In this document: piece after piece, positions 1-37,070 of the stretch
Layout of the letters: every line of letters begins with the position of its first letter
Position numbering within the stretch: position 1 is the first letter of the stretch
The notes under the pieces: model-generated
What the model was told of the DNA's origin: nothing
Seen by the model: the letters and a program-made list of their open reading frames with translations, nothing else
Database searches by the model: none
Source: a virus
Virus record (IMG/VR): IMGVR_UViG_3300017744_000044
Location: 1 to 37,070 of that record
Length of the DNA: 37,070 bases
Direction: 5' to 3' (one strand)
Position numbers and translations under genes: made by a program

Positions 1-224
1 CCTGTGATAGGTAATACTGTACGAACATCTTGCGTATCATATACGGTCAGTACGCCGACCATATTATTTGATAGGATGTCCTCTGTTAATTCGATTGATA
101 GTATAATACCTAGAATATTCATACGATATGGTGTACTCTCGCCACCATGTAATCTGTATGATATTATTTCGGCTTTATCAATCTGATAATCACCTGCTTG
201 ATTTAGTATATTAGGTTCGGACAT
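1..224 (-). CDS. Baseplate hub-like structural protein, N-terminal part
   Basis: This gene is cut by the left window edge; 74 codons are visible. The start at 224 lies 4 nt after the gp53 stop. The visible part is polar at first, then has an alternating beta-type stretch ending in EDILSNNMVGVLTVYD and LPIT. That pattern is typical of the first domain of hub or gp27-like proteins in marine T4-like phages. Position after gp53 supports a baseplate role, because T4 has a hub gene (gp5) next to gp53. The exact T4 counterpart cannot be decided from the N-terminus alone. Confidence 0.6.
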   Translation of the reverse strand, partial: MSEPNILNQAGDYQIDKAEIISYRLHGGESTPYRMNILGIILSIELTEDILSNNMVGVLTVYDTQDVRTVLPIT

Positions 225-228
225 ATCA

Positions 229-765
229 TTATCTTCTTATCAACTTTCTAAACTCTTCTAAAAATGATGATAGATAAGCCGGGTTTAGAATTTTAATCTT
301 TCTTTTCTTATCTTGTTCTCTTATCTCATATTCATAGTTTGATACAGATTGTGCGTCTGTGTCTGTCTCATTACACTCAATCAAGTGTGAATAGTCATCA
401 GGACCATCACCTTTTTGTTTACCAGATGATTGTACTCTCTCATAATGGTGTACACCATATAAATCGTCTTCGTATTTGTCTTTGACATAACTTTCAAATG
501 ATAGATGAGATAGAGGCCATTCAAAATATCTGTTTGTCACTCTATTCATCATCAATATAACATAGAAGTAATCTGCACTACCATATATCTTAAATGCGAC
601 ATCTTCTGGTTTTTCACCGTTTTCTACATCATAACTATCGTATAATGAAAAGTTATCTCTAACTTTATTTCTTATCTTAACTCTACGAAATATATCAGGC
701 ACCAATTTGAAATCTTCGTTGCCGTCCATGTCGTATCTGATTTTAGGAAATTGCGTAAAAAACAT
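229..765 (-). CDS. 53: Baseplate wedge protein gp53
   Basis: The product is 178 aa, close to the usual gp53 length. The N-terminus starts MFFTQFPKIRYD, and residues 50-75 have the family pattern of a short acidic stretch, then PEDVAFKIYGSADYFYVILMMN and a tryptophan (about residue 83). In T4, gp53 joins the wedge late and helps wedges associate around the hub. The gene sits 5 nt after gp48 and directly before the hub-like gene. A weak AGGAC ribosome site lies within the gp48 stop region. The assignment rests on sequence pattern plus location. Confidence 0.85.
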   Translation of the reverse strand: MFFTQFPKIRYDMDGNEDFKLVPDIFRRVKIRNKVRDNFSLYDSYDVENGEKPEDVAFKIYGSADYFYVILMMNRVTNRYFEWPLSHLSFESYVKDKYEDDLYGVHHYERVQSSGKQKGDGPDDYSHLIECNETDTDAQSVSNYEYEIREQDKKRKIKILNPAYLSSFLEEFRKLIRR

Positions 766-770
766 AAGTC

Positions 771-1919
771 TTAATGTCCTTCGTAAATTTTTTGTTTAGT
801 CATCAATTCTAGTTCTTGGAAAGTCAATGACATTTTATATGATACTGGCGCACCATCTTCAAAAGCACTAAATTGTGCCTCTGGTCCAAAGTTTACATCC
901 ATTGCTTTCAAAGCACACTTCGATATCTTATTCATGTATTCATTAGGTCCACCTAAATGTGCGTAATGTATTTCAAATTCAGATGGTACTTTAAATAATC
1001 TACCACCTGTGATACCTAAATCTAAATCTGGATGCATATGGTATTTAAATAGAAATATAATATTCTGTACTGCCTCTAGTTCTTTTTGACTACGAGGATG
1101 AAAATCAAATGCATATGTGAATTCTCTAAATGACGGTCCTTGATAAAACTGTTCTTCATTAGGATTGATTGCGACACCAAATGCCTTACTTACTAATTGT
1201 ACGGGGTCACCAGCGCCGATAGCGTTACCTAATTCACCTAATGCTTTTTTACCAAAGTCTCCTACACTTGTGGCTGCTCCTTTTGCAATCTCCATTGCCA
1301 TTTGTGTCTTATCACTTGCCGTTCTAGCATTACCAATTGTTCTTGCGATTTGACCAGCCATGTTTGTTGCCTCTGCCTCATAGTTTGCGCCGTATGACAC
1401 CTTTGTACCTGCTGGCATGTATAATGCAATTGCACTTGTGACCTGTGTATGCGTAGGTAATTTTGATAATACTGAATTGTCTGTTTTTACTTCTTTAAAA
1501 TTGCCTGTTTGTTTTCTTATATCGTTAATCGAACCTGCTGTGCCATGAGGACCTGCCTGTTTACCACCTTTATCGGTTGCAAAACCCATTTTTTGTGCGA
1601 CTGCGAAATCTTTATTGTTCTTGCCACTAAATTTGTTCTTCAATGAGTAGAATATAATATAGTGACCTAGTTGTTCGTCTGTTAAATCTAAAGGATATTG
1701 TATTTGTGAGAATGATAATGGGTCTCTTTTCATCTTCTCTTGTGGACTATCGTTTACCTCAAATGGTGACTTCTTCAATAGTTCAGCAGCCACTTTTCCT
1801 TCTTGACTTGATACTTGTTGACCAGATAACGCATTAGATATACCACTAACTGCACCTGTAATATCATTGAAGAATGGTGTAGATAGTTTCTTTATATGTG
1901 TAGCAGCTCTTTTTAACAT
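771..1919 (-). CDS. 48: Baseplate tail-tube cap protein gp48
   Basis: The product is 382 aa; T4 gp48 is about 364 aa. The C-terminal third has the tube-like region of gp48: FREFTYAFDFHPRSQKELEAV, a run up to YHMHPDL, then the VPSEFEIHY and MSLTFQELELM strands. The N-terminal half is low complexity and Ala/Gly/Lys rich. In T4, gp48 caps the baseplate and, with gp54, nucleates tail-tube polymerisation. A perfect late promoter box lies 28 nt upstream (1947-1954), and AAAGG precedes the start. The gene is divergent from gp4. Confidence 0.8.
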   Translation of the reverse strand: MLKRAATHIKKLSTPFFNDITGAVSGISNALSGQQVSSQEGKVAAELLKKSPFEVNDSPQEKMKRDPLSFSQIQYPLDLTDEQLGHYIIFYSLKNKFSGKNNKDFAVAQKMGFATDKGGKQAGPHGTAGSINDIRKQTGNFKEVKTDNSVLSKLPTHTQVTSAIALYMPAGTKVSYGANYEAEATNMAGQIARTIGNARTASDKTQMAMEIAKGAATSVGDFGKKALGELGNAIGAGDPVQLVSKAFGVAINPNEEQFYQGPSFREFTYAFDFHPRSQKELEAVQNIIFLFKYHMHPDLDLGITGGRLFKVPSEFEIHYAHLGGPNEYMNKISKCALKAMDVNFGPEAQFSAFEDGAPVSYKMSLTFQELELMTKQKIYEGH

Positions 1920-1920
1920 T

Positions 1921-1928
1921 AATAAATA
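1921..1928 (+). promoter_or_regulatory. Possible late promoter for gp4
   Basis: The plus strand reads AATAAATA, matching the T4 late box TATAAATA at 7 of 8 positions. It lies 43 nt before the gp4 start, in the 52-nt gap shared with gp48. A start site near 1935 would leave a leader of about 37 nt containing the gp4 ribosome site. The box is imperfect, so the call is tentative. Confidence 0.4.
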
Positions 1929-1946
1929 CCTTTGTAATTATGATAA

Positions 1947-1954
1947 TATTTATA
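1947..1954 (-). promoter_or_regulatory. T4-type late promoter for gp48-gp53
   Basis: The minus strand carries an exact TATAAATA box in the short gap between divergent gp4 and gp48. A start about 6 nt downstream gives a gp48 leader of about 20 nt. Late boxes of this type are read by a gp55-type sigma factor with gp33 coactivator, and gp33 is encoded in this window at 12928-13146. Chance copies of an 8-mer are expected in AT-rich DNA, but few would fall in such a small intergenic gap. Confidence 0.7.
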
Positions 1955-1971
1955 TAGATTATAGGAACATT

Positions 1972-2409
1972 ATGGCGAAAAGTTATAAAGGGTTATATAA
2001 ACCAACCAACCCAAAGAAATATGTTGGTAATGCAAATCAAATAGTGTACAGGTCGTTATTAGAGAGACGGTTTATGCGTTATTGTGACCTGAATGATGAT
2101 ATATTAAATTGGGCAAGTGAAGAATTACCTATATCATATTTCTCACCTATCGACAAAAGATGGCATAGATACTTTCCAGACTTCATCATCAAGACATCAA
2201 ACAATAAGAGGTTTGTCATAGAGATTAAACCTTATCGACAATGTTTGAAACCAAAAGCACCTAAAAGAAAAACTAAATCACATATTCGTGAACAGTTTGA
2301 GTATATCAAGAACCAAGCAAAATGGTCAGCCGCAAGAAAGTATTGTGAAGACCAAGCTTCAGATGTTGAGTTTAAGATTATTACAGAAAAAGAATTAGGT
2401 CAGTATTAA
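1972..2409 (+). CDS. 4: Head completion protein gp4
   Basis: This 145-aa protein matches gp4 in length and layout: N-terminal YKGLYKPTNPKKYVGN, then VYRSLLERRFMRYCDLN, the strand HRYFPDFIIK, VIEIKPYRQC and the C-terminal IITEKELG. The D/EIK pattern with an upstream ERRF resembles a nuclease-like fold. T4 gp4 is needed to complete DNA-filled heads for tail joining. The start at 1972 was chosen over an upstream in-frame start because ATAGGAAC precedes it and homology begins there. It is the only plus-strand gene in the window, and its stop interlocks with that of the tape-measure gene. Confidence 0.85.
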   Translation: MAKSYKGLYKPTNPKKYVGNANQIVYRSLLERRFMRYCDLNDDILNWASEELPISYFSPIDKRWHRYFPDFIIKTSNNKRFVIEIKPYRQCLKPKAPKRKTKSHIREQFEYIKNQAKWSAARKYCEDQASDVEFKIITEKELGQY

Positions 2410-4247
2410 CCGAAGAAAGAATAGGCCGCTCTATCGTGGTAACTATCAATATCAGTTCTCAAATCAGTAGTTGTTAAACTAGCCGCTGAATTACTTGTTG
2501 AATTATTACCTGAATTGTTTGTAGAGTTGTCAATAATAACAACACCATCTCCTTGACCTTTTTTACCAAATCTATTTACAGTTTCAGTTTTATAGGTTGT
2601 CTCTGTTGTATCACCTTGTACTGTTTCTATTGTACTCTTTGAAATGTTATCGCCCTCATTGGTAACTGAACCTGTATCTGTACCGGCTGCCATCACTTCA
2701 TTATATACTCTACTAAACGCCTCGCCTGGACTTTCACCACCTGGTAACATTGCACCAGCAGCCGCAAGACCACCTTTTGCCAATGCTTTCATCATTGTAC
2801 CTAATTTGAAAATATTATTTTTGAGACCTGCAAAATCAAAAGTAAATAGACCTTTAAACCAGTTCCATGCCGACATTACAGGACCGTCTTCGCCTAAAAA
2901 GAATTCTTTTAGTGAGAATGGTTTATCGGGGTCACCAAAATTAAATATGTCTTTCAAGAAGTTAATTGCTAAGTCAAGTGGTAATGATACTACACTAAAG
3001 AAGAAATCAGCTGCACTACCAACTACGCCTGTTAGACCTGACCATATTCTTTCTGTGTCTAGTGTGAATATACCCATTACAAAGTCAACAAGACCACCAA
3101 TAATGCCACTAAAACTTTCTGTGATACTGACACCAAAATCTGCAATGTATGTACCTAAATTTTCTAATCCAAGATATGATAATGCCATGCCAATTAAATC
3201 TGTTATCAATCGTACAAAACTACCAATGAAACCATCTACAATTGCAACAACGGATTCTCTGATACCATCTACAATAGAACCACTTTCACCATAACCATCC
3301 ATAAATCCTTTAACACCATCAAATACTCCTAATATTAATGTCAATGGTAAGAATAATTTACCAACAGTTCTACCAATTGCTTTGATTGGCGCAATGATTT
3401 TACTTAATGCACCACCAGCTTTACCTGCACCTGCCGGTCCTGAAGCACCGCCACCAAATAGTCCCATTATTGCGTTCTTAAACGGAGCAAATACGGCACC
3501 AACTGATTTGGCTGCCTCATCTATTGATGAAGTAATCTTCATAATACCTGGACTACTAAAGAAACTCTTAACTGGTTTTATTAAATTATCATCTAATAGA
3601 AGTTTTATACCAGCAAATGGAGCTTTTGGCAAGTGTTTTGCCTTGAAGTCATCAAATTTTGATAGAATAGGTCCTGATATAGAAGTCTTGAAACCATTTG
3701 TCAAGTTTGTACCAAATGCTTTTGTAGCAATTTTAAAATCATCTACAAGTTTGGCACCAAAACCTAATGTAGTAATAGTACCAATGCCTTTAGCAAAAGT
3801 AGCCATTCCTTTGATAGATTTTAATTGTTGTGGTAATCTTAATATATCTTCTATATTCATTGCCTTTGCAAAAGCGGCTAAGGCAAATATACCTGCAAGA
3901 GCAGGCATTTTGAAATCACCAGTCATCTCTGATTTACTAGGCATAGAGACAGTAGATTGACTAGCTACATCTCTTTTTTCTTTTCTTAATTCAGCAGCTT
4001 GACTTCGTTCTCTTGCTAATTGGTCTTTGTCAAACTGAAACATCTGTCGTAAGGTGTCCATGAAACCTTGCGTGTTTCTTTCGTTCTCTTTACCAATCGA
4101 CCTTAAATCTTCTAATATAGGAATAGAACCATTATCATTGGCTGCTACAGCACCTGCACCACCAGTTATCGCACTACCAACAGCCATTTGTGCTGATTGA
4201 ATACTTGCGACTAAACTACCTCTTGTTTTACCTGTGTTCTCTGCCAT
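2406..4247 (-). CDS. Tail tape-measure protein (gp29-like)
   Basis: The product is 613 aa, near the length of T4 gp29 (590 aa). Residues about 40-100 are a charged helical region. Hydrophobic segments follow near 115-130, and a long Gly/Ala-rich hydrophobic part spans about 285-430. The C-terminus has Thr/Asn/Ser-rich low complexity (NSTNNSGNNSTSNS). This layout is typical of tape-measure proteins, which set tail length and may enter the host envelope. The gene lies downstream of the chaperone pair as expected. The start overlaps the iscU stop as TAATG. Specific identity with gp29 is inferred from size and position. Confidence 0.6.
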   Translation of the reverse strand: MAENTGKTRGSLVASIQSAQMAVGSAITGGAGAVAANDNGSIPILEDLRSIGKENERNTQGFMDTLRQMFQFDKDQLARERSQAAELRKEKRDVASQSTVSMPSKSEMTGDFKMPALAGIFALAAFAKAMNIEDILRLPQQLKSIKGMATFAKGIGTITTLGFGAKLVDDFKIATKAFGTNLTNGFKTSISGPILSKFDDFKAKHLPKAPFAGIKLLLDDNLIKPVKSFFSSPGIMKITSSIDEAAKSVGAVFAPFKNAIMGLFGGGASGPAGAGKAGGALSKIIAPIKAIGRTVGKLFLPLTLILGVFDGVKGFMDGYGESGSIVDGIRESVVAIVDGFIGSFVRLITDLIGMALSYLGLENLGTYIADFGVSITESFSGIIGGLVDFVMGIFTLDTERIWSGLTGVVGSAADFFFSVVSLPLDLAINFLKDIFNFGDPDKPFSLKEFFLGEDGPVMSAWNWFKGLFTFDFAGLKNNIFKLGTMMKALAKGGLAAAGAMLPGGESPGEAFSRVYNEVMAAGTDTGSVTNEGDNISKSTIETVQGDTTETTYKTETVNRFGKKGQGDGVVIIDNSTNNSGNNSTSNSAASLTTTDLRTDIDSYHDRAAYSFFG

Positions 4248-4624
4248 TACGCTACCTTACTCTTATAATTTGCGATTGCTGATTTAATTGCGTCTTCAGC
4301 TAATACACTACAATGTATTTTTACTGGCGGAAGTGCCAGTTCTTCTACAATGTCTAAATTCTTTATTTCTTGTGCCTGTGTTAAAGACTTACCTTTTACC
4401 ATTTCTGTAACCAAACTGCTACTTGCAATAGCACTACCACAACCGTATGTCTTAAACTTAGCGTCTGTTATAATATCATCTTTGACTTCAATTTGTAATT
4501 TCATTACATCACCACATGCTGGCGCACCGACCATACCTGTGCCGACATCTACTCTTTTACCATCCATACTACCCACATTTCGTGGATTTTCATAATGGTC
4601 TAATACTTTATCTGAATATGCCAT
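4247..4624 (-). CDS. iscU: Iron-sulfur cluster scaffold protein IscU
   Basis: This 125-aa protein is full-length (E. coli IscU is 128 aa) and closely follows bacterial IscU. It has the N-terminal YSDKVLDHYENPRNVG, ligand Cys37 in GAPACGD with Asp39, Cys62 in YGCGSAIASSS, and Cys105 in KIHCS after the HscA-binding LPPVK motif (98-102). IscU receives sulfur from IscS, builds 2Fe-2S clusters and passes them on. No iscS, hscA or ferredoxin gene is visible here, so host partners would be needed. The gene is joined by TAATG overlaps to the membrane protein before it and the tape measure after it, so it is probably expressed late. Confidence 0.96.
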   Translation of the reverse strand: MAYSDKVLDHYENPRNVGSMDGKRVDVGTGMVGAPACGDVMKLQIEVKDDIITDAKFKTYGCGSAIASSSLVTEMVKGKSLTQAQEIKNLDIVEELALPPVKIHCSVLAEDAIKSAIANYKSKVA

Positions 4625-4845
4625 TACTTAATATACTTCTTCATTGCTAGGTAAATACCATAACACACAAATAGATATACAGTTGCTACGCCTACATCTA
4701 CCAAATGTTCTCTCATATGATAGATAAACTCTATGCCTGCCTGTACATCTCCCATATTACCACTTGATGTAGTTTGTTCGATTGAAACATTACCTGCACC
4801 ATCACCGATATTTATTTCTTTTCCGCCTGCTGGATTATCTGACAT
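4624..4845 (-). CDS. Small single-span membrane protein
   Basis: This is a 73-aa protein of unknown function. The first 45 residues are polar (a Gly/Asn-rich start, then SIEQTTSSGNMGD). One membrane segment follows at about 51-68 (VGVATVYLFVCYGIYLAM) with a short basic tail KKYIK. It is sandwiched by TAATG overlaps between the two-span protein and iscU. Its place beside a holin-like gene suggests a lysis accessory or tail-associated membrane role, but nothing in the sequence decides this. Confidence 0.65.
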   Translation of the reverse strand: MSDNPAGGKEINIGDGAGNVSIEQTTSSGNMGDVQAGIEFIYHMREHLVDVGVATVYLFVCYGIYLAMKKYIK

Positions 4846-5168
4846 TATTTCTTACCTTTACTTGAACCTGTATATAAACCAAACCAGGCAGCGCCAGCAC
4901 CAACAACGATACTGATTAACCCACTCTGTTCCATAGTAGGAGCAGATAAGTTCATATACCATATTACACATTTATACAATAATATAATATAAACTGTTAA
5001 GAATAGTCTTGGAAAGATACGCCAAGCGTCAACGGCTCTTGCCATATGTATTATTCTTGCATATGGATTAACACCAAGGTCTTTGATTGAAGTATCTACT
5101 TCTAAATCAACCTTGATTTTCTGTTTAGGTTCTGCAACCTTAACTTCTTGTTTTACTTCTTCAGCCAT
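4845..5168 (-). CDS. Holin-like two-span membrane protein
   Basis: This is a 107-aa protein. The first 45 residues are charged and Lys/Glu/Val rich. Membrane segments follow at about 52-71 (IFPRLFLTVYIILLYKCVIWY) and 84-101 (LISIVVGAGAAWFGLYTG), with a basic KGKK end. The FPRxFL and GAGAAWFGLY patterns recur in small late proteins of marine T4-like phages, some thought to be holins. Size and topology fit a class II holin, but the gene sits inside the tail operon. A tail-associated membrane role remains possible. The start overlaps the upstream stop as TAATG. Confidence 0.6.
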   Translation of the reverse strand: MAEEVKQEVKVAEPKQKIKVDLEVDTSIKDLGVNPYARIIHMARAVDAWRIFPRLFLTVYIILLYKCVIWYMNLSAPTMEQSGLISIVVGAGAAWFGLYTGSSKGKK

Positions 5169-5308
5169 TATTTTCTACCTCGTAGTTGGCGTTCTTTCGC
5201 CTTTTCGTTTTCTTCTTTTATGTGAGCCACCAAAAGGTTCACATAAATTTCCCTCTCCCATGGCACCATATTTTCTAATTCACTCAAACTATATTTATGA
5301 TGTTGCAT
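5168..5308 (-). CDS. Tail-assembly chaperone C-terminal domain (frameshift partner of gp26)
   Basis: As a separate ORF this encodes 46 aa, with SLSELENMVPWEREIYVNLL followed by a charged helix. The PWEREIY pattern is typical of the downstream half of tail-assembly chaperone pairs. The ATG at 5308 has no ribosome site within 12 nt. The same frame is open upstream, without a stop, through the last 11 codons of gp26 to a T TTT TTC slippery heptamer. It is therefore more likely made mainly as a gp26 fusion of about 300 aa. In the T4 gene order, gp51 would stand here. Confidence 0.7.
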   Translation of the reverse strand: MQHHKYSLSELENMVPWEREIYVNLLVAHIKEENEKAKERQLRGRK

Positions 5309-5337
5309 TAAAGCAAAGTTAACCTGGAAATGATTTT

Positions 5338-6069
5338 CTAGGCTGTCGTGAGAGAGGGCGACCCGAAAAAATCTTGTAGCCCGCTCAAAACTACTTTACT
5401 TTTCACTTTAGTTTTAGGATTAGTTACCTCAATCTCATGTTTGAGTTTTGGCATAGTTGTAAAGAATGTTTGTATTTTGTTAAAGTTTTCACTTGTTAAA
5501 GTCTCAACAAAAGCATTCAATTCTTTCTGACTATAATCCGTAGCTTGGTGTATTTCTTCACCATCATAAATTTGATAGATTGATTTGCTAATAATATCAA
5601 ACAATTGATTAGTCTTCATATTGTCAGCATCCATACTTGGGTCAAAGTCTTCCATTGTAGGATATTTCATTAACATCTTAATCTTATCATTAACTTGAAT
5701 TTCGTTAGTATGAGTTTCATCAACTTGAACCTCAACCTCTGTTAAATCCACTTCTACATTTGCAAAAGTTTCATTGTCGTCTGGACATTTCACTTTCAGT
5801 TTTGATACCTCTCCAACTGATTTAGCTCTTATCTGTAAAAAGATGTATTCTAAATCAAAGGTAGGCATTTTACTCACATTGATAGTACCAAATGTACATG
5901 CACTAACAATCTCTTTCAACGCATTTTGAATTTGACCATTCTCACCAGATTCCATTGCCATCAAAAGTATCTTTTCTTCTTTTACAAGAAAAGGTCTAAA
6001 TTTGACCTTGGTATCTTGACTTGGTAAAGTCAATTCATATGTCGCTGTTTCTAATATAGGCAAAGCCAT
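5338..6069 (-). CDS. 26: Baseplate hub / tail chaperone protein gp26
   Basis: This 243-aa protein has the family N-terminus: TYELTLPSQDTKVKFRPFLV followed by KEEKILLMAME. A central acidic region has CPDDNE, and the C-terminal helical part ends LQDFFGSPSLTTA. It matches the T4-type gp26 base-plate family. In T4, gp26 is needed for central hub assembly. Its place just before the tape measure and the frameshift setup at its 3' end suggest a G/GT-type chaperone for the tape measure, which is inference. The start has a good upstream AAGGAGAT. Confidence 0.8.
   Translation of the reverse strand: MALPILETATYELTLPSQDTKVKFRPFLVKEEKILLMAMESGENGQIQNALKEIVSACTFGTINVSKMPTFDLEYIFLQIRAKSVGEVSKLKVKCPDDNETFANVEVDLTEVEVQVDETHTNEIQVNDKIKMLMKYPTMEDFDPSMDADNMKTNQLFDIISKSIYQIYDGEEIHQATDYSQKELNAFVETLTSENFNKIQTFFTTMPKLKHEIEVTNPKTKVKSKVVLSGLQDFFGSPSLTTA
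5365..5371 (-). promoter_or_regulatory. Probable -1 ribosomal frameshift site in gp26
   Basis: In the gp26 frame the sequence reads ..GA T TTT TTC GGG, a perfect X XXY YYZ slippery heptamer at Phe234-Phe235. Slipping back one base opens 19 codons (RVALSHDSLENHFQVNFAL) that lead directly into the PWEREIY domain. A small GC stem (GTCG at 5362-5359 with CGAC at 5348-5345) lies just downstream. The zero frame stops 8 codons later. Lambda G/GT and P2 E/E' use this arrangement in tail chaperone genes. Confidence 0.75.
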
Positions 6070-6087
6070 AATATTATCTCCTTGTTA

Positions 6088-7035
6088 TTAAATAAATGGT
6101 GGAAATACTCTTCCACCTGTAATTCGACCTATTGGGGCATTTCTCTTAACTTGACCCAATACATCACGACCAACCCTCTGCAATTCAGGTGGTAACTTAT
6201 TAAGTATTCCACCAAAGAGACCAAAGTTCTTCGCCGTCTTAATTGTAGGTACATCACCCATTGATTTACCTATTGTTGCGCCGTCTATTTGGTCTGTTGT
6301 TAAATTGTGCCAATTTCTAAAATTAAAAGTAATTGGTATATTGTGAGGACTGTCCGTTGTTCCATATCCGTACTCAACACCACCAACAACTTGTGGGTAG
6401 CATTCCATTAATCGTACACCATATGTAATTCTATCTCTATCATCAGCAGTATCAAATGAACCTAACTGATATATGTCCATGTGACCAATATAGTCATCAT
6501 AGAAATTCATGTTGTGGCTATCTTTGTTAAAGATTAACTTTTGCCACTCTTCAAAGAAAACTCTTTGTCTTAAAAATTTGTCTGCATAAAATGTCATCTC
6601 GACATTACCTGGAAAACTATAACCATATGGCATTTGTCTACCTGGTCCATATGTAATATGGTCTGTTGTGTTAATGTCTCTACTAGGCATAGTTACCTTA
6701 TTACACATCATAGAAACATTTTGTTGTAATTCTGTTGAGTTATAATCTTTATATGTTTGGTGTGGTGGAGGACCGTATGATGTCTGTTTTCTTCCTACAT
6801 CACCTAATTTATATTTTTGAGGCATGAAAAATCTTACAACATATCTAGTTGGTCTTGAAAGACCCTCACCTTGATTTAAGGCTGCTGTAAATCTACCAAT
6901 TGTGGATTCTGGATTGCCACCTGGCTTTCTCTGTAATCTTGGGTCGCCCTCAACATTATCTAGTGACCTATCTCTAGGAAATCCTAGTCGAATATCAAAG
7001 TTACCAATTCTACGACCACCTCTTAATATTGCCAT
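6088..7035 (-). CDS. 54: Baseplate tail-tube initiator, gp54/gp19-like
   Basis: The product is 315 aa; T4 gp54 is 320 aa. After a basic N-terminus, residues about 60-240 show the tube-protein fold pattern of gp19/gp54: YVVRFFMP, CNKVTMPSRDINTTDHITYG, PGNVEMTFYAD, then a NFYDDYIGHMDIYQL strand and NIPITFNFRNW. Such proteins form the platform on which the tail tube polymerises. gp48 is found elsewhere in this module, which makes gp54 the likely identity. A different tube-fold baseplate protein is possible. The gene follows the 7035-7589 gene as a TAATG overlap. Confidence 0.65.
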   Translation of the reverse strand: MAILRGGRRIGNFDIRLGFPRDRSLDNVEGDPRLQRKPGGNPESTIGRFTAALNQGEGLSRPTRYVVRFFMPQKYKLGDVGRKQTSYGPPPHQTYKDYNSTELQQNVSMMCNKVTMPSRDINTTDHITYGPGRQMPYGYSFPGNVEMTFYADKFLRQRVFFEEWQKLIFNKDSHNMNFYDDYIGHMDIYQLGSFDTADDRDRITYGVRLMECYPQVVGGVEYGYGTTDSPHNIPITFNFRNWHNLTTDQIDGATIGKSMGDVPTIKTAKNFGLFGGILNKLPPELQRVGRDVLGQVKRNAPIGRITGGRVFPPFI

Positions 7036-7589
7036 TAGTATTTACTCCTACTATTTGCGAACACTTTACCTAAACTTGCACCTTTAAATTGTGCAACTGG
7101 TAAATTAATTGCAATTGCCATCTCGTCTGTGTTCACTCTTAAAAAATTACTTCTTACTTGTTTGTACAAATATTTTTTGATTGCAGCTTTTGTAAAACCT
7201 ACACCTTTGATATCATCATATGACACCTGTAATCTTGTAGATTTATCAAACTTACCATTACTTGCGTATCTCTGCAATTCAGATAGAAATTTATATCTTG
7301 CACCGTATGGTAGATAGTGAAAATTCAAACCTATGAAACCACCTGGAAAGGTGTCAATAGGTAATACTAAAGGAAATATATCATAGAAAGGCATTTTGCC
7401 TTTTGTTTTAGGGTCATAAAAAAACAAGTTCATTCGACCACCACTTGGTCTACCAATCAATTTACCACTACGCATTAACGCATTAGCACTTGATTTATCT
7501 GTTATCAAAGAGGCTGCGTTTCTATACCAAGACTGTGATTTGAATTCACCATCTTGAATATCTACTAGTGGTTTAAAAATATTTACCAT
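7035..7589 (-). CDS. Conserved structural-module protein of marine T4-like phages
   Basis: This 184-aa protein begins with MVNIFKPL. Its centre reads MNLFFYDPKTKGKMPFYD, then FPLVLPIDTFPGGFIGLNFHYLP, a pattern I recognise from many marine myoviruses but cannot name firmly. It is the first gene of the late operon that runs to the tape measure. An upstream in-frame start at 7625 was rejected because it lies inside the terminator hairpin. The chosen ATG lies only 5 nt after a late promoter box, so the mRNA may be leaderless. A head-tail or DNA-end role is possible but unproven. Confidence 0.75.
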   Translation of the reverse strand: MVNIFKPLVDIQDGEFKSQSWYRNAASLITDKSSANALMRSGKLIGRPSGGRMNLFFYDPKTKGKMPFYDIFPLVLPIDTFPGGFIGLNFHYLPYGARYKFLSELQRYASNGKFDKSTRLQVSYDDIKGVGFTKAAIKKYLYKQVRSNFLRVNTDEMAIAINLPVAQFKGASLGKVFANSRSKY

Positions 7590-7594
7590 ACTAC

Positions 7595-7602
7595 TATTTA
7601 TA
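7595..7602 (-). promoter_or_regulatory. T4-type late promoter of the tail operon
   Basis: An exact TATAAATA box on the minus strand sits between the gp32 terminator and the first tail-operon gene. Only 5 nt separate the box from the ATG at 7589. With the usual spacing, transcription would begin at or next to that ATG. It would serve the run of overlapping genes from 7589 to 2406, including iscU. Confidence 0.7.
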
Positions 7603-7610
7603 CAAAAAAA

Positions 7611-7642
7611 AGAGGTCGCTACCAATTAAGGTAGCGACCTCT
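7611..7642 (-). terminator. Rho-independent terminator after gp32
   Basis: A perfect 13-bp inverted repeat (AGAGGTCGCTACC with its complement, loop AATTAA) is followed on the minus strand by seven T residues (7610-7604). It lies 38 nt after the gp32 stop and directly before the late promoter. It separates replication from late tail transcription. A shorter T5 run on the plus side could also make it act weakly in reverse. Confidence 0.93.
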
Positions 7643-7679
7643 AGCGTGCTTTTTACGAAGCCTTATAGAGAGAGATAGG

Positions 7680-8579
7680 TTAATCTTCGTCTGCTAGTCT
7701 CGAAAAATATGACATTGTATCGTCATCATCATCTAAAGACGGAGATTTATCTTCGCTTGTTGCACTAGACACAGGAGCTGTGGCTTGCGTAGGTGGGAGT
7801 TCTACAGCAGAAACCGTCTCTGTGCTTCGTGAAGTACCAGCAATTACCCTATTCAGTTTCTCTTTGAGTTCATCATAGGTCTTAAAATTGGTAGTATCCA
7901 CGAATGGGTTTAGAGGATATTGTTTCGCCCAAATAGCTTTGATATCATCATCACTATCTTTGATTGAGCTAACACCCTCAAATTCGGATTTGTCATAGTT
8001 CCAGTAACCATCCACTTTTCTGATTTTCAGTTTAAAGTTTGCACCTTTCCAAAAATCAAATGGGTTGATTGCTGTTTCATCTTCAAATGCCGGTTGCATT
8101 GCCTCTGTAATCTTGTCAAAGATTTTTTTACCAAACTTGAACAAGAACACCTTACCCTCGTTTTGAGGATGTTTAGGGTCAGACACCACAAGAATGTTAG
8201 AGTAATAAGATAACTTTCTTTTTCTCTTTCTTGCAATTTCTTTATCACTATCAACGCCAGTATTCCATAATCTAGTGTTCTCTTCGGACACAGGATCCTT
8301 TTGGTTAAGAGTTGTTAGTGAGTTCTCAATATACCAACCGCCTTTGTCTTGGAAAGCATGAGACCAAACTCTCTGCCATGGCATTTCTTCGCCACTAGTA
8401 GCAGGTAGAAAACGAATAACAGCATAGCCATTACCTGTTTTATCCATCTCTGGTTTCCAAAGTCTTTCGTCTTGGTATTTGTTTTTGTTTGATTGGTCCT
8501 CAGGATTGAGGTTCTTTTCTAACGCCTTGGTTAGTTTGTCAAAATTACTTGACGAGGTCTTTAAAGTTTCGAAATCCAT
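7680..8579 (-). CDS. 32: Single-stranded DNA-binding protein gp32
   Basis: This is a 299-aa protein with gp32 layout. It has a basic N-terminal cooperativity region, an OB-fold core (GYAVIRFLPA, MPWQRVWSHAF, RKRKLSYYSNILVV, GKVFLFKFGKKIF), a linker rich in Pro/Thr/Ser, and a strongly acidic tail ending DDDDDTMSYFSRLADED. It coats single-stranded DNA and organises replication and recombination proteins, including gp59 encoded nearby. The segment that carries the zinc-binding cysteines in T4 reads IENSLTTLNQKDPVSEEN and has no cysteine. A strong AAGGAGAAAAAT site precedes the ATG, and a terminator follows. Confidence 0.95.
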   Translation of the reverse strand: MDFETLKTSSSNFDKLTKALEKNLNPEDQSNKNKYQDERLWKPEMDKTGNGYAVIRFLPATSGEEMPWQRVWSHAFQDKGGWYIENSLTTLNQKDPVSEENTRLWNTGVDSDKEIARKRKRKLSYYSNILVVSDPKHPQNEGKVFLFKFGKKIFDKITEAMQPAFEDETAINPFDFWKGANFKLKIRKVDGYWNYDKSEFEGVSSIKDSDDDIKAIWAKQYPLNPFVDTTNFKTYDELKEKLNRVIAGTSRSTETVSAVELPPTQATAPVSSATSEDKSPSLDDDDDTMSYFSRLADED

Positions 8580-8646
8580 ATTTTTCTCCTTGTATGTATT
8601 ATCGTATTGTTGTTTTCGTGTGGCCTGTATAATTCGGCCTCATTGG

Positions 8647-8654
8647 TATTTATA
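8647..8654 (-). promoter_or_regulatory. Late promoter upstream of gp32
   Basis: An exact TATAAATA box lies in the 80-nt gap before gp32, giving a predicted leader of about 60 nt. The leader contains a GGCC...GGCC repeat that could form a small hairpin near 8619-8640. T4 gp32 is expressed at several stages and controls its own translation through leader structure, so a similar arrangement is plausible here. Confidence 0.55.
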
Positions 8655-8660
8655 CAACTT

Positions 8661-9155
8661 TTATAAGTTTTGTAAAACATTTTCTGCATTACTCACTTCG
8701 AAAGGGTCAGTTGTACAATTGTCTTTGAATCCAGGCTCTTCATATAATTTTTCAACAACGCCATCATTAATGATAGCGGCGTATCTCCACGACCTGTATC
8801 CAAATCCCTTGTCGTCTTTCTCGACAAGCATTCCCATACCTCTAGTAAACTTACCAGAGCCATCAGGAATTAGTTTCACTTTCTCTATGCCTAGGTCTTT
8901 GCCCCAAGCATTCATTACAAAAGCGTCATTAACTGATATACAATAAACTTCATCAATACCTTTATTTAAAAAGTTGTTGTAGTTTTTCTCGTAATCAGGT
9001 AATTGGTGTTCAGAGCAAGTTGGTGTAAATGCACCAGGTAGTGAAAACAATATCACTCTCTTGCCCTTAAAAAAATCATTTGTATCTTTCTCGACCCACT
9101 CGCCAAGAGTTCTACATTTAAATTTAACATTTGGTACTGTATTATTTACTCTCAT
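8661..9155 (-). CDS. Peroxiredoxin (Prx5-type)
   Basis: This is a 164-aa thioredoxin-fold peroxidase. The active-site signature PGAFTPTCSEHQLP holds the peroxidatic Cys47 with Thr44. The family features YEKNYNNFLNKGIDEVYCISVNDAFVMNAWGK and the YRSWRYAAIINDG strand follow. It would reduce hydrogen peroxide or organic peroxides during infection; a reductant could be host glutathione or the phage glutaredoxin (22837-23103). The ATG at 9155 was chosen because AAGGA stands 5 nt before it. Two in-frame upstream starts are spaced worse. It shares a transcript with gp32. Confidence 0.93.
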   Translation of the reverse strand: MRVNNTVPNVKFKCRTLGEWVEKDTNDFFKGKRVILFSLPGAFTPTCSEHQLPDYEKNYNNFLNKGIDEVYCISVNDAFVMNAWGKDLGIEKVKLIPDGSGKFTRGMGMLVEKDDKGFGYRSWRYAAIINDGVVEKLYEEPGFKDNCTTDPFEVSNAENVLQNL

Positions 9156-9234
9156 CATATTCCTTATTCTTCTTTGCCCATTCACTAGCACTTTCACCTT
9201 TTGGTAGTGAGGACTTAATTAGTTTCTCTTTCAT
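9142..9234 (-). CDS. Possible 30-aa leader protein before peroxiredoxin
   Basis: The short ORF encodes MKEKLIKSSLPKGESASEWA and a charged KKNKEYDESK end. Its last 14 nt overlap the peroxiredoxin start, a layout that suggests translational coupling. It is the first ORF after the strong promoter at 9294-9322. No clear ribosome site precedes its ATG. The codon content looks like coding sequence of this phage, but at 30 codons this remains uncertain. Confidence 0.4.
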   Translation of the reverse strand: MKEKLIKSSLPKGESASEWAKKNKEYDESK

Positions 9235-9235
9235 G

Positions 9236-9263
9236 GTTATACACCATAATTGTATTTTGTCTA
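9236..9263 (-). promoter_or_regulatory. Possible second sigma70-like promoter before peroxiredoxin
   Basis: TAGACA (9263-9258), a 16-nt spacer and TATAAC (9241-9236) would start RNA inside the 30-aa ORF and give peroxiredoxin its own transcript. It lacks the GC preceding TTG that marks the other early promoters here. It is listed with low confidence. Confidence 0.25.
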
Positions 9264-9293
9264 GTATATAAAATAAACTATTCATTGTGTTAT

Positions 9294-9322
9294 ATAATAC
9301 TATAAATTGAGTATATTGTCAA
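9294..9322 (-). promoter_or_regulatory. Early promoter P1 (peroxiredoxin-gp32)
   Basis: GC + TTGACA (9322-9317), 17-nt spacer, TATTAT (9299-9294). The -35 lies in the last codons of the preceding gene and the -10 just past its stop at 9300. It gives a leader of about 53 nt to the 30-aa ORF and would drive peroxiredoxin and gp32 to the terminator at 7611-7642. Confidence 0.75.
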
Positions 9323-10154
9323 GCCTGGAATAATCAATATAGTTAATATTTTTTATACCATTCCACTCTAATACTGGTTTTGTAGTCTGGTCATTCTCAT
9401 CATATGGTTGTTGTACCTTGAAAAACTGTATATCTGGATACATTTTGAACAGTTCTAACCATTGTTTAATCCAGTTGATACATGGTGTTGGTTGATGTTC
9501 AGCAGTCACATAATGTTTTGTTGACTTATACATGTTATTTACATGTCTATCTTTTGAGAAGAGGTCATGTCCTAACATAAAGACATAACTTGGTTTCTCT
9601 CTTTTACATGCAACATAACCACTTGTTGGACCTGCAGCCCAACCAAAATCTTTAAATTCACCATTGTGCCATTTCATATAATCTACAAGTGATGTTGTCT
9701 TATCTAATTTTGGGTCAACATAACTGACATAGATGTTAGACCTGTTTACATTTTGTTTTTCTTTAGTACCATCTTTTTTGATAATATCAGCAACACCTTT
9801 GACAGTAGAACCATGGAGAACAAATTGTGTTGTTTCTTCGGTTCTATTATTTTCTACCATAAAACCGTTTTCTCTCATGTAATTCATTTCACTATCTTCC
9901 ATGCCGGCGTCTGTAATCATACTATCGAAACCCATAATTGGCAATTTAGTCCAGTTTCTAAAGAAACAAGGTATTTGATATGCTAAACCTTTATGAAATA
10001 TCTCATGCATAATACCATTGTCAACACTTGTGATAACATCTGGTGTGAAATCTCTTGTCAATGCATTACAACCATATAGTTTACCATGAGGTCGGTATTT
10101 TTCTAAATCTATACCTCTACGACTTTCAGCATTGCCTATACAAAACACATTCAT
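9300..10154 (-). CDS. Conserved phage protein, possible glycosyltransferase-like
   Basis: This 284-aa protein is of uncertain function. The N-terminus MNVFCIGNAESRRGIDL then GKLYGCNALTRDFTPDVITSVDNG resembles the nucleotide-binding start of DUF115/MptE-like and some glycosyltransferase proteins (a GN-S turn, then GCNAL..DF.PD). Later parts contain GWAAGPTSGYVAC and YVFMLGHDL. The start at 10154 overlaps the preceding stop as ATGA; an in-frame GTG at 10166 is less likely. It is the last gene of the gp33-thyX-gp59 operon. Confidence 0.75.
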   Translation of the reverse strand: MNVFCIGNAESRRGIDLEKYRPHGKLYGCNALTRDFTPDVITSVDNGIMHEIFHKGLAYQIPCFFRNWTKLPIMGFDSMITDAGMEDSEMNYMRENGFMVENNRTEETTQFVLHGSTVKGVADIIKKDGTKEKQNVNRSNIYVSYVDPKLDKTTSLVDYMKWHNGEFKDFGWAAGPTSGYVACKREKPSYVFMLGHDLFSKDRHVNNMYKSTKHYVTAEHQPTPCINWIKQWLELFKMYPDIQFFKVQQPYDENDQTTKPVLEWNGIKNINYIDYSRLDNILNL

Positions 10155-10909
10155 TTTTTCATCCACTTATGCCATGTTTCTTTCATGTAATTATAAGACC
10201 TTTCAAATTTATTATGTGACATTAAACTATGTATTTCATAATCTCTCATAAACTTTTCGTCTCTGCCTCTTTGTTCCATTTCAACATCATCATTTTTTAC
10301 TAATATCATTTGTGCTACTGGTGTGCCAGCAGGTATCATATATTCACCGTCTCTAAAAAATGCCAACACAGCGTTTAATTTTGGCATGCCGTATGAGTCC
10401 GTGTAAGAACCAGGAACGGCCATCCAATCGCCTGTGTCTAAATGAGAAGGATGTAATTGTAATAGTTTATAACCTAATGGTACTTTCACAACCCATGGTG
10501 TATTAATTTTTACTAATCCTTTAAACCAACCCTCTGGCCAGTTCTTTCTAAAATCTGTATATGCAAACTCTTTATGAATACCAACTGTGACTTCACCTGT
10601 TTCAAAACTTGCTTCATAATCATTTAATGGTGTTGACCATTTTAGACCAGCGCCACTTATATTAAGTTTGATATCTTGGTGTGTTCTTACTAACCAACCC
10701 TCATTCTTAATATTAATAATACCTGGACATCTGCTTGTATGTAATACTCTTTCATTTTCTGCATGGTCACCACCTTTTGCCAAACTACCTGTTTTCTTAA
10801 AGTCCTTGGCCATATCAATCATCCATTGGTGTTTATACTCTTTAGCAGGTATAATTGGCATAGTAGTTTCTACGCCTTTAATAAGTGATATAAATTCTAT
10901 TTTCTTCAT
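10151..10909 (-). CDS. Conserved marine-phage protein of unknown function
   Basis: The 252-aa product starts MKKIEFISLIKGVE. Segments such as RCPGIINIKNEGWLV, WFKGLVKINTPWVVKVPLGYKLLQLHP, LNAVLAFFRDGEYMIPAGTPVAQMI and a charged C-terminus match a family common in marine myoviruses (DUF6065-like as I recall, not certain). The beta-rich pattern with GT/VAQ turns suggests a jelly-roll or dUTPase-like core. An upstream in-frame extension was rejected because the ATG at 10909 overlaps the preceding stop as ATGA and homology begins there. Confidence 0.7.
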   Translation of the reverse strand: MKKIEFISLIKGVETTMPIIPAKEYKHQWMIDMAKDFKKTGSLAKGGDHAENERVLHTSRCPGIINIKNEGWLVRTHQDIKLNISGAGLKWSTPLNDYEASFETGEVTVGIHKEFAYTDFRKNWPEGWFKGLVKINTPWVVKVPLGYKLLQLHPSHLDTGDWMAVPGSYTDSYGMPKLNAVLAFFRDGEYMIPAGTPVAQMILVKNDDVEMEQRGRDEKFMRDYEIHSLMSHNKFERSYNYMKETWHKWMKK

Positions 10910-11235
10910 AGGGGTATCATACAATCCGTACATTCTGTAAATGCTGTTAAAATACCAATCAGTAATACTGTTGATAAAATTGCGTTTAAAAATATTAATG
11001 CTCTGTCGTGCCATAGGTAACCAACTACTAACCAACCAATTGTTCCTAGAAAACTAAAGTACAAATCAAACATATGTGAAAAGTCAGCCGCTCTAAAGCA
11101 AACTGCTATCATTAAAAACAAACTTGCTACCCATTTTATATACCAACTTAAATCATACTTCGGTGTTATCTTCTTAAAAACTCTTGTACTGTTCAACTCT
11201 CTTATCTTTTCATCTAACTTTTTTCTAACTTCCAT
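10906..11235 (-). CDS. Small three-span membrane protein
   Basis: This 109-aa protein has a charged first 30 residues, then hydrophobic segments near 33-50 (IKWVASLFLMIAVCF), 55-73 (FSFLGTIGWLVVGYLW) and 78-97 (RALIFLNAILSTVLLIGIL). The motif TPKYDLSWYIKW is shared with small membrane proteins of other T4-like marine phages. It overlaps the gp59 3' end by 11 nt and the next gene by 4 nt. Its role is unknown. Confidence 0.65.
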   Translation of the reverse strand: MEVRKKLDEKIRELNSTRVFKKITPKYDLSWYIKWVASLFLMIAVCFRAADFSHMFDLYFSFLGTIGWLVVGYLWHDRALIFLNAILSTVLLIGILTAFTECTDCMIPL

Positions 11236-11836
11236 TATATACTTCTTTCATTACTAACTTCGCTTGTGTCATATTATAGTTTACAAACGGAGCCATTTTT
11301 GTTAACTTATCATTTATTTTTGGCCAAACAACATTCTCCTCAATTTGTTTAGACCATCTTTTACTAAATCCAATAACTTTATCAATTTGATATAGACTTT
11401 GGATACTAATTTTTTTCTGCAAATATAATCGTAAAACTCTAGGATGCTGTCCATTAGAAACATTGAAGCCATCATCAAACCGAAGATTACGAGAAATGAG
11501 GTCATCATTAATAAGTACACAATCGCTTCTAAAACTGTATTGAATACTGTCTTTATATTTCTTCCAAGAGATGTAGTTGTCATGTCCATCATTATTTAAA
11601 AGATTACCAATCCACTTATTACTATCAACAATAAAATTACTGATAAAATAATCAAGTATTTCTCGTTCATTATATCTTTTAGAAAGTTTATGAAAAAAGT
11701 ACCTATCATGTCGTTTTGTAAATGTTTCTAGTTTTACTGTTACCTTTCCACCATATTTAGCGTAGTCGTAGGACTTCGTTGTAAAGTGGTTTTTGACCGA
11801 CAAATAAACTTTATATACTTCAAATCCACCATACAT
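11225..11836 (-). CDS. 59: gp59 helicase-assembly (loader) protein
   Basis: This 203-aa protein matches T4 gp59 (217 aa) in length and order of motifs: N-terminal GGFEVYKVYLSVKNHF, then RHDRYFFHKLSKRYN, ILDYFISNFIVDSNKWIG, and a helical C-terminus. gp59 binds gp32-coated forks and loads the gp41 helicase. Its gene is in one transcript with gp33 and thyX and close to gp32, its partner. It begins 2 nt upstream of the end of the GNAT-like gene region (11839), consistent with tight coupling. Confidence 0.85.
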   Translation of the reverse strand: MYGGFEVYKVYLSVKNHFTTKSYDYAKYGGKVTVKLETFTKRHDRYFFHKLSKRYNEREILDYFISNFIVDSNKWIGNLLNNDGHDNYISWKKYKDSIQYSFRSDCVLINDDLISRNLRFDDGFNVSNGQHPRVLRLYLQKKISIQSLYQIDKVIGFSKRWSKQIEENVVWPKINDKLTKMAPFVNYNMTQAKLVMKEVYNGS

Positions 11837-11838
11837 AA

Positions 11839-12324
11839 TTACAATTTATATTCAAAATTCTGTGTCTCATCATTTATATGCACCTGTTTAGCACCATTCT
11901 TAATATGAAAATGTGTTGCCATTGGTGTCAATGGTGATAGTGTGACCAATCTTTCAAACTTTTCTTTAATAGCCCACTCTTTCAGTTTTAGAATAATCTC
12001 CTTACCAGCACCTCGTTTTCTTGACCATACAGTATAAGCAACAACGATTTTGCCTCGCTGACCATCTTGGTTGGCAGCTTGTGACATATAATCCATTTCC
12101 CTAACCGTGTAAGGTACTTCAGGACATAATGCAACACAAACTATTGCCTCAATTTCATTCTCATACTTTAGGCCGAATATTTTTCTGCCGTGCATGATAC
12201 GAAAGCCAAGGGTCAGCTCAGGTCTTACAGGATCCTCGGTTACATCAATATCGTCAATCTCGACTAATTCTGTTCCCTTAACCCATTTAAAAAAATCGTC
12301 TATCTTATCCTTATACTTCTTCAT
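11839..12324 (-). CDS. GNAT-like acetyltransferase
   Basis: The 161-aa protein shows the GNAT pattern: a central strand KIVVAYTVW followed by the acetyl-CoA pyrophosphate loop RKRGAG (103-108) and a helix KEIILKLKEWA. A strand ERLVTLSP and THFHIKNGAKQV follow, as in motif B of the fold. The substrate is unknown. Similar genes lie beside thyX in other marine T4-like phages. The start overlaps thyX by 14 nt. Confidence 0.75.
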   Translation of the reverse strand: MKKYKDKIDDFFKWVKGTELVEIDDIDVTEDPVRPELTLGFRIMHGRKIFGLKYENEIEAIVCVALCPEVPYTVREMDYMSQAANQDGQRGKIVVAYTVWSRKRGAGKEIILKLKEWAIKEKFERLVTLSPLTPMATHFHIKNGAKQVHINDETQNFEYKL

Positions 12325-12931
12325 CTAATAAATGCCTCGTACATATTGGAAAATGGTCTTTCATATGCTTTGCCATTTGTCCTGTTATCATTCTCGTTTC
12401 TTCTTGTGTATCGTCTTTGTTTCTTAAATTACATACTCTCGCAAATGCATATAGAGTTCCAGACCAGTACCACTCTGTCATCATGTTTTGTGGTAAGACC
12501 ATTCTTGCCATCTCTGGTGCTATGTCACTCTTAAGCATATCGGTATATAACTCCTTTGCCTGTTTGACAAATTCTGTAATATCATATTCGACTTCTTCAT
12601 CACCTGAGCCTTGTTTTTTATTCTCGGCACGGTTTCGCCACATAAATGGCACATAGAATTCTGGTGTATCATCAACATATCTACGACTAACTTCATTCCA
12701 CACCAAACCAACTTGGTGTTTTACCAATTGTCTTGCAACAAAGATTGGTGCTTTAATTAGAAATTGCATAGAGGCATGACCAAATGGTGACCAATGATTA
12801 TGCTCTGCTAGATACTTAATTAGTTTTTCGTCTTTCTCTTCAAAGATTTCTTTCTTCTTACTGAATGACACTCTAGCTGCATTTACAACTGTAAGGTCAT
12901 TACCCATTTTGTCTATTAATGATATGTTCAT
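12311..12931 (-). CDS. thyX: Flavin-dependent thymidylate synthase ThyX
   Basis: This 206-aa enzyme makes dTMP from dUMP using FAD, NADPH and methylene-tetrahydrofolate. Typical parts are VVNAARVSFSKKK, HNHWSPFGHASMQFLIKAPIFVARQ and the signature region at 67-85, which reads RQLVKHQVGLVWNEVSRRY. This is a variant of the RHRX7S motif, with KHQ and one extra residue. PQNMMTEWYWSGTL and CNLRN follow. The ATG at 12931 overlaps the gp33 stop as ATGA and has AGGAAAG upstream. An in-frame upstream extension was rejected. No thyA is visible. Confidence 0.95.
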   Translation of the reverse strand: MNISLIDKMGNDLTVVNAARVSFSKKKEIFEEKDEKLIKYLAEHNHWSPFGHASMQFLIKAPIFVARQLVKHQVGLVWNEVSRRYVDDTPEFYVPFMWRNRAENKKQGSGDEEVEYDITEFVKQAKELYTDMLKSDIAPEMARMVLPQNMMTEWYWSGTLYAFARVCNLRNKDDTQEETRMITGQMAKHMKDHFPICTRHLLDEEV

Positions 12932-13146
12932 ACTGGTAACTTTCCTGTCGCTTTGACTTTTAGCATGTTTGCTTTCATACATTCTTGTTCAATCTTTTCT
13001 TTCAGAGCCTTGGTCAACATTCTACCTGCCTGCTCTGGTTCCACTTCATTTTCACCACAGTAATCCAGTATGGCGTCCATATAAGAAATTGGTTTTTTCT
13101 TTATGTATAACTTTTCTATTATTAGGGAAAATTCTTTTGAGTTCAT
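12928..13146 (-). CDS. 33: Late-transcription coactivator gp33-like
   Basis: This 72-aa protein has FSLIIEKLYIKKKPISYMDAILDYC, then PEQAGRMLTKALKEKIEQEC and the C-terminal KVKATGKLPV. The helix pattern and the Tyr/Met-rich middle match gp33 of T4-like phages, the coactivator that links the late sigma factor, RNA polymerase and the sliding clamp. It is the first gene of the thyX-gp59 operon. The ATG at 13146 lies 7 nt after the -10 box at 13154-13159 and has no ribosome site, so the mRNA may be leaderless. An in-frame start at 13218 would lie upstream of the promoter and was rejected. Confidence 0.75.
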   Translation of the reverse strand: MNSKEFSLIIEKLYIKKKPISYMDAILDYCGENEVEPEQAGRMLTKALKEKIEQECMKANMLKVKATGKLPV

Positions 13147-13153
13147 AGTATGT

Positions 13154-13182
13154 AATATATCACTTTTTTTATTATTAGTCAA
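13154..13182 (-). promoter_or_regulatory. Early promoter P2 (gp33-thyX-gp59)
   Basis: GC + TTGACT (13182-13177), 17-nt spacer, TATATT (13159-13154). The box ends 7 nt before the gp33 ATG. It directly follows the hairpin at the end of the tmRNA coding piece. Confidence 0.75.
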
Positions 13183-13184
13183 GC

Positions 13185-13216
13185 GTGGATTGTTTCTGTT
13201 TCGAAGTACAATCCAC
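13185..13216 (-). repeat. Hairpin at the end of the tmRNA coding piece
   Basis: Nine-base arms (GTGGATTGT at 13216-13208 on the minus strand and its complement at 13193-13185) enclose a 14-nt loop. No T run follows, so it more likely marks an RNA helix or processing site than a simple terminator. Confidence 0.7.
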
Positions 13217-13230
13217 AAAACTCAAAGCAG

Positions 13231-13266
13231 TTATTAAGCTGCTAATGCAAAGTTATTATCGTTTGC
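13231..13266 (-). other. tmRNA proteolysis-tag reading frame
   Basis: The resume codon GCA (13266-13264) opens a ten-codon frame ANDNNFALAA closed by two TAA stops. The E. coli tag is ANDENYALAA. The bases before the resume codon (TAAAC) keep the A at -4, which is important for setting the frame in E. coli. The ALAA end is the usual ClpXP degradation signal. Confidence 0.93.
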
Positions 13267-13356
13267 GTTTAATTAGCATATAAGGTTGCCACCTATTAAT
13301 CTCTTACAAATTTCTCAACATCTGTCGAATCCTATATCAGCCCCATCATAAACACA

Positions 13357-13488
13357 CTATTTACAAAGGTCTTCATACTTTGTGGCATGTACTCTATGTT
13401 TAGACAAATCTCTACCAAGATAACCTGGTACATGTCCTTCTCTCTTTTTCAAGAAATTATTAAATACATTTTTAATCCACTTTAGCAT
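13357..13488 (-). CDS. 43-aa protein encoded inside the tmRNA intervening segment
   Basis: The ORF encodes a basic 43-aa protein: an amphipathic start MLKWIKNVFNNFLKKREG, then HVPGYLGRDLSKHRVHATK and YEDLCK. A good ribosome site (GAAGGA, 6 nt from the ATG) lies between the tmRNA acceptor end (13514) and the ATG at 13488. The stop is 12 nt before the tmRNA 5' end (13344). The whole gene therefore lies in the part that must be cut out to make two-piece tmRNA. I do not recognise the protein. Coding signals are good for its size. Confidence 0.7.
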   Translation of the reverse strand: MLKWIKNVFNNFLKKREGHVPGYLGRDLSKHRVHATKYEDLCK

Positions 13489-13513
13489 TTACTTTCCTTC
13501 TCTAATGTGTTTA

Positions 13514-13581
13514 TGGTGGAGCTGGAGGGAATTGCACCCTCGTCCAGTCTGTCTACCATATTTGTCGTCAACGACTAATTC
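13514..13581 (-). ncRNA. ssrA: tmRNA acceptor piece (3' part of permuted ssrA)
   Basis: The minus strand ends with CAGCTCCACCA at 13514, which pairs with the GGGGCTG start of the coding piece. Before it is a T arm with stem GAGGG/CCCTC and loop TGCAATT; the usual second T of the loop is G here. Further upstream is a GTCG-TTGA-CGAC hairpin. A 6-nt match (ACAAAT at 13565-13560 with ATTTGT at 13311-13306) could help join the two pieces. The 5' boundary is set at the end of the preceding gene and is approximate. Confidence 0.88.
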
Positions 13582-13956
13582 TTATGTTCTTGAACCTGGT
13601 TTCTTTAAACCGAAACTTCTATACATCATACAAGTTTCATGTCCACTTGGTGATGTGATAGCTGACACAGATTCCGTCTCATCTATATTTAAATAATATG
13701 TCACAAAGTAAACTGGTTCTCCGTCAGGAGATGAACCAGCTTTACCAACTGACATGCTGTCTAATACGAAATCATTATCTTTGAGGTATCTCATTACCTC
13801 TTCACTCTCGCCACATACCACAGGTATGTGTTGCCATTTGAAATCGTAAACTTTTCCACTAAATTCTTGTCCTTCAGCATTTGCCAAATTAATTGACATG
13901 GAGAAAGACATAGTAGAAAAGAGTATTGCTAATAACGAAATGTAAAACCTTTTCAT
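13582..13956 (-). CDS. Secreted protein of unknown function
   Basis: This 124-aa protein has a clear signal peptide (MKRFYISLLAILFSTMSFSM, with a likely cut near ANA-EG at about 27). The mature part has two cysteines (VVCGES and HETCMM) that could form a disulfide, plus EPVYFVTYYLNIDETE. The ribosome site AGGAG precedes the ATG. It ends one base before the estimated tmRNA acceptor piece, so both may share a transcript. No family is recognised. Confidence 0.75.
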   Translation of the reverse strand: MKRFYISLLAILFSTMSFSMSINLANAEGQEFSGKVYDFKWQHIPVVCGESEEVMRYLKDNDFVLDSMSVGKAGSSPDGEPVYFVTYYLNIDETESVSAITSPSGHETCMMYRSFGLKKPGSRT

Positions 13957-13992
13957 GGCTTACTCCTATTTCTGATAAAACAACGAATGTAA

Positions 13993-14685
13993 TTATTCTG
14001 CTTTTACTTTATCACGATTTTGTTCTTCGTAATATTTATAAAAGTAGTCTATTTCTTTTTTCAATGGTTCAATATAATCTGCTGTGTTTTTCTTGAAGAC
14101 CTGCATTGCGCCATCTTCACACGCCATTAAAATAACAATCTGTTTAATCTCTGTACCATAAAGTTCTTTGTACATCTGAGCATAAGCAGTTGTTTGCATG
14201 AAATAGGACTCTACCCATTCTTCTTTTCTTTGTTTATTGGCGGTCTTAAAGTCAATGACAGAAAGTTCACCATTAAACTCGGCGATACAATCAACCTGAC
14301 CAGCAACGGTCAATTCTTTCGAATACATGATTGTTTCTAACATATGAATGTTATTAATTTGGTCGAGATACGGCTTCATAAGTCTAAACAGACCTAATGG
14401 CAATACTCCTGTATCAGAGGCAGGTTCTCCTTTGATATAGTTCTCAATGAGATTGTGTGTTGCTGTACCTCTACGAGCAGCACGACCCATTTCCCATTTA
14501 GCGGCGTCTTCGCCGATAGATTTACGCCAACCTGCTAACGAAGCTGACTTTTTGACACCAAGAACGGTGGTAACGGAAGGATAATTTTTACCCTCTACAT
14601 CATAAAACCTGAATCCGTCAATTCTCTTACCTTTAGTCTTTGGTAAAAGTTCCTCATTCAAGTCAACAAAGTTAAATTTAGACAT
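13993..14685 (-). CDS. PD-(D/E)XK exonuclease
   Basis: This is a 230-aa nuclease of the RecB/Cas4/MGME1-like superfamily common in T4-like marine phages. Motifs in order are GTATHNLIE with His77, AGQVDCIAEFNG with Asp132, VIDFKTA with Asp145 and Lys147, and QTTAYAQMY. These form the metal-binding PD-(D/E)XK core with a following QxxxY helix. It probably degrades or trims DNA in replication or host DNA turnover. AGGAG precedes the ATG. Promoter P3 lies upstream. Confidence 0.85.
   Translation of the reverse strand: MSKFNFVDLNEELLPKTKGKRIDGFRFYDVEGKNYPSVTTVLGVKKSASLAGWRKSIGEDAAKWEMGRAARRGTATHNLIENYIKGEPASDTGVLPLGLFRLMKPYLDQINNIHMLETIMYSKELTVAGQVDCIAEFNGELSVIDFKTANKQRKEEWVESYFMQTTAYAQMYKELYGTEIKQIVILMACEDGAMQVFKKNTADYIEPLKKEIDYFYKYYEEQNRDKVKAE
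14033..14040 (-). promoter_or_regulatory. Possible late promoter inside the exonuclease gene
   Basis: An exact TATAAATA box lies in the last codons of the exonuclease gene, about 77 nt before the secreted-protein ATG at 13956. It could give late expression of the secreted protein and the tmRNA. A chance copy within coding DNA is quite possible. Confidence 0.3.
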
Positions 14686-14715
14686 AATATCTCCTATTTG
14701 ATTTATCTTAACTAT

Positions 14716-14744
14716 ATTATATACAGTCTTGCCTCATTTGGCAA
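14716..14744 (-). promoter_or_regulatory. Early promoter P3 (exonuclease)
   Basis: GC + TTGCCA (14744-14739), 17-nt spacer, TATAAT (14721-14716). The GC begins right after the TAA at 14750-14748 that closes the lysozyme readthrough frame. The leader to the exonuclease ATG is about 25 nt and contains AGGAG. Confidence 0.8.
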
Positions 14745-14747
14745 GCC

Positions 14748-14810
14748 TTATATGCCTTTTTTTGCATACATATCATTAATTTTATCACGGTCAACCTTAT
14801 ATTTGAGGTC
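14748..14810 (-). other. In-frame extension of the lysozyme ORF past a UGA
   Basis: After the lysozyme TGA (14813-14811) the same frame continues 20 codons, DLKYKVDRDKINDMYAKKGI, to a TAA. The composition is coding-like, with alternating charged and hydrophobic residues. The stop context is UGA followed by C, a leaky signal. Either readthrough adds a tail, or the UGA is a recent truncation. Confidence 0.5.
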
Positions 14811-15254
14811 TCATGCTAAAGCTTTGATACGGTCTCTCAATCTGTCGGCTCTTACACCAACTTGTTTTGCCCAACGACTATCCATCATCTCTACTGCGGC
14901 TGTATTCCAGTCACCTGAATTTACACCACCAATAAATTTTTTAAATTGGCCTAATCTTGGGGCACCCATATTGAAGCACATATTAACAATAACCTGTTGT
15001 GCCTCTTCAGGTAAACTATCAAGGTCTGGAAATACTTTCTTAGCCTCTGATACATATGTTGCAACATCACTATCAAAAACAGAATTAACTCTGTCCTCTG
15101 AAACTGGTGTACCAACTGGTTTACCATGTTCTTCATCACCTTCAACTACCAAATGGCCAATGCCAAAAGTTTTGTAACCTAGGTGGTCATCATAGACCTC
15201 GTATTTTACGCCTTCGTCTATTTTTAACTGTTCTCTTAATTTATCAATATTCAT
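14811..15254 (-). CDS. e: T4-type lysozyme (endolysin, GH24)
   Basis: This 147-aa muramidase has the T4 lysozyme catalytic triad in correct spacing: Glu14, Asp23 and Thr29 within IDEGVKYEVYDD and HLGYKTFGIGHL. Later parts (FNMGAPRLGQFKKF, MMDSRWAKQVGVRADRL) match the C-terminal lobe. It cleaves the peptidoglycan glycan strand. There is no signal peptide, so it needs a holin. T4 lysozyme is 164 aa; this ORF stops at a TGA but the frame continues 20 codons beyond it. The ribosome site AAAGGAGA precedes the ATG. Confidence 0.93.
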   Translation of the reverse strand: MNIDKLREQLKIDEGVKYEVYDDHLGYKTFGIGHLVVEGDEEHGKPVGTPVSEDRVNSVFDSDVATYVSEAKKVFPDLDSLPEEAQQVIVNMCFNMGAPRLGQFKKFIGGVNSGDWNTAAVEMMDSRWAKQVGVRADRLRDRIKALA

Positions 15255-15266
15255 TGATATCTCCTT

Positions 15267-16466
15267 TTACCATTCCTTGGATTCTTTACTGTCAGACCAG
15301 TAATTATATCCAAATTGTTTATCAAAATCGTACCAATTTTGTGTAGTAAAAGTTTGGTACCATTTATTGTCTGACCTATCGAATAATGTGAGGTTATGCA
15401 TAACATTTTTTAAATCATCAAACCATTCATTATCTTTTAGAAATTGTGAAGACTTTTCTTTAGTCTCACGCCAAAATTGTGTATCGTGGTTACTACCACC
15501 ATGATAGATGTAATTTATAAACATCTCAATGTACTGTGCTTTTCTTATCAGATTACGATTACACTCTTCTAATGTCCATTTTGAATTGTTAGTAATCCAG
15601 TTTACAGTATATGTCATTAAATCATCATAAAAATAACCAGACATTGCCTCTAATGGTTCAAAGAATAATGCTCTGTTACCATTCTTGACAATTCTTCTTG
15701 TCATAAAATTCTTAGCATAGTAATTTTTAAATTCAAAAGTCCTATGGTCTTCAGCTAATTTAGACAAAGGCATTTTTAATAACTCTGCCATATTAACTAA
15801 CGCTTCTTCTTTTGATGTTATCTTGTCGTTAAACAAGTAACCATTACCTGTTCTTGTAGTTAATGGTATTGTAAACATCCATCCATCTTTGGTTGCTGTG
15901 TGACCAGTATATCCAAAATTATTTGGTGTAGGTTTTACATGGGCAATAGCAGAATTAACTGGTATGTGCGCCGTTGTATAATCCTCGTATGTTTCTGGCC
16001 ATCCTCTACAATCAACAACCATAGAATATTTATGGTTTCCGTCATCTGTGCTTACTTCGGCATGACTTTCATGTTCGACAATATCTTTAACTGTGGCATT
16101 TATGATAGTAAAACGGTCACCATGTACCTGTTTTAACCTACTAAAAGTCCATTCAGCCAAATAGAAATTGTTAAAATGTATTCCGTAAATAGGTGTGGGA
16201 AATCTACTGTATATATCATGTGGTCTCCAATCTTTGTATTTTACACCATACTTAACAGTAGCGTCTAAAAAATCACCATCTTTCCATAAACTAAATTTAG
16301 CCGATTTATATAATGCTTGTGGTATTGAAGCAGTTGTACTTTCACCTATACCTAAAATTGGTATACTAGGGTCATATATAACACTCACCTCTTCGTGTGT
16401 GTCACTTAATAATCTACATACTGAAATAACTCCGGCTGTACCAGAGCCTATCACACATACTGCCAT
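15267..16466 (-). CDS. Flavin-dependent halogenase (tryptophan-halogenase family)
   Basis: The product is 399 aa, shorter than bacterial tryptophan halogenases (about 520-540 aa). The N-terminal FAD-binding motif is VIGSGTAG (5-12). The likely catalytic Lys76 lies in KYGVKYKDW. The DGWMFTIPL motif (194-202) stands for WxWxIP, with Phe198 in place of the second Trp. EPLEAMSGY (270-278) holds the conserved Glu. The enzyme would use FADH2, oxygen and halide to halogenate a substrate. Cyanophages carry related enzymes, one of which is reported to iodinate. The substrate here is unknown. AAGGGA precedes the ATG. Confidence 0.85.
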   Translation of the reverse strand: MAVCVIGSGTAGVISVCRLLSDTHEEVSVIYDPSIPILGIGESTTASIPQALYKSAKFSLWKDGDFLDATVKYGVKYKDWRPHDIYSRFPTPIYGIHFNNFYLAEWTFSRLKQVHGDRFTIINATVKDIVEHESHAEVSTDDGNHKYSMVVDCRGWPETYEDYTTAHIPVNSAIAHVKPTPNNFGYTGHTATKDGWMFTIPLTTRTGNGYLFNDKITSKEEALVNMAELLKMPLSKLAEDHRTFEFKNYYAKNFMTRRIVKNGNRALFFEPLEAMSGYFYDDLMTYTVNWITNNSKWTLEECNRNLIRKAQYIEMFINYIYHGGSNHDTQFWRETKEKSSQFLKDNEWFDDLKNVMHNLTLFDRSDNKWYQTFTTQNWYDFDKQFGYNYWSDSKESKEW

Positions 16467-16469
16467 AAT

Positions 16470-16859
16470 TTAATCCCTTGTCAACTTTAATAACTTTTCT
16501 ATTTGTGCCTTAATAATTGGTGACCTGTTAGGCCAATGTATATATGGTTCGTCACTCTTCATTAAGTTATATAAGAATGGTAAAACCAACTTCTCAACTT
16601 CTTTAAATTTTTCTTTTACGGACTCATCACTAATCTCTTTTGTGATTGTATCCTTTTCAGCCACTATCTGCATAATCTCATTCATCATTGCCTTAATAGA
16701 ACCAACATCTGATTTAACTTTAGATAACTCTAAATTCTGATTGTCGATTGCTTTAGGGTCAATGGCAGGGGTGTCTGTTGGTATTTTATCTACCGGCGTC
16801 ATACCCCAATCATCATCAAGGTCAAATCCTCTCATAAAATCAGGTATATCTTTTGCCAT
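16470..16859 (-). CDS. Conserved T4-like marine phage protein
   Basis: This 129-aa acidic protein is helical. It has a flexible Asp/Pro-rich start (DLDDDWGMTPVDKIPTD), a coiled-coil-like middle (LSKVKSDVGSIKAMMNEI), and a C-terminal conserved patch DEPYIHWPNRSPIIKAQI. The HWPNR patch recurs in T4-like cyanophage and pelagiphage proteins of unknown role. Neighbours 16859-17961 form a set that often travels together in these phages. It overlaps its upstream neighbour's stop by 1 nt. Confidence 0.75.
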   Translation of the reverse strand: MAKDIPDFMRGFDLDDDWGMTPVDKIPTDTPAIDPKAIDNQNLELSKVKSDVGSIKAMMNEIMQIVAEKDTITKEISDESVKEKFKEVEKLVLPFLYNLMKSDEPYIHWPNRSPIIKAQIEKLLKLTRD

Positions 16860-17170
16860 TACTTTTTCCTTTGTTGTGCTTGTCGTTTACGGTGTTTTTC
16901 AATCACCTGTTTCGTCTTAATATCTTTGGTAGATTTACTACCATGCCTTTCGGCAAATGGAGAGGCTGGGTGTGCCTCTGCAATTCTACTTTGCATTTCT
17001 TTCCACCCTTGGTCATTTTTCATACCACCTGTACCACCTATAATATTTATAGATGTAATAGCTTGTTTGATATGTTTATTCTTTTGTAGAAATACTTCCT
17101 TTTCTGCAATAGACATCATATCATCATATACCTCACCAGTTTTGGTGTTTTCAAAAGTGTATGTTGGCAT
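16859..17170 (-). CDS. Conserved small protein, FmdB-like N-terminus
   Basis: This 103-aa basic protein starts MPTYTFENTKTGEVYDDMMSI, which resembles the first strands of FmdB zinc ribbons, but no cysteine is present. The rest has AEAHPASPFAERHGSKSTKDI and a very basic tail (KHRKRQAQQRKK) that could bind nucleic acid. It is common beside the HWPNR-type gene in marine T4-like phages. Its role is unknown. Confidence 0.7.
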   Translation of the reverse strand: MPTYTFENTKTGEVYDDMMSIAEKEVFLQKNKHIKQAITSINIIGGTGGMKNDQGWKEMQSRIAEAHPASPFAERHGSKSTKDIKTKQVIEKHRKRQAQQRKK

Positions 17171-17171
17171 A

Positions 17172-17396
17172 CTACTTGCTCTTTAATGGGTCTTTGTATG
17201 TGAAATATTTTCTTAACATTTCTAATTCATCATCATAATCAGCAATAATCTTTAATTCTTTTTCGATTGTTTCTAATGTATCAGGATGTTCGGCAATACC
17301 AGCAGTTTTTTGTAGTAATACTTCTACATTCAACTTATGCTTTTCGATATGGCCTTCGGCATGTTTCTTTAATGCTTCAATAATTTCATTACGCAT
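17172..17396 (-). CDS. Small conserved helical protein
   Basis: This 74-aa protein is almost entirely charged helix (EALKKHAEGHIEKHKLNVEV and ETIEKELKIIADYDDELEML), ending YFTYKDPLKSK. It is probably a two-helix bundle. It overlaps the next upstream gene by 8 nt. No function is recognised. Confidence 0.65.
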   Translation of the reverse strand: MRNEIIEALKKHAEGHIEKHKLNVEVLLQKTAGIAEHPDTLETIEKELKIIADYDDELEMLRKYFTYKDPLKSK

Positions 17397-17961
17397 GTGC
17401 TTTAACTCCTTCTATGTACCAATCAGGTACGGTTGACGGAGATTTCCAAGTGGCAAATCTCTGTTTTTCATTAATATAGTATTTACGATAACTCGCAATA
17501 CTGTCACCAGGTATTTTGCAATAATCAGGCATTGCTGGTGGTGGCTCTGTTGCAATCTTATTTAGTGAGATTTTTCTAGGCGGATACATTAATGCACCCT
17601 CTAGTAAACGAATAGTTCTGTGGTCTTCTAAATGACCATATCTCATCTTAAATTCCGTATTCAATGCCATCATATGTTTGTATAACCAATGATAATTGTA
17701 GGCACTTTCCATAACCCATAATGTACTAGGGTGTCCTGTGTGACATGCTAAGTATAATGTTTTTTCTAGGTTTGGATTAGGGTGTAACCATCTTTTGATA
17801 TTACGACCTGTTTTAGTTTTGCCTGTGTACTGTTTGCCATCAATCATACGGTGAGCAGTTGACAACATCTGAGCACTTTCAATAATCATTTTACATACAT
17901 GTTTGTCACAACTCATTTGAGCTGCCACAATAGGACTATGGTCAAGATAAAATATATTCAT
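17389..17961 (-). CDS. Conserved phage protein with CDKHVCKM motif
   Basis: This 190-aa protein starts MNIFYLDHSPIVAAQMSCDKHV, followed by CKMIIESAQMLSTAHR. The pattern is widespread in T4-like marine phages, but I cannot assign a function. Further conserved-looking parts are LYLACHTGHPSTLWVMESAYNY and the Pro-rich EPPPAMPDYCKIPG, then SYRKYYINEKQRFATW. The His/Cys/Asp content in the first 40 residues hints at a metal site or enzyme core. Confidence 0.8.
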   Translation of the reverse strand: MNIFYLDHSPIVAAQMSCDKHVCKMIIESAQMLSTAHRMIDGKQYTGKTKTGRNIKRWLHPNPNLEKTLYLACHTGHPSTLWVMESAYNYHWLYKHMMALNTEFKMRYGHLEDHRTIRLLEGALMYPPRKISLNKIATEPPPAMPDYCKIPGDSIASYRKYYINEKQRFATWKSPSTVPDWYIEGVKAHA

Positions 17962-17963
17962 AA

Positions 17964-18122
17964 TTAATTAATTGTCCTTCTAAAGTAATCTTCACGGTTG
18001 TACATTTTACATAATATAGAAAACACATTGAACCAGTAATCCTTGGACCAATCTGTTTGTGCATTTCTACATGCCGTTTCGGCATTTTCAATACGCTTAG
18101 TTTTTAGTTTTTCTGTAATCAT
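17964..18122 (-). CDS. 52-aa small protein
   Basis: This small ORF encodes a 52-aa protein: basic start MITEKLKTKRIENAETACRN, then DWSKDYWFNVFSILCKMY and a basic end. It is the first ORF after promoter P4, with its ATG only 6 nt past the -10 box, and the next gene begins 2 nt after its stop. There is no ribosome site, so a leaderless transcript is likely if the start is right. Its function is unknown. Confidence 0.6.
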   Translation of the reverse strand: MITEKLKTKRIENAETACRNAQTDWSKDYWFNVFSILCKMYNREDYFRRTIN

Positions 18123-18128
18123 AGTATC

Positions 18129-18157
18129 ATTATACCTCATTTCAATGTCTTTGGCAA
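18129..18157 (-). promoter_or_regulatory. Early promoter P4
   Basis: GC + TTGCCA (18157-18152), 17-nt spacer, TATAAT (18134-18129). It begins directly after the stop of the preceding gene (18161). It drives the run 18122 to about 15267 (52-aa protein to halogenase) and perhaps the lysozyme. Confidence 0.8.
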
Positions 18158-18160
18158 GCG

Positions 18161-19207
18161 TTATTTTGGCATACCTTGTTCATTCCAGTCCATAATTTGG
18201 TCTAATTTAATTCTAATCTCATCTGGATCCAAACCTAATTGAGTTAATTCTTTTGTACCCATGGTTCTAAAAAACTGTTCATAGTCTCTGTTTTTCAGGT
18301 CTCTTTTACCTAGTTTTGAAAAAAAATCTTTATAAAGTTTTTGCTGAGCTCGGAGGGTTTTCGCTTTAGCTTTAGCGTTAGCAGCCTCTCTTTGCCAGCT
18401 TTTTTGTCTTTTATTCTTTGTTTCTGCTTCTTGCTTAATTTCTTCTTTTCTTTCGGTTTCAACTTTTCTACTCCGTAATGATATATTGGCCGCTATCAAT
18501 AACAAGATAGCCAAAGGGTCAAATACGAATATCAAAGCAATTATAACCCACCTAACTGCCTCATCAAAATGGTCTTTGGCGTCATCACCATATATTAATT
18601 CTGCAATATATTTAATTGGTCCTACTTCAGCTTCTATCTTGTCTTGTTGTAATTGTAAGGCAGATTTGGCCAATGATAGTTTACCAAGTTCATCTATAGC
18701 AGTTGTAATTGATAAGTTCAAAGCGTCACGCTCTGGTTTTTGTTTTTCTCTTTCTTTAAGGCCTCTTGTGACATATTCCATATCAATGTATTTGTCTAAT
18801 GCCTTATCTAATGTATCAAGAGTATCCTCTGCTCGTTTGATAATTAATTCTTGTTGTACAATTTGTTTATCTATTAATTCAATTCTGATTTCATTACTAG
18901 ATGTAGGTTGTACTTGGTCTAGGTGTGCCTTTGATAAGAAACCAAAGATACCCATACTTGTGATAAAAACTAAAACAATAACAGCAAATGTTAAGTATGC
19001 TTTTATTGATTGTGGTACTAGTTCGTTGCGCCAGTTATTATATAACCAGGAGGCGGCTACAAGTTTGCCGACCTCTAACGCACTACCCATAGCAATGATA
19101 GGTATTACTGCACCTGCGAATAAAGTAGCAAGACCCATAATAGAATAACCAGCGGCTATTACAGATATAGATATCGCACTTAAAAATGTTATTATTATTG
19201 TGAACAC
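18161..19207 (-). CDS. Multi-span membrane protein with long coiled coil
   Basis: This 348-aa protein starts at GTG with GAGGATTAATT upstream. Hydrophobic segments lie near 2-20, 25-45, 70-92 and 216-243. Between the third and fourth is a charged helical domain of about 120 residues with heptad-like repeats (IDKQIVQQELIIKRAEDTLD). A basic Ala/Lys-rich coiled coil (REAANAKAKAKTLRAQQKL) follows, then a soluble C-terminal helical domain. It is of the type found in T4-like marine phages. A role in the host inner membrane is likely, such as superinfection exclusion or lysis timing, but this is inference. Confidence 0.8.
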   Translation of the reverse strand: MFTIIITFLSAISISVIAAGYSIMGLATLFAGAVIPIIAMGSALEVGKLVAASWLYNNWRNELVPQSIKAYLTFAVIVLVFITSMGIFGFLSKAHLDQVQPTSSNEIRIELIDKQIVQQELIIKRAEDTLDTLDKALDKYIDMEYVTRGLKEREKQKPERDALNLSITTAIDELGKLSLAKSALQLQQDKIEAEVGPIKYIAELIYGDDAKDHFDEAVRWVIIALIFVFDPLAILLLIAANISLRSRKVETERKEEIKQEAETKNKRQKSWQREAANAKAKAKTLRAQQKLYKDFFSKLGKRDLKNRDYEQFFRTMGTKELTQLGLDPDEIRIKLDQIMDWNEQGMPK

Positions 19208-19209
19208 AA

Positions 19210-19833
19210 TTAATCCTCGATTGTATTGATTTTATAGTCTTTTCTAATCTTCTTTATAATACCCTTGATTTTAGGAAAGTAATTTTTATCACTAGCATAA
19301 GCGTCAAGAGCCATTAATAAGACAAATGGGTCATTCTCGCCATTGTCTCTCAACTCTTGATATTTTCCAAAAGCTGTACCATTATTTAGTGTATTAATAT
19401 AATGCAACACGGAATCACATTCATGTTCATATACTTTTACACCCCATTTTTTTGGTTTATTAGACGGCAACATATGTGGTTCTCGTAAATCATATGTTCT
19501 CATACCAAAGAGATTTCTTCCCTCTCTAGCAAACCTAGATGTTCCCCAACCACTTTCCAAAGCCGCCTGTGCTAATAGTAATTCTCTGTTTATTGGGAAA
19601 ACATCTGTTGTTGTGTGATAGATATAATCTACACATTGATTTACATTGTCTAAAAATTGTTGATTACTTGTATGTTCAAAGTCAGGTAAGGTAAGAGTTA
19701 TTACCTCATCTGCTTTAACTTCTACATTTAGGTTGTTTTTATGGGCATATGTTATGCCGGCTATACTCATTACAATCAACATGAAAGCGATTGTAGAAAA
19801 CACCACCTTGGTGTTGTGCCAAAATAACTTCAT
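19210..19833 (-). CDS. Membrane-anchored glucosaminidase-like lysin (Bax/FlgJ type)
   Basis: This 207-aa protein has an N-terminal hydrophobic segment (about 10-30, VVFSTIAFMLIVMSIAGITYA) that could be a signal peptide or signal-anchor. The domain INRELLLAQAALESGWGTSR (81-100) has the catalytic Glu93 and the ESGWG(T/S)S motif of GH73 beta-N-acetylglucosaminidases, followed by NLFGMRTYD and YASDKNYFPKIKGI. It would cut peptidoglycan in the periplasm without a holin. It complements the cytoplasmic T4 lysozyme. Confidence 0.85.
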   Translation of the reverse strand: MKLFWHNTKVVFSTIAFMLIVMSIAGITYAHKNNLNVEVKADEVITLTLPDFEHTSNQQFLDNVNQCVDYIYHTTTDVFPINRELLLAQAALESGWGTSRFAREGRNLFGMRTYDLREPHMLPSNKPKKWGVKVYEHECDSVLHYINTLNNGTAFGKYQELRDNGENDPFVLLMALDAYASDKNYFPKIKGIIKKIRKDYKINTIED

Positions 19834-19836
19834 ACA

Positions 19837-20163
19837 TTAGCCTCTCTTCCTAATAACCATGTATTCAAAACTGGTAATAATCTCCTCTGGCCTTTCGCCA
19901 TATTCAGACCATGTACCTATCTTAATGTCTTGATTACGCTTTTGGAAGAAAGCCATCTGTGGGTATTTGTCGTGTATTTTAGCCATCTTTTTAAATATCT
20001 TTTCGGCTTGTTTTTCAGTATAATTGTTTACAACATCTGTATGCCAATTACCTGTATAATAAGTCATCTTATTAGATGTGCCATTACCAAACTGTTCTAG
20101 TTTTGCTGGAACACCGTCAATGATATGTTTAAGATGATGGTCTAGTTCTTTTGATTTTCTCAT
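19837..20163 (-). CDS. Unknown small protein
   Basis: This 108-aa protein is of no recognised family. The N-terminus is basic and His-rich (KSKELDHHLKHIIDG), a Gly/Thr/Tyr segment follows (NKMTYYTGNWHTDVVN), then a charged helix KQAEKIFKKMAKIHDKYP. AGGAG precedes the ATG. It lies 3 nt upstream of the glucosaminidase gene in the same transcript. Confidence 0.7.
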   Translation of the reverse strand: MRKSKELDHHLKHIIDGVPAKLEQFGNGTSNKMTYYTGNWHTDVVNNYTEKQAEKIFKKMAKIHDKYPQMAFFQKRNQDIKIGTWSEYGERPEEIITSFEYMVIRKRG

Positions 20164-20185
20164 AATGTAGTCTCCTATTCACGGT

Positions 20186-20488
20186 TTATAAATCTGCAAT
20201 TTTGAATTTACTGATTACATTTTTAGTCGGTATAACTGTTGTGTTACCACCGTCTGCCAATTCACCATTGTCATCATAATTGTAGTCACTCATCAATACA
20301 TGCACCTTGTTATCGTTTTTTACCAACCAACCAGTTGATACACAAATAGCAGGTTTCATGCGTTGAATTTCTTTCAATGTTTTCCAACCAGCGTCTGATT
20401 GAATATCCTCCCAATACACCAAATAGAAATCAAATGTAAATGGTATTTCTGGAAGTTCGTTTCTTTTTGGTCTAGGTTTTTTAGTCAT
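20186..20488 (-). CDS. Unknown small protein
   Basis: This 100-aa protein begins with a basic Pro/Arg-rich start (KKPRPKRNELPEI). Then come TFDFYLVYWEDIQSDAGWKT, LKPAICVSTGWLV-like strands and NTTVIPTKNVISKF. The beta-rich core with conserved Trp residues suggests a small SH3-like or barrel fold. Similar proteins occur in marine phages without a known role. No good ribosome site is seen; the start follows the preceding stop by 6 nt. Confidence 0.7.
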   Translation of the reverse strand: MTKKPRPKRNELPEIPFTFDFYLVYWEDIQSDAGWKTLKEIQRMKPAICVSTGWLVKNDNKVHVLMSDYNYDDNGELADGGNTTVIPTKNVISKFKIADL

Positions 20489-20494
20489 AGTTTT

Positions 20495-20815
20495 TTACTT
20501 GCACTCTAGGCTTGTGTCGTTTTTTAGATATTCACACTTTTGTTTCTGTGCAATCTCATTTCTCATTTCAGCCATAAGACCGTCTATGATAGATGGCATA
20601 TGTTTTTGCATTATACTAATCATTTCTAATGCAAATTGAGCACCGATTTTATTAATCTCGGCCTCCATAAGTTTTTGTTTATCTATTAATTCGTGGTTTG
20701 TAATGACATGACCTGCAACTGCTACTGGATAGTCATTTTCACCAGCATTTGCATAGTTGTATAGTAAATTGAACGATAACCAAAATACTATAAACCCTAT
20801 AACTGCTTTTTTCAT
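20495..20815 (-). CDS. Secreted helical protein of unknown function
   Basis: This 106-aa protein has a signal peptide (MKKAVIGFIVFWLSFNLLYN, probable cut after YANA near 24). The mature part is helical with Met-rich SIMQKHMPSIIDGLMAEM and two Cys near the end. The ATG at 20815 was chosen because GAGAGAGGTG lies just upstream; an in-frame start at 20902 is upstream of promoter P5 and was rejected. It is the first gene after P5. Confidence 0.75.
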   Translation of the reverse strand: MKKAVIGFIVFWLSFNLLYNYANAGENDYPVAVAGHVITNHELIDKQKLMEAEINKIGAQFALEMISIMQKHMPSIIDGLMAEMRNEIAQKQKCEYLKNDTSLECK

Positions 20816-20850
20816 AATATAATCACCTCTCTCATTGTTTATATATGTAT

Positions 20851-20879
20851 ATAATACACTAGTTCCACCATAAAGGCAA
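20851..20879 (-). promoter_or_regulatory. Early promoter P5
   Basis: GC + TTGCCT (20879-20874), 17-nt spacer, TATTAT (20856-20851). Two A tracts precede the -35 (8 and 6 A residues). It drives the secreted protein and genes down to the lysin and membrane protein. A terminator for the upstream operon lies at 20935-20954. Confidence 0.8.
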
Positions 20880-20934
20880 GCACTTTTTTGCTTTTTTTTC
20901 AAATAAAAAAGCGTTAAAAATCAACAAATTATAA

Positions 20935-20954
20935 GGTGTGACACAAATCACACC
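20935..20954 (-). terminator. Terminator after the 20965 gene
   Basis: A 7-bp stem (GGTGTGA/TCACACC) with 6-nt loop is followed on the minus strand by an interrupted AT-rich run TTATAATTTG and then TTTTT. It lies 10 nt after the stop of the upstream gene and before P5. The U tract is not continuous, so strength is uncertain. Confidence 0.6.
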
Positions 20955-20964
20955 ATATAATGTT

Positions 20965-21480
20965 CTATTTCTGTTCTTTTTTAATGAATTTATCGTCCCA
21001 ATTGAACGCTTCTTGAACCGCCGAAGCAGTTAATCCTTTATAGACTTTATTCAATTTCTTGTCTTTGACATTCATTAACAATTCAGCCTCTTCTTTGTGT
21101 AGGCCTTCTAGCATTTGAATAAACATGGTTTCTTTTTGAGTTTTAGAAGTTTTCACATCTGCACCCTCAATAAAATGCCATAACCTTTTGCACTCATTTT
21201 TAAGTTGGCCATGTTCAGTACCTTTTGGTACATCATTCTCAATAAAAGGTGGTCTACCCTCTGGTAGTGCCCACTTAATATTTGGGTCAAAAGCACCTTT
21301 AATAATCATTCTTAAAGCGTCACTATCGTATTGCTTTAATACTTCGATTTTTTTAGGTTTATCTTTTGCGTTGTTAACTTTTTGTAAGATTTCGGATAAC
21401 AATGGTTCGGCAGAACCGCCTGTTGTTTGCATTGCTTCCATAGCTCTTCGGCTAATTAGATTTGGGTTTTCTGTAACCAT
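20965..21480 (-). CDS. Conserved marine-phage protein
   Basis: This 171-aa helical protein starts MVTENPNLISRRAMEAM. It has KIEVLKQYDSDALRMIIKGAFDPNIKW, LPEGRPPFIENDVPKGTEHG, and a charged C-terminal half (MFIQMLEGLHKEEAELLMNV). The family is frequent in T4-like cyanophages and pelagiphages (DUF6433-like as I recall, not certain). The ATG at 21480 has AGGAGATGTT upstream; an in-frame start at 21498 is less likely. Its role is unknown, though its conservation suggests a general function. Confidence 0.8.
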   Translation of the reverse strand: MVTENPNLISRRAMEAMQTTGGSAEPLLSEILQKVNNAKDKPKKIEVLKQYDSDALRMIIKGAFDPNIKWALPEGRPPFIENDVPKGTEHGQLKNECKRLWHFIEGADVKTSKTQKETMFIQMLEGLHKEEAELLMNVKDKKLNKVYKGLTASAVQEAFNWDDKFIKKEQK

Positions 21481-21507
21481 AACATCTCCTATTTTCAATC
21501 ATTTATA

Positions 21508-21720
21508 TTATTTATCCAAGTATTTTTTCTTATACCACGCATAATATGTCTTATCAGTAAATATCTCTGCGATTTCAGAAGCTGGTACTTGGTCAGTTCT
21601 AATACATTCTGCTAAGGTCTCATACTCATAGGTATCGACCTTTCTGGTCATTTTCCTATCTTTATTGGCCTCTGCCAATGTAATTACTGTTCTATCGTTT
21701 TTGTTAAAACTTTCGGACAA
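21508..21720 (-). CDS. Small protein of unknown function
   Basis: This 70-aa protein has a basic middle (RKMTRKVDTYEYETLAECI) and a C-terminal EIFTDKTYYAWYKKKYLDK. The helix-turn pattern TDQVPASEIAEIFTDKTYY could be a small HTH, but this is weak. It overlaps the preceding gene by 17 nt. Confidence 0.65.
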   Translation of the reverse strand: MSESFNKNDRTVITLAEANKDRKMTRKVDTYEYETLAECIRTDQVPASEIAEIFTDKTYYAWYKKKYLDK

Positions 21721-21907
21721 TGTGTTTCCTCAAAGCTCTCACTAATTCTTCTAACTTATCAATTACAGAAATCAAACTAGGGTCTGTAATGTATTGACCT
21801 TGTTCTTTTAATTTGTCGTATTCTCTTAAAGATATTGTAACCGTTGATTGTTCATTTTCATAAGTCATATCATGGTCATGTGTATCTCTATCTATCTCAT
21901 CACTCAT
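21704..21907 (-). CDS. Small protein of unknown function
   Basis: This 67-aa protein has an acidic His/Asp-rich start (DEIDRDTHDHDMTYENEQ), a STVTISLREYDKLKEQ strand-helix and a leucine-rich helix ISVIDKLEELVRALRKHI. AAAAAGG precedes the ATG. It begins after the terminator at 21937-21960 and has no clear promoter of its own; transcription may be readthrough. Confidence 0.65.
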   Translation of the reverse strand: MSDEIDRDTHDHDMTYENEQSTVTISLREYDKLKEQGQYITDPSLISVIDKLEELVRALRKHIVRKF

Positions 21908-21936
21908 TAAAAACCTTTTTACCAGTTAAAGTGAAA

Positions 21937-21960
21937 ACGGAGGACCAAGGGGCCCTCCGT
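21937..21960 (-). terminator. Rho-independent terminator after the 21975 gene
   Basis: A 7-bp GC-rich stem (ACGGAGG/CCTCCGT), extended by two GC pairs across a mismatch, closes a short loop. On the minus strand it is followed by TTTTCACTTT. It lies 14 nt after the stop of the DNA-binding-like gene. Confidence 0.8.
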
Positions 21961-21974
21961 CTCCTATTTTTAGA

Positions 21975-22241
21975 TTATGCTGAGTAAGCAGTTTGCTTAC
22001 CAAACACAGCGTTGATACCAGCAGCTATGATAGCTTTTGATGGTGTTCCAACTCTGTATGAAACATGACCAGAAGATGTTTTATTTTCATAAATCATCAT
22101 TCCTTCGTTTCTTAATTTCATCACCATAGAAGCAGGTGACCCTAGGTCAAATTTGTTCCTTAGAGTTTTCCAAGTCACATCATTGCCTTTTTCGAAAAGG
22201 TTTCTCACCTTTTCAGTTTTTGTAGTTTTGGCTCTAGCCAT
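21975..22241 (-). CDS. Probable HTH DNA-binding protein
   Basis: This 88-aa basic protein starts MARAKTTKTEKVRNLFEKGN. DVTWKTLRNKFDLGSPASMV is followed by MKLRNEGMMIYENKT and YRVGTPSKAIIAAGI. The helix-turn-helix followed by a wing-like strand pair resembles small winged-helix proteins of marine phages. The ATG at 22241 has AAAGGAGATAAC upstream. A second possible start at 22283 (14 aa longer) overlaps a 25-codon ORF as TAATG. It is followed by its own terminator, suggesting separate expression. Confidence 0.75.
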   Translation of the reverse strand: MARAKTTKTEKVRNLFEKGNDVTWKTLRNKFDLGSPASMVMKLRNEGMMIYENKTSSGHVSYRVGTPSKAIIAAGINAVFGKQTAYSA

Positions 22242-22370
22242 ATTGTTATCTCCTTTAAAGATATTATTAATAAAATTAAACATTAGTGTTTAACTCCTTT
22301 CAATAAGTTTTGAGTTCTCCAACTATTCAATGGACAGAGCGTATTATAATAGTCCGCCATTAGAATTCTT

Positions 22371-22844
22371 TTAATCTGGCCTATCAGTAGGGTCAAAATC
22401 TGGTTCGAAGTCAATAGGATTATTGATATCATCTAGTTCAAACTTTGTATCATCACTAATAGGTTGTGTCTTCACAGGTTTATCTAAACCTAACACATCT
22501 TGATAATTTAATTTTGCATGTTGTGAACCATCTAGTGTTCTACTAATTATTACCATTTTCTCTGAAAGACTTTGAGCAGGATGTTTTACACCAAAGTCTC
22601 TGTAAACTAATCCTCTCAAACAATCAATTACCAAGGCTAAATCTTTTGTAAACAAAGGTGCCGTTGTTTTTATTCCCATATCAACAAACTGTTGTAATAC
22701 TTGTCTTGCCATAAGGTCTATATTCTGTTCGACAAACTCTCTTGTTTGCCTTTCTTTGACCTTAGCAGAAACTTTTGCCTGCTCAGGTGTTCCCTTACGA
22801 ACAATCTTGTTCTCTGGAAATAATATGATATTATCATCACTCAA
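22371..22844 (-). CDS. Conserved marine-phage protein
   Basis: This 157-aa protein has DDNIILFPENKIVRKGTPEQ at the start, a central helical region (LMARQVLQQFVDMGIKTTAP, LALVIDCLRGLVYRDFGVKHP) and an acidic tail (DDINNPIDFEPDFDPTDRPD). The pattern is familiar from T4-like marine phages but has no assigned role. It overlaps the glutaredoxin gene by 8 nt. The 129-nt gap downstream (22242-22370) holds a 25-codon ORF (22283-22360) and a weak TATAAT-like box. Confidence 0.7.
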   Translation of the reverse strand: MSDDNIILFPENKIVRKGTPEQAKVSAKVKERQTREFVEQNIDLMARQVLQQFVDMGIKTTAPLFTKDLALVIDCLRGLVYRDFGVKHPAQSLSEKMVIISRTLDGSQHAKLNYQDVLGLDKPVKTQPISDDTKFELDDINNPIDFEPDFDPTDRPD

Positions 22845-23103
22845 CTATTTTCTCCCCTTTGAAGTTTACTAAACCTTTATCGGCAAAGTGTTCTACTAAT
22901 TGATTATAACCACCAACCAGTTTGCCATCTATTTTAATTTGTGGCATTGTTCTAACAGGTTTGCCAATCTCTTCTAAAAAGGCCTCTGTACTTTCGGCCT
23001 CTTCTAGTTTCTTCTCTTCGTATTCAAGGCCAAGGTTTTTAACCATGTGTTTGGCCTTGCTACAAAAGACGCAATTATTTTTACTATAAATTGTTATCGT
23101 CAT
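22837..23103 (-). CDS. grx: Glutaredoxin
   Basis: This 88-aa protein has the thioredoxin fold. The redox motif is CVFC (11-14) instead of the common CPYC, with the cis-Pro motif TMPQIKI (52-58) and the GGYN glutathione-binding turn (64-67). It would reduce disulfides using glutathione, for example in ribonucleotide reductase (NrdB end at 36890) or peroxiredoxin. T4 and relatives also carry a glutaredoxin-like protein beside nucleotide metabolism. It overlaps the lipoprotein gene by 20 nt. Confidence 0.93.
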   Translation of the reverse strand: MTITIYSKNNCVFCSKAKHMVKNLGLEYEEKKLEEAESTEAFLEEIGKPVRTMPQIKIDGKLVGGYNQLVEHFADKGLVNFKGEKIVE

Positions 23104-23698
23104 CTTTCACTACTTTCTCAAAGGCCTTACTAGCTTCTTCTTTGAGGTTGAAAGCGTCAACAGCTTGTTCAATATTATAATTAAACATTTTGTTGTACTT
23201 ACCTAGAGGAAGTCTCAAGCCAATCCATGCTCTGTAATAACCATTTGTTGTTAAAGTGACATCTTGAGCAAAAATTTCATAACCTCTTACTGGAGTATTC
23301 TTAATCTCATTGACTAATACGGTCTCCACTTCGGTTACTACGGTCTTTGTTTCAGTTTTACCGAGTTCTTTGATGAATTGTTTAGATTGTTTATTCATCT
23401 TACCCATAATAATGTCCGCCATTTCAGATTTTGCATACATCTTTGCTTTTTCAATAGCAAGTTGCAAATCTGGACTTACAGCAGTAGCTACACCATAGAT
23501 ACACACTTTATCGTTATCTGATTTATCAAAAAATTTAAGGTCGCAAGCGTCTTGCTCGTCAATGTCTGCCATGTACCACGCCGGTACACTATTTACATTG
23601 TCCTTCTTCTCGTTTTTGATAGTATAGTTTTTGCTACTACACGCACCTAATGAAACTACTAGAGTACCCATAACAGCATATTTTAGTATCTTATTCAT
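23084..23698 (-). CDS. LPP20-like lipoprotein
   Basis: This 204-aa protein has a lipoprotein signal peptide (MNKILKYAVMGTLVVSLGAC, lipobox with Cys20). The mature domain has VCIYGVATAVSPDLQLAIEK, AKMYAKSEMADIIMGKM and YYRAWIGLRLPLGKYN. This pattern fits LPP20-type lipoproteins of bacteria, where a SHS2-like strand-helix repeat is seen. It would be acylated and anchored in the host envelope. An in-frame GTG at 23710 stands too close to the ribosome site. The gene follows promoter P6. Confidence 0.8.
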   Translation of the reverse strand: MNKILKYAVMGTLVVSLGACSSKNYTIKNEKKDNVNSVPAWYMADIDEQDACDLKFFDKSDNDKVCIYGVATAVSPDLQLAIEKAKMYAKSEMADIIMGKMNKQSKQFIKELGKTETKTVVTEVETVLVNEIKNTPVRGYEIFAQDVTLTTNGYYRAWIGLRLPLGKYNKMFNYNIEQAVDAFNLKEEASKAFEKVVKDDDNNL

Positions 23699-23702
23699 AT
23701 TT

Positions 23703-23840
23703 TTACACACTCTCCTTTACATAATATAACACTTCTTGCATTTTGTCAAGCGCCAGTTGAACATAAGCAATAGCCTGTTCACTAGTGACACCTTGCCATA
23801 AGGCAATCAGTAGAGCGATTATAATGATATTTTTAATCAT
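23703..23840 (-). CDS. Small single-span protein (45 aa)
   Basis: The ORF encodes MIKNIIIIALLIALWQGVTS, a hydrophobic start that may be a signal or membrane anchor, then an amphipathic helix. GGGAGG stands 4 nt before the ATG, one of the best ribosome sites in the window. It overlaps the upstream gene's stop as ATGA and contains promoter P6 in its 3' half. Its function is unknown. Confidence 0.75.
   Translation of the reverse strand: MIKNIIIIALLIALWQGVTSEQAIAYVQLALDKMQEVLYYVKESV
23721..23749 (-). promoter_or_regulatory. Early promoter P6 (lipoprotein-glutaredoxin)
   Basis: GC + TTGACA (23749-23744), 17-nt spacer, TATTAT (23726-23721). It lies within the small 45-aa gene. It would drive the LPP20-like lipoprotein, glutaredoxin and the following gene down to the terminator near 21937. 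Confidence 0.8.
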
Positions 23841-24232
23841 TGTACCTCCCATTCACCATTTGTTGATAAACATGTCTTACCATGTGACTTGAAGACATGT
23901 TTTGGCCGACTATAATATCGGCAGTATTCAGGAGTTGATACATCACGGTAGTAAAATTGAGCGAATAGTTCCCAATAACTAGGACCATCAAACTTATTTC
24001 TACCATCAGCACACTCCAGAATTTCTTTCTTGACAATATTATCACCCTCTTGTGTAATAACTACACGAATAAAACAATACTGTCCGTTAGTTTTTTCAGG
24101 AGATATTGGTACTATCTTTTGGTGGTAGACTTTATTGTCATCACCGATTGCAACACCAGTTAATAGCATTACAGATATTAGTATCAATGTCATTGTCAAA
24201 TATTTCATCATATTCTTTCTAGGATCCATCAT
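23837..24232 (-). CDS. Secreted or membrane-anchored protein of unknown function
   Basis: This 131-aa protein has an n-region MMDPRKNMMKY followed by a hydrophobic stretch (LTMTLILISVMLLTGVAIG). The mature part has four Cys (QYCFIRVV, LECADG, EYCRYY, KTCLST) that could form two disulfides, and CFIRVVITQEGDN. AAGGA stands 9 nt before the ATG; a start at the later MMKY is possible. It is the first complete gene after promoter P7. No family is recognised. Confidence 0.75.
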   Translation of the reverse strand: MMDPRKNMMKYLTMTLILISVMLLTGVAIGDDNKVYHQKIVPISPEKTNGQYCFIRVVITQEGDNIVKKEILECADGRNKFDGPSYWELFAQFYYRDVSTPEYCRYYSRPKHVFKSHGKTCLSTNGEWEVQ

Positions 24233-24377
24233 TCGTTAAAATCCTTATTGAATGTTGTATATTATATATGGATTCTTCAAGATTGGCAAGCCTGGTTTGA
24301 TTAGTTTCAAATTCAGCCTGTTCTTCTAATGTTTTCTTTTCGTTCTTCAATTGTTCTATTTTACTACTATTGTCCAT
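24219..24377 (-). CDS. Small coiled-coil protein (52 aa)
   Basis: The ORF encodes MDNSSKIEQLKNEKKTLEEQ followed by a second charged helix, with clear heptad-type spacing of hydrophobic residues. Its start overlaps the 2OG-oxygenase stop, suggesting coupled translation. It ends inside the following gene's start region. No ribosome site is visible. Promoter P7 lies within it. The coding look is good, but the short length keeps confidence moderate. Confidence 0.6.
   Translation of the reverse strand: MDNSSKIEQLKNEKKTLEEQAEFETNQTRLANLEESIYNIQHSIRILTNDGS
24261..24289 (-). promoter_or_regulatory. Early promoter P7
   Basis: GC + TTGCCA (24289-24284), 17-nt spacer, TATAAT (24266-24261). The leader to the ATG at 24232 is about 23 nt and includes AAGGA. 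The promoter is inside the small coiled-coil gene. Confidence 0.8.
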
Positions 24378-24945
24378 ATAAATTCAATGTTTTGATTTTG
24401 TCAGGAGAAAACTCTTTCAATTCTAAATTAAATGATATAATGGTCTTACGGTCATCTGTCTCAAATACAGGCGCTCTATGAATTGCCGTACTAGGAAAGA
24501 TACATAAATCTCCTTCAAGGACTTTTGGTCTAATTACCTTGTCACCATCATAAATCTCGGTGCCAGGTGAACCTTCACTCATTTCGAGATAATACACACC
24601 ACTATAATTTTCGGCATGTGTATGCCAATCATGTTTATTACCTTTGACATATTGTTGAAACCATAAGTTGTGCATATGTAAAGTATTGAAACCAATCTCT
24701 CTGGTACATTCTTCTAACGCACCTAAAAAGTTAGCTTTTAAAAGCTCTTGTTTCCATCCTATATGCATGTTCTCTGACCTTGGCCAATCAGTTTTGTAAA
24801 TATTGTTTTCATACATTTCGTCTGTATGTTCAATACCACCCTCTTTCCAATTATCAATGTATTTCATTATAATAGGTTTGACTTCGTTGTGATTTAAAAA
24901 CTTTGTCTTCACATACGGTAATTTTAAATTAATTATTTGTATCAT
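24367..24945 (-). CDS. 2OG-Fe(II) oxygenase
   Basis: This 192-aa protein has the double-stranded beta-helix pattern. KHDWHTHAENYSGVYYLEM supplies the first metal ligands (His108/His110), GDLCIFPSTAIHRAPV supplies the distal His156, and DDRKTIISFN supplies a likely 2-oxoglutarate-binding Arg166. This matches the small phage/marine 2OG oxygenase group (PF13759-like as I recall). The substrate is unknown; such enzymes hydroxylate proteins or nucleobases. The ATG at 24945 overlaps the lipoprotein stop as ATGA. Confidence 0.85.
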   Translation of the reverse strand: MIQIINLKLPYVKTKFLNHNEVKPIIMKYIDNWKEGGIEHTDEMYENNIYKTDWPRSENMHIGWKQELLKANFLGALEECTREIGFNTLHMHNLWFQQYVKGNKHDWHTHAENYSGVYYLEMSEGSPGTEIYDGDKVIRPKVLEGDLCIFPSTAIHRAPVFETDDRKTIISFNLELKEFSPDKIKTLNLYGQ

Positions 24946-25433
24946 CTTGTTGGTTTCTCTATCCATTGTCCATCTGGTAACTGACAAGCAGTACCAAATA
25001 TAACTTTTCTATTCACATTACCAACACCAAGTAATGGCCATTGATTTGTGATATCTACTGTAGCGTCATAATCTTTACACTTAATTGGTCCCTCTGTGTA
25101 TGACCTTGTGACTTTGATTATTCCACTATTACCTGTTTGTTGGTTATACCAATTTGTATAACTTGAACCTTGTGGACCATTATTTAAATGGTCTACGAAT
25201 ACTGCGTTGTGTACATCATAATCTGAATTATACATCACTTCAGCACCTGCAAAAGCACCAATCACGGTACATGCACCTATCACATAAGGGTCTGTTTGAC
25301 CCATTGCTACACAAGCAGATACACCTGTTGCACCACCTGATACGGCACCAACTTGTGTTCTACTAATCGAACTGCAATTGGTCAGGAACACCAATGATAG
25401 TCCTAATAATAGTACCGATTGGATTGATTTCAT
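24942..25433 (-). CDS. Glycine-zipper lipoprotein
   Basis: This 163-aa protein has a lipoprotein signal (MKSIQSVLLLGLSLVFLTNC, lipobox LTNC). The mature part begins with a Gly/Ala-rich stretch (VGAVSGGATGVSACVAMG, VIGACTVIGAFAGAEVMY) typical of glycine zippers, as in 17-kDa antigen-like proteins. Tyr/Gln-rich and KVIFGTACQLPDG strands follow. It would be anchored in the host envelope. The ATG at 25433 has AAGAAGG with good spacing; an in-frame start at 25448 is less likely. Confidence 0.75.
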   Translation of the reverse strand: MKSIQSVLLLGLSLVFLTNCSSISRTQVGAVSGGATGVSACVAMGQTDPYVIGACTVIGAFAGAEVMYNSDYDVHNAVFVDHLNNGPQGSSYTNWYNQQTGNSGIIKVTRSYTEGPIKCKDYDATVDITNQWPLLGVGNVNRKVIFGTACQLPDGQWIEKPTR

Positions 25434-25444
25434 ATTTGCCTTCT

Positions 25445-25690
25445 TCATTCTTTTTTATTGTCGAGCACGCCGTCATGGTCAATACCAGAGTAATCACCAT
25501 AAGTATTCGTTTGTACATAAGTCCCTTTATCATTAGCCACTAACATGCAATCTGCCTGGATAGTCTCAATCATATTATCTATGACTACTCTATCTTCTTT
25601 GACAGGTCCGTATTTCATTTCACGGAGCCTGTCAGACATCTTTTTGATAGTGTCTATTTTATTACAGAATTCACTAATCTTGTGGTTCAT
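25445..25690 (-). CDS. Unknown small protein
   Basis: This 81-aa protein has a helical N-terminal half (SEFCNKIDTIKKMSDRLREM), a KEDRVVIDNMIETIQADCM segment and a polar Gly/Asp-rich end with YGDYSGIDHDG. It overlaps its upstream neighbour by 17 nt. No family is recognised. Confidence 0.7.
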   Translation of the reverse strand: MNHKISEFCNKIDTIKKMSDRLREMKYGPVKEDRVVIDNMIETIQADCMLVANDKGTYVQTNTYGDYSGIDHDGVLDNKKE

Positions 25691-25889
25691 TCTGATTTCT
25701 CTTAAAGAAGTTTAAGATAGATTGTTTATTATCCGCAAACTGAATTTTTGTATCTGCCCACGATTTAGTTTGATATTCTACTATCTTGTTCTTTTCGTTA
25801 GTTAACCAGTCCACAATTGGATTGGCGTTAGATATGTTAGCATACAATGATACTATCATAATTGTTATTAAAAGTAATCCAAATCTCAT
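25674..25889 (-). CDS. Small secreted protein
   Basis: This 71-aa protein has a signal peptide (MRFGLLLITIMIVSLYANIS, likely cut near ANA-NP). The mature part is helical: DWLTNEKNKIVEYQTKSWAD then TKIQFADNKQSILNFFKR. Its mature domain of conserved W/Q/F spacing resembles small secreted proteins of other marine phages. Its function is unknown. Confidence 0.7.
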   Translation of the reverse strand: MRFGLLLITIMIVSLYANISNANPIVDWLTNEKNKIVEYQTKSWADTKIQFADNKQSILNFFKRNQNEPQD

Positions 25890-26317
25890 ACTTTTCTCCC
25901 TGCTGTTTTAAGGTCTTCTTTACCAACCACCATGTAAGGACCCTTGTTATATGCTGGAACAATAGAGTATTGTTTAGATACTTCTATTCTTTCCATTTGT
26001 GTTTTGTGGTCTATTGTACCACCATTACCCATGTTTGTACTATTTGACAAACTAGGATAGTCAGGTGTTTCTCTAACATAAGGAACACTCTGTAATGGTA
26101 CGAATCCTGTTTTTACTTTTGGTAAGGCACCAAATCTATACTTAATATAATCATCTAGTGTCATCAACATACTATGCAAACCTTTCGACTTGAAATATTT
26201 GTTATGTACTCTATGGTCTTCTTTAAACTTTGCAATTTGATTAGCAGATAGATTATTCATCTTCTTTCTATTCTTGCGTAAAGAACCACTCGATTGATTT
26301 GTATATATAATTGCCAT
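25886..26317 (-). CDS. Conserved phage protein of unknown function
   Basis: This 143-aa basic protein has a start rich in Arg/Lys/Ser (SGSLRKNRKKMNNLSANQI) and a middle (LHSMLMTLDDYIKYRFGALP). A Pro/Tyr/Ser-rich stretch follows (SVPYVRETPDYPSLSNST), and the C-terminus reads YNKGPYMVVGKEDLKTAGRK. It begins as TAATG on the preceding stop. No function is known to me. Confidence 0.7.
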   Translation of the reverse strand: MAIIYTNQSSGSLRKNRKKMNNLSANQIAKFKEDHRVHNKYFKSKGLHSMLMTLDDYIKYRFGALPKVKTGFVPLQSVPYVRETPDYPSLSNSTNMGNGGTIDHKTQMERIEVSKQYSIVPAYNKGPYMVVGKEDLKTAGRKV

Positions 26318-26682
26318 TAAGCTAATTGTACCTCTTCTAAAGTTTCTTTTTTTCTCATTTTCTTTTGTCTGTCTTGAGCGACTTCTTGGTCAATCTCTCT
26401 TTTATCCGAAGCTTGCTTTTCTGCAAACGACATACCAAAAACTCTCTTATAAAAATAGTCTCTAGGGTCTGGAGCTTGCCATGCCATTAAGAGATTATCA
26501 AAGTTAATGTCTATATTAGAATAGACTTCAGGATTGGTTCTCTTTAGTGCTACATGGTCTTTGAAAAATTGAATACGATTGTCGTATTTCTCTTTCTTGC
26601 CTTTGGTGTCTTTGTCTTTCGCCTGATTGAATTCAGCGTAAAGCATGTCTTTGTCGTAATTGAAGTGTGATTGTTTAGTCAT
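26317..26682 (-). CDS. Unknown charged protein
   Basis: This 121-aa protein is strongly charged and mostly helical (AKDKDTKGKKEKYDNRIQFF, QDRQKKMRKKETLEEVQLA), with LLMAWQAPDPRDYFYKRVFG in the middle. The ATG at 26682 has AAAGGAC upstream. A start at 26694 is possible; a farther one at 26739 lies upstream of promoter P8 and was rejected. It is the first gene after P8 and begins a run of overlapping genes to 24219. Confidence 0.7.
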   Translation of the reverse strand: MTKQSHFNYDKDMLYAEFNQAKDKDTKGKKEKYDNRIQFFKDHVALKRTNPEVYSNIDINFDNLLMAWQAPDPRDYFYKRVFGMSFAEKQASDKREIDQEVAQDRQKKMRKKETLEEVQLA

Positions 26683-26710
26683 ATGTCCTTTCATAGTTAA
26701 GTTTCTTATC

Positions 26711-26739
26711 ATCCTACCACAACCGTCTGGAAATGGCAA
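26711..26739 (-). promoter_or_regulatory. Early promoter P8
   Basis: GC + TTGCCA (26739-26734), 17-nt spacer, TAGGAT (26716-26711). The -10 is the weakest of the set. A T tract stands 5' to the -35. It drives the operon 26682 to about 24219. Confidence 0.7.
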
Positions 26740-26769
26740 GCCTCAAAAAAAGCGTGATTTTACTCACTT

Positions 26770-26800
26770 TTCGCCGGAAAAAACTCTCTAGGATGCGCCA
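26770..26800 (-). terminator. Possible terminator after the 26828 gene
   Basis: On the minus strand CTCTC and GAGAG form a 5-bp stem around a 13-nt loop, followed by TTTTTT. It lies about 25-50 nt after the upstream gene's stop and before promoter P8. The stem is short. Confidence 0.45.
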
Positions 26801-26827
26801 GGAGAGACTTTAACGAGCTGTCTGATA

Positions 26828-27037
26828 CTACCGTACCCCCTCTGGAAACGGTATTTGTATCTGATTTTGTTCTTTCTGACTTTCTTCGTCAGCCCACTTT
26901 TCGAATTCATCCACCTTCTTTTGATTGGTGGCAATCATCTTGTCACATTCCTCGGCAATCAAATATCTTGGCTTTTGGTCTTCGACCATCTTCTTTATTG
27001 ATTTTAAGTTATCAATAGTTTCTAAAATTTCTATCAT
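26828..27037 (-). CDS. Small coiled-coil protein
   Basis: This 69-aa protein is mostly charged helix (IEILETIDNLKSIKKMVEDQ; CDKMIATNQKKVDEFEKWAD) and ends IQIPFPEGVR. GGGAG stands 6 nt before the ATG, and the start overlaps the DUF3310 stop as ATGA. Its function is unknown. Confidence 0.65.
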   Translation of the reverse strand: MIEILETIDNLKSIKKMVEDQKPRYLIAEECDKMIATNQKKVDEFEKWADEESQKEQNQIQIPFPEGVR

Positions 27038-27384
27038 GTATCACTCCCTATATCATAGTCTTTAGGTTGTTTTTCACCGTTAGCACCATAACCATAGTTT
27101 TCAAATGGCGCCTCATTTTTGGCATTAGTTATATCTTCACTATTCATTAATAGAACAATGTAATGTACAGCCTTTAATAGGTCTTTTCTATTACGACCAT
27201 CTTTCTTACCAAACCTACACAAATATTTAATTGCATTTGCTTGACAAAAATCTTTATCAATACCGATATCTCGTAAGATATCTTGCACCTGTGTGCCTTT
27301 AGATACTTGAGCATAATGTTGACCATAAGTACCTTTGATATAAGTTTCAATTTCTTTTAATATTTTATCTTCATTATAATTCAT
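27034..27384 (-). CDS. DUF3310-type protein
   Basis: This 116-aa protein has the family core FCQANAIKYLCRFGKKDGRN followed by RKDLLKAVHYIVLLMN, seen in DUF3310 proteins of many phages. The family is sometimes labelled a nucleotide kinase, but the reaction is not established here. The ATG at 27384 follows the preceding stop by 2 nt; an in-frame start at 27402 would overlap it more. The tail is polar. Confidence 0.8.
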   Translation of the reverse strand: MNYNEDKILKEIETYIKGTYGQHYAQVSKGTQVQDILRDIGIDKDFCQANAIKYLCRFGKKDGRNRKDLLKAVHYIVLLMNSEDITNAKNEAPFENYGYGANGEKQPKDYDIGSDT

Positions 27385-27386
27385 AA

Positions 27387-27644
27387 TTAACCATCTATCC
27401 AATCTGTTGCTGATTCCTCGAAATCATTTTTTTTAATTACTTTATCTATTTGCACGAAATAACACCAGTTAGAACCAAAGGTAACTGCACCAGTATAGTT
27501 TAGTGAAGTATCATAAGTTTTTGCATTTAGACTTGTTGGTAACTCGGCAGCTATATCAGTTGGTTCGGTTGCAATACCGATATTAGTTATAACTCCTTCT
27601 CTACCTTTCATGTCTTGAATTGTATCGCCAATGTTAATTATCAT
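27387..27644 (-). CDS. Small beta-rich protein
   Basis: This 85-aa protein begins IINIGDTIQDMKGREGVITN, an SH3/KOW-like start with a GD-I..M.G..G pattern. It continues with NYTGAVTFGSNWCYFVQIDKV and a charged end. It may be a small barrel protein. It overlaps its upstream neighbour by 11 nt. Its function is unknown. Confidence 0.65.
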   Translation of the reverse strand: MIINIGDTIQDMKGREGVITNIGIATEPTDIAAELPTSLNAKTYDTSLNYTGAVTFGSNWCYFVQIDKVIKKNDFEESATDWIDG

Positions 27645-28026
27645 AGTGTTTTCCTTGTGTTAGTGTGAATTTTGGATTGTAGTCCTTTTTAAAAAATTGT
27701 CTGGTGTTGTATTTCTGACCATAGTCAGTATAGAAACTTTTGTCATTGTAAGCACTTTCACCAAACTCATCTTCATATGTCTTATAATACTCTGTTCCGA
27801 CAATTATGTCAACCCCAGAATGACCAGTAAAATTGCTTGCACTTTCTTTGTAGTTTTTATCACAGAAAGCTTTTACTCTTTCTTTTAATTGTTTAGAATT
27901 TAATCTATTTAATTGAGATAGAGGTACATTCCTAAAGATTGTGTGATGAATAGGAAACCAATCCATATCTTCATCATCATAATATTCTCTCCAGTAAGTT
28001 AAATGTATTGTACTCTCTCTAGTCAA
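27634..28026 (-). CDS. Unknown protein
   Basis: This 130-aa protein has many Tyr/Asp/Phe residues (YWREYYDDEDMDWFPIHH). Then come LSQLNRLNSKQLKERVKAFC and SGVDIIVGTEYYKTYEDEFG. No family is recognised. It starts 1 nt after the stop of the 64-aa gene and is part of the P9/P10 operon. Confidence 0.7.
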   Translation of the reverse strand: MTRESTIHLTYWREYYDDEDMDWFPIHHTIFRNVPLSQLNRLNSKQLKERVKAFCDKNYKESASNFTGHSGVDIIVGTEYYKTYEDEFGESAYNDKSFYTDYGQKYNTRQFFKKDYNPKFTLTQGKHYDN

Positions 28027-28027
28027 T

Positions 28028-28222
28028 TTAAACTCCTTCTAATTCTAAATCAATAACTTCATCAACATTGTTTTCGTCAATGCCTACAAGTTCAAGACTT
28101 TCAACCATCATAATTTTTGCTTTAGCAGCTTCTTTAGTGATAGCATTGTTTTTTAGTTCTAGTAAGATATTGTCAACGGCTTTTTCTGCCATATCCCAAT
28201 AATAGTTTTTTACTTTAGCCAT
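28028..28222 (-). CDS. Small helical protein
   Basis: This 64-aa protein has AKVKNYYWDMAEKAVDNILL, then helices (NAITKEAAKAKIMMVESLEL) and an acidic end (DENNVDEVIDLELEGV). Acidic, Leu/Val-rich ends of this type are common in small phage inhibitors, but nothing specific can be said. AAAGGAG precedes the ATG. It overlaps the 53-aa gene by 8 nt. Confidence 0.7.
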   Translation of the reverse strand: MAKVKNYYWDMAEKAVDNILLELKNNAITKEAAKAKIMMVESLELVGIDENNVDEVIDLELEGV

Positions 28223-28376
28223 AGTGTTTTTCTCCTTTGTTAGTGTTAATTATATTCATTACTTCGAAAAGTGATTTATATGGATTACTATACAATACTT
28301 TTTTAGCATTGGCAACTCTTTTTTCAAGTCTTTTTAGTAATACATATTGTTTCTTTTTGTTATATTCTTTAATCAT
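28215..28376 (-). CDS. 53-aa basic small protein
   Basis: The ORF encodes MIKEYNKKKQYVLLKRLEKR followed by VANAKKVLYSNPYKSLFEVM and a short polar end. It is the first ORF after promoter P9: the ATG lies 8 nt past the -10, so the mRNA would be leaderless or nearly so. Its 3' end overlaps the next gene start and contains that gene's ribosome site. Its function is unknown. Confidence 0.6.
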   Translation of the reverse strand: MIKEYNKKKQYVLLKRLEKRVANAKKVLYSNPYKSLFEVMNIINTNKGEKHYG

Positions 28377-28384
28377 ATGTGTAC

Positions 28385-28413
28385 ATTATACATTATTTTA
28401 ATACTAAAGGCAA
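28385..28413 (-). promoter_or_regulatory. Early promoter P9
   Basis: GC + TTGCCT (28413-28408), 17-nt spacer, TATAAT (28390-28385). An A6 tract stands just 5' to the -35. It drives the operon 28376 to about 26828. Confidence 0.8.
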
Positions 28414-28425
28414 GCACTTTTTTCA

Positions 28426-28695
28426 TTAATTTAGCGCAATTATCATTAATAATAGACTATTTAATGAGAAACCTATTGCGTTAGATACGATATATAACAT
28501 ATCTTTAGCATATATAGCTCTTATTAGAAATAAAAACAGTCCTAACCAGACTAGTAATATGAAATTTAATGGTGGTAAGTCTGTTGACCAGCCCATTAAT
28601 ACTGATAATGATGTCGGAGCAGTAGCACCGTGAATGAGTATCATACCTACCCAACCACACATTTCAGTAAATTTGTTTGATTTGATTTTTTTCAT
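28426..28695 (-). CDS. Small membrane protein
   Basis: This 89-aa protein has a basic start (MKKIKSNKFTEMCGWVGM) and three probable membrane segments (about 12-33, 39-60 and 66-87; LNFILLVWLGLFLFLIRAI, LYIVSNAIGFSLNSLLLMII). Short metabolite-transporter-like three-helix proteins have this look (PnuC/SemiSWEET style), but this is only a topology guess. AAAGGATATACACT precedes the ATG. It is the first gene after promoter P10. Confidence 0.7.
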   Translation of the reverse strand: MKKIKSNKFTEMCGWVGMILIHGATAPTSLSVLMGWSTDLPPLNFILLVWLGLFLFLIRAIYAKDMLYIVSNAIGFSLNSLLLMIIALN

Positions 28696-28723
28696 AGTGT
28701 ATATCCTTTCTTATTATGTGTCC

Positions 28724-28751
28724 ATTATACATGAACCACGGTAGGAGGCAA
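28724..28751 (-). promoter_or_regulatory. Early promoter P10
   Basis: GC + TTGCCT (28751-28746), 16-nt spacer, TATAAT (28729-28724). Three A tracts of 7-8 residues at about 10-nt spacing stand upstream (28754-28780), as in curved DNA or an UP element. The leader to the ATG at 28695 is about 22 nt. Confidence 0.8.
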
Positions 28752-28753
28752 GC

Positions 28754-28780
28754 GTTTTTTTGCTTTTTTTCGCTTTTTTT
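28754..28780 (-). promoter_or_regulatory. Phased A tracts upstream of P10
   Basis: On the minus strand, runs of 8, 7 and 7 A residues are separated by GCG and GC, then CGC and TTGCCT. The repeat distance is about one DNA turn, so the DNA should be curved. The gap between the GT gene (28846) and P10 holds nothing else that I can see. Confidence 0.5.
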
Positions 28781-28845
28781 TAAATTATTTTTTGAGACCT
28801 GGTAAGGGTTTTAAGGCTGCGACAGAAAATACTTGAAAATAGTTG

Positions 28846-29520
28846 CTATTTCCAGTTAGATTTAACCCATTCCTGCTCGGATTCGTGTGGATTTGGCTGA
28901 CCGTGGAAGACACATATCTTTGTTTCTGGTTTTAGACTGTAATCCCACTTACTTTTTTCAAATCTAGGGTCCTTTCTATCGAACCATTTATAAGATTGAG
29001 ACCAATCATCTGGCATAGGAAGTGTCTTGGCATGTCTCTCCATTAGTTTGGACATGACATTTTGGTCACCTTGTTCTCTACGGTAATTTGGTCGGTCTAT
29101 CATGTATTTTTGATAGATTGACTGTTCAGTTATGGATGTGTTAAATTTCACGATACTGGAGTTGAAAGTGGTATTAAAACCGTTGAAGTCATTAATAACG
29201 CCAAATGTCTCATCATCTCCCCATAACGCAACCTCGTTGATGTTCTTCAAAATTACAACATCTAAATCTAGGTATAAATTTGGTCCTTCAAGACCACTTG
29301 CTTTACCATACATTAACATTTTATTCCACCAACCTTGTTCATCATCTAACTGAAAAGGTTTACATAGAACATCACCGTCTATAATGTGATTTAATCTTGG
29401 ATGGTCTGTAAAACAATAAAACTTGTAAGGGATAGTAAGGTGTCTTTGCACCATATTATAAAGTTTTTGTACATACTCTGTACCATATTTGTTACCATAA
29501 TATACACATACAACATTCAT
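28846..29520 (-). CDS. Glycosyltransferase, GT-A type
   Basis: This 224-aa protein begins MNVVCVYYGNKYGTEYVQKL, then FYCFTDHPR, and has the metal-binding motif in NLYLDLDVVI (DLD at 85-87). ISPxGS-like turns are replaced by FNSSIVKFN, and the C-terminus has ICVFHGQPNPHESEQEW, typical of GT8/GT32-like phage enzymes. It would transfer a sugar from a nucleotide sugar. It is the last gene of the glycan cluster and overlaps its upstream neighbour by 4 nt. Confidence 0.85.
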   Translation of the reverse strand: MNVVCVYYGNKYGTEYVQKLYNMVQRHLTIPYKFYCFTDHPRLNHIIDGDVLCKPFQLDDEQGWWNKMLMYGKASGLEGPNLYLDLDVVILKNINEVALWGDDETFGVINDFNGFNTTFNSSIVKFNTSITEQSIYQKYMIDRPNYRREQGDQNVMSKLMERHAKTLPMPDDWSQSYKWFDRKDPRFEKSKWDYSLKPETKICVFHGQPNPHESEQEWVKSNWK

Positions 29521-29741
29521 ACTAATAACCAGTTATAAACTGCCCTCATACTTAAAATTAGATACATTAACTCCATAAGAGTTCTAGGCCAATCTCTATC
29601 TTTGTAACCAAAATACACCCACATAGTACAAGCAATGATACTTAAACTCCAACCAATCCATTGTGTTGGTATATGAGCAGCTGATAAAATGGTTACACTA
29701 GCAAGAGCGATTAAGAAACCTAACCATCTCTGCCAAATCAT
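29517..29741 (-). CDS. Small membrane protein in the glycan cluster
   Basis: This 74-aa protein has three membrane segments (about 5-22, 26-44 and 52-72): FLIALASVTILSAAHIP, WIGWSLSIIACTMWVYFGY and MELMYLILSMRAVYNW. Trp/Arg pairs (YKDRDWPRT) lie between the last two. It overlaps both neighbours by ATGA-type junctions. Its function is unknown; an association with membrane-linked glycan work is possible. Confidence 0.7.
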   Translation of the reverse strand: MIWQRWLGFLIALASVTILSAAHIPTQWIGWSLSIIACTMWVYFGYKDRDWPRTLMELMYLILSMRAVYNWLLV

Positions 29742-30553
29742 AACAATTGTTCCTGTAATGTTTTTTGTGCAACACCAGTTCTTATCTCTTCGATTGTAAA
29801 CTGATTATCTGCAATAAACTTTAACCACTCTTCGACAGTCTTTCTACCAGGTCTAAAAGGTTTCTCTACAAATTTTATATCTCTACTTGCAATAGGACTA
29901 ACTATGTTATTCTTGTGTGCAATAACTGGTACTTGATTTAATACTGCGTCAACACCAGCTAAACTCATATTTGTAATCACACAATGACAGTTTTTTAATT
30001 GGTCTCTAATGTCAGTATTCCACCATTGATTTCCAGGTCTTGGTTTATTTCTTACAATAATTTTTCTTGTTGTGTGTAATTTTAATTCTTCTTTGACTTG
30101 GTTTATCCACTCTTCTTGTGATGTACCATTGATATGGTGTGTAACCGTAGGACTTGAAGGACATAACATAATATGTTTAGTCTCTCCAGTATTCCAACCT
30201 TTAAAGTTTGCGTCAATACCTTGGTGTCTCAACTTATCTAATCTTGCTGGTGTATTTACTCTACCTAATTGTGTATGTAAATTACCTTTACATATTCTAA
30301 AATATGTTTTATCATAATCATGTATTTTAGGTTCTGGATATCTTGTAATCTGTTCAGTTAAATAACCAACATCTACATACCACCACTCTAAACCCCATTC
30401 CATACATTGTCTTATCTGTGCAATATTTTTTCCTGCTAAACCCCAAAAGAAATGAACATCTTTACCTGTATCTTGCCAACCCTCTTTTATAGCAGGCCAT
30501 ATTTGGTGTGATAAACATTTATCCCATGCTATTTCGTGGCAAGTAATACTCAT
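29738..30553 (-). CDS. Capsule/GT-B-like protein, paralogue 1
   Basis: This 271-aa protein has HIMLCPSSPTVTHHI, KIIVRNKPRPG, LKNCHCVITNMSLAGVDAVL and NQVPVIAHKNNIVSPIAS in the C-terminal half. The order is a loop, an IVR(N/D/E)K strand, then a short helix NCH-VI..S..G.D.V..G/Q.PV. This resembles the nucleotide-sugar half of capsule-synthesis (KpsS/Capsule_synth-like) GT-B proteins. Two relatives, 32082-32960 and 35317-36222, share the same pattern. Confidence 0.75.
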   Translation of the reverse strand: MSITCHEIAWDKCLSHQIWPAIKEGWQDTGKDVHFFWGLAGKNIAQIRQCMEWGLEWWYVDVGYLTEQITRYPEPKIHDYDKTYFRICKGNLHTQLGRVNTPARLDKLRHQGIDANFKGWNTGETKHIMLCPSSPTVTHHINGTSQEEWINQVKEELKLHTTRKIIVRNKPRPGNQWWNTDIRDQLKNCHCVITNMSLAGVDAVLNQVPVIAHKNNIVSPIASRDIKFVEKPFRPGRKTVEEWLKFIADNQFTIEEIRTGVAQKTLQEQLL

Positions 30554-30735
30554 GCTTGTTCTCCGTTTAGTAGTTTACACTCATAGTTTATTGAAGACCA
30601 ACTACCGTCTTGTGGTAGTTCTTCGTGCATTTGTTGTGACTTCACACATAACGCCTGGCTAGTGTGTAATCCTACATTTTGATGAACACATTTTCCATCA
30701 CTCATACATATTGTTAATAATAAAACCCAAAACAT
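30550..30735 (-). CDS. Small Cys-containing secreted protein
   Basis: This 61-aa protein begins MFWVLLLTICMSDGKCVHQN, a short hydrophobic start followed by a polar part with Cys at 10, 16, 30 and 53. It could be a small periplasmic or membrane-anchored protein with disulfides. It overlaps both neighbours slightly (ATGA and TAATG junctions), supporting that it is real. Confidence 0.6.
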   Translation of the reverse strand: MFWVLLLTICMSDGKCVHQNVGLHTSQALCVKSQQMHEELPQDGSWSSINYECKLLNGEQA

Positions 30736-31403
30736 TACAAATCAATCCTTACTGTATCTGCATATAATTTAAACCACTCGTTGGCATAATCGCTATCTGC
30801 ATAATCTTTGAAATATGGACCACCTAATGTCCAATGTACATTCTTTGCGTCTGGATTAAAGTCGTATTCACCAACTAACCAGTTCCATTCTAATGGTAAA
30901 CTGCCGATAGCGTCTTCATTGTTTAACCATTTAAATTGATGTAGTTCTAAACCTGTTGCCGTGTTGACAAAGTTAGGTGTTAACTTACTACATAAACTAT
31001 TATTGAATATCATCATAGATGACCAGTTTTTCTTTTCAAACTTCTCGTTTTTTGCACCTCTAAATTTTACACCTTGTTTAGGTTCATAGTCATGTTTGCA
31101 ACACATAACAGAATATATCATATTTCTTTTTGACCATAGTTCAGCAATGTCACCTCTAAACATCATATCACAATCCATGAATATAGAATAACCACTATAA
31201 TTTCTTAATGTCGGTACCATAAATCTACTAAATGCAAAATCAGTTGATTGATTTTCTTGTTTGTTTCTTGTAAATTGTGGTATATTACTCAAACACAATG
31301 GTGTGATTGAAACTGGTTGACTAGAGTTTCTTCTTATACTCTCTGCCAATATATGATAGGCAATTTTCTCGCCCTCATCATAACCTATAAAAACATCTAT
31401 CAT
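30735..31403 (-). CDS. Glycosyltransferase, GT-A type
   Basis: This 222-aa protein begins MIDVFIGYDEGEKIAYHILA ESIRRNS, followed by DFAFSRFMVPTLRNYSGYSIF and the DxD motif DCD (77-79) in MDCDMMFRGDIAELW. The C-terminal part NNEDAIGSLPLEWNWLVGEYD matches GT8-like enzymes. It would use a nucleotide sugar and a metal ion. It overlaps the next gene by 4 nt. Confidence 0.85.
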   Translation of the reverse strand: MIDVFIGYDEGEKIAYHILAESIRRNSSQPVSITPLCLSNIPQFTRNKQENQSTDFAFSRFMVPTLRNYSGYSIFMDCDMMFRGDIAELWSKRNMIYSVMCCKHDYEPKQGVKFRGAKNEKFEKKNWSSMMIFNNSLCSKLTPNFVNTATGLELHQFKWLNNEDAIGSLPLEWNWLVGEYDFNPDAKNVHWTLGGPYFKDYADSDYANEWFKLYADTVRIDL

Positions 31404-32092
31404 ATTCTTGCCTCTGGACTTTTGCCTTTCAATTTTCTAGGACCTTTTGTATGGTCATAAACAACACCTAATATAGACCTTGCTTGTACATGACCTGGTA
31501 GTCCATCACCAATATTGTTATTAACAGTACCTTCTTTTTCAAATTCTTTTCTTACATAATCCCACACATAACTATCGTGTTGTTCTTTTAATTCATATAT
31601 TAAATCTTCATCATACATTTCTCTCATTCTCAAAGCAAACTTTTTTATGTCTGGATGTTTTAGATTGAAATATAAAAAACCACATTCACTATAATGTTTA
31701 CCTCTACCTAGATACGCCATCATCATATTGTCTCTGTGTATGTGCTTTTTTATCCAATCTACATCAATAGTTTTATGAAATACACTATCTGCGTCAATGC
31801 ATATAAGACCGTCTGCTTCTTCGAATAGTATAGCATTTGTATATGCATATACTTTATAACTGAAACGAACACCATCTGTAATAAAATCTAAACCTTTCTT
31901 ACCAAAATCTGATTGTGGTTGTCTATGTTTATTTCTATCAATAAATGTTTTTAAATCTGGTATCTCATCTAACATACCCTCGTCTTCATTATATACTTTT
32001 AACTCAAAAGGCCAGTTATATGTTTTATCAAAACGCCAAGCGTAAGCTTCAAACAGTTTTTTATTCCAAGTAGTTATAGTTTTAATTTTCAA
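31400..32092 (-). CDS. Glycosyltransferase-like, GT-A type
   Basis: This 230-aa protein has MKIKTITTWNKKLFEAYAW, FSYKVYAYTNAILFEEADGL, the probable metal motif DAD (100-102) in ICIDADSVF, and CGFLYFNLKHPDIKKFALRM. The end GLPGHVQARSILGVVYDHTK and GPRKLKGKSPEARI is found in marine-phage glycosyltransferases. The substrate is unknown. It overlaps paralogue 2 by 11 nt. Confidence 0.8.
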   Translation of the reverse strand: MKIKTITTWNKKLFEAYAWRFDKTYNWPFELKVYNEDEGMLDEIPDLKTFIDRNKHRQPQSDFGKKGLDFITDGVRFSYKVYAYTNAILFEEADGLICIDADSVFHKTIDVDWIKKHIHRDNMMMAYLGRGKHYSECGFLYFNLKHPDIKKFALRMREMYDEDLIYELKEQHDSYVWDYVRKEFEKEGTVNNNIGDGLPGHVQARSILGVVYDHTKGPRKLKGKSPEARI

Positions 32093-32960
32093 TTAAATGC
32101 TCCCATGGTTTACCTTGTTGTATCTCATTTACTGACCATTGAGTCCATGCTAAGTCATAAAAAGTCTGTAATCTTTTTCCTAATTTTGGTGTCTCAACAT
32201 CTTCTAATGAATGACTAGAAATTGGCCATAAAAAATTATATTCACTACATGTAATTACTGGTACACCTGCTAATACACTATCAATACTTGAACCACTTGT
32301 ATATGATACTGTACACCAAGCATTTTTCAAACTGTCTTTGATATTTTTGTTTGTATCATAAACAACTTGATTAGTATAACTAAATCTAGCAACTATATGT
32401 TTCAACTGTTCTTTATTCTCTGGATGGTCTCTAACAATAATTGGTCTATCTGTATGTTTCATTAAATGCTTTATTGTATTCTCTAACCACCATTGAAAAT
32501 TTAAACCAAACAATGAAGCGTCATTCATATTCTGACCTACTATTAGTACATGGTCACCAGTTCTTCGCCAACCTTTGATATCAATATCTAATGAATTAAA
32601 TCTTTCTGGACTAGATTGTTCATTCTTAAAGTCTGCTAGACCTCTCATAAAATGATTTAGACCAACTCTGTGATAAGAATGGTCTTGTGTTATAGTTCTA
32701 CCAAGTAATGGTGTTTCAAATACTATAACTTTACCTCTATGATTGTCTATGATATCATTTTTTAATTTATGATGTGGCGCTCTGTCAGCCTTATAATCTT
32801 TCTTACTTTGTTTTTTCCATGAACCGAATATAACTGCAACATCACATTCTTTGTATTGTTTACTTGCTGTTATATCAATACCTACACTATCAGCAAACTT
32901 AATTAGTAATTGCTGATGTGGTGGATATAAAGTAGAATTATAAAAGGCTAAACTGTTCAT
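32082..32960 (-). CDS. Capsule/GT-B-like protein, paralogue 2
   Basis: This 292-aa protein has the N-terminal part LAFYNSTLYPPHQQLLIKFA. Then come HVLIVGQNMNDASLFG, PIIVRDHPENKEQL, LKNAWCTVSYTSGSSIDSVL and AGVPVITCSEYNFLWPISSH, and the C-terminal QTFYDLAWTQWSVNEIQQGK PWEHL. Each of these aligns with paralogues 1 and 3. The ATG at 32960 overlaps the FkbM gene stop as ATGA; an in-frame start at 32993 was rejected. Confidence 0.8.
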   Translation of the reverse strand: MNSLAFYNSTLYPPHQQLLIKFADSVGIDITASKQYKECDVAVIFGSWKKQSKKDYKADRAPHHKLKNDIIDNHRGKVIVFETPLLGRTITQDHSYHRVGLNHFMRGLADFKNEQSSPERFNSLDIDIKGWRRTGDHVLIVGQNMNDASLFGLNFQWWLENTIKHLMKHTDRPIIVRDHPENKEQLKHIVARFSYTNQVVYDTNKNIKDSLKNAWCTVSYTSGSSIDSVLAGVPVITCSEYNFLWPISSHSLEDVETPKLGKRLQTFYDLAWTQWSVNEIQQGKPWEHLIEN

Positions 32961-33643
32961 GGTAATCTTATAATAACCGCCTCTGATAGACACTTGTTTC
33001 TAGGTCTATTTAAAAATACTTCGTAAGGACCATTGTTAAATTCTTTTAATAGTTCTTCGTATTGTTTCAAACTAGTTTCGTTATCAATTAACTTGACTTC
33101 AAACTCAATTAAAAATGCTTTGAATTTTACATCTTGGTCGATAACTTCTCGACAGAAATCGTACCATACACCCTCAATATCTGCTTTGATAATATCTGGT
33201 TGTGACATATCATCAGCCATAATTGTTTGTAGATTTTTAGTTTCTACTTCAATATATCCTGGATCCTCACCAAATTGTGGTAATGGTAATAATGAATAAC
33301 ATTTCATAAGGTCATTCTTATCAAAATAGAATTTCATCTTACCATTTTCGCCAGCATATGCTAGTTGATGAAATGTCATTCTATCTTTACCAGGAAAGTT
33401 TGTTTCAAATAGTCTTACACTATCTGGTGTTGGGTCATATAAATGCATATTCATATTAGGATTGTCTGCCAACATGGATTGTTCCCACCCCACATCTCTA
33501 TGTACACCTAATGATAATACATTTGTACTTTCTTTGACTACACTTTCTGGTAGCCAGTAATTTTTATATTGTTTAAAAGATTGAGGTTGCATATAGATAC
33601 CCTCTAATCTTTTAATCTCCGTTAATAGTTCTTGTTCATTCAT
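32957..33643 (-). CDS. FkbM-type methyltransferase
   Basis: This 228-aa protein has VLSLGVHRDVGWEQSML as a diverged SAM-binding motif I, MHLYDPTPDSVRLFE for the acidic strand 2, and DIIKADIEGVWYDF for the FkbM signature (usually DxIKxDxEG-E). FkbM enzymes methylate sugar hydroxyls. With neighbouring glycosyltransferases, it may O-methylate a glycan. The Glu after EG is Val-Trp here. It overlaps the oxygenase gene by 8 nt. Confidence 0.8.
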   Translation of the reverse strand: MNEQELLTEIKRLEGIYMQPQSFKQYKNYWLPESVVKESTNVLSLGVHRDVGWEQSMLADNPNMNMHLYDPTPDSVRLFETNFPGKDRMTFHQLAYAGENGKMKFYFDKNDLMKCYSLLPLPQFGEDPGYIEVETKNLQTIMADDMSQPDIIKADIEGVWYDFCREVIDQDVKFKAFLIEFEVKLIDNETSLKQYEELLKEFNNGPYEVFLNRPRNKCLSEAVIIRLP

Positions 33644-34283
33644 CTTTTACCTTCCAGTCGGTTTTAAAGGTCACATAATTTAATTGTATACCTCTTCGTT
33701 CTACTTGTATTTGTTTACCCTCTTCCATACCATGCCATTTTTTAGGACCTGTAAATACATATCCATAGTTATGCCAAAACGGTACAGTCTTTACTAAATC
33801 TAAATCTTCACTATAAAAATCTGTACCAAGATTTATATTTTCACCAGTTTGATTTACATATATCAAACTAGATATTAGTTTCTCTGGTATATCAACATGT
33901 GGTTTCAACCAGAAACCTTTTGTATCATGTAAGATTTCTAGTCTTACATAAGAACCTTTAAAGTTATCTTTGTTGCCAACCATCTTGGCAATCATCTCTC
34001 TAATAGGTTTACTTTGTAATTCTCTAATCAAGTTAACCATCTCTGGATACTTGCTTCTATTATCGTTTGTAATATATTCTCTTAATTGATGGTTTTGTTT
34101 TTCGACACCCTCTTTATAACCTGACCTGGTGCCATCATGCAATATACCTTTTCTTGGTATTACTGCACTTCTAATTTCATCTACTTGCGCTTCTGTTAAT
34201 GCTTGACCAAAGGTATGGTGTTCCCATGGATTATCATCATATCTTGCCTTGCTGAGGCTTTCATATAATTTTGTGTACATCAT
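33636..34283 (-). CDS. 2OG-Fe(II) oxygenase
   Basis: This 215-aa protein has the metal triad His129/Asp131 in WLKPHVDIPE and His184 in KKWHGME, with Arg196 or Arg197 in ERRGIQLNYV for 2-oxoglutarate. Strands LISSLIYVNQ and GTDFYS match the family. The substrate may be a sugar, lipid or protein in the glycan pathway. It overlaps the kinase-methyltransferase gene as ATGATG. Confidence 0.85.
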   Translation of the reverse strand: MMYTKLYESLSKARYDDNPWEHHTFGQALTEAQVDEIRSAVIPRKGILHDGTRSGYKEGVEKQNHQLREYITNDNRSKYPEMVNLIRELQSKPIREMIAKMVGNKDNFKGSYVRLEILHDTKGFWLKPHVDIPEKLISSLIYVNQTGENINLGTDFYSEDLDLVKTVPFWHNYGYVFTGPKKWHGMEEGKQIQVERRGIQLNYVTFKTDWKVKDE

Positions 34284-35320
34284 CTTTTAAACACATAATA
34301 TAGGCGTCTGCCTGATTGTCTTGCGTTACCAGTTTCAATCTCTTTACCATAATTGTTTCTAAATGCTGATAACATTCTATCAACATGGTCTTGATTTTTA
34401 GGTCTACCTTGTAATTTTTGAGTTTCGTATATCATAACACCTCCAGGTTTAGTCATCTCATAATGACCTTTGGCAATTTCACTTTCAGTTAAACCATCTT
34501 CATCTCTAACTTGAATAGTCATAGCAAAAGAGAAAATGACATCATAGTGACCAACATTACTTTCTGTAAAGTCTTTAAAACCTTTTTGAATCCACATCAT
34601 ATTGTCTGGTATGTCAAAAGGACATTCCACAAATGGTTCTACTGCATATACTTTTTGATAATCTTTGGCAAGTTCGATACCAAATTCGCCTTGATTGGCG
34701 CCTAGGTCAAGTAAAGTTTTATCTTCACCAGAGTATCGTTTTAAATTTAGATTTGCAATTCTTTCCTGAGCATTGTTGCCCTTACCGATTGCTTGGTAAT
34801 TATTCCAGTCTGTCTTCATATCATTCACCTCAACTAACTTTCTTAAATCATTTTCAAACTTTTGTATATCAAATAGTTCTCGTTGACTATTTATAAACAA
34901 ATCCGTAAACAGGTTTATATGTTTACTGCCTTCAGGTAATGTGTTCTCAAAATCTATACACTTCAACACACCATCTTTTATATGTATGTCATTAATAGGA
35001 AACTTTGTGGTTGTAAATTTTAAATCGTGTTCCTCTAATGCTTCTACAATCTTATATACTTGTGATACTAATTCTGGTCTAGGTACATCATTAACATACT
35101 TTTCACCACAATAACTCATTGTAATCACCAACTCATCTTTATCATAATGTAATAATTCTGGAAAGTTAGGATGACCTTGTAATCTCTGTAAACATTCTAA
35201 CTCTCTTAAATAACAATGATAACCTGTACCTCTTACATAATCTTTCTTTTGTACCTTATCAAACTTCTTAACAACTTTATCACCAATAATCCAAACACTA
35301 CTTGATTTTCCCCTTATCAT
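34280..35320 (-). CDS. Kinase-like and SAM-methyltransferase fusion protein
   Basis: This 346-aa protein has two domains. Residues 1-165 resemble a small-molecule/sugar kinase: VVKKF with Lys18, a RELECLQRLQGHPNFPELL helix with Glu40, a short hinge (TMSYCGE), FPINDIHIKDGVLKCIDFE with Asn110 and metal Asp123. Residues 185-346 are a class I methyltransferase: LLDLGANQGEFG (203-214), VYAVEPF, YDVIFSFAMTIQV and MTKPGGVMIYET. It might phosphorylate and methylate the same glycan or lipid. The activity of each half is inferred from motifs. Confidence 0.8.
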   Translation of the reverse strand: MIRGKSSSVWIIGDKVVKKFDKVQKKDYVRGTGYHCYLRELECLQRLQGHPNFPELLHYDKDELVITMSYCGEKYVNDVPRPELVSQVYKIVEALEEHDLKFTTTKFPINDIHIKDGVLKCIDFENTLPEGSKHINLFTDLFINSQRELFDIQKFENDLRKLVEVNDMKTDWNNYQAIGKGNNAQERIANLNLKRYSGEDKTLLDLGANQGEFGIELAKDYQKVYAVEPFVECPFDIPDNMMWIQKGFKDFTESNVGHYDVIFSFAMTIQVRDEDGLTESEIAKGHYEMTKPGGVMIYETQKLQGRPKNQDHVDRMLSAFRNNYGKEIETGNARQSGRRLYYVFKR

Positions 35321-36222
35321 ACACTTTTACCGTTAACAAAATGATATGCGTTTCCGGCTAACATCTCAGCTTCAGTAAATTGTGACCCAATTAATGAGTG
35401 TAACCATTGTTCTCTTTCACCTGAATATAAAGGGTCTTTTATACTAGATAAATCTTTTAAACCTAAACTCACAGGCCATGCTGGACTGTGTTCACTACAA
35501 AAACTAGGTATACCTGCAACAACGGCATGTACAGCACACATTGAATGAAATGATATCATAGCATGACAATTTTTTAAGTCTTCGTGTAGAGGTTTTTCTG
35601 TTCTATCAGGAGACCAATCAACATTGCCTTTATACTTTTCTCTTACAACAATAGGGTGTGTTCTATCATATTTTTTTATCTGTTTAATGATATTACCTGT
35701 CCATTCGTGTCTATCAATGCCATACCATCTAGCAGTATGATAACTAGGTGGTATTATAAGAATATGGTCACCCTCATAGTTCCATTTCTTCAATGTAATC
35801 TGGTCTAGTAAATCTGGATTGTCTTTTACTCGTTCTCTTATTCTTTCAAATCTGGTTTTACATCTACCAGTTTTGTCAATATAAGTTTTTTGAGTGTTGT
35901 TTTTGATGATACGATACCATTTATCACCTGCTGAATTTTGTTTGTAATCTGAATAAAAGAAATATGGTTGGTCGAAATAATAGTAATCTTTTTCTTGTTC
36001 AATACAGGCTTGTTCTACTTCTTTTGTGCCTCTTAATATACCTTGAAAGACAGCCTCACCATCAGGACCTATTTGTCCGTCCCATGATGGCCAAGTGTAA
36101 TTATAAAATTTATCACCTGTATTACTCTCTATATTTTTAAAATGCTTATGGGGAAATTTACTAGCAAAACCCTTTACGAAAGCAGATGATGATAATTTTG
36201 CGTCAAATACATATAGTGTCAT
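35317..36222 (-). CDS. Capsule/GT-B-like protein, paralogue 3
   Basis: This 301-aa protein has the order seen in paralogues 1 and 2: HILIIPPSYHTARWYG, PIVVREKYKG, LKNCHAMISFHSMCAVHAVV and AGIPSFCSEHSPAWPVSL. The N-terminal half (YVFDAKLSSSAFVKGF) is different. The ATG at 36222 has AAAAGG 6 nt upstream and overlaps the nuclease gene by 20 nt; an in-frame start at 36255 was rejected. Confidence 0.8.
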   Translation of the reverse strand: MTLYVFDAKLSSSAFVKGFASKFPHKHFKNIESNTGDKFYNYTWPSWDGQIGPDGEAVFQGILRGTKEVEQACIEQEKDYYYFDQPYFFYSDYKQNSAGDKWYRIIKNNTQKTYIDKTGRCKTRFERIRERVKDNPDLLDQITLKKWNYEGDHILIIPPSYHTARWYGIDRHEWTGNIIKQIKKYDRTHPIVVREKYKGNVDWSPDRTEKPLHEDLKNCHAMISFHSMCAVHAVVAGIPSFCSEHSPAWPVSLGLKDLSSIKDPLYSGEREQWLHSLIGSQFTEAEMLAGNAYHFVNGKSV

Positions 36223-36754
36223 AACCAACCTTTTGTATATAATAACTATCAACAATATCAGATATAGGGTTACCTACTTTCTCTGTGTCAAATAGTTGTT
36301 TCAAATCAATTTTTACTTCTTTCACGAATGCCTCATACATTAAATCTTTGTCTGCGTTACCTTTTCCTGTGGCACCTTTCTTAACGACACTCGGTACCAC
36401 CGTTTCATAATTGAAATTTTGCTCTTGTAATCTATATTTGAGAATGCCACAATTTTCAGCGATTTGAAAAAGACCACGGCCTTTCGACCCATAAGAGTAG
36501 CCTTCAATGTATATTTGTGGATTTTTTGTTTGTTTGATAATGTCAATTGCGAAATCAGATATGTATGTAAATCTTTCAATCGGGTCTTTCCATTCTTTAT
36601 GTTCATAACCAATTATATCCTCACTTTGTTGACCAATCCACTTCTTTTTGTTGGTCAAGTAATAAAATTTAAGTCCGCCATTGTTTACACAAATGGCAGG
36701 ACTAGTTAAACTGTAATCAACCCCAATCTTCGTCTTCTTCGTACCTTTGCTCAT
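36203..36754 (-). CDS. RuvC-like (RNase H fold) nuclease
   Basis: This 183-aa protein has KIGVDYSLTSPAICV with Asp13 on the first strand, QIYIEGYSYGSKG with Glu84, then VVKKGATGKGNADKDLMYEA and DIVDSYYI with Asp166/Asp169. These are the RuvC-like acidic residues plus a basic patch. It may resolve Holliday junctions or cut branched DNA before packaging. Many T4-like marine phages carry such a gene near nrdB. GAGGA stands 5 nt before the ATG at 36754; earlier in-frame ATGs were rejected. Confidence 0.8.
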   Translation of the reverse strand: MSKGTKKTKIGVDYSLTSPAICVNNGGLKFYYLTNKKKWIGQQSEDIIGYEHKEWKDPIERFTYISDFAIDIIKQTKNPQIYIEGYSYGSKGRGLFQIAENCGILKYRLQEQNFNYETVVPSVVKKGATGKGNADKDLMYEAFVKEVKIDLKQLFDTEKVGNPISDIVDSYYIQKVGYDTICI

Positions 36755-36890
36755 AATCTTCCTCATCATCATCTGGAATTTCATGTCCACAAAATGGACA
36801 TGTTATAGGAGGAATATCTTGTTCATCCTCATTCCATATTAATGTATATTTAGTATCGCAATCGGAACAATGTTTTTCTGCTTTAGTCAT
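36717..36890 (-). CDS. Zinc-ribbon protein (57 aa)
   Basis: The small ORF encodes MTKAEKHCSDCDTKYTLIWN with CxxC, then ITCPFCGHEI with a second CxxC. These form a likely zinc ribbon, followed by a very acidic tail (DDDEEDYEQ). It overlaps the nrdB stop as TAATG and the RuvC-like start by 38 nt. A role in DNA binding or as an adaptor is possible. Confidence 0.8.
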   Translation of the reverse strand: MTKAEKHCSDCDTKYTLIWNEDEQDIPPITCPFCGHEIPDDDEEDYEQRYEEDEDWG

Positions 36891-37070
36891 TACAGTTTGA
36901 ATTTCTTGAATTGGTCTTTTTGTACATCTTGTTTAATACCACCAATGACATAACTTTCAATCTCTGTTTCTTGTGGTGCATTTTGTGTACCCTTTGAATT
37001 CAACCAATGGTCTGTCCACGGTAGAGGATTTTGTTTTTGTTCGTACCTTGTTTCTAGGCCAATGCCTTTC
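36890..37070 (-). CDS. nrdB: Ribonucleotide reductase beta subunit NrdB, C-terminus
   Basis: The visible 59 codons run from the right window edge to a TAA. They match the NrdB C-terminal region: RYEQKQNPLPWTDHWLNSKG, then QNAPQETEIESYVIGGI and the tail ending FKKFKL. T4 NrdB ends with the same order (NPIPW..W, APQE.E..SY..G, and a short acidic-hydrophobic tail that binds NrdA). It makes deoxyribonucleotides with NrdA, probably encoded beyond the window. The phage glutaredoxin could serve it. Confidence 0.85.
   Translation of the reverse strand, partial: KGIGLETRYEQKQNPLPWTDHWLNSKGTQNAPQETEIESYVIGGIKQDVQKDQFKKFKL

Follow-up and report, generated by a model that had tools for sequence, protein, structure and literature searches.

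Comparative evidence for a probable -1 frameshift joining gp26 to a gp51-type tail in a predicted tail chaperone gene of a marine T4-like phage

The stretch of DNA analysed here (the window, a whole IMG/VR virus record of 37,070 bases) contains a single match to the PF12322 family, and we are highly confident that this gene encodes the tail assembly chaperone of a marine phage of T4-like type, with -1 slippage on the heptamer T TTT TTC predicted to give a long form of the protein. Comparison among relatives argues very strongly for a programmed -1 frameshift. Four features can be read directly from sequence: the slippery heptamer, its phase, the conserved coding in the -1 frame and the colinearity of the joined product with the single-frame gp51 of T4-type phages.

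The features of the locus are listed in Table 1. As the original prediction had stated, the heptamer lies in the gp26 frame and is followed by eight sense codons and the TAG stop of gp26 (5340-5338), and the -1 frame is open from the heptamer through a mechanically listed ORF of 46 aa. The -1 frame peptide is FFRVALSHDSLENHFQVNFAL, followed by MQHHKYSL...PWEREIY..., and the product across the -1 shift reads FFRVALSHDSLENHFQVNFALMQHHKYSLSELENMVPWEREIY... up to a TAA at 5170-5168, which overlaps the ATG of the next gene; the predicted gp26::gp51-tail protein would have 300 aa. The 46-aa ORF had also been claimed to lack a ribosome site of its own, and indeed the SD-like motif nearest to its ATG is an AGG 15-17 nt before it, with none closer.

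Table 1. Features of the chaperone locus and its neighbours in the window
Feature	Position	Strand	Evidence or remark
gp26-family gene (PF12322), 0-frame product of 243 aa, putative short form (G-like / TAC-N)	5338..6069	-	PF12322 E 1.7e-68; phrog_150 E 2.3e-74
Slippery heptamer T TTT TTC, gp26 frame	5365..5371	-	in codons GAT TTT TTC
-1 frame extension (gp51-type tail, T-like domain), predicted to be read after slippage	5168..5365	-	phrog_634 106 bits; colinear with gp51
Dual-coded stretch, heptamer to 0-frame stop	5338..5365	-	stop 31 nt after heptamer start
46-aa ORF, mechanically listed, within the -1 extension	5168..5308	-	ATG at 5308
Tail tube gene, upstream of gp26	6088..7035	-	phrog_45 tail tube E 1.7e-29
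Tape-measure-like ORF, 613 aa (tentative)	2406..4247	-	weak pairwise matches

The two halves of the product belong to known families. The window gp26 scores 231 bits against PF12322 (cut-off 24.5), and the 68-aa stretch of the -1 frame scores 106 bits against phrog_634 ('baseplate hub assembly catalyst', gp51), compared to 72 bits for the 46-aa ORF alone; the match also reaches upstream of the ATG of that ORF. The 'PWEREIY chaperone domain' named in the original prediction corresponds to the C-terminal portion of proteins of an already known family, gp51 (phrog_634). By profile, T4 gp26, T4 gp51 and the gp26 and gp51 proteins of Aeromonas phage 25 are all PF12322 members, and within T4 gp51 residues 3-248 match phrog_150 and residues 147-246 match phrog_634. 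The fusion predicted for the window aligns end to end, across the junction, with gp51 of Aeromonas phage 25 (E 1e-15) and with T4 gp51 (E 3e-9), and it aligns with T4 gp26 at E 1e-8, the latter protein terminating in ...GLKEFFELL where the heptamer would be; gp26 of Aeromonas phage 25 gave no significant BLASTP match to the fusion (E 0.12), all of these E-values being computed on a set of four proteins. The T4 pair thus shares PF12322 with the window, and its gp51 also carries the phrog_634 tail that corresponds to the -1 extension; the T4 proteins differ in being encoded by two genes on opposite strands, with gp51 in a single uninterrupted frame. T4 genes 26 and 51 therefore look like separately encoded short and long products. 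Both T4 proteins are listed as hub assembly chaperones in the part of PMC3004832 that deals with them.

The arrangement is widespread among relatives. Loci were collected from the best 80 of 597 qualifying IMG/VR records and from named genomes, and from further sets seeded with Vibrio, T4, Rhizobium, Sinorhizobium and Aeromonas proteins, giving 189 loci in all; these include many near-copies (the gp26 proteins of L001-L003, for instance, are 100% identical to that of the window), so that the counts are not independent. The gp51 tail lies in the -1 frame of gp26 in 164 of the 189 loci, 17 have two genes (T4/Aeromonas type), and the remaining 8, at or close to contig ends, were cut short and dropped, although one of them (L051) still has the heptamer. 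All 164 of the -1-type loci have an in-phase T TTT TT[C/T/G], with C as the last base in 133, T in 29 and G in 2, and these counts support the predicted programmed frameshift from gp26 into the downstream domain. The distance from the start of the heptamer to the 0-frame stop is 7 nt in 23 loci, 10 nt in 100, 13 nt in 2, 16 nt in 3 and 31 nt in 36; the window belongs to the last class and not to the commonest one. Also, a stop codon in the -1 frame directly precedes the heptamer in 23 of the 164 loci.

Redundancy was reduced by selecting 72 representatives with less than 85% identity over 270 nt, leaving out 2 of the 164 loci that lack 270 nt around the site. The TTTTTT run, all six T, is invariant in 72/72 representatives. 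The first T of the heptamer ends a codon, for which seven versions occur (GAT, AGT, AAT, TCT, GCT, CAT and ACT), and a T is found there in all 72 representatives, which are related and not fully independent, compared to 46.2 expected from the codon usage of the same genes; this is not what chance would give. In addition, nine further named records comprise six of the -1 type with the heptamer (DLP_6, Aeh1, LG08, Atu_ph04, S-RSM4 and D486) and three with two genes. In a tblastn search of 50,697 phage records, the 68-aa -1 peptide matched 602 and T4 gp51 matched 1339, with many near-identical genomes among the records matched.

We also looked for RNA signals around the heptamer, using as controls sequences in which codons were re-drawn under the same amino acids. 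Across the 72 representatives, 48-nt segments starting at +6 to +12 fold into more stable structures than their recoded counterparts (mean z -1.18 to -1.28), and the other 48-nt segments give z of -0.10 to -0.71, save for that at +24 (-1.05). Stems with a score of at least 8 and a 5' arm at +12 to +15, that is 5-8 nt after the heptamer, occur in 21/72 representatives versus a recoded mean of 4.0 (maximum 6 in 20 draws), and at three control places the counts are close to their expectations (5/71 versus 4.8, 2/72 versus 2.0 and 3/72 versus 1.5). The representatives are related and seven have in common the stem GCCTCT/AGAGGC at +13/+37, so that 21/72 does not stand for 21 independent cases. Other stems include AGTATGGCTC/GAGTCATACT in ACG-2014f, a near-identical stem in P-SSM2 and a stem of 14 pairs in L112. 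A positional pairing profile set against recoded sequences gave no clear increase over +13 to +17, and in the window itself the region downstream of the heptamer lacks a strong stem (recoding z -1.16 at +9 and -0.46 at +12). An SD-like motif upstream of the heptamer, a candidate stimulator, was found in 54/72 representatives compared to 51.4 in recoded controls, which is no excess. A single universal downstream structure was also considered and rejected; none was found among the representatives, in which the stems differ by lineage.

One alternative treats the 46-aa ORF as a small gene of its own, a short gp51 started from the ATG at 5308 and perhaps coupled to the termination of gp26 29 nt upstream. 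In favor of this, gp26 and gp51 are annotated as separate genes in the records of Mosig, HTVC008M, phiM19, Melnitz and S-RSM4, and codon 22 of the -1 peptide is an ATG in 53/72 representatives. However, the -1 frame upstream of that ATG is conserved as protein: in the -1 peptide, residues H8, L11, N18 and F19 are each kept in 65-71 of the 72 representatives, a conservation whose lack had been set as grounds for refuting the frameshift. Translation of the -1 frame is also indicated past the 0-frame stop, where, in 54 representatives over +18 to +62, the third codon positions of the -1 frame are the most variable (1.46 bits versus 1.02 and 0.79). In the dual-coded stretch of the 18 representatives that share the stop class of the window (+31), the -1 third positions have 0.66 bits versus 0.69 for the first and 0.43 for the remaining position; two overlapping frames are expected to give no third-position excess here. 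Ribosome sites argue in the same direction. Ten of the 72 representatives have no ATG within the first 30 codons of the -1 ORF, and among the 62 that do, just 3 show an SD-like motif ahead of the first such ATG, whereas 64/72 have a motif of this kind before the first ATG of gp26. A separate gene would, moreover, leave unexplained both the invariant in-phase TTTTTT and the uninterrupted T4-type gp51 that spans both halves. We thus regard a separate gene as improbable, and the 46-aa ORF is probably a piece of the -1 extension.

The T run could alternatively act on RNA polymerase, whose slippage would yield some transcripts with a net -1 change and need no ribosomal slip. Transcriptional slippage is a known recoding route in general, and a run of at least six T is present in 164/164 of the -1-type loci; the heptamer ends in C in 133 of them, however, so that the run there is six T, which is short for transcriptional slippage. 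The invariant codon phase X XXY YYZ also speaks against slippage of the polymerase, and the enrichment of stems 5-8 nt downstream fits ribosomal pausing instead, making this explanation very improbable. That a sequencing error or a recent indel has split one continuous gene would agree with the existence of a single-frame gp51 in T4-type phages, but the same arrangement recurs in 164/189 loci and six more named genomes, with five different 0-frame stop distances and the same heptamer. An error or indel has next to no probability and is rejected on account of the 164 loci with the same arrangement.

Ribosomal frameshifting, our preferred explanation, suggests the following scheme, in which the slip, how efficient it is and the role as a chaperone are all inferred. 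Most ribosomes would read gp26 to its own stop and yield the short form. In a minority of them, both tRNAs on U UUU UUC would slip back by one base, and translation in the -1 frame would add the gp51-type tail, giving the long form. If the parallel with lambda gpG/gpGT holds, the tape measure protein may then be coated by many copies of the short form and few of the long one, and the added -1 domain may recruit tail tube subunits. The likeness to lambda is one of gene arrangement and frameshift, and the gpG/gpGT gene, as in the window, is placed after the tail tube gene; the slippery heptamer of lambda differs from T TTT TTC. In lambda, according to the portion of PMC5009743 concerned with this system, the short form is in excess and the long form arises by slippage, both forms act upon the tape measure, and recruitment of the tail tube is the task of the extension.

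The gene order tail tube, chaperone, tape measure is partly established in the window, in that the tail tube gene is firm and the tape measure gene tentative. The 613-aa ORF is 29% identical over 116 aa to a putative tape measure of HTVC008M (pairwise E 6e-10), its match to the Mosig ORF at that place reaches E 0.019 only, and a profile search with it gave no match to a tape-measure profile. The original prediction had placed the site just upstream of the tape-measure region, following the G/GT rule of tailed phages. The order of tail tube, gp26, -1 extension and tape-measure-like ORF would fit this rule, but 'just upstream' is a loose description, since three small genes (a 107-aa ORF, a 73-aa ORF and a NifU gene) come before the 613-aa ORF, which starts at 4247 and is weakly identified.

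PMC5009743 (2016) describes G-T frameshifting as widely conserved in long-tailed phages 'except T4', and the original prediction likewise knew of no established frameshift for T4-type gp26. The latter statement is out of date. Vladimirov, Gautam and Davidson 2022 (Virology 566:9-15) is cited for work on tail assembly chaperones of T4-like phages: in a passage of PMC10885494 for T4-like phages that carry a short gene alongside a longer, fused one, and in a passage of PMC12846349 for poly-T -1 signals (slippery sequences) in T4-like TAC-N genes. On the strength of these citing passages, frameshifting T4-like tail chaperones are an already known class, to which the window adds a member. A comparable case in PMC12846349 is the Vandenendeviridae / Andersonviridae phage Adele, which likewise has a conserved T-rich slippery site with an open -1 frame downstream, but belongs to other phage families and uses the motif GTTTTT. 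Among the titles listed by the literature searches, no open paper dealt with the downstream stems or a duplication tree, though Vladimirov et al. 2022 may cover both. In public records one half is annotated as a 'baseplate hub' gene and the other as a 'hub assembly catalyst' gene, or no second gene is given (Aeh1).

The relation between the one-gene and two-gene states was examined in a tree of 57 rows, 33 of them hand-picked frameshift rows, with a midpoint root and with RB43 and pv27 as long branches. The N-terminal domains of T4-type gp26 and gp51, pv27 apart, form one group of 22 rows (support 99/97) that adjoins the genes with the frameshift in Aeh1 and in a KVP40-like Vibrio phage. The S26_RB43 row groups with the gp51 rows (91/70) and pv27 is placed elsewhere; in a topology test, a single clade for all two-gene rows was not rejected (p-AU 0.26). 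Because the root is a midpoint one, the direction of change rests on the outgroup pattern. The frameshifting type is also found in Kyanoviridae, Emdodecavirus and Pootjesviridae records, and this distribution, together with the tree, makes a frameshifting ancestor and a later duplication the simplest reading of the sequences. The separate genes 26 and 51 of the T4/Aeromonas type are best understood as duplicates of a gene that frameshifted. More broadly, we lean toward a history in which frameshifting is both the ancient and the prevailing condition among T4-like tail chaperones, T4 26/51 is a duplicate that freezes the two outputs as two loci, and the heptamer stays fixed while the stems 5-8 nt after it turn over by lineage. 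Marine T4-like phages would offer a natural comparison of two routes to the same protein pair, its ratio being set by the ribosome or by two genes.

In the Aeromonas phage Aeh1 (L191, Straboviridae), the -1 gp51 tail at about 2695-2902 has no annotated gene in the RefSeq record. Vibrio phage pv27 (L192) and RB43 (L195) have their two genes in tandem on one strand, in opposite orders, as compared to the divergent genes of T4. The contigs of L154 and L156 are 98-100% identical over the 600 nt before the heptamer and 46-72% identical just after it, a breakpoint that may come either from a chimeric assembly or from recombination at the heptamer. In L057 the -1 peptide turns into unrelated sequence after SLTEL, and in L103, counted as two-gene, the gp51 frame is broken; either sequencing errors or decay may account for both.

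AlphaFold2 models were obtained for a T4-type gp51 (mean pLDDT 89.4) and for the window gp26 (mean pLDDT 84.2). The latter is ordered to about residue 235, and its residues 237-243, with pLDDT below 50, fall in the 0-frame tail after the heptamer. The orders of helices and strands in the two models are closely similar. A Foldseek search of the PDB with the gp51 model gave no match at E<=0.001, VIA gave a best Z of 4.9, to C1QBP, with no solved chaperone matched, and a sequence search for solved relatives gave none below E 0.6; a known chaperone fold may still apply to this protein. In BFVD, 27 matches at E<=0.001 were found for the gp51 model and 53 for the window gp26 model, and the informatively named ones are mostly of the baseplate hub, gp26 or gp51 type. 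A 545-aa 'Tape measure chaperone' from Citrobacter phage Moon was also matched in BFVD, at E 3.8e-3.

Other genes of the window include a permuted tmRNA match (Rfam RF04321, 92.8 bits, gathering 47) at 13234-13576 (-); ARAGORN listed zero tRNA or tmRNA on the window. The NifU-like Fe-S scaffold gene between the chaperone gene and the tape-measure-like ORF (PF01592, E 2.7e-51) lies at 4247-4624 (-), and at this place the Mosig and HTVC008M records have only genes annotated as 'hypothetical protein'. A peroxiredoxin-like gene (Redoxin PF08534, E 5.5e-29) at 8661-9197 (-) adjoins the gp32 gene.

Follow-up and report, generated by a model that had tools for sequence, protein, structure and literature searches.

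The window, that is, the whole stretch of 37,070 bases forming this virus record, carries one permuted tmRNA on its minus strand, recognised by the model RF04321 (Table 1). The 3' acceptor/CCA part lies upstream of the 5' acceptor part, the 7-bp acceptor pairing is present, and the tag frame reads ANDNNFALAA, with hydrophobic residues at its end followed by a stop codon. Between the two parts is a spacer of the kind that, in permuted tmRNAs in general, is removed by tRNA-processing enzymes; it contains an ORF encoding MLKWIKNVFNNFLKKREGHVPGYLGRDLSKHRVHATKYEDLCK, preceded by the purine-rich, ribosome-site-like stretch GAAGGAAAGTAA. The permuted tmRNA with a 169-nt spacer and a 43-codon ORF, as proposed in a preliminary description of this sequence, is thereby confirmed, with a score of 92.8 bits despite which ARAGORN finds no tmRNA in the window. 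Further upstream, a promoter-like sequence lies just downstream of a site that is occupied by a free-standing gene in related phages (see below). It is a candidate source of a transcript comprising the nuclease, a secreted protein, and the pre-tmRNA; the region around it contains 9 promoter-like sites versus a shuffle mean of 8.8, and hence no excess. A few genes from the tmRNA, an ORF at 15267-16466 (minus strand) presumably resembles flavin-dependent tryptophan halogenase. A glutamine riboswitch has been reported after or at the tmRNA of the phage Melnitz (L390), according to the portion of the report covered here (PMC9004378); none was found over the Rfam cut-off in the window.

Table 1. 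Features of the permuted tmRNA locus in the window, and free-standing homologs of its spacer ORF in related phages
Feature	Position	Strand	Basis
Permuted tmRNA (RF04321 tmRNA_permuted)	13576-13234	-	cmscan, 92.8 bits vs cut-off 47
First-transcribed tmRNA piece (tRNA-like 3' part): T arm, acceptor CAGCTCC, ACCA	13514..13576	-	RF04321 alignment, outer end approximate
T arm stretch	13524-13545	-	sequence
Acceptor + ACCA (CCA ends at 13514)	13514-13524	-	sequence
Spacer, 169 nt	13513-13345	-	
Spacer stem 5' arm TAAACACATTA, immediately 3' of CCA	13503..13513	-	minimum-energy fold
Ribosome-binding-site-like stretch GAAGGAAAGTAA before start codon	13489..13500	-	inferred, Shine-Dalgarno complementarity
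Spacer ORF, 43 aa + TAG	13357..13488	-	shuffles, free-standing homologs, synonymous excess
Spacer stem 3' arm TAGTGTGTTTA; its first three bases are the ORF stop codon	13349..13359	-	fold, covariation
TGAT + acceptor 5' strand GGGGCTG (strand begins at 13344)	13338..13348	-	sequence
Presumed RNase P cut	between T (13345) and G (13344)	-	inferred from tRNA-like structure
Second-transcribed tmRNA piece: acceptor 5' strand, mRNA-like part, tag	13234..13344	-	RF04321, sequence
Tag frame	13266-13234	-	
Promoter-like TTGCCA-N17-TATAAT	14716..14744	-	11/12 matches
Free-standing homolog in L081	L081:2101-2199		protein similarity
Free-standing homolog in L410	L410:1459-1557		protein similarity
Free-standing homolog in L411		-	protein similarity

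Judged from sequence comparison, the spacer ORF of the window is a real coding sequence, because free-standing homologs of it exist in related phages. These homologs were found by searching 50 chosen related records, five of which matched at E 1 or better (because only these 50 were searched, relatives beyond them may be missed), and are free genes in L081, L410, and L411 (sequence ..GDLSKHRLHSTKYEDLCK); the protein of L081 is MLKWLFNIFKITEHGDLSKHRLHSTKYEDLCK, that of L410 is a near-copy, and that of L411 is diverged. Comparison of the 18 C-terminal codons of the window ORF with those of L081 gave 5.5/9.8 synonymous versus 5.5/44.2 non-synonymous differences per site (Fisher p 0.005), and versus L411 saturation was reached at the synonymous but not at the non-synonymous sites (p 3e-7, for which 10 of 10.3 synonymous changes were used), the counts being rounded in both tests. 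Synonymous differences therefore clearly exceed non-synonymous ones per site, which is the codon-level conservation that the preliminary description had proposed to look for, and the window ORF has two attributes expected of a protein gene, namely homologs with a conserved frame and a synonymous excess per site. An ORF of equal coverage occurred in 0 of 300 dinucleotide shuffles of the window spacer with ATG starts, and with ATG, GTG, and TTG starts the p value for coverage was 0.017. The AT-rich sequence, the short ORF-less spacers of some relatives, and the non-coding nature of some long spacers might suggest that the spacer is structured and non-coding and that its ORF is open by chance. 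However, the existence of homologs of the same protein already contradicts this idea, and the synonymous excess per site, the shuffles, and the strand bias of spacer ORFs (see below) also argue against it, making it very improbable.

The window ORF is known only as identical copies and as the free homologs, which lack 11 of its internal residues, located in the middle of the protein. It is 100% identical in four other IMG/VR contigs, three of which share the entire tmRNA stretch while the fourth starts just before the ORF, and two scans of viral contigs with peptides of the ORF detected nothing beyond these four. A tblastn search against 50,697 phage records returned 10 matches at E 7-8, which were treated as chance, and there were 0 matches to PHROGs up to E 10 and 0 to Pfam families up to E 1. 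AlphaFold predicts one N-terminal helix for this family (pLDDT 60.4, a weak model).

In these relatives the free gene, two genes upstream of the tmRNA, is flanked by a lysozyme-type gene and a PD-(D/E)XK-type gene (neighbouring gene names were carried over from the annotation of Mosig or assigned by eye). Both the window and Mosig are empty at this junction, with similar sequence on either side; by eye, the window and L081 seem to have different types of lysozyme-type gene. Considering that the free gene is present in relatives and that the site is empty in the window, the window spacer holds a gene that its relatives keep two genes away. Spacers of the phages possessing the free gene are diverse: that of L072 (the contig of L410) has 29 nt and no ORF, that of L029 (the contig of L411) has 112 nt and a different ORF (..YICINNYS..), and that of L081 has 203 nt and carries the MEVI gene. 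Upstream of its tmRNA, L029 also has a MEII gene, which is MEVI-like by eye. Melnitz possesses a MEVI-like free gene directly upstream of its tmRNA and a different ORF (MFKW..) in a 142-nt spacer; this ORF was considered by eye as a distant relative of the window ORF and was rejected, as no BLASTP alignment was obtained. Mosig has a 44-nt spacer with no ORF, and its loop GAAGGAAATTAATG resembles the ribosome site of the window; this stretch might be a remnant of a spacer ORF since lost, although it is too short to count as evidence for one. Small genes occupy spacer or free places in different combinations among relatives. The preliminary description had held that relatives lacking the ORF, or showing frame-breaking changes in it, while the tmRNA is conserved would speak against a gene. 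Taken literally, the first of these is found in part, since Mosig (44 nt), L109 (43 nt), L113 (49 nt), and L072 (29 nt) have short spacers and do without a spacer ORF. The second is not what was seen, the pattern in L063, L081, L029, L410, and L411 being gene presence and absence rather than frame decay. An ORF at the same position, which it had suggested searching for, is partly similar in L063, where a 122-nt spacer ORF resembles that of the window only in its N-terminal 24 residues (46%, E 0.001), and belongs to other families in L081 and L029.

We then consider how widely ORFs occur in the spacers of viral permuted tmRNAs. Viral contigs were scanned with two patterns for long spacers with a terminal TGAT, one yielding 89 stretches with spacers of approximately 115-175 nt and the other 21 with spacers of 175-235 nt. 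Recognition of a tmRNA, for which a 7-bp acceptor together with a T arm was required, succeeded in 85 of 87 new loci from the first scan and 20 of 20 from the second; in 70 of these 85 and in all 20 (90 of 105 together), an ORF of 28 aa or more takes up at least 70% of the spacer. A scan without spacer-length selection (at least 120 loci) gave 62 recognised permuted tmRNAs, 5 of them with such an ORF, among which two (L193 and L218) are trusted, and a thyX-neighbour search (80 loci) gave 55 recognised tmRNAs, including 11 with such an ORF, three being copies of that of the window. In total, 168 distinct permuted tmRNAs and 159 distinct spacers were recognised among the collected loci, which were gathered by different routes and are not a census. 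By these measures the window case is not isolated, and spacer ORFs appear to recur among phages.

The 92 distinct spacers of at least 95 nt form 51 clusters (by hand tally, 42 viral and 9 from bacterial contigs); the clusters were made partly by ORF similarity with single linkage, which merged L174 with Melnitz L390 and MKPT/MQAT with the MVICSC group, and the counts are rough. By hand tally, 26 of the 42 viral clusters have a sense ORF that fills 70% or more of the spacer and 5 of 42 have an antisense one, and shuffles that keep base composition only predict about 6.3 viral clusters with such an ORF. Bacterial contigs were covered by one narrow pattern scan, not a census, which gave 10 long-spacer loci; the clusters of nine of them show no strand bias (ORFs of at least 70% coverage in 6 sense versus 5 antisense, hand tally). 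The tenth, L381 (NHBR02000136.1, MAG 'Muricauda sp. TMED12'), is a stretch binned into a bacterial MAG that looks by eye like a T4-like phage, and its spacer ORF clusters with that of L029.

Some long spacers (L150/L253, L272, L303, and L254) are non-coding by the measure used. Related spacers of 138-142 nt in L150, L168, L253, L263, and L319 are structured-looking and mostly non-coding, and could possibly contain other cargo or an RNA element. The spacers of L188, L191, L132, and L235, which are candidate tmRNAs, have no evident end stem and share a coding-like stretch (..YYTENEWSRLG..). When 18 loci were given to ARAGORN, a permuted tmRNA with tag was called in 9 of 11 ORF-bearing loci (L081, L390, L193, L241, L326, L250, L029, L238, and L285, the exceptions being L013 and L063) and in 5 of 7 ORF-less loci; the tmRNAs of L017 and L059 are also missed by this program.

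The spacer ORFs belong to many unrelated small families (MKYK, MDWI, MENL, VDNK, MEVI, and others), several of which are under purifying selection and three of which have free-standing homologs. MKYK, a protein of 50 aa, was found at 27 loci, 23 of which are in spacers of quite different permuted tmRNAs (17 flagged by script and six with GGGAGC-type acceptors read by eye, all six being found by RF04321 over its cut-off). It is free in L356 and L357, whose contigs have no tmRNA over cut-off, and in L355 and L362 it is located behind an apparent 3' tmRNA relic whose 5' counterpart is absent. In L355 (IMGVR_UViG_3300013014_000835, 2300-3700), an intact MKYK ORF comes after the apparently degenerate relic, and a second permuted tmRNA over cut-off, whose spacer measures about 90 nt by eye, lies about 650 nt further downstream, such that the MKYK ORF seems to outlive its tmRNA; no tmRNA over cut-off is present within the 28.5-kb contig of L362. 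Divergent MKYK pairs have dN of 0.25-0.40 versus dS of at least 2 or saturated, and the synonymous excess of one pair has p 2e-7. AlphaFold modelling of 13 sequences gave a confident beta-beta-alpha-beta fold (pLDDT 90.6), for which a fold search returned no match at E 0.001 or better; small phage proteins and the antitoxins ATfaRel2 and Dmd resemble it weakly, and these likenesses were disregarded.

Regarding the other families, VDNK, from five spacers, shows up to 6 synonymous and no non-synonymous changes (p 4e-5 for one pair), and MENL and MKPT/MQAT lean to synonymous change (one pair each, p 1.5e-4 and 3e-4, respectively). MELV likewise leans to synonymous change, with dN of 0.22 and dS of 0.60, but in a comparison that takes in codons of the tmRNA body. 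For MDWI the signal of selection falls short of significance (p 0.06), and the three MKLF spacers differ too little for an estimate. MEVI is a spacer gene in L081 and L333, and Melnitz has it as a free gene upstream of its tmRNA (59% identity, E 5e-20); MDWI is a spacer gene in L250, L322, and others and is free in Mosig as Mosig_00134. Among named phage records, no match was found for MKYK and none better than E 8 for MKLF. At E 0.001 there was no match to PHROGs for 11 spacer proteins (the best being 0.004, for MDWI) or to Pfam for 10 spacer proteins. Taken together, homologs, codon-level selection, and the many further spacer ORFs support the proposal in the preliminary description that a protein gene lies within the segment to be excised.

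The ends of the window spacer form an 11-nt inverted repeat, TAAACACATTA and TAGTGTGTTTA, not remarked on in the preliminary description, which continues the acceptor stem in the predicted minimum-energy fold (13503-13513 paired with 13349-13359, z -5.37). Among 123 spacers ending in TGA plus one base, the arms pair at 94.5% of positions, versus 68.0% when arms are swapped between spacers and 48-59% when they are slid, and the 97 different arm pairs include many compensatory types. The acceptor helix is thus prolonged by a stem of covarying spacer ends. Relative to this stem, three layouts of the ORF were observed: (i) it ends in the 3' arm or ahead of it (window, MKYK, and MDWI); (ii) it is closed by the TGA within the TGAT that immediately precedes the acceptor strand (MENL, VDNK, MKLF, and MEVI); or (iii) it continues past the presumed RNase P site to a stop codon within the tmRNA body (Melnitz, MELV, L245, L275, L264, and others). 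An excised spacer of layout (ii) would be a complete small message, and one of layout (iii) would have no stop codon. In some cases of layout (ii), such as L241, the 5' arm contains the ribosome site, and folding and initiation would then be expected to compete.

These features raise the question of whether translation of the spacer ORF is coupled to tmRNA maturation, with the stem sequestering or including the ribosome site and stop, ribosomes competing with processing enzymes, and the processing of run-through ORFs yielding a stop-less message that would be a substrate for the tmRNA to rescue and tag. Consistent with such coupling, one group of families uses the TGA before the acceptor as its stop, AAGGA-like ribosome sites can sit in the 5' arm (e.g. 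L241), and the ORF reads into the tmRNA body in 12 of 26 ORF-bearing viral clusters and most of a 13th (hand tally; the ORFs of L271, L298, and L311 among these 12 are doubtful) as well as in the cultured Melnitz; the homologs L249 and L264 differ in this respect. However, ORF ends look opportunistic, falling before, in, at the end of, or beyond the stem even within one family, and the proteins do not need a tmRNA, as the free-standing copies show. We therefore regard coupling as unlikely, and a stronger version, in which spacer genes and tmRNA maturation regulate each other and a run-through, stop-less spacer message is tagged by its own tmRNA and forms a self-limiting gene, as somewhat less likely still.

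Instead, it is highly probable, on the comparisons made here, that the spacer carries a real small protein gene and that the phage tmRNA spacer is a permissive slot for small genes. The pre-tmRNA would be a single transcript; the precursor of a two-piece tmRNA is described as split in two in the portion of the Melnitz report covered here (PMC9004378). tRNA-processing enzymes would excise the spacer as the two tmRNA pieces mature, so that the spacer gene would ride on the precursor transcript and be absent from the mature RNA. Because the spacer is expected to be cut out, a gene there would cost the mature RNA nothing. The end stem could hold the acceptor strands together across the longer loop, allowing the tRNA-like domain still to fold and be processed, and the precursor, the excised spacer, or both might be translated into the protein. 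Different phages keep different small genes in the slot, some of which are also found as ordinary free genes nearby; the direction in which genes moved between the two places, and what the proteins do, we can only infer.

It is also conceivable that spacer genes are selfish passengers, i.e., mobile elements, of homing type or another, with the tmRNA gene as their target, considering that unrelated genes occupy one exact site, that empty and filled sites coexist among relatives, and that tmRNA relics adjoin MKYK in L355 and L362. However, the proteins have only about 30-60 aa and lack matches at E 0.001 in PHROGs (11 scanned) or Pfam (10), they are by eye of membrane-like, coiled-coil-like, and small alpha/beta types, and their free copies sit among ordinary genes; moreover, PHROGs and Pfam revealed no nuclease domain of the kind that marks a homing-endonuclease intron in the window ORF. 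This explanation is thus improbable. An assembly or binning artefact might be suspected for metagenomic contigs, two of which (the related L005 and L006) end inside the spacer, but has a negligible chance of being correct: the ORF is identical in several contigs, and the same architecture recurs in the 90 of 105 long-spacer loci and in four records of Melnitz, which come from axenic cultures according to the portion of the report covered here (PMC9004378).

In the record of the cultured Melnitz, the spacer ORF is present without a CDS. Annotation can hide such genes, because the stretch is labelled as tmRNA (Melnitz) or because the tmRNA is missed (the window, with ARAGORN), and the spacer slot appears to have been overlooked in numerous phages known only from uncultured material and in one or more that have been cultured. 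The preliminary description had suspected a previously undescribed arrangement, and no description of protein genes in the intervening sequence of a permuted tmRNA was found in the open-licence literature searched. These findings indicate that a discarded part of a core RNA gene has repeatedly been used by phages for unrelated small protein genes, and raise the question of whether one transcript can act both as an mRNA and as the precursor of a ribosome-rescue RNA, and whether these uses would interfere with each other.

Compared with known systems, the window has the gene order, T arm, acceptor pairing, CCA, tag frame, and intervening sequence of the permuted tmRNAs of RF04321/RF01849, but its intervening sequence holds a conserved protein gene. 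A 2025 tmRNA database contains 11,946 permuted sequences, and the portion of its description covered here mentions one tRNA-Ala gene and one repetitive element in intervening sequences of the permuted form (PMC11915505). Mosig, a Pelagibacter phage recorded as Kyanoviridae, has its gene neighbourhood in common with the window but an ORF-less spacer, whereas the spacer ORF of Melnitz, a Methylophilales phage also recorded as Kyanoviridae, belongs to a family other than that of the window; the two-piece tmRNA of Melnitz was described without mention of an internal ORF in the portion of the report covered here (PMC9004378). Group I introns with homing endonuclease genes in tmRNA, such genes being reported for 36 of 883 intron-type tmRNAs in the portion of the database paper covered here (PMC11915505), likewise nest a protein gene in a removed segment. 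However, the spacer genes have no intron or detected similarity to homing endonucleases, their proteins are smaller and diverse, and their site is a different one, between the CCA and the 5' end.
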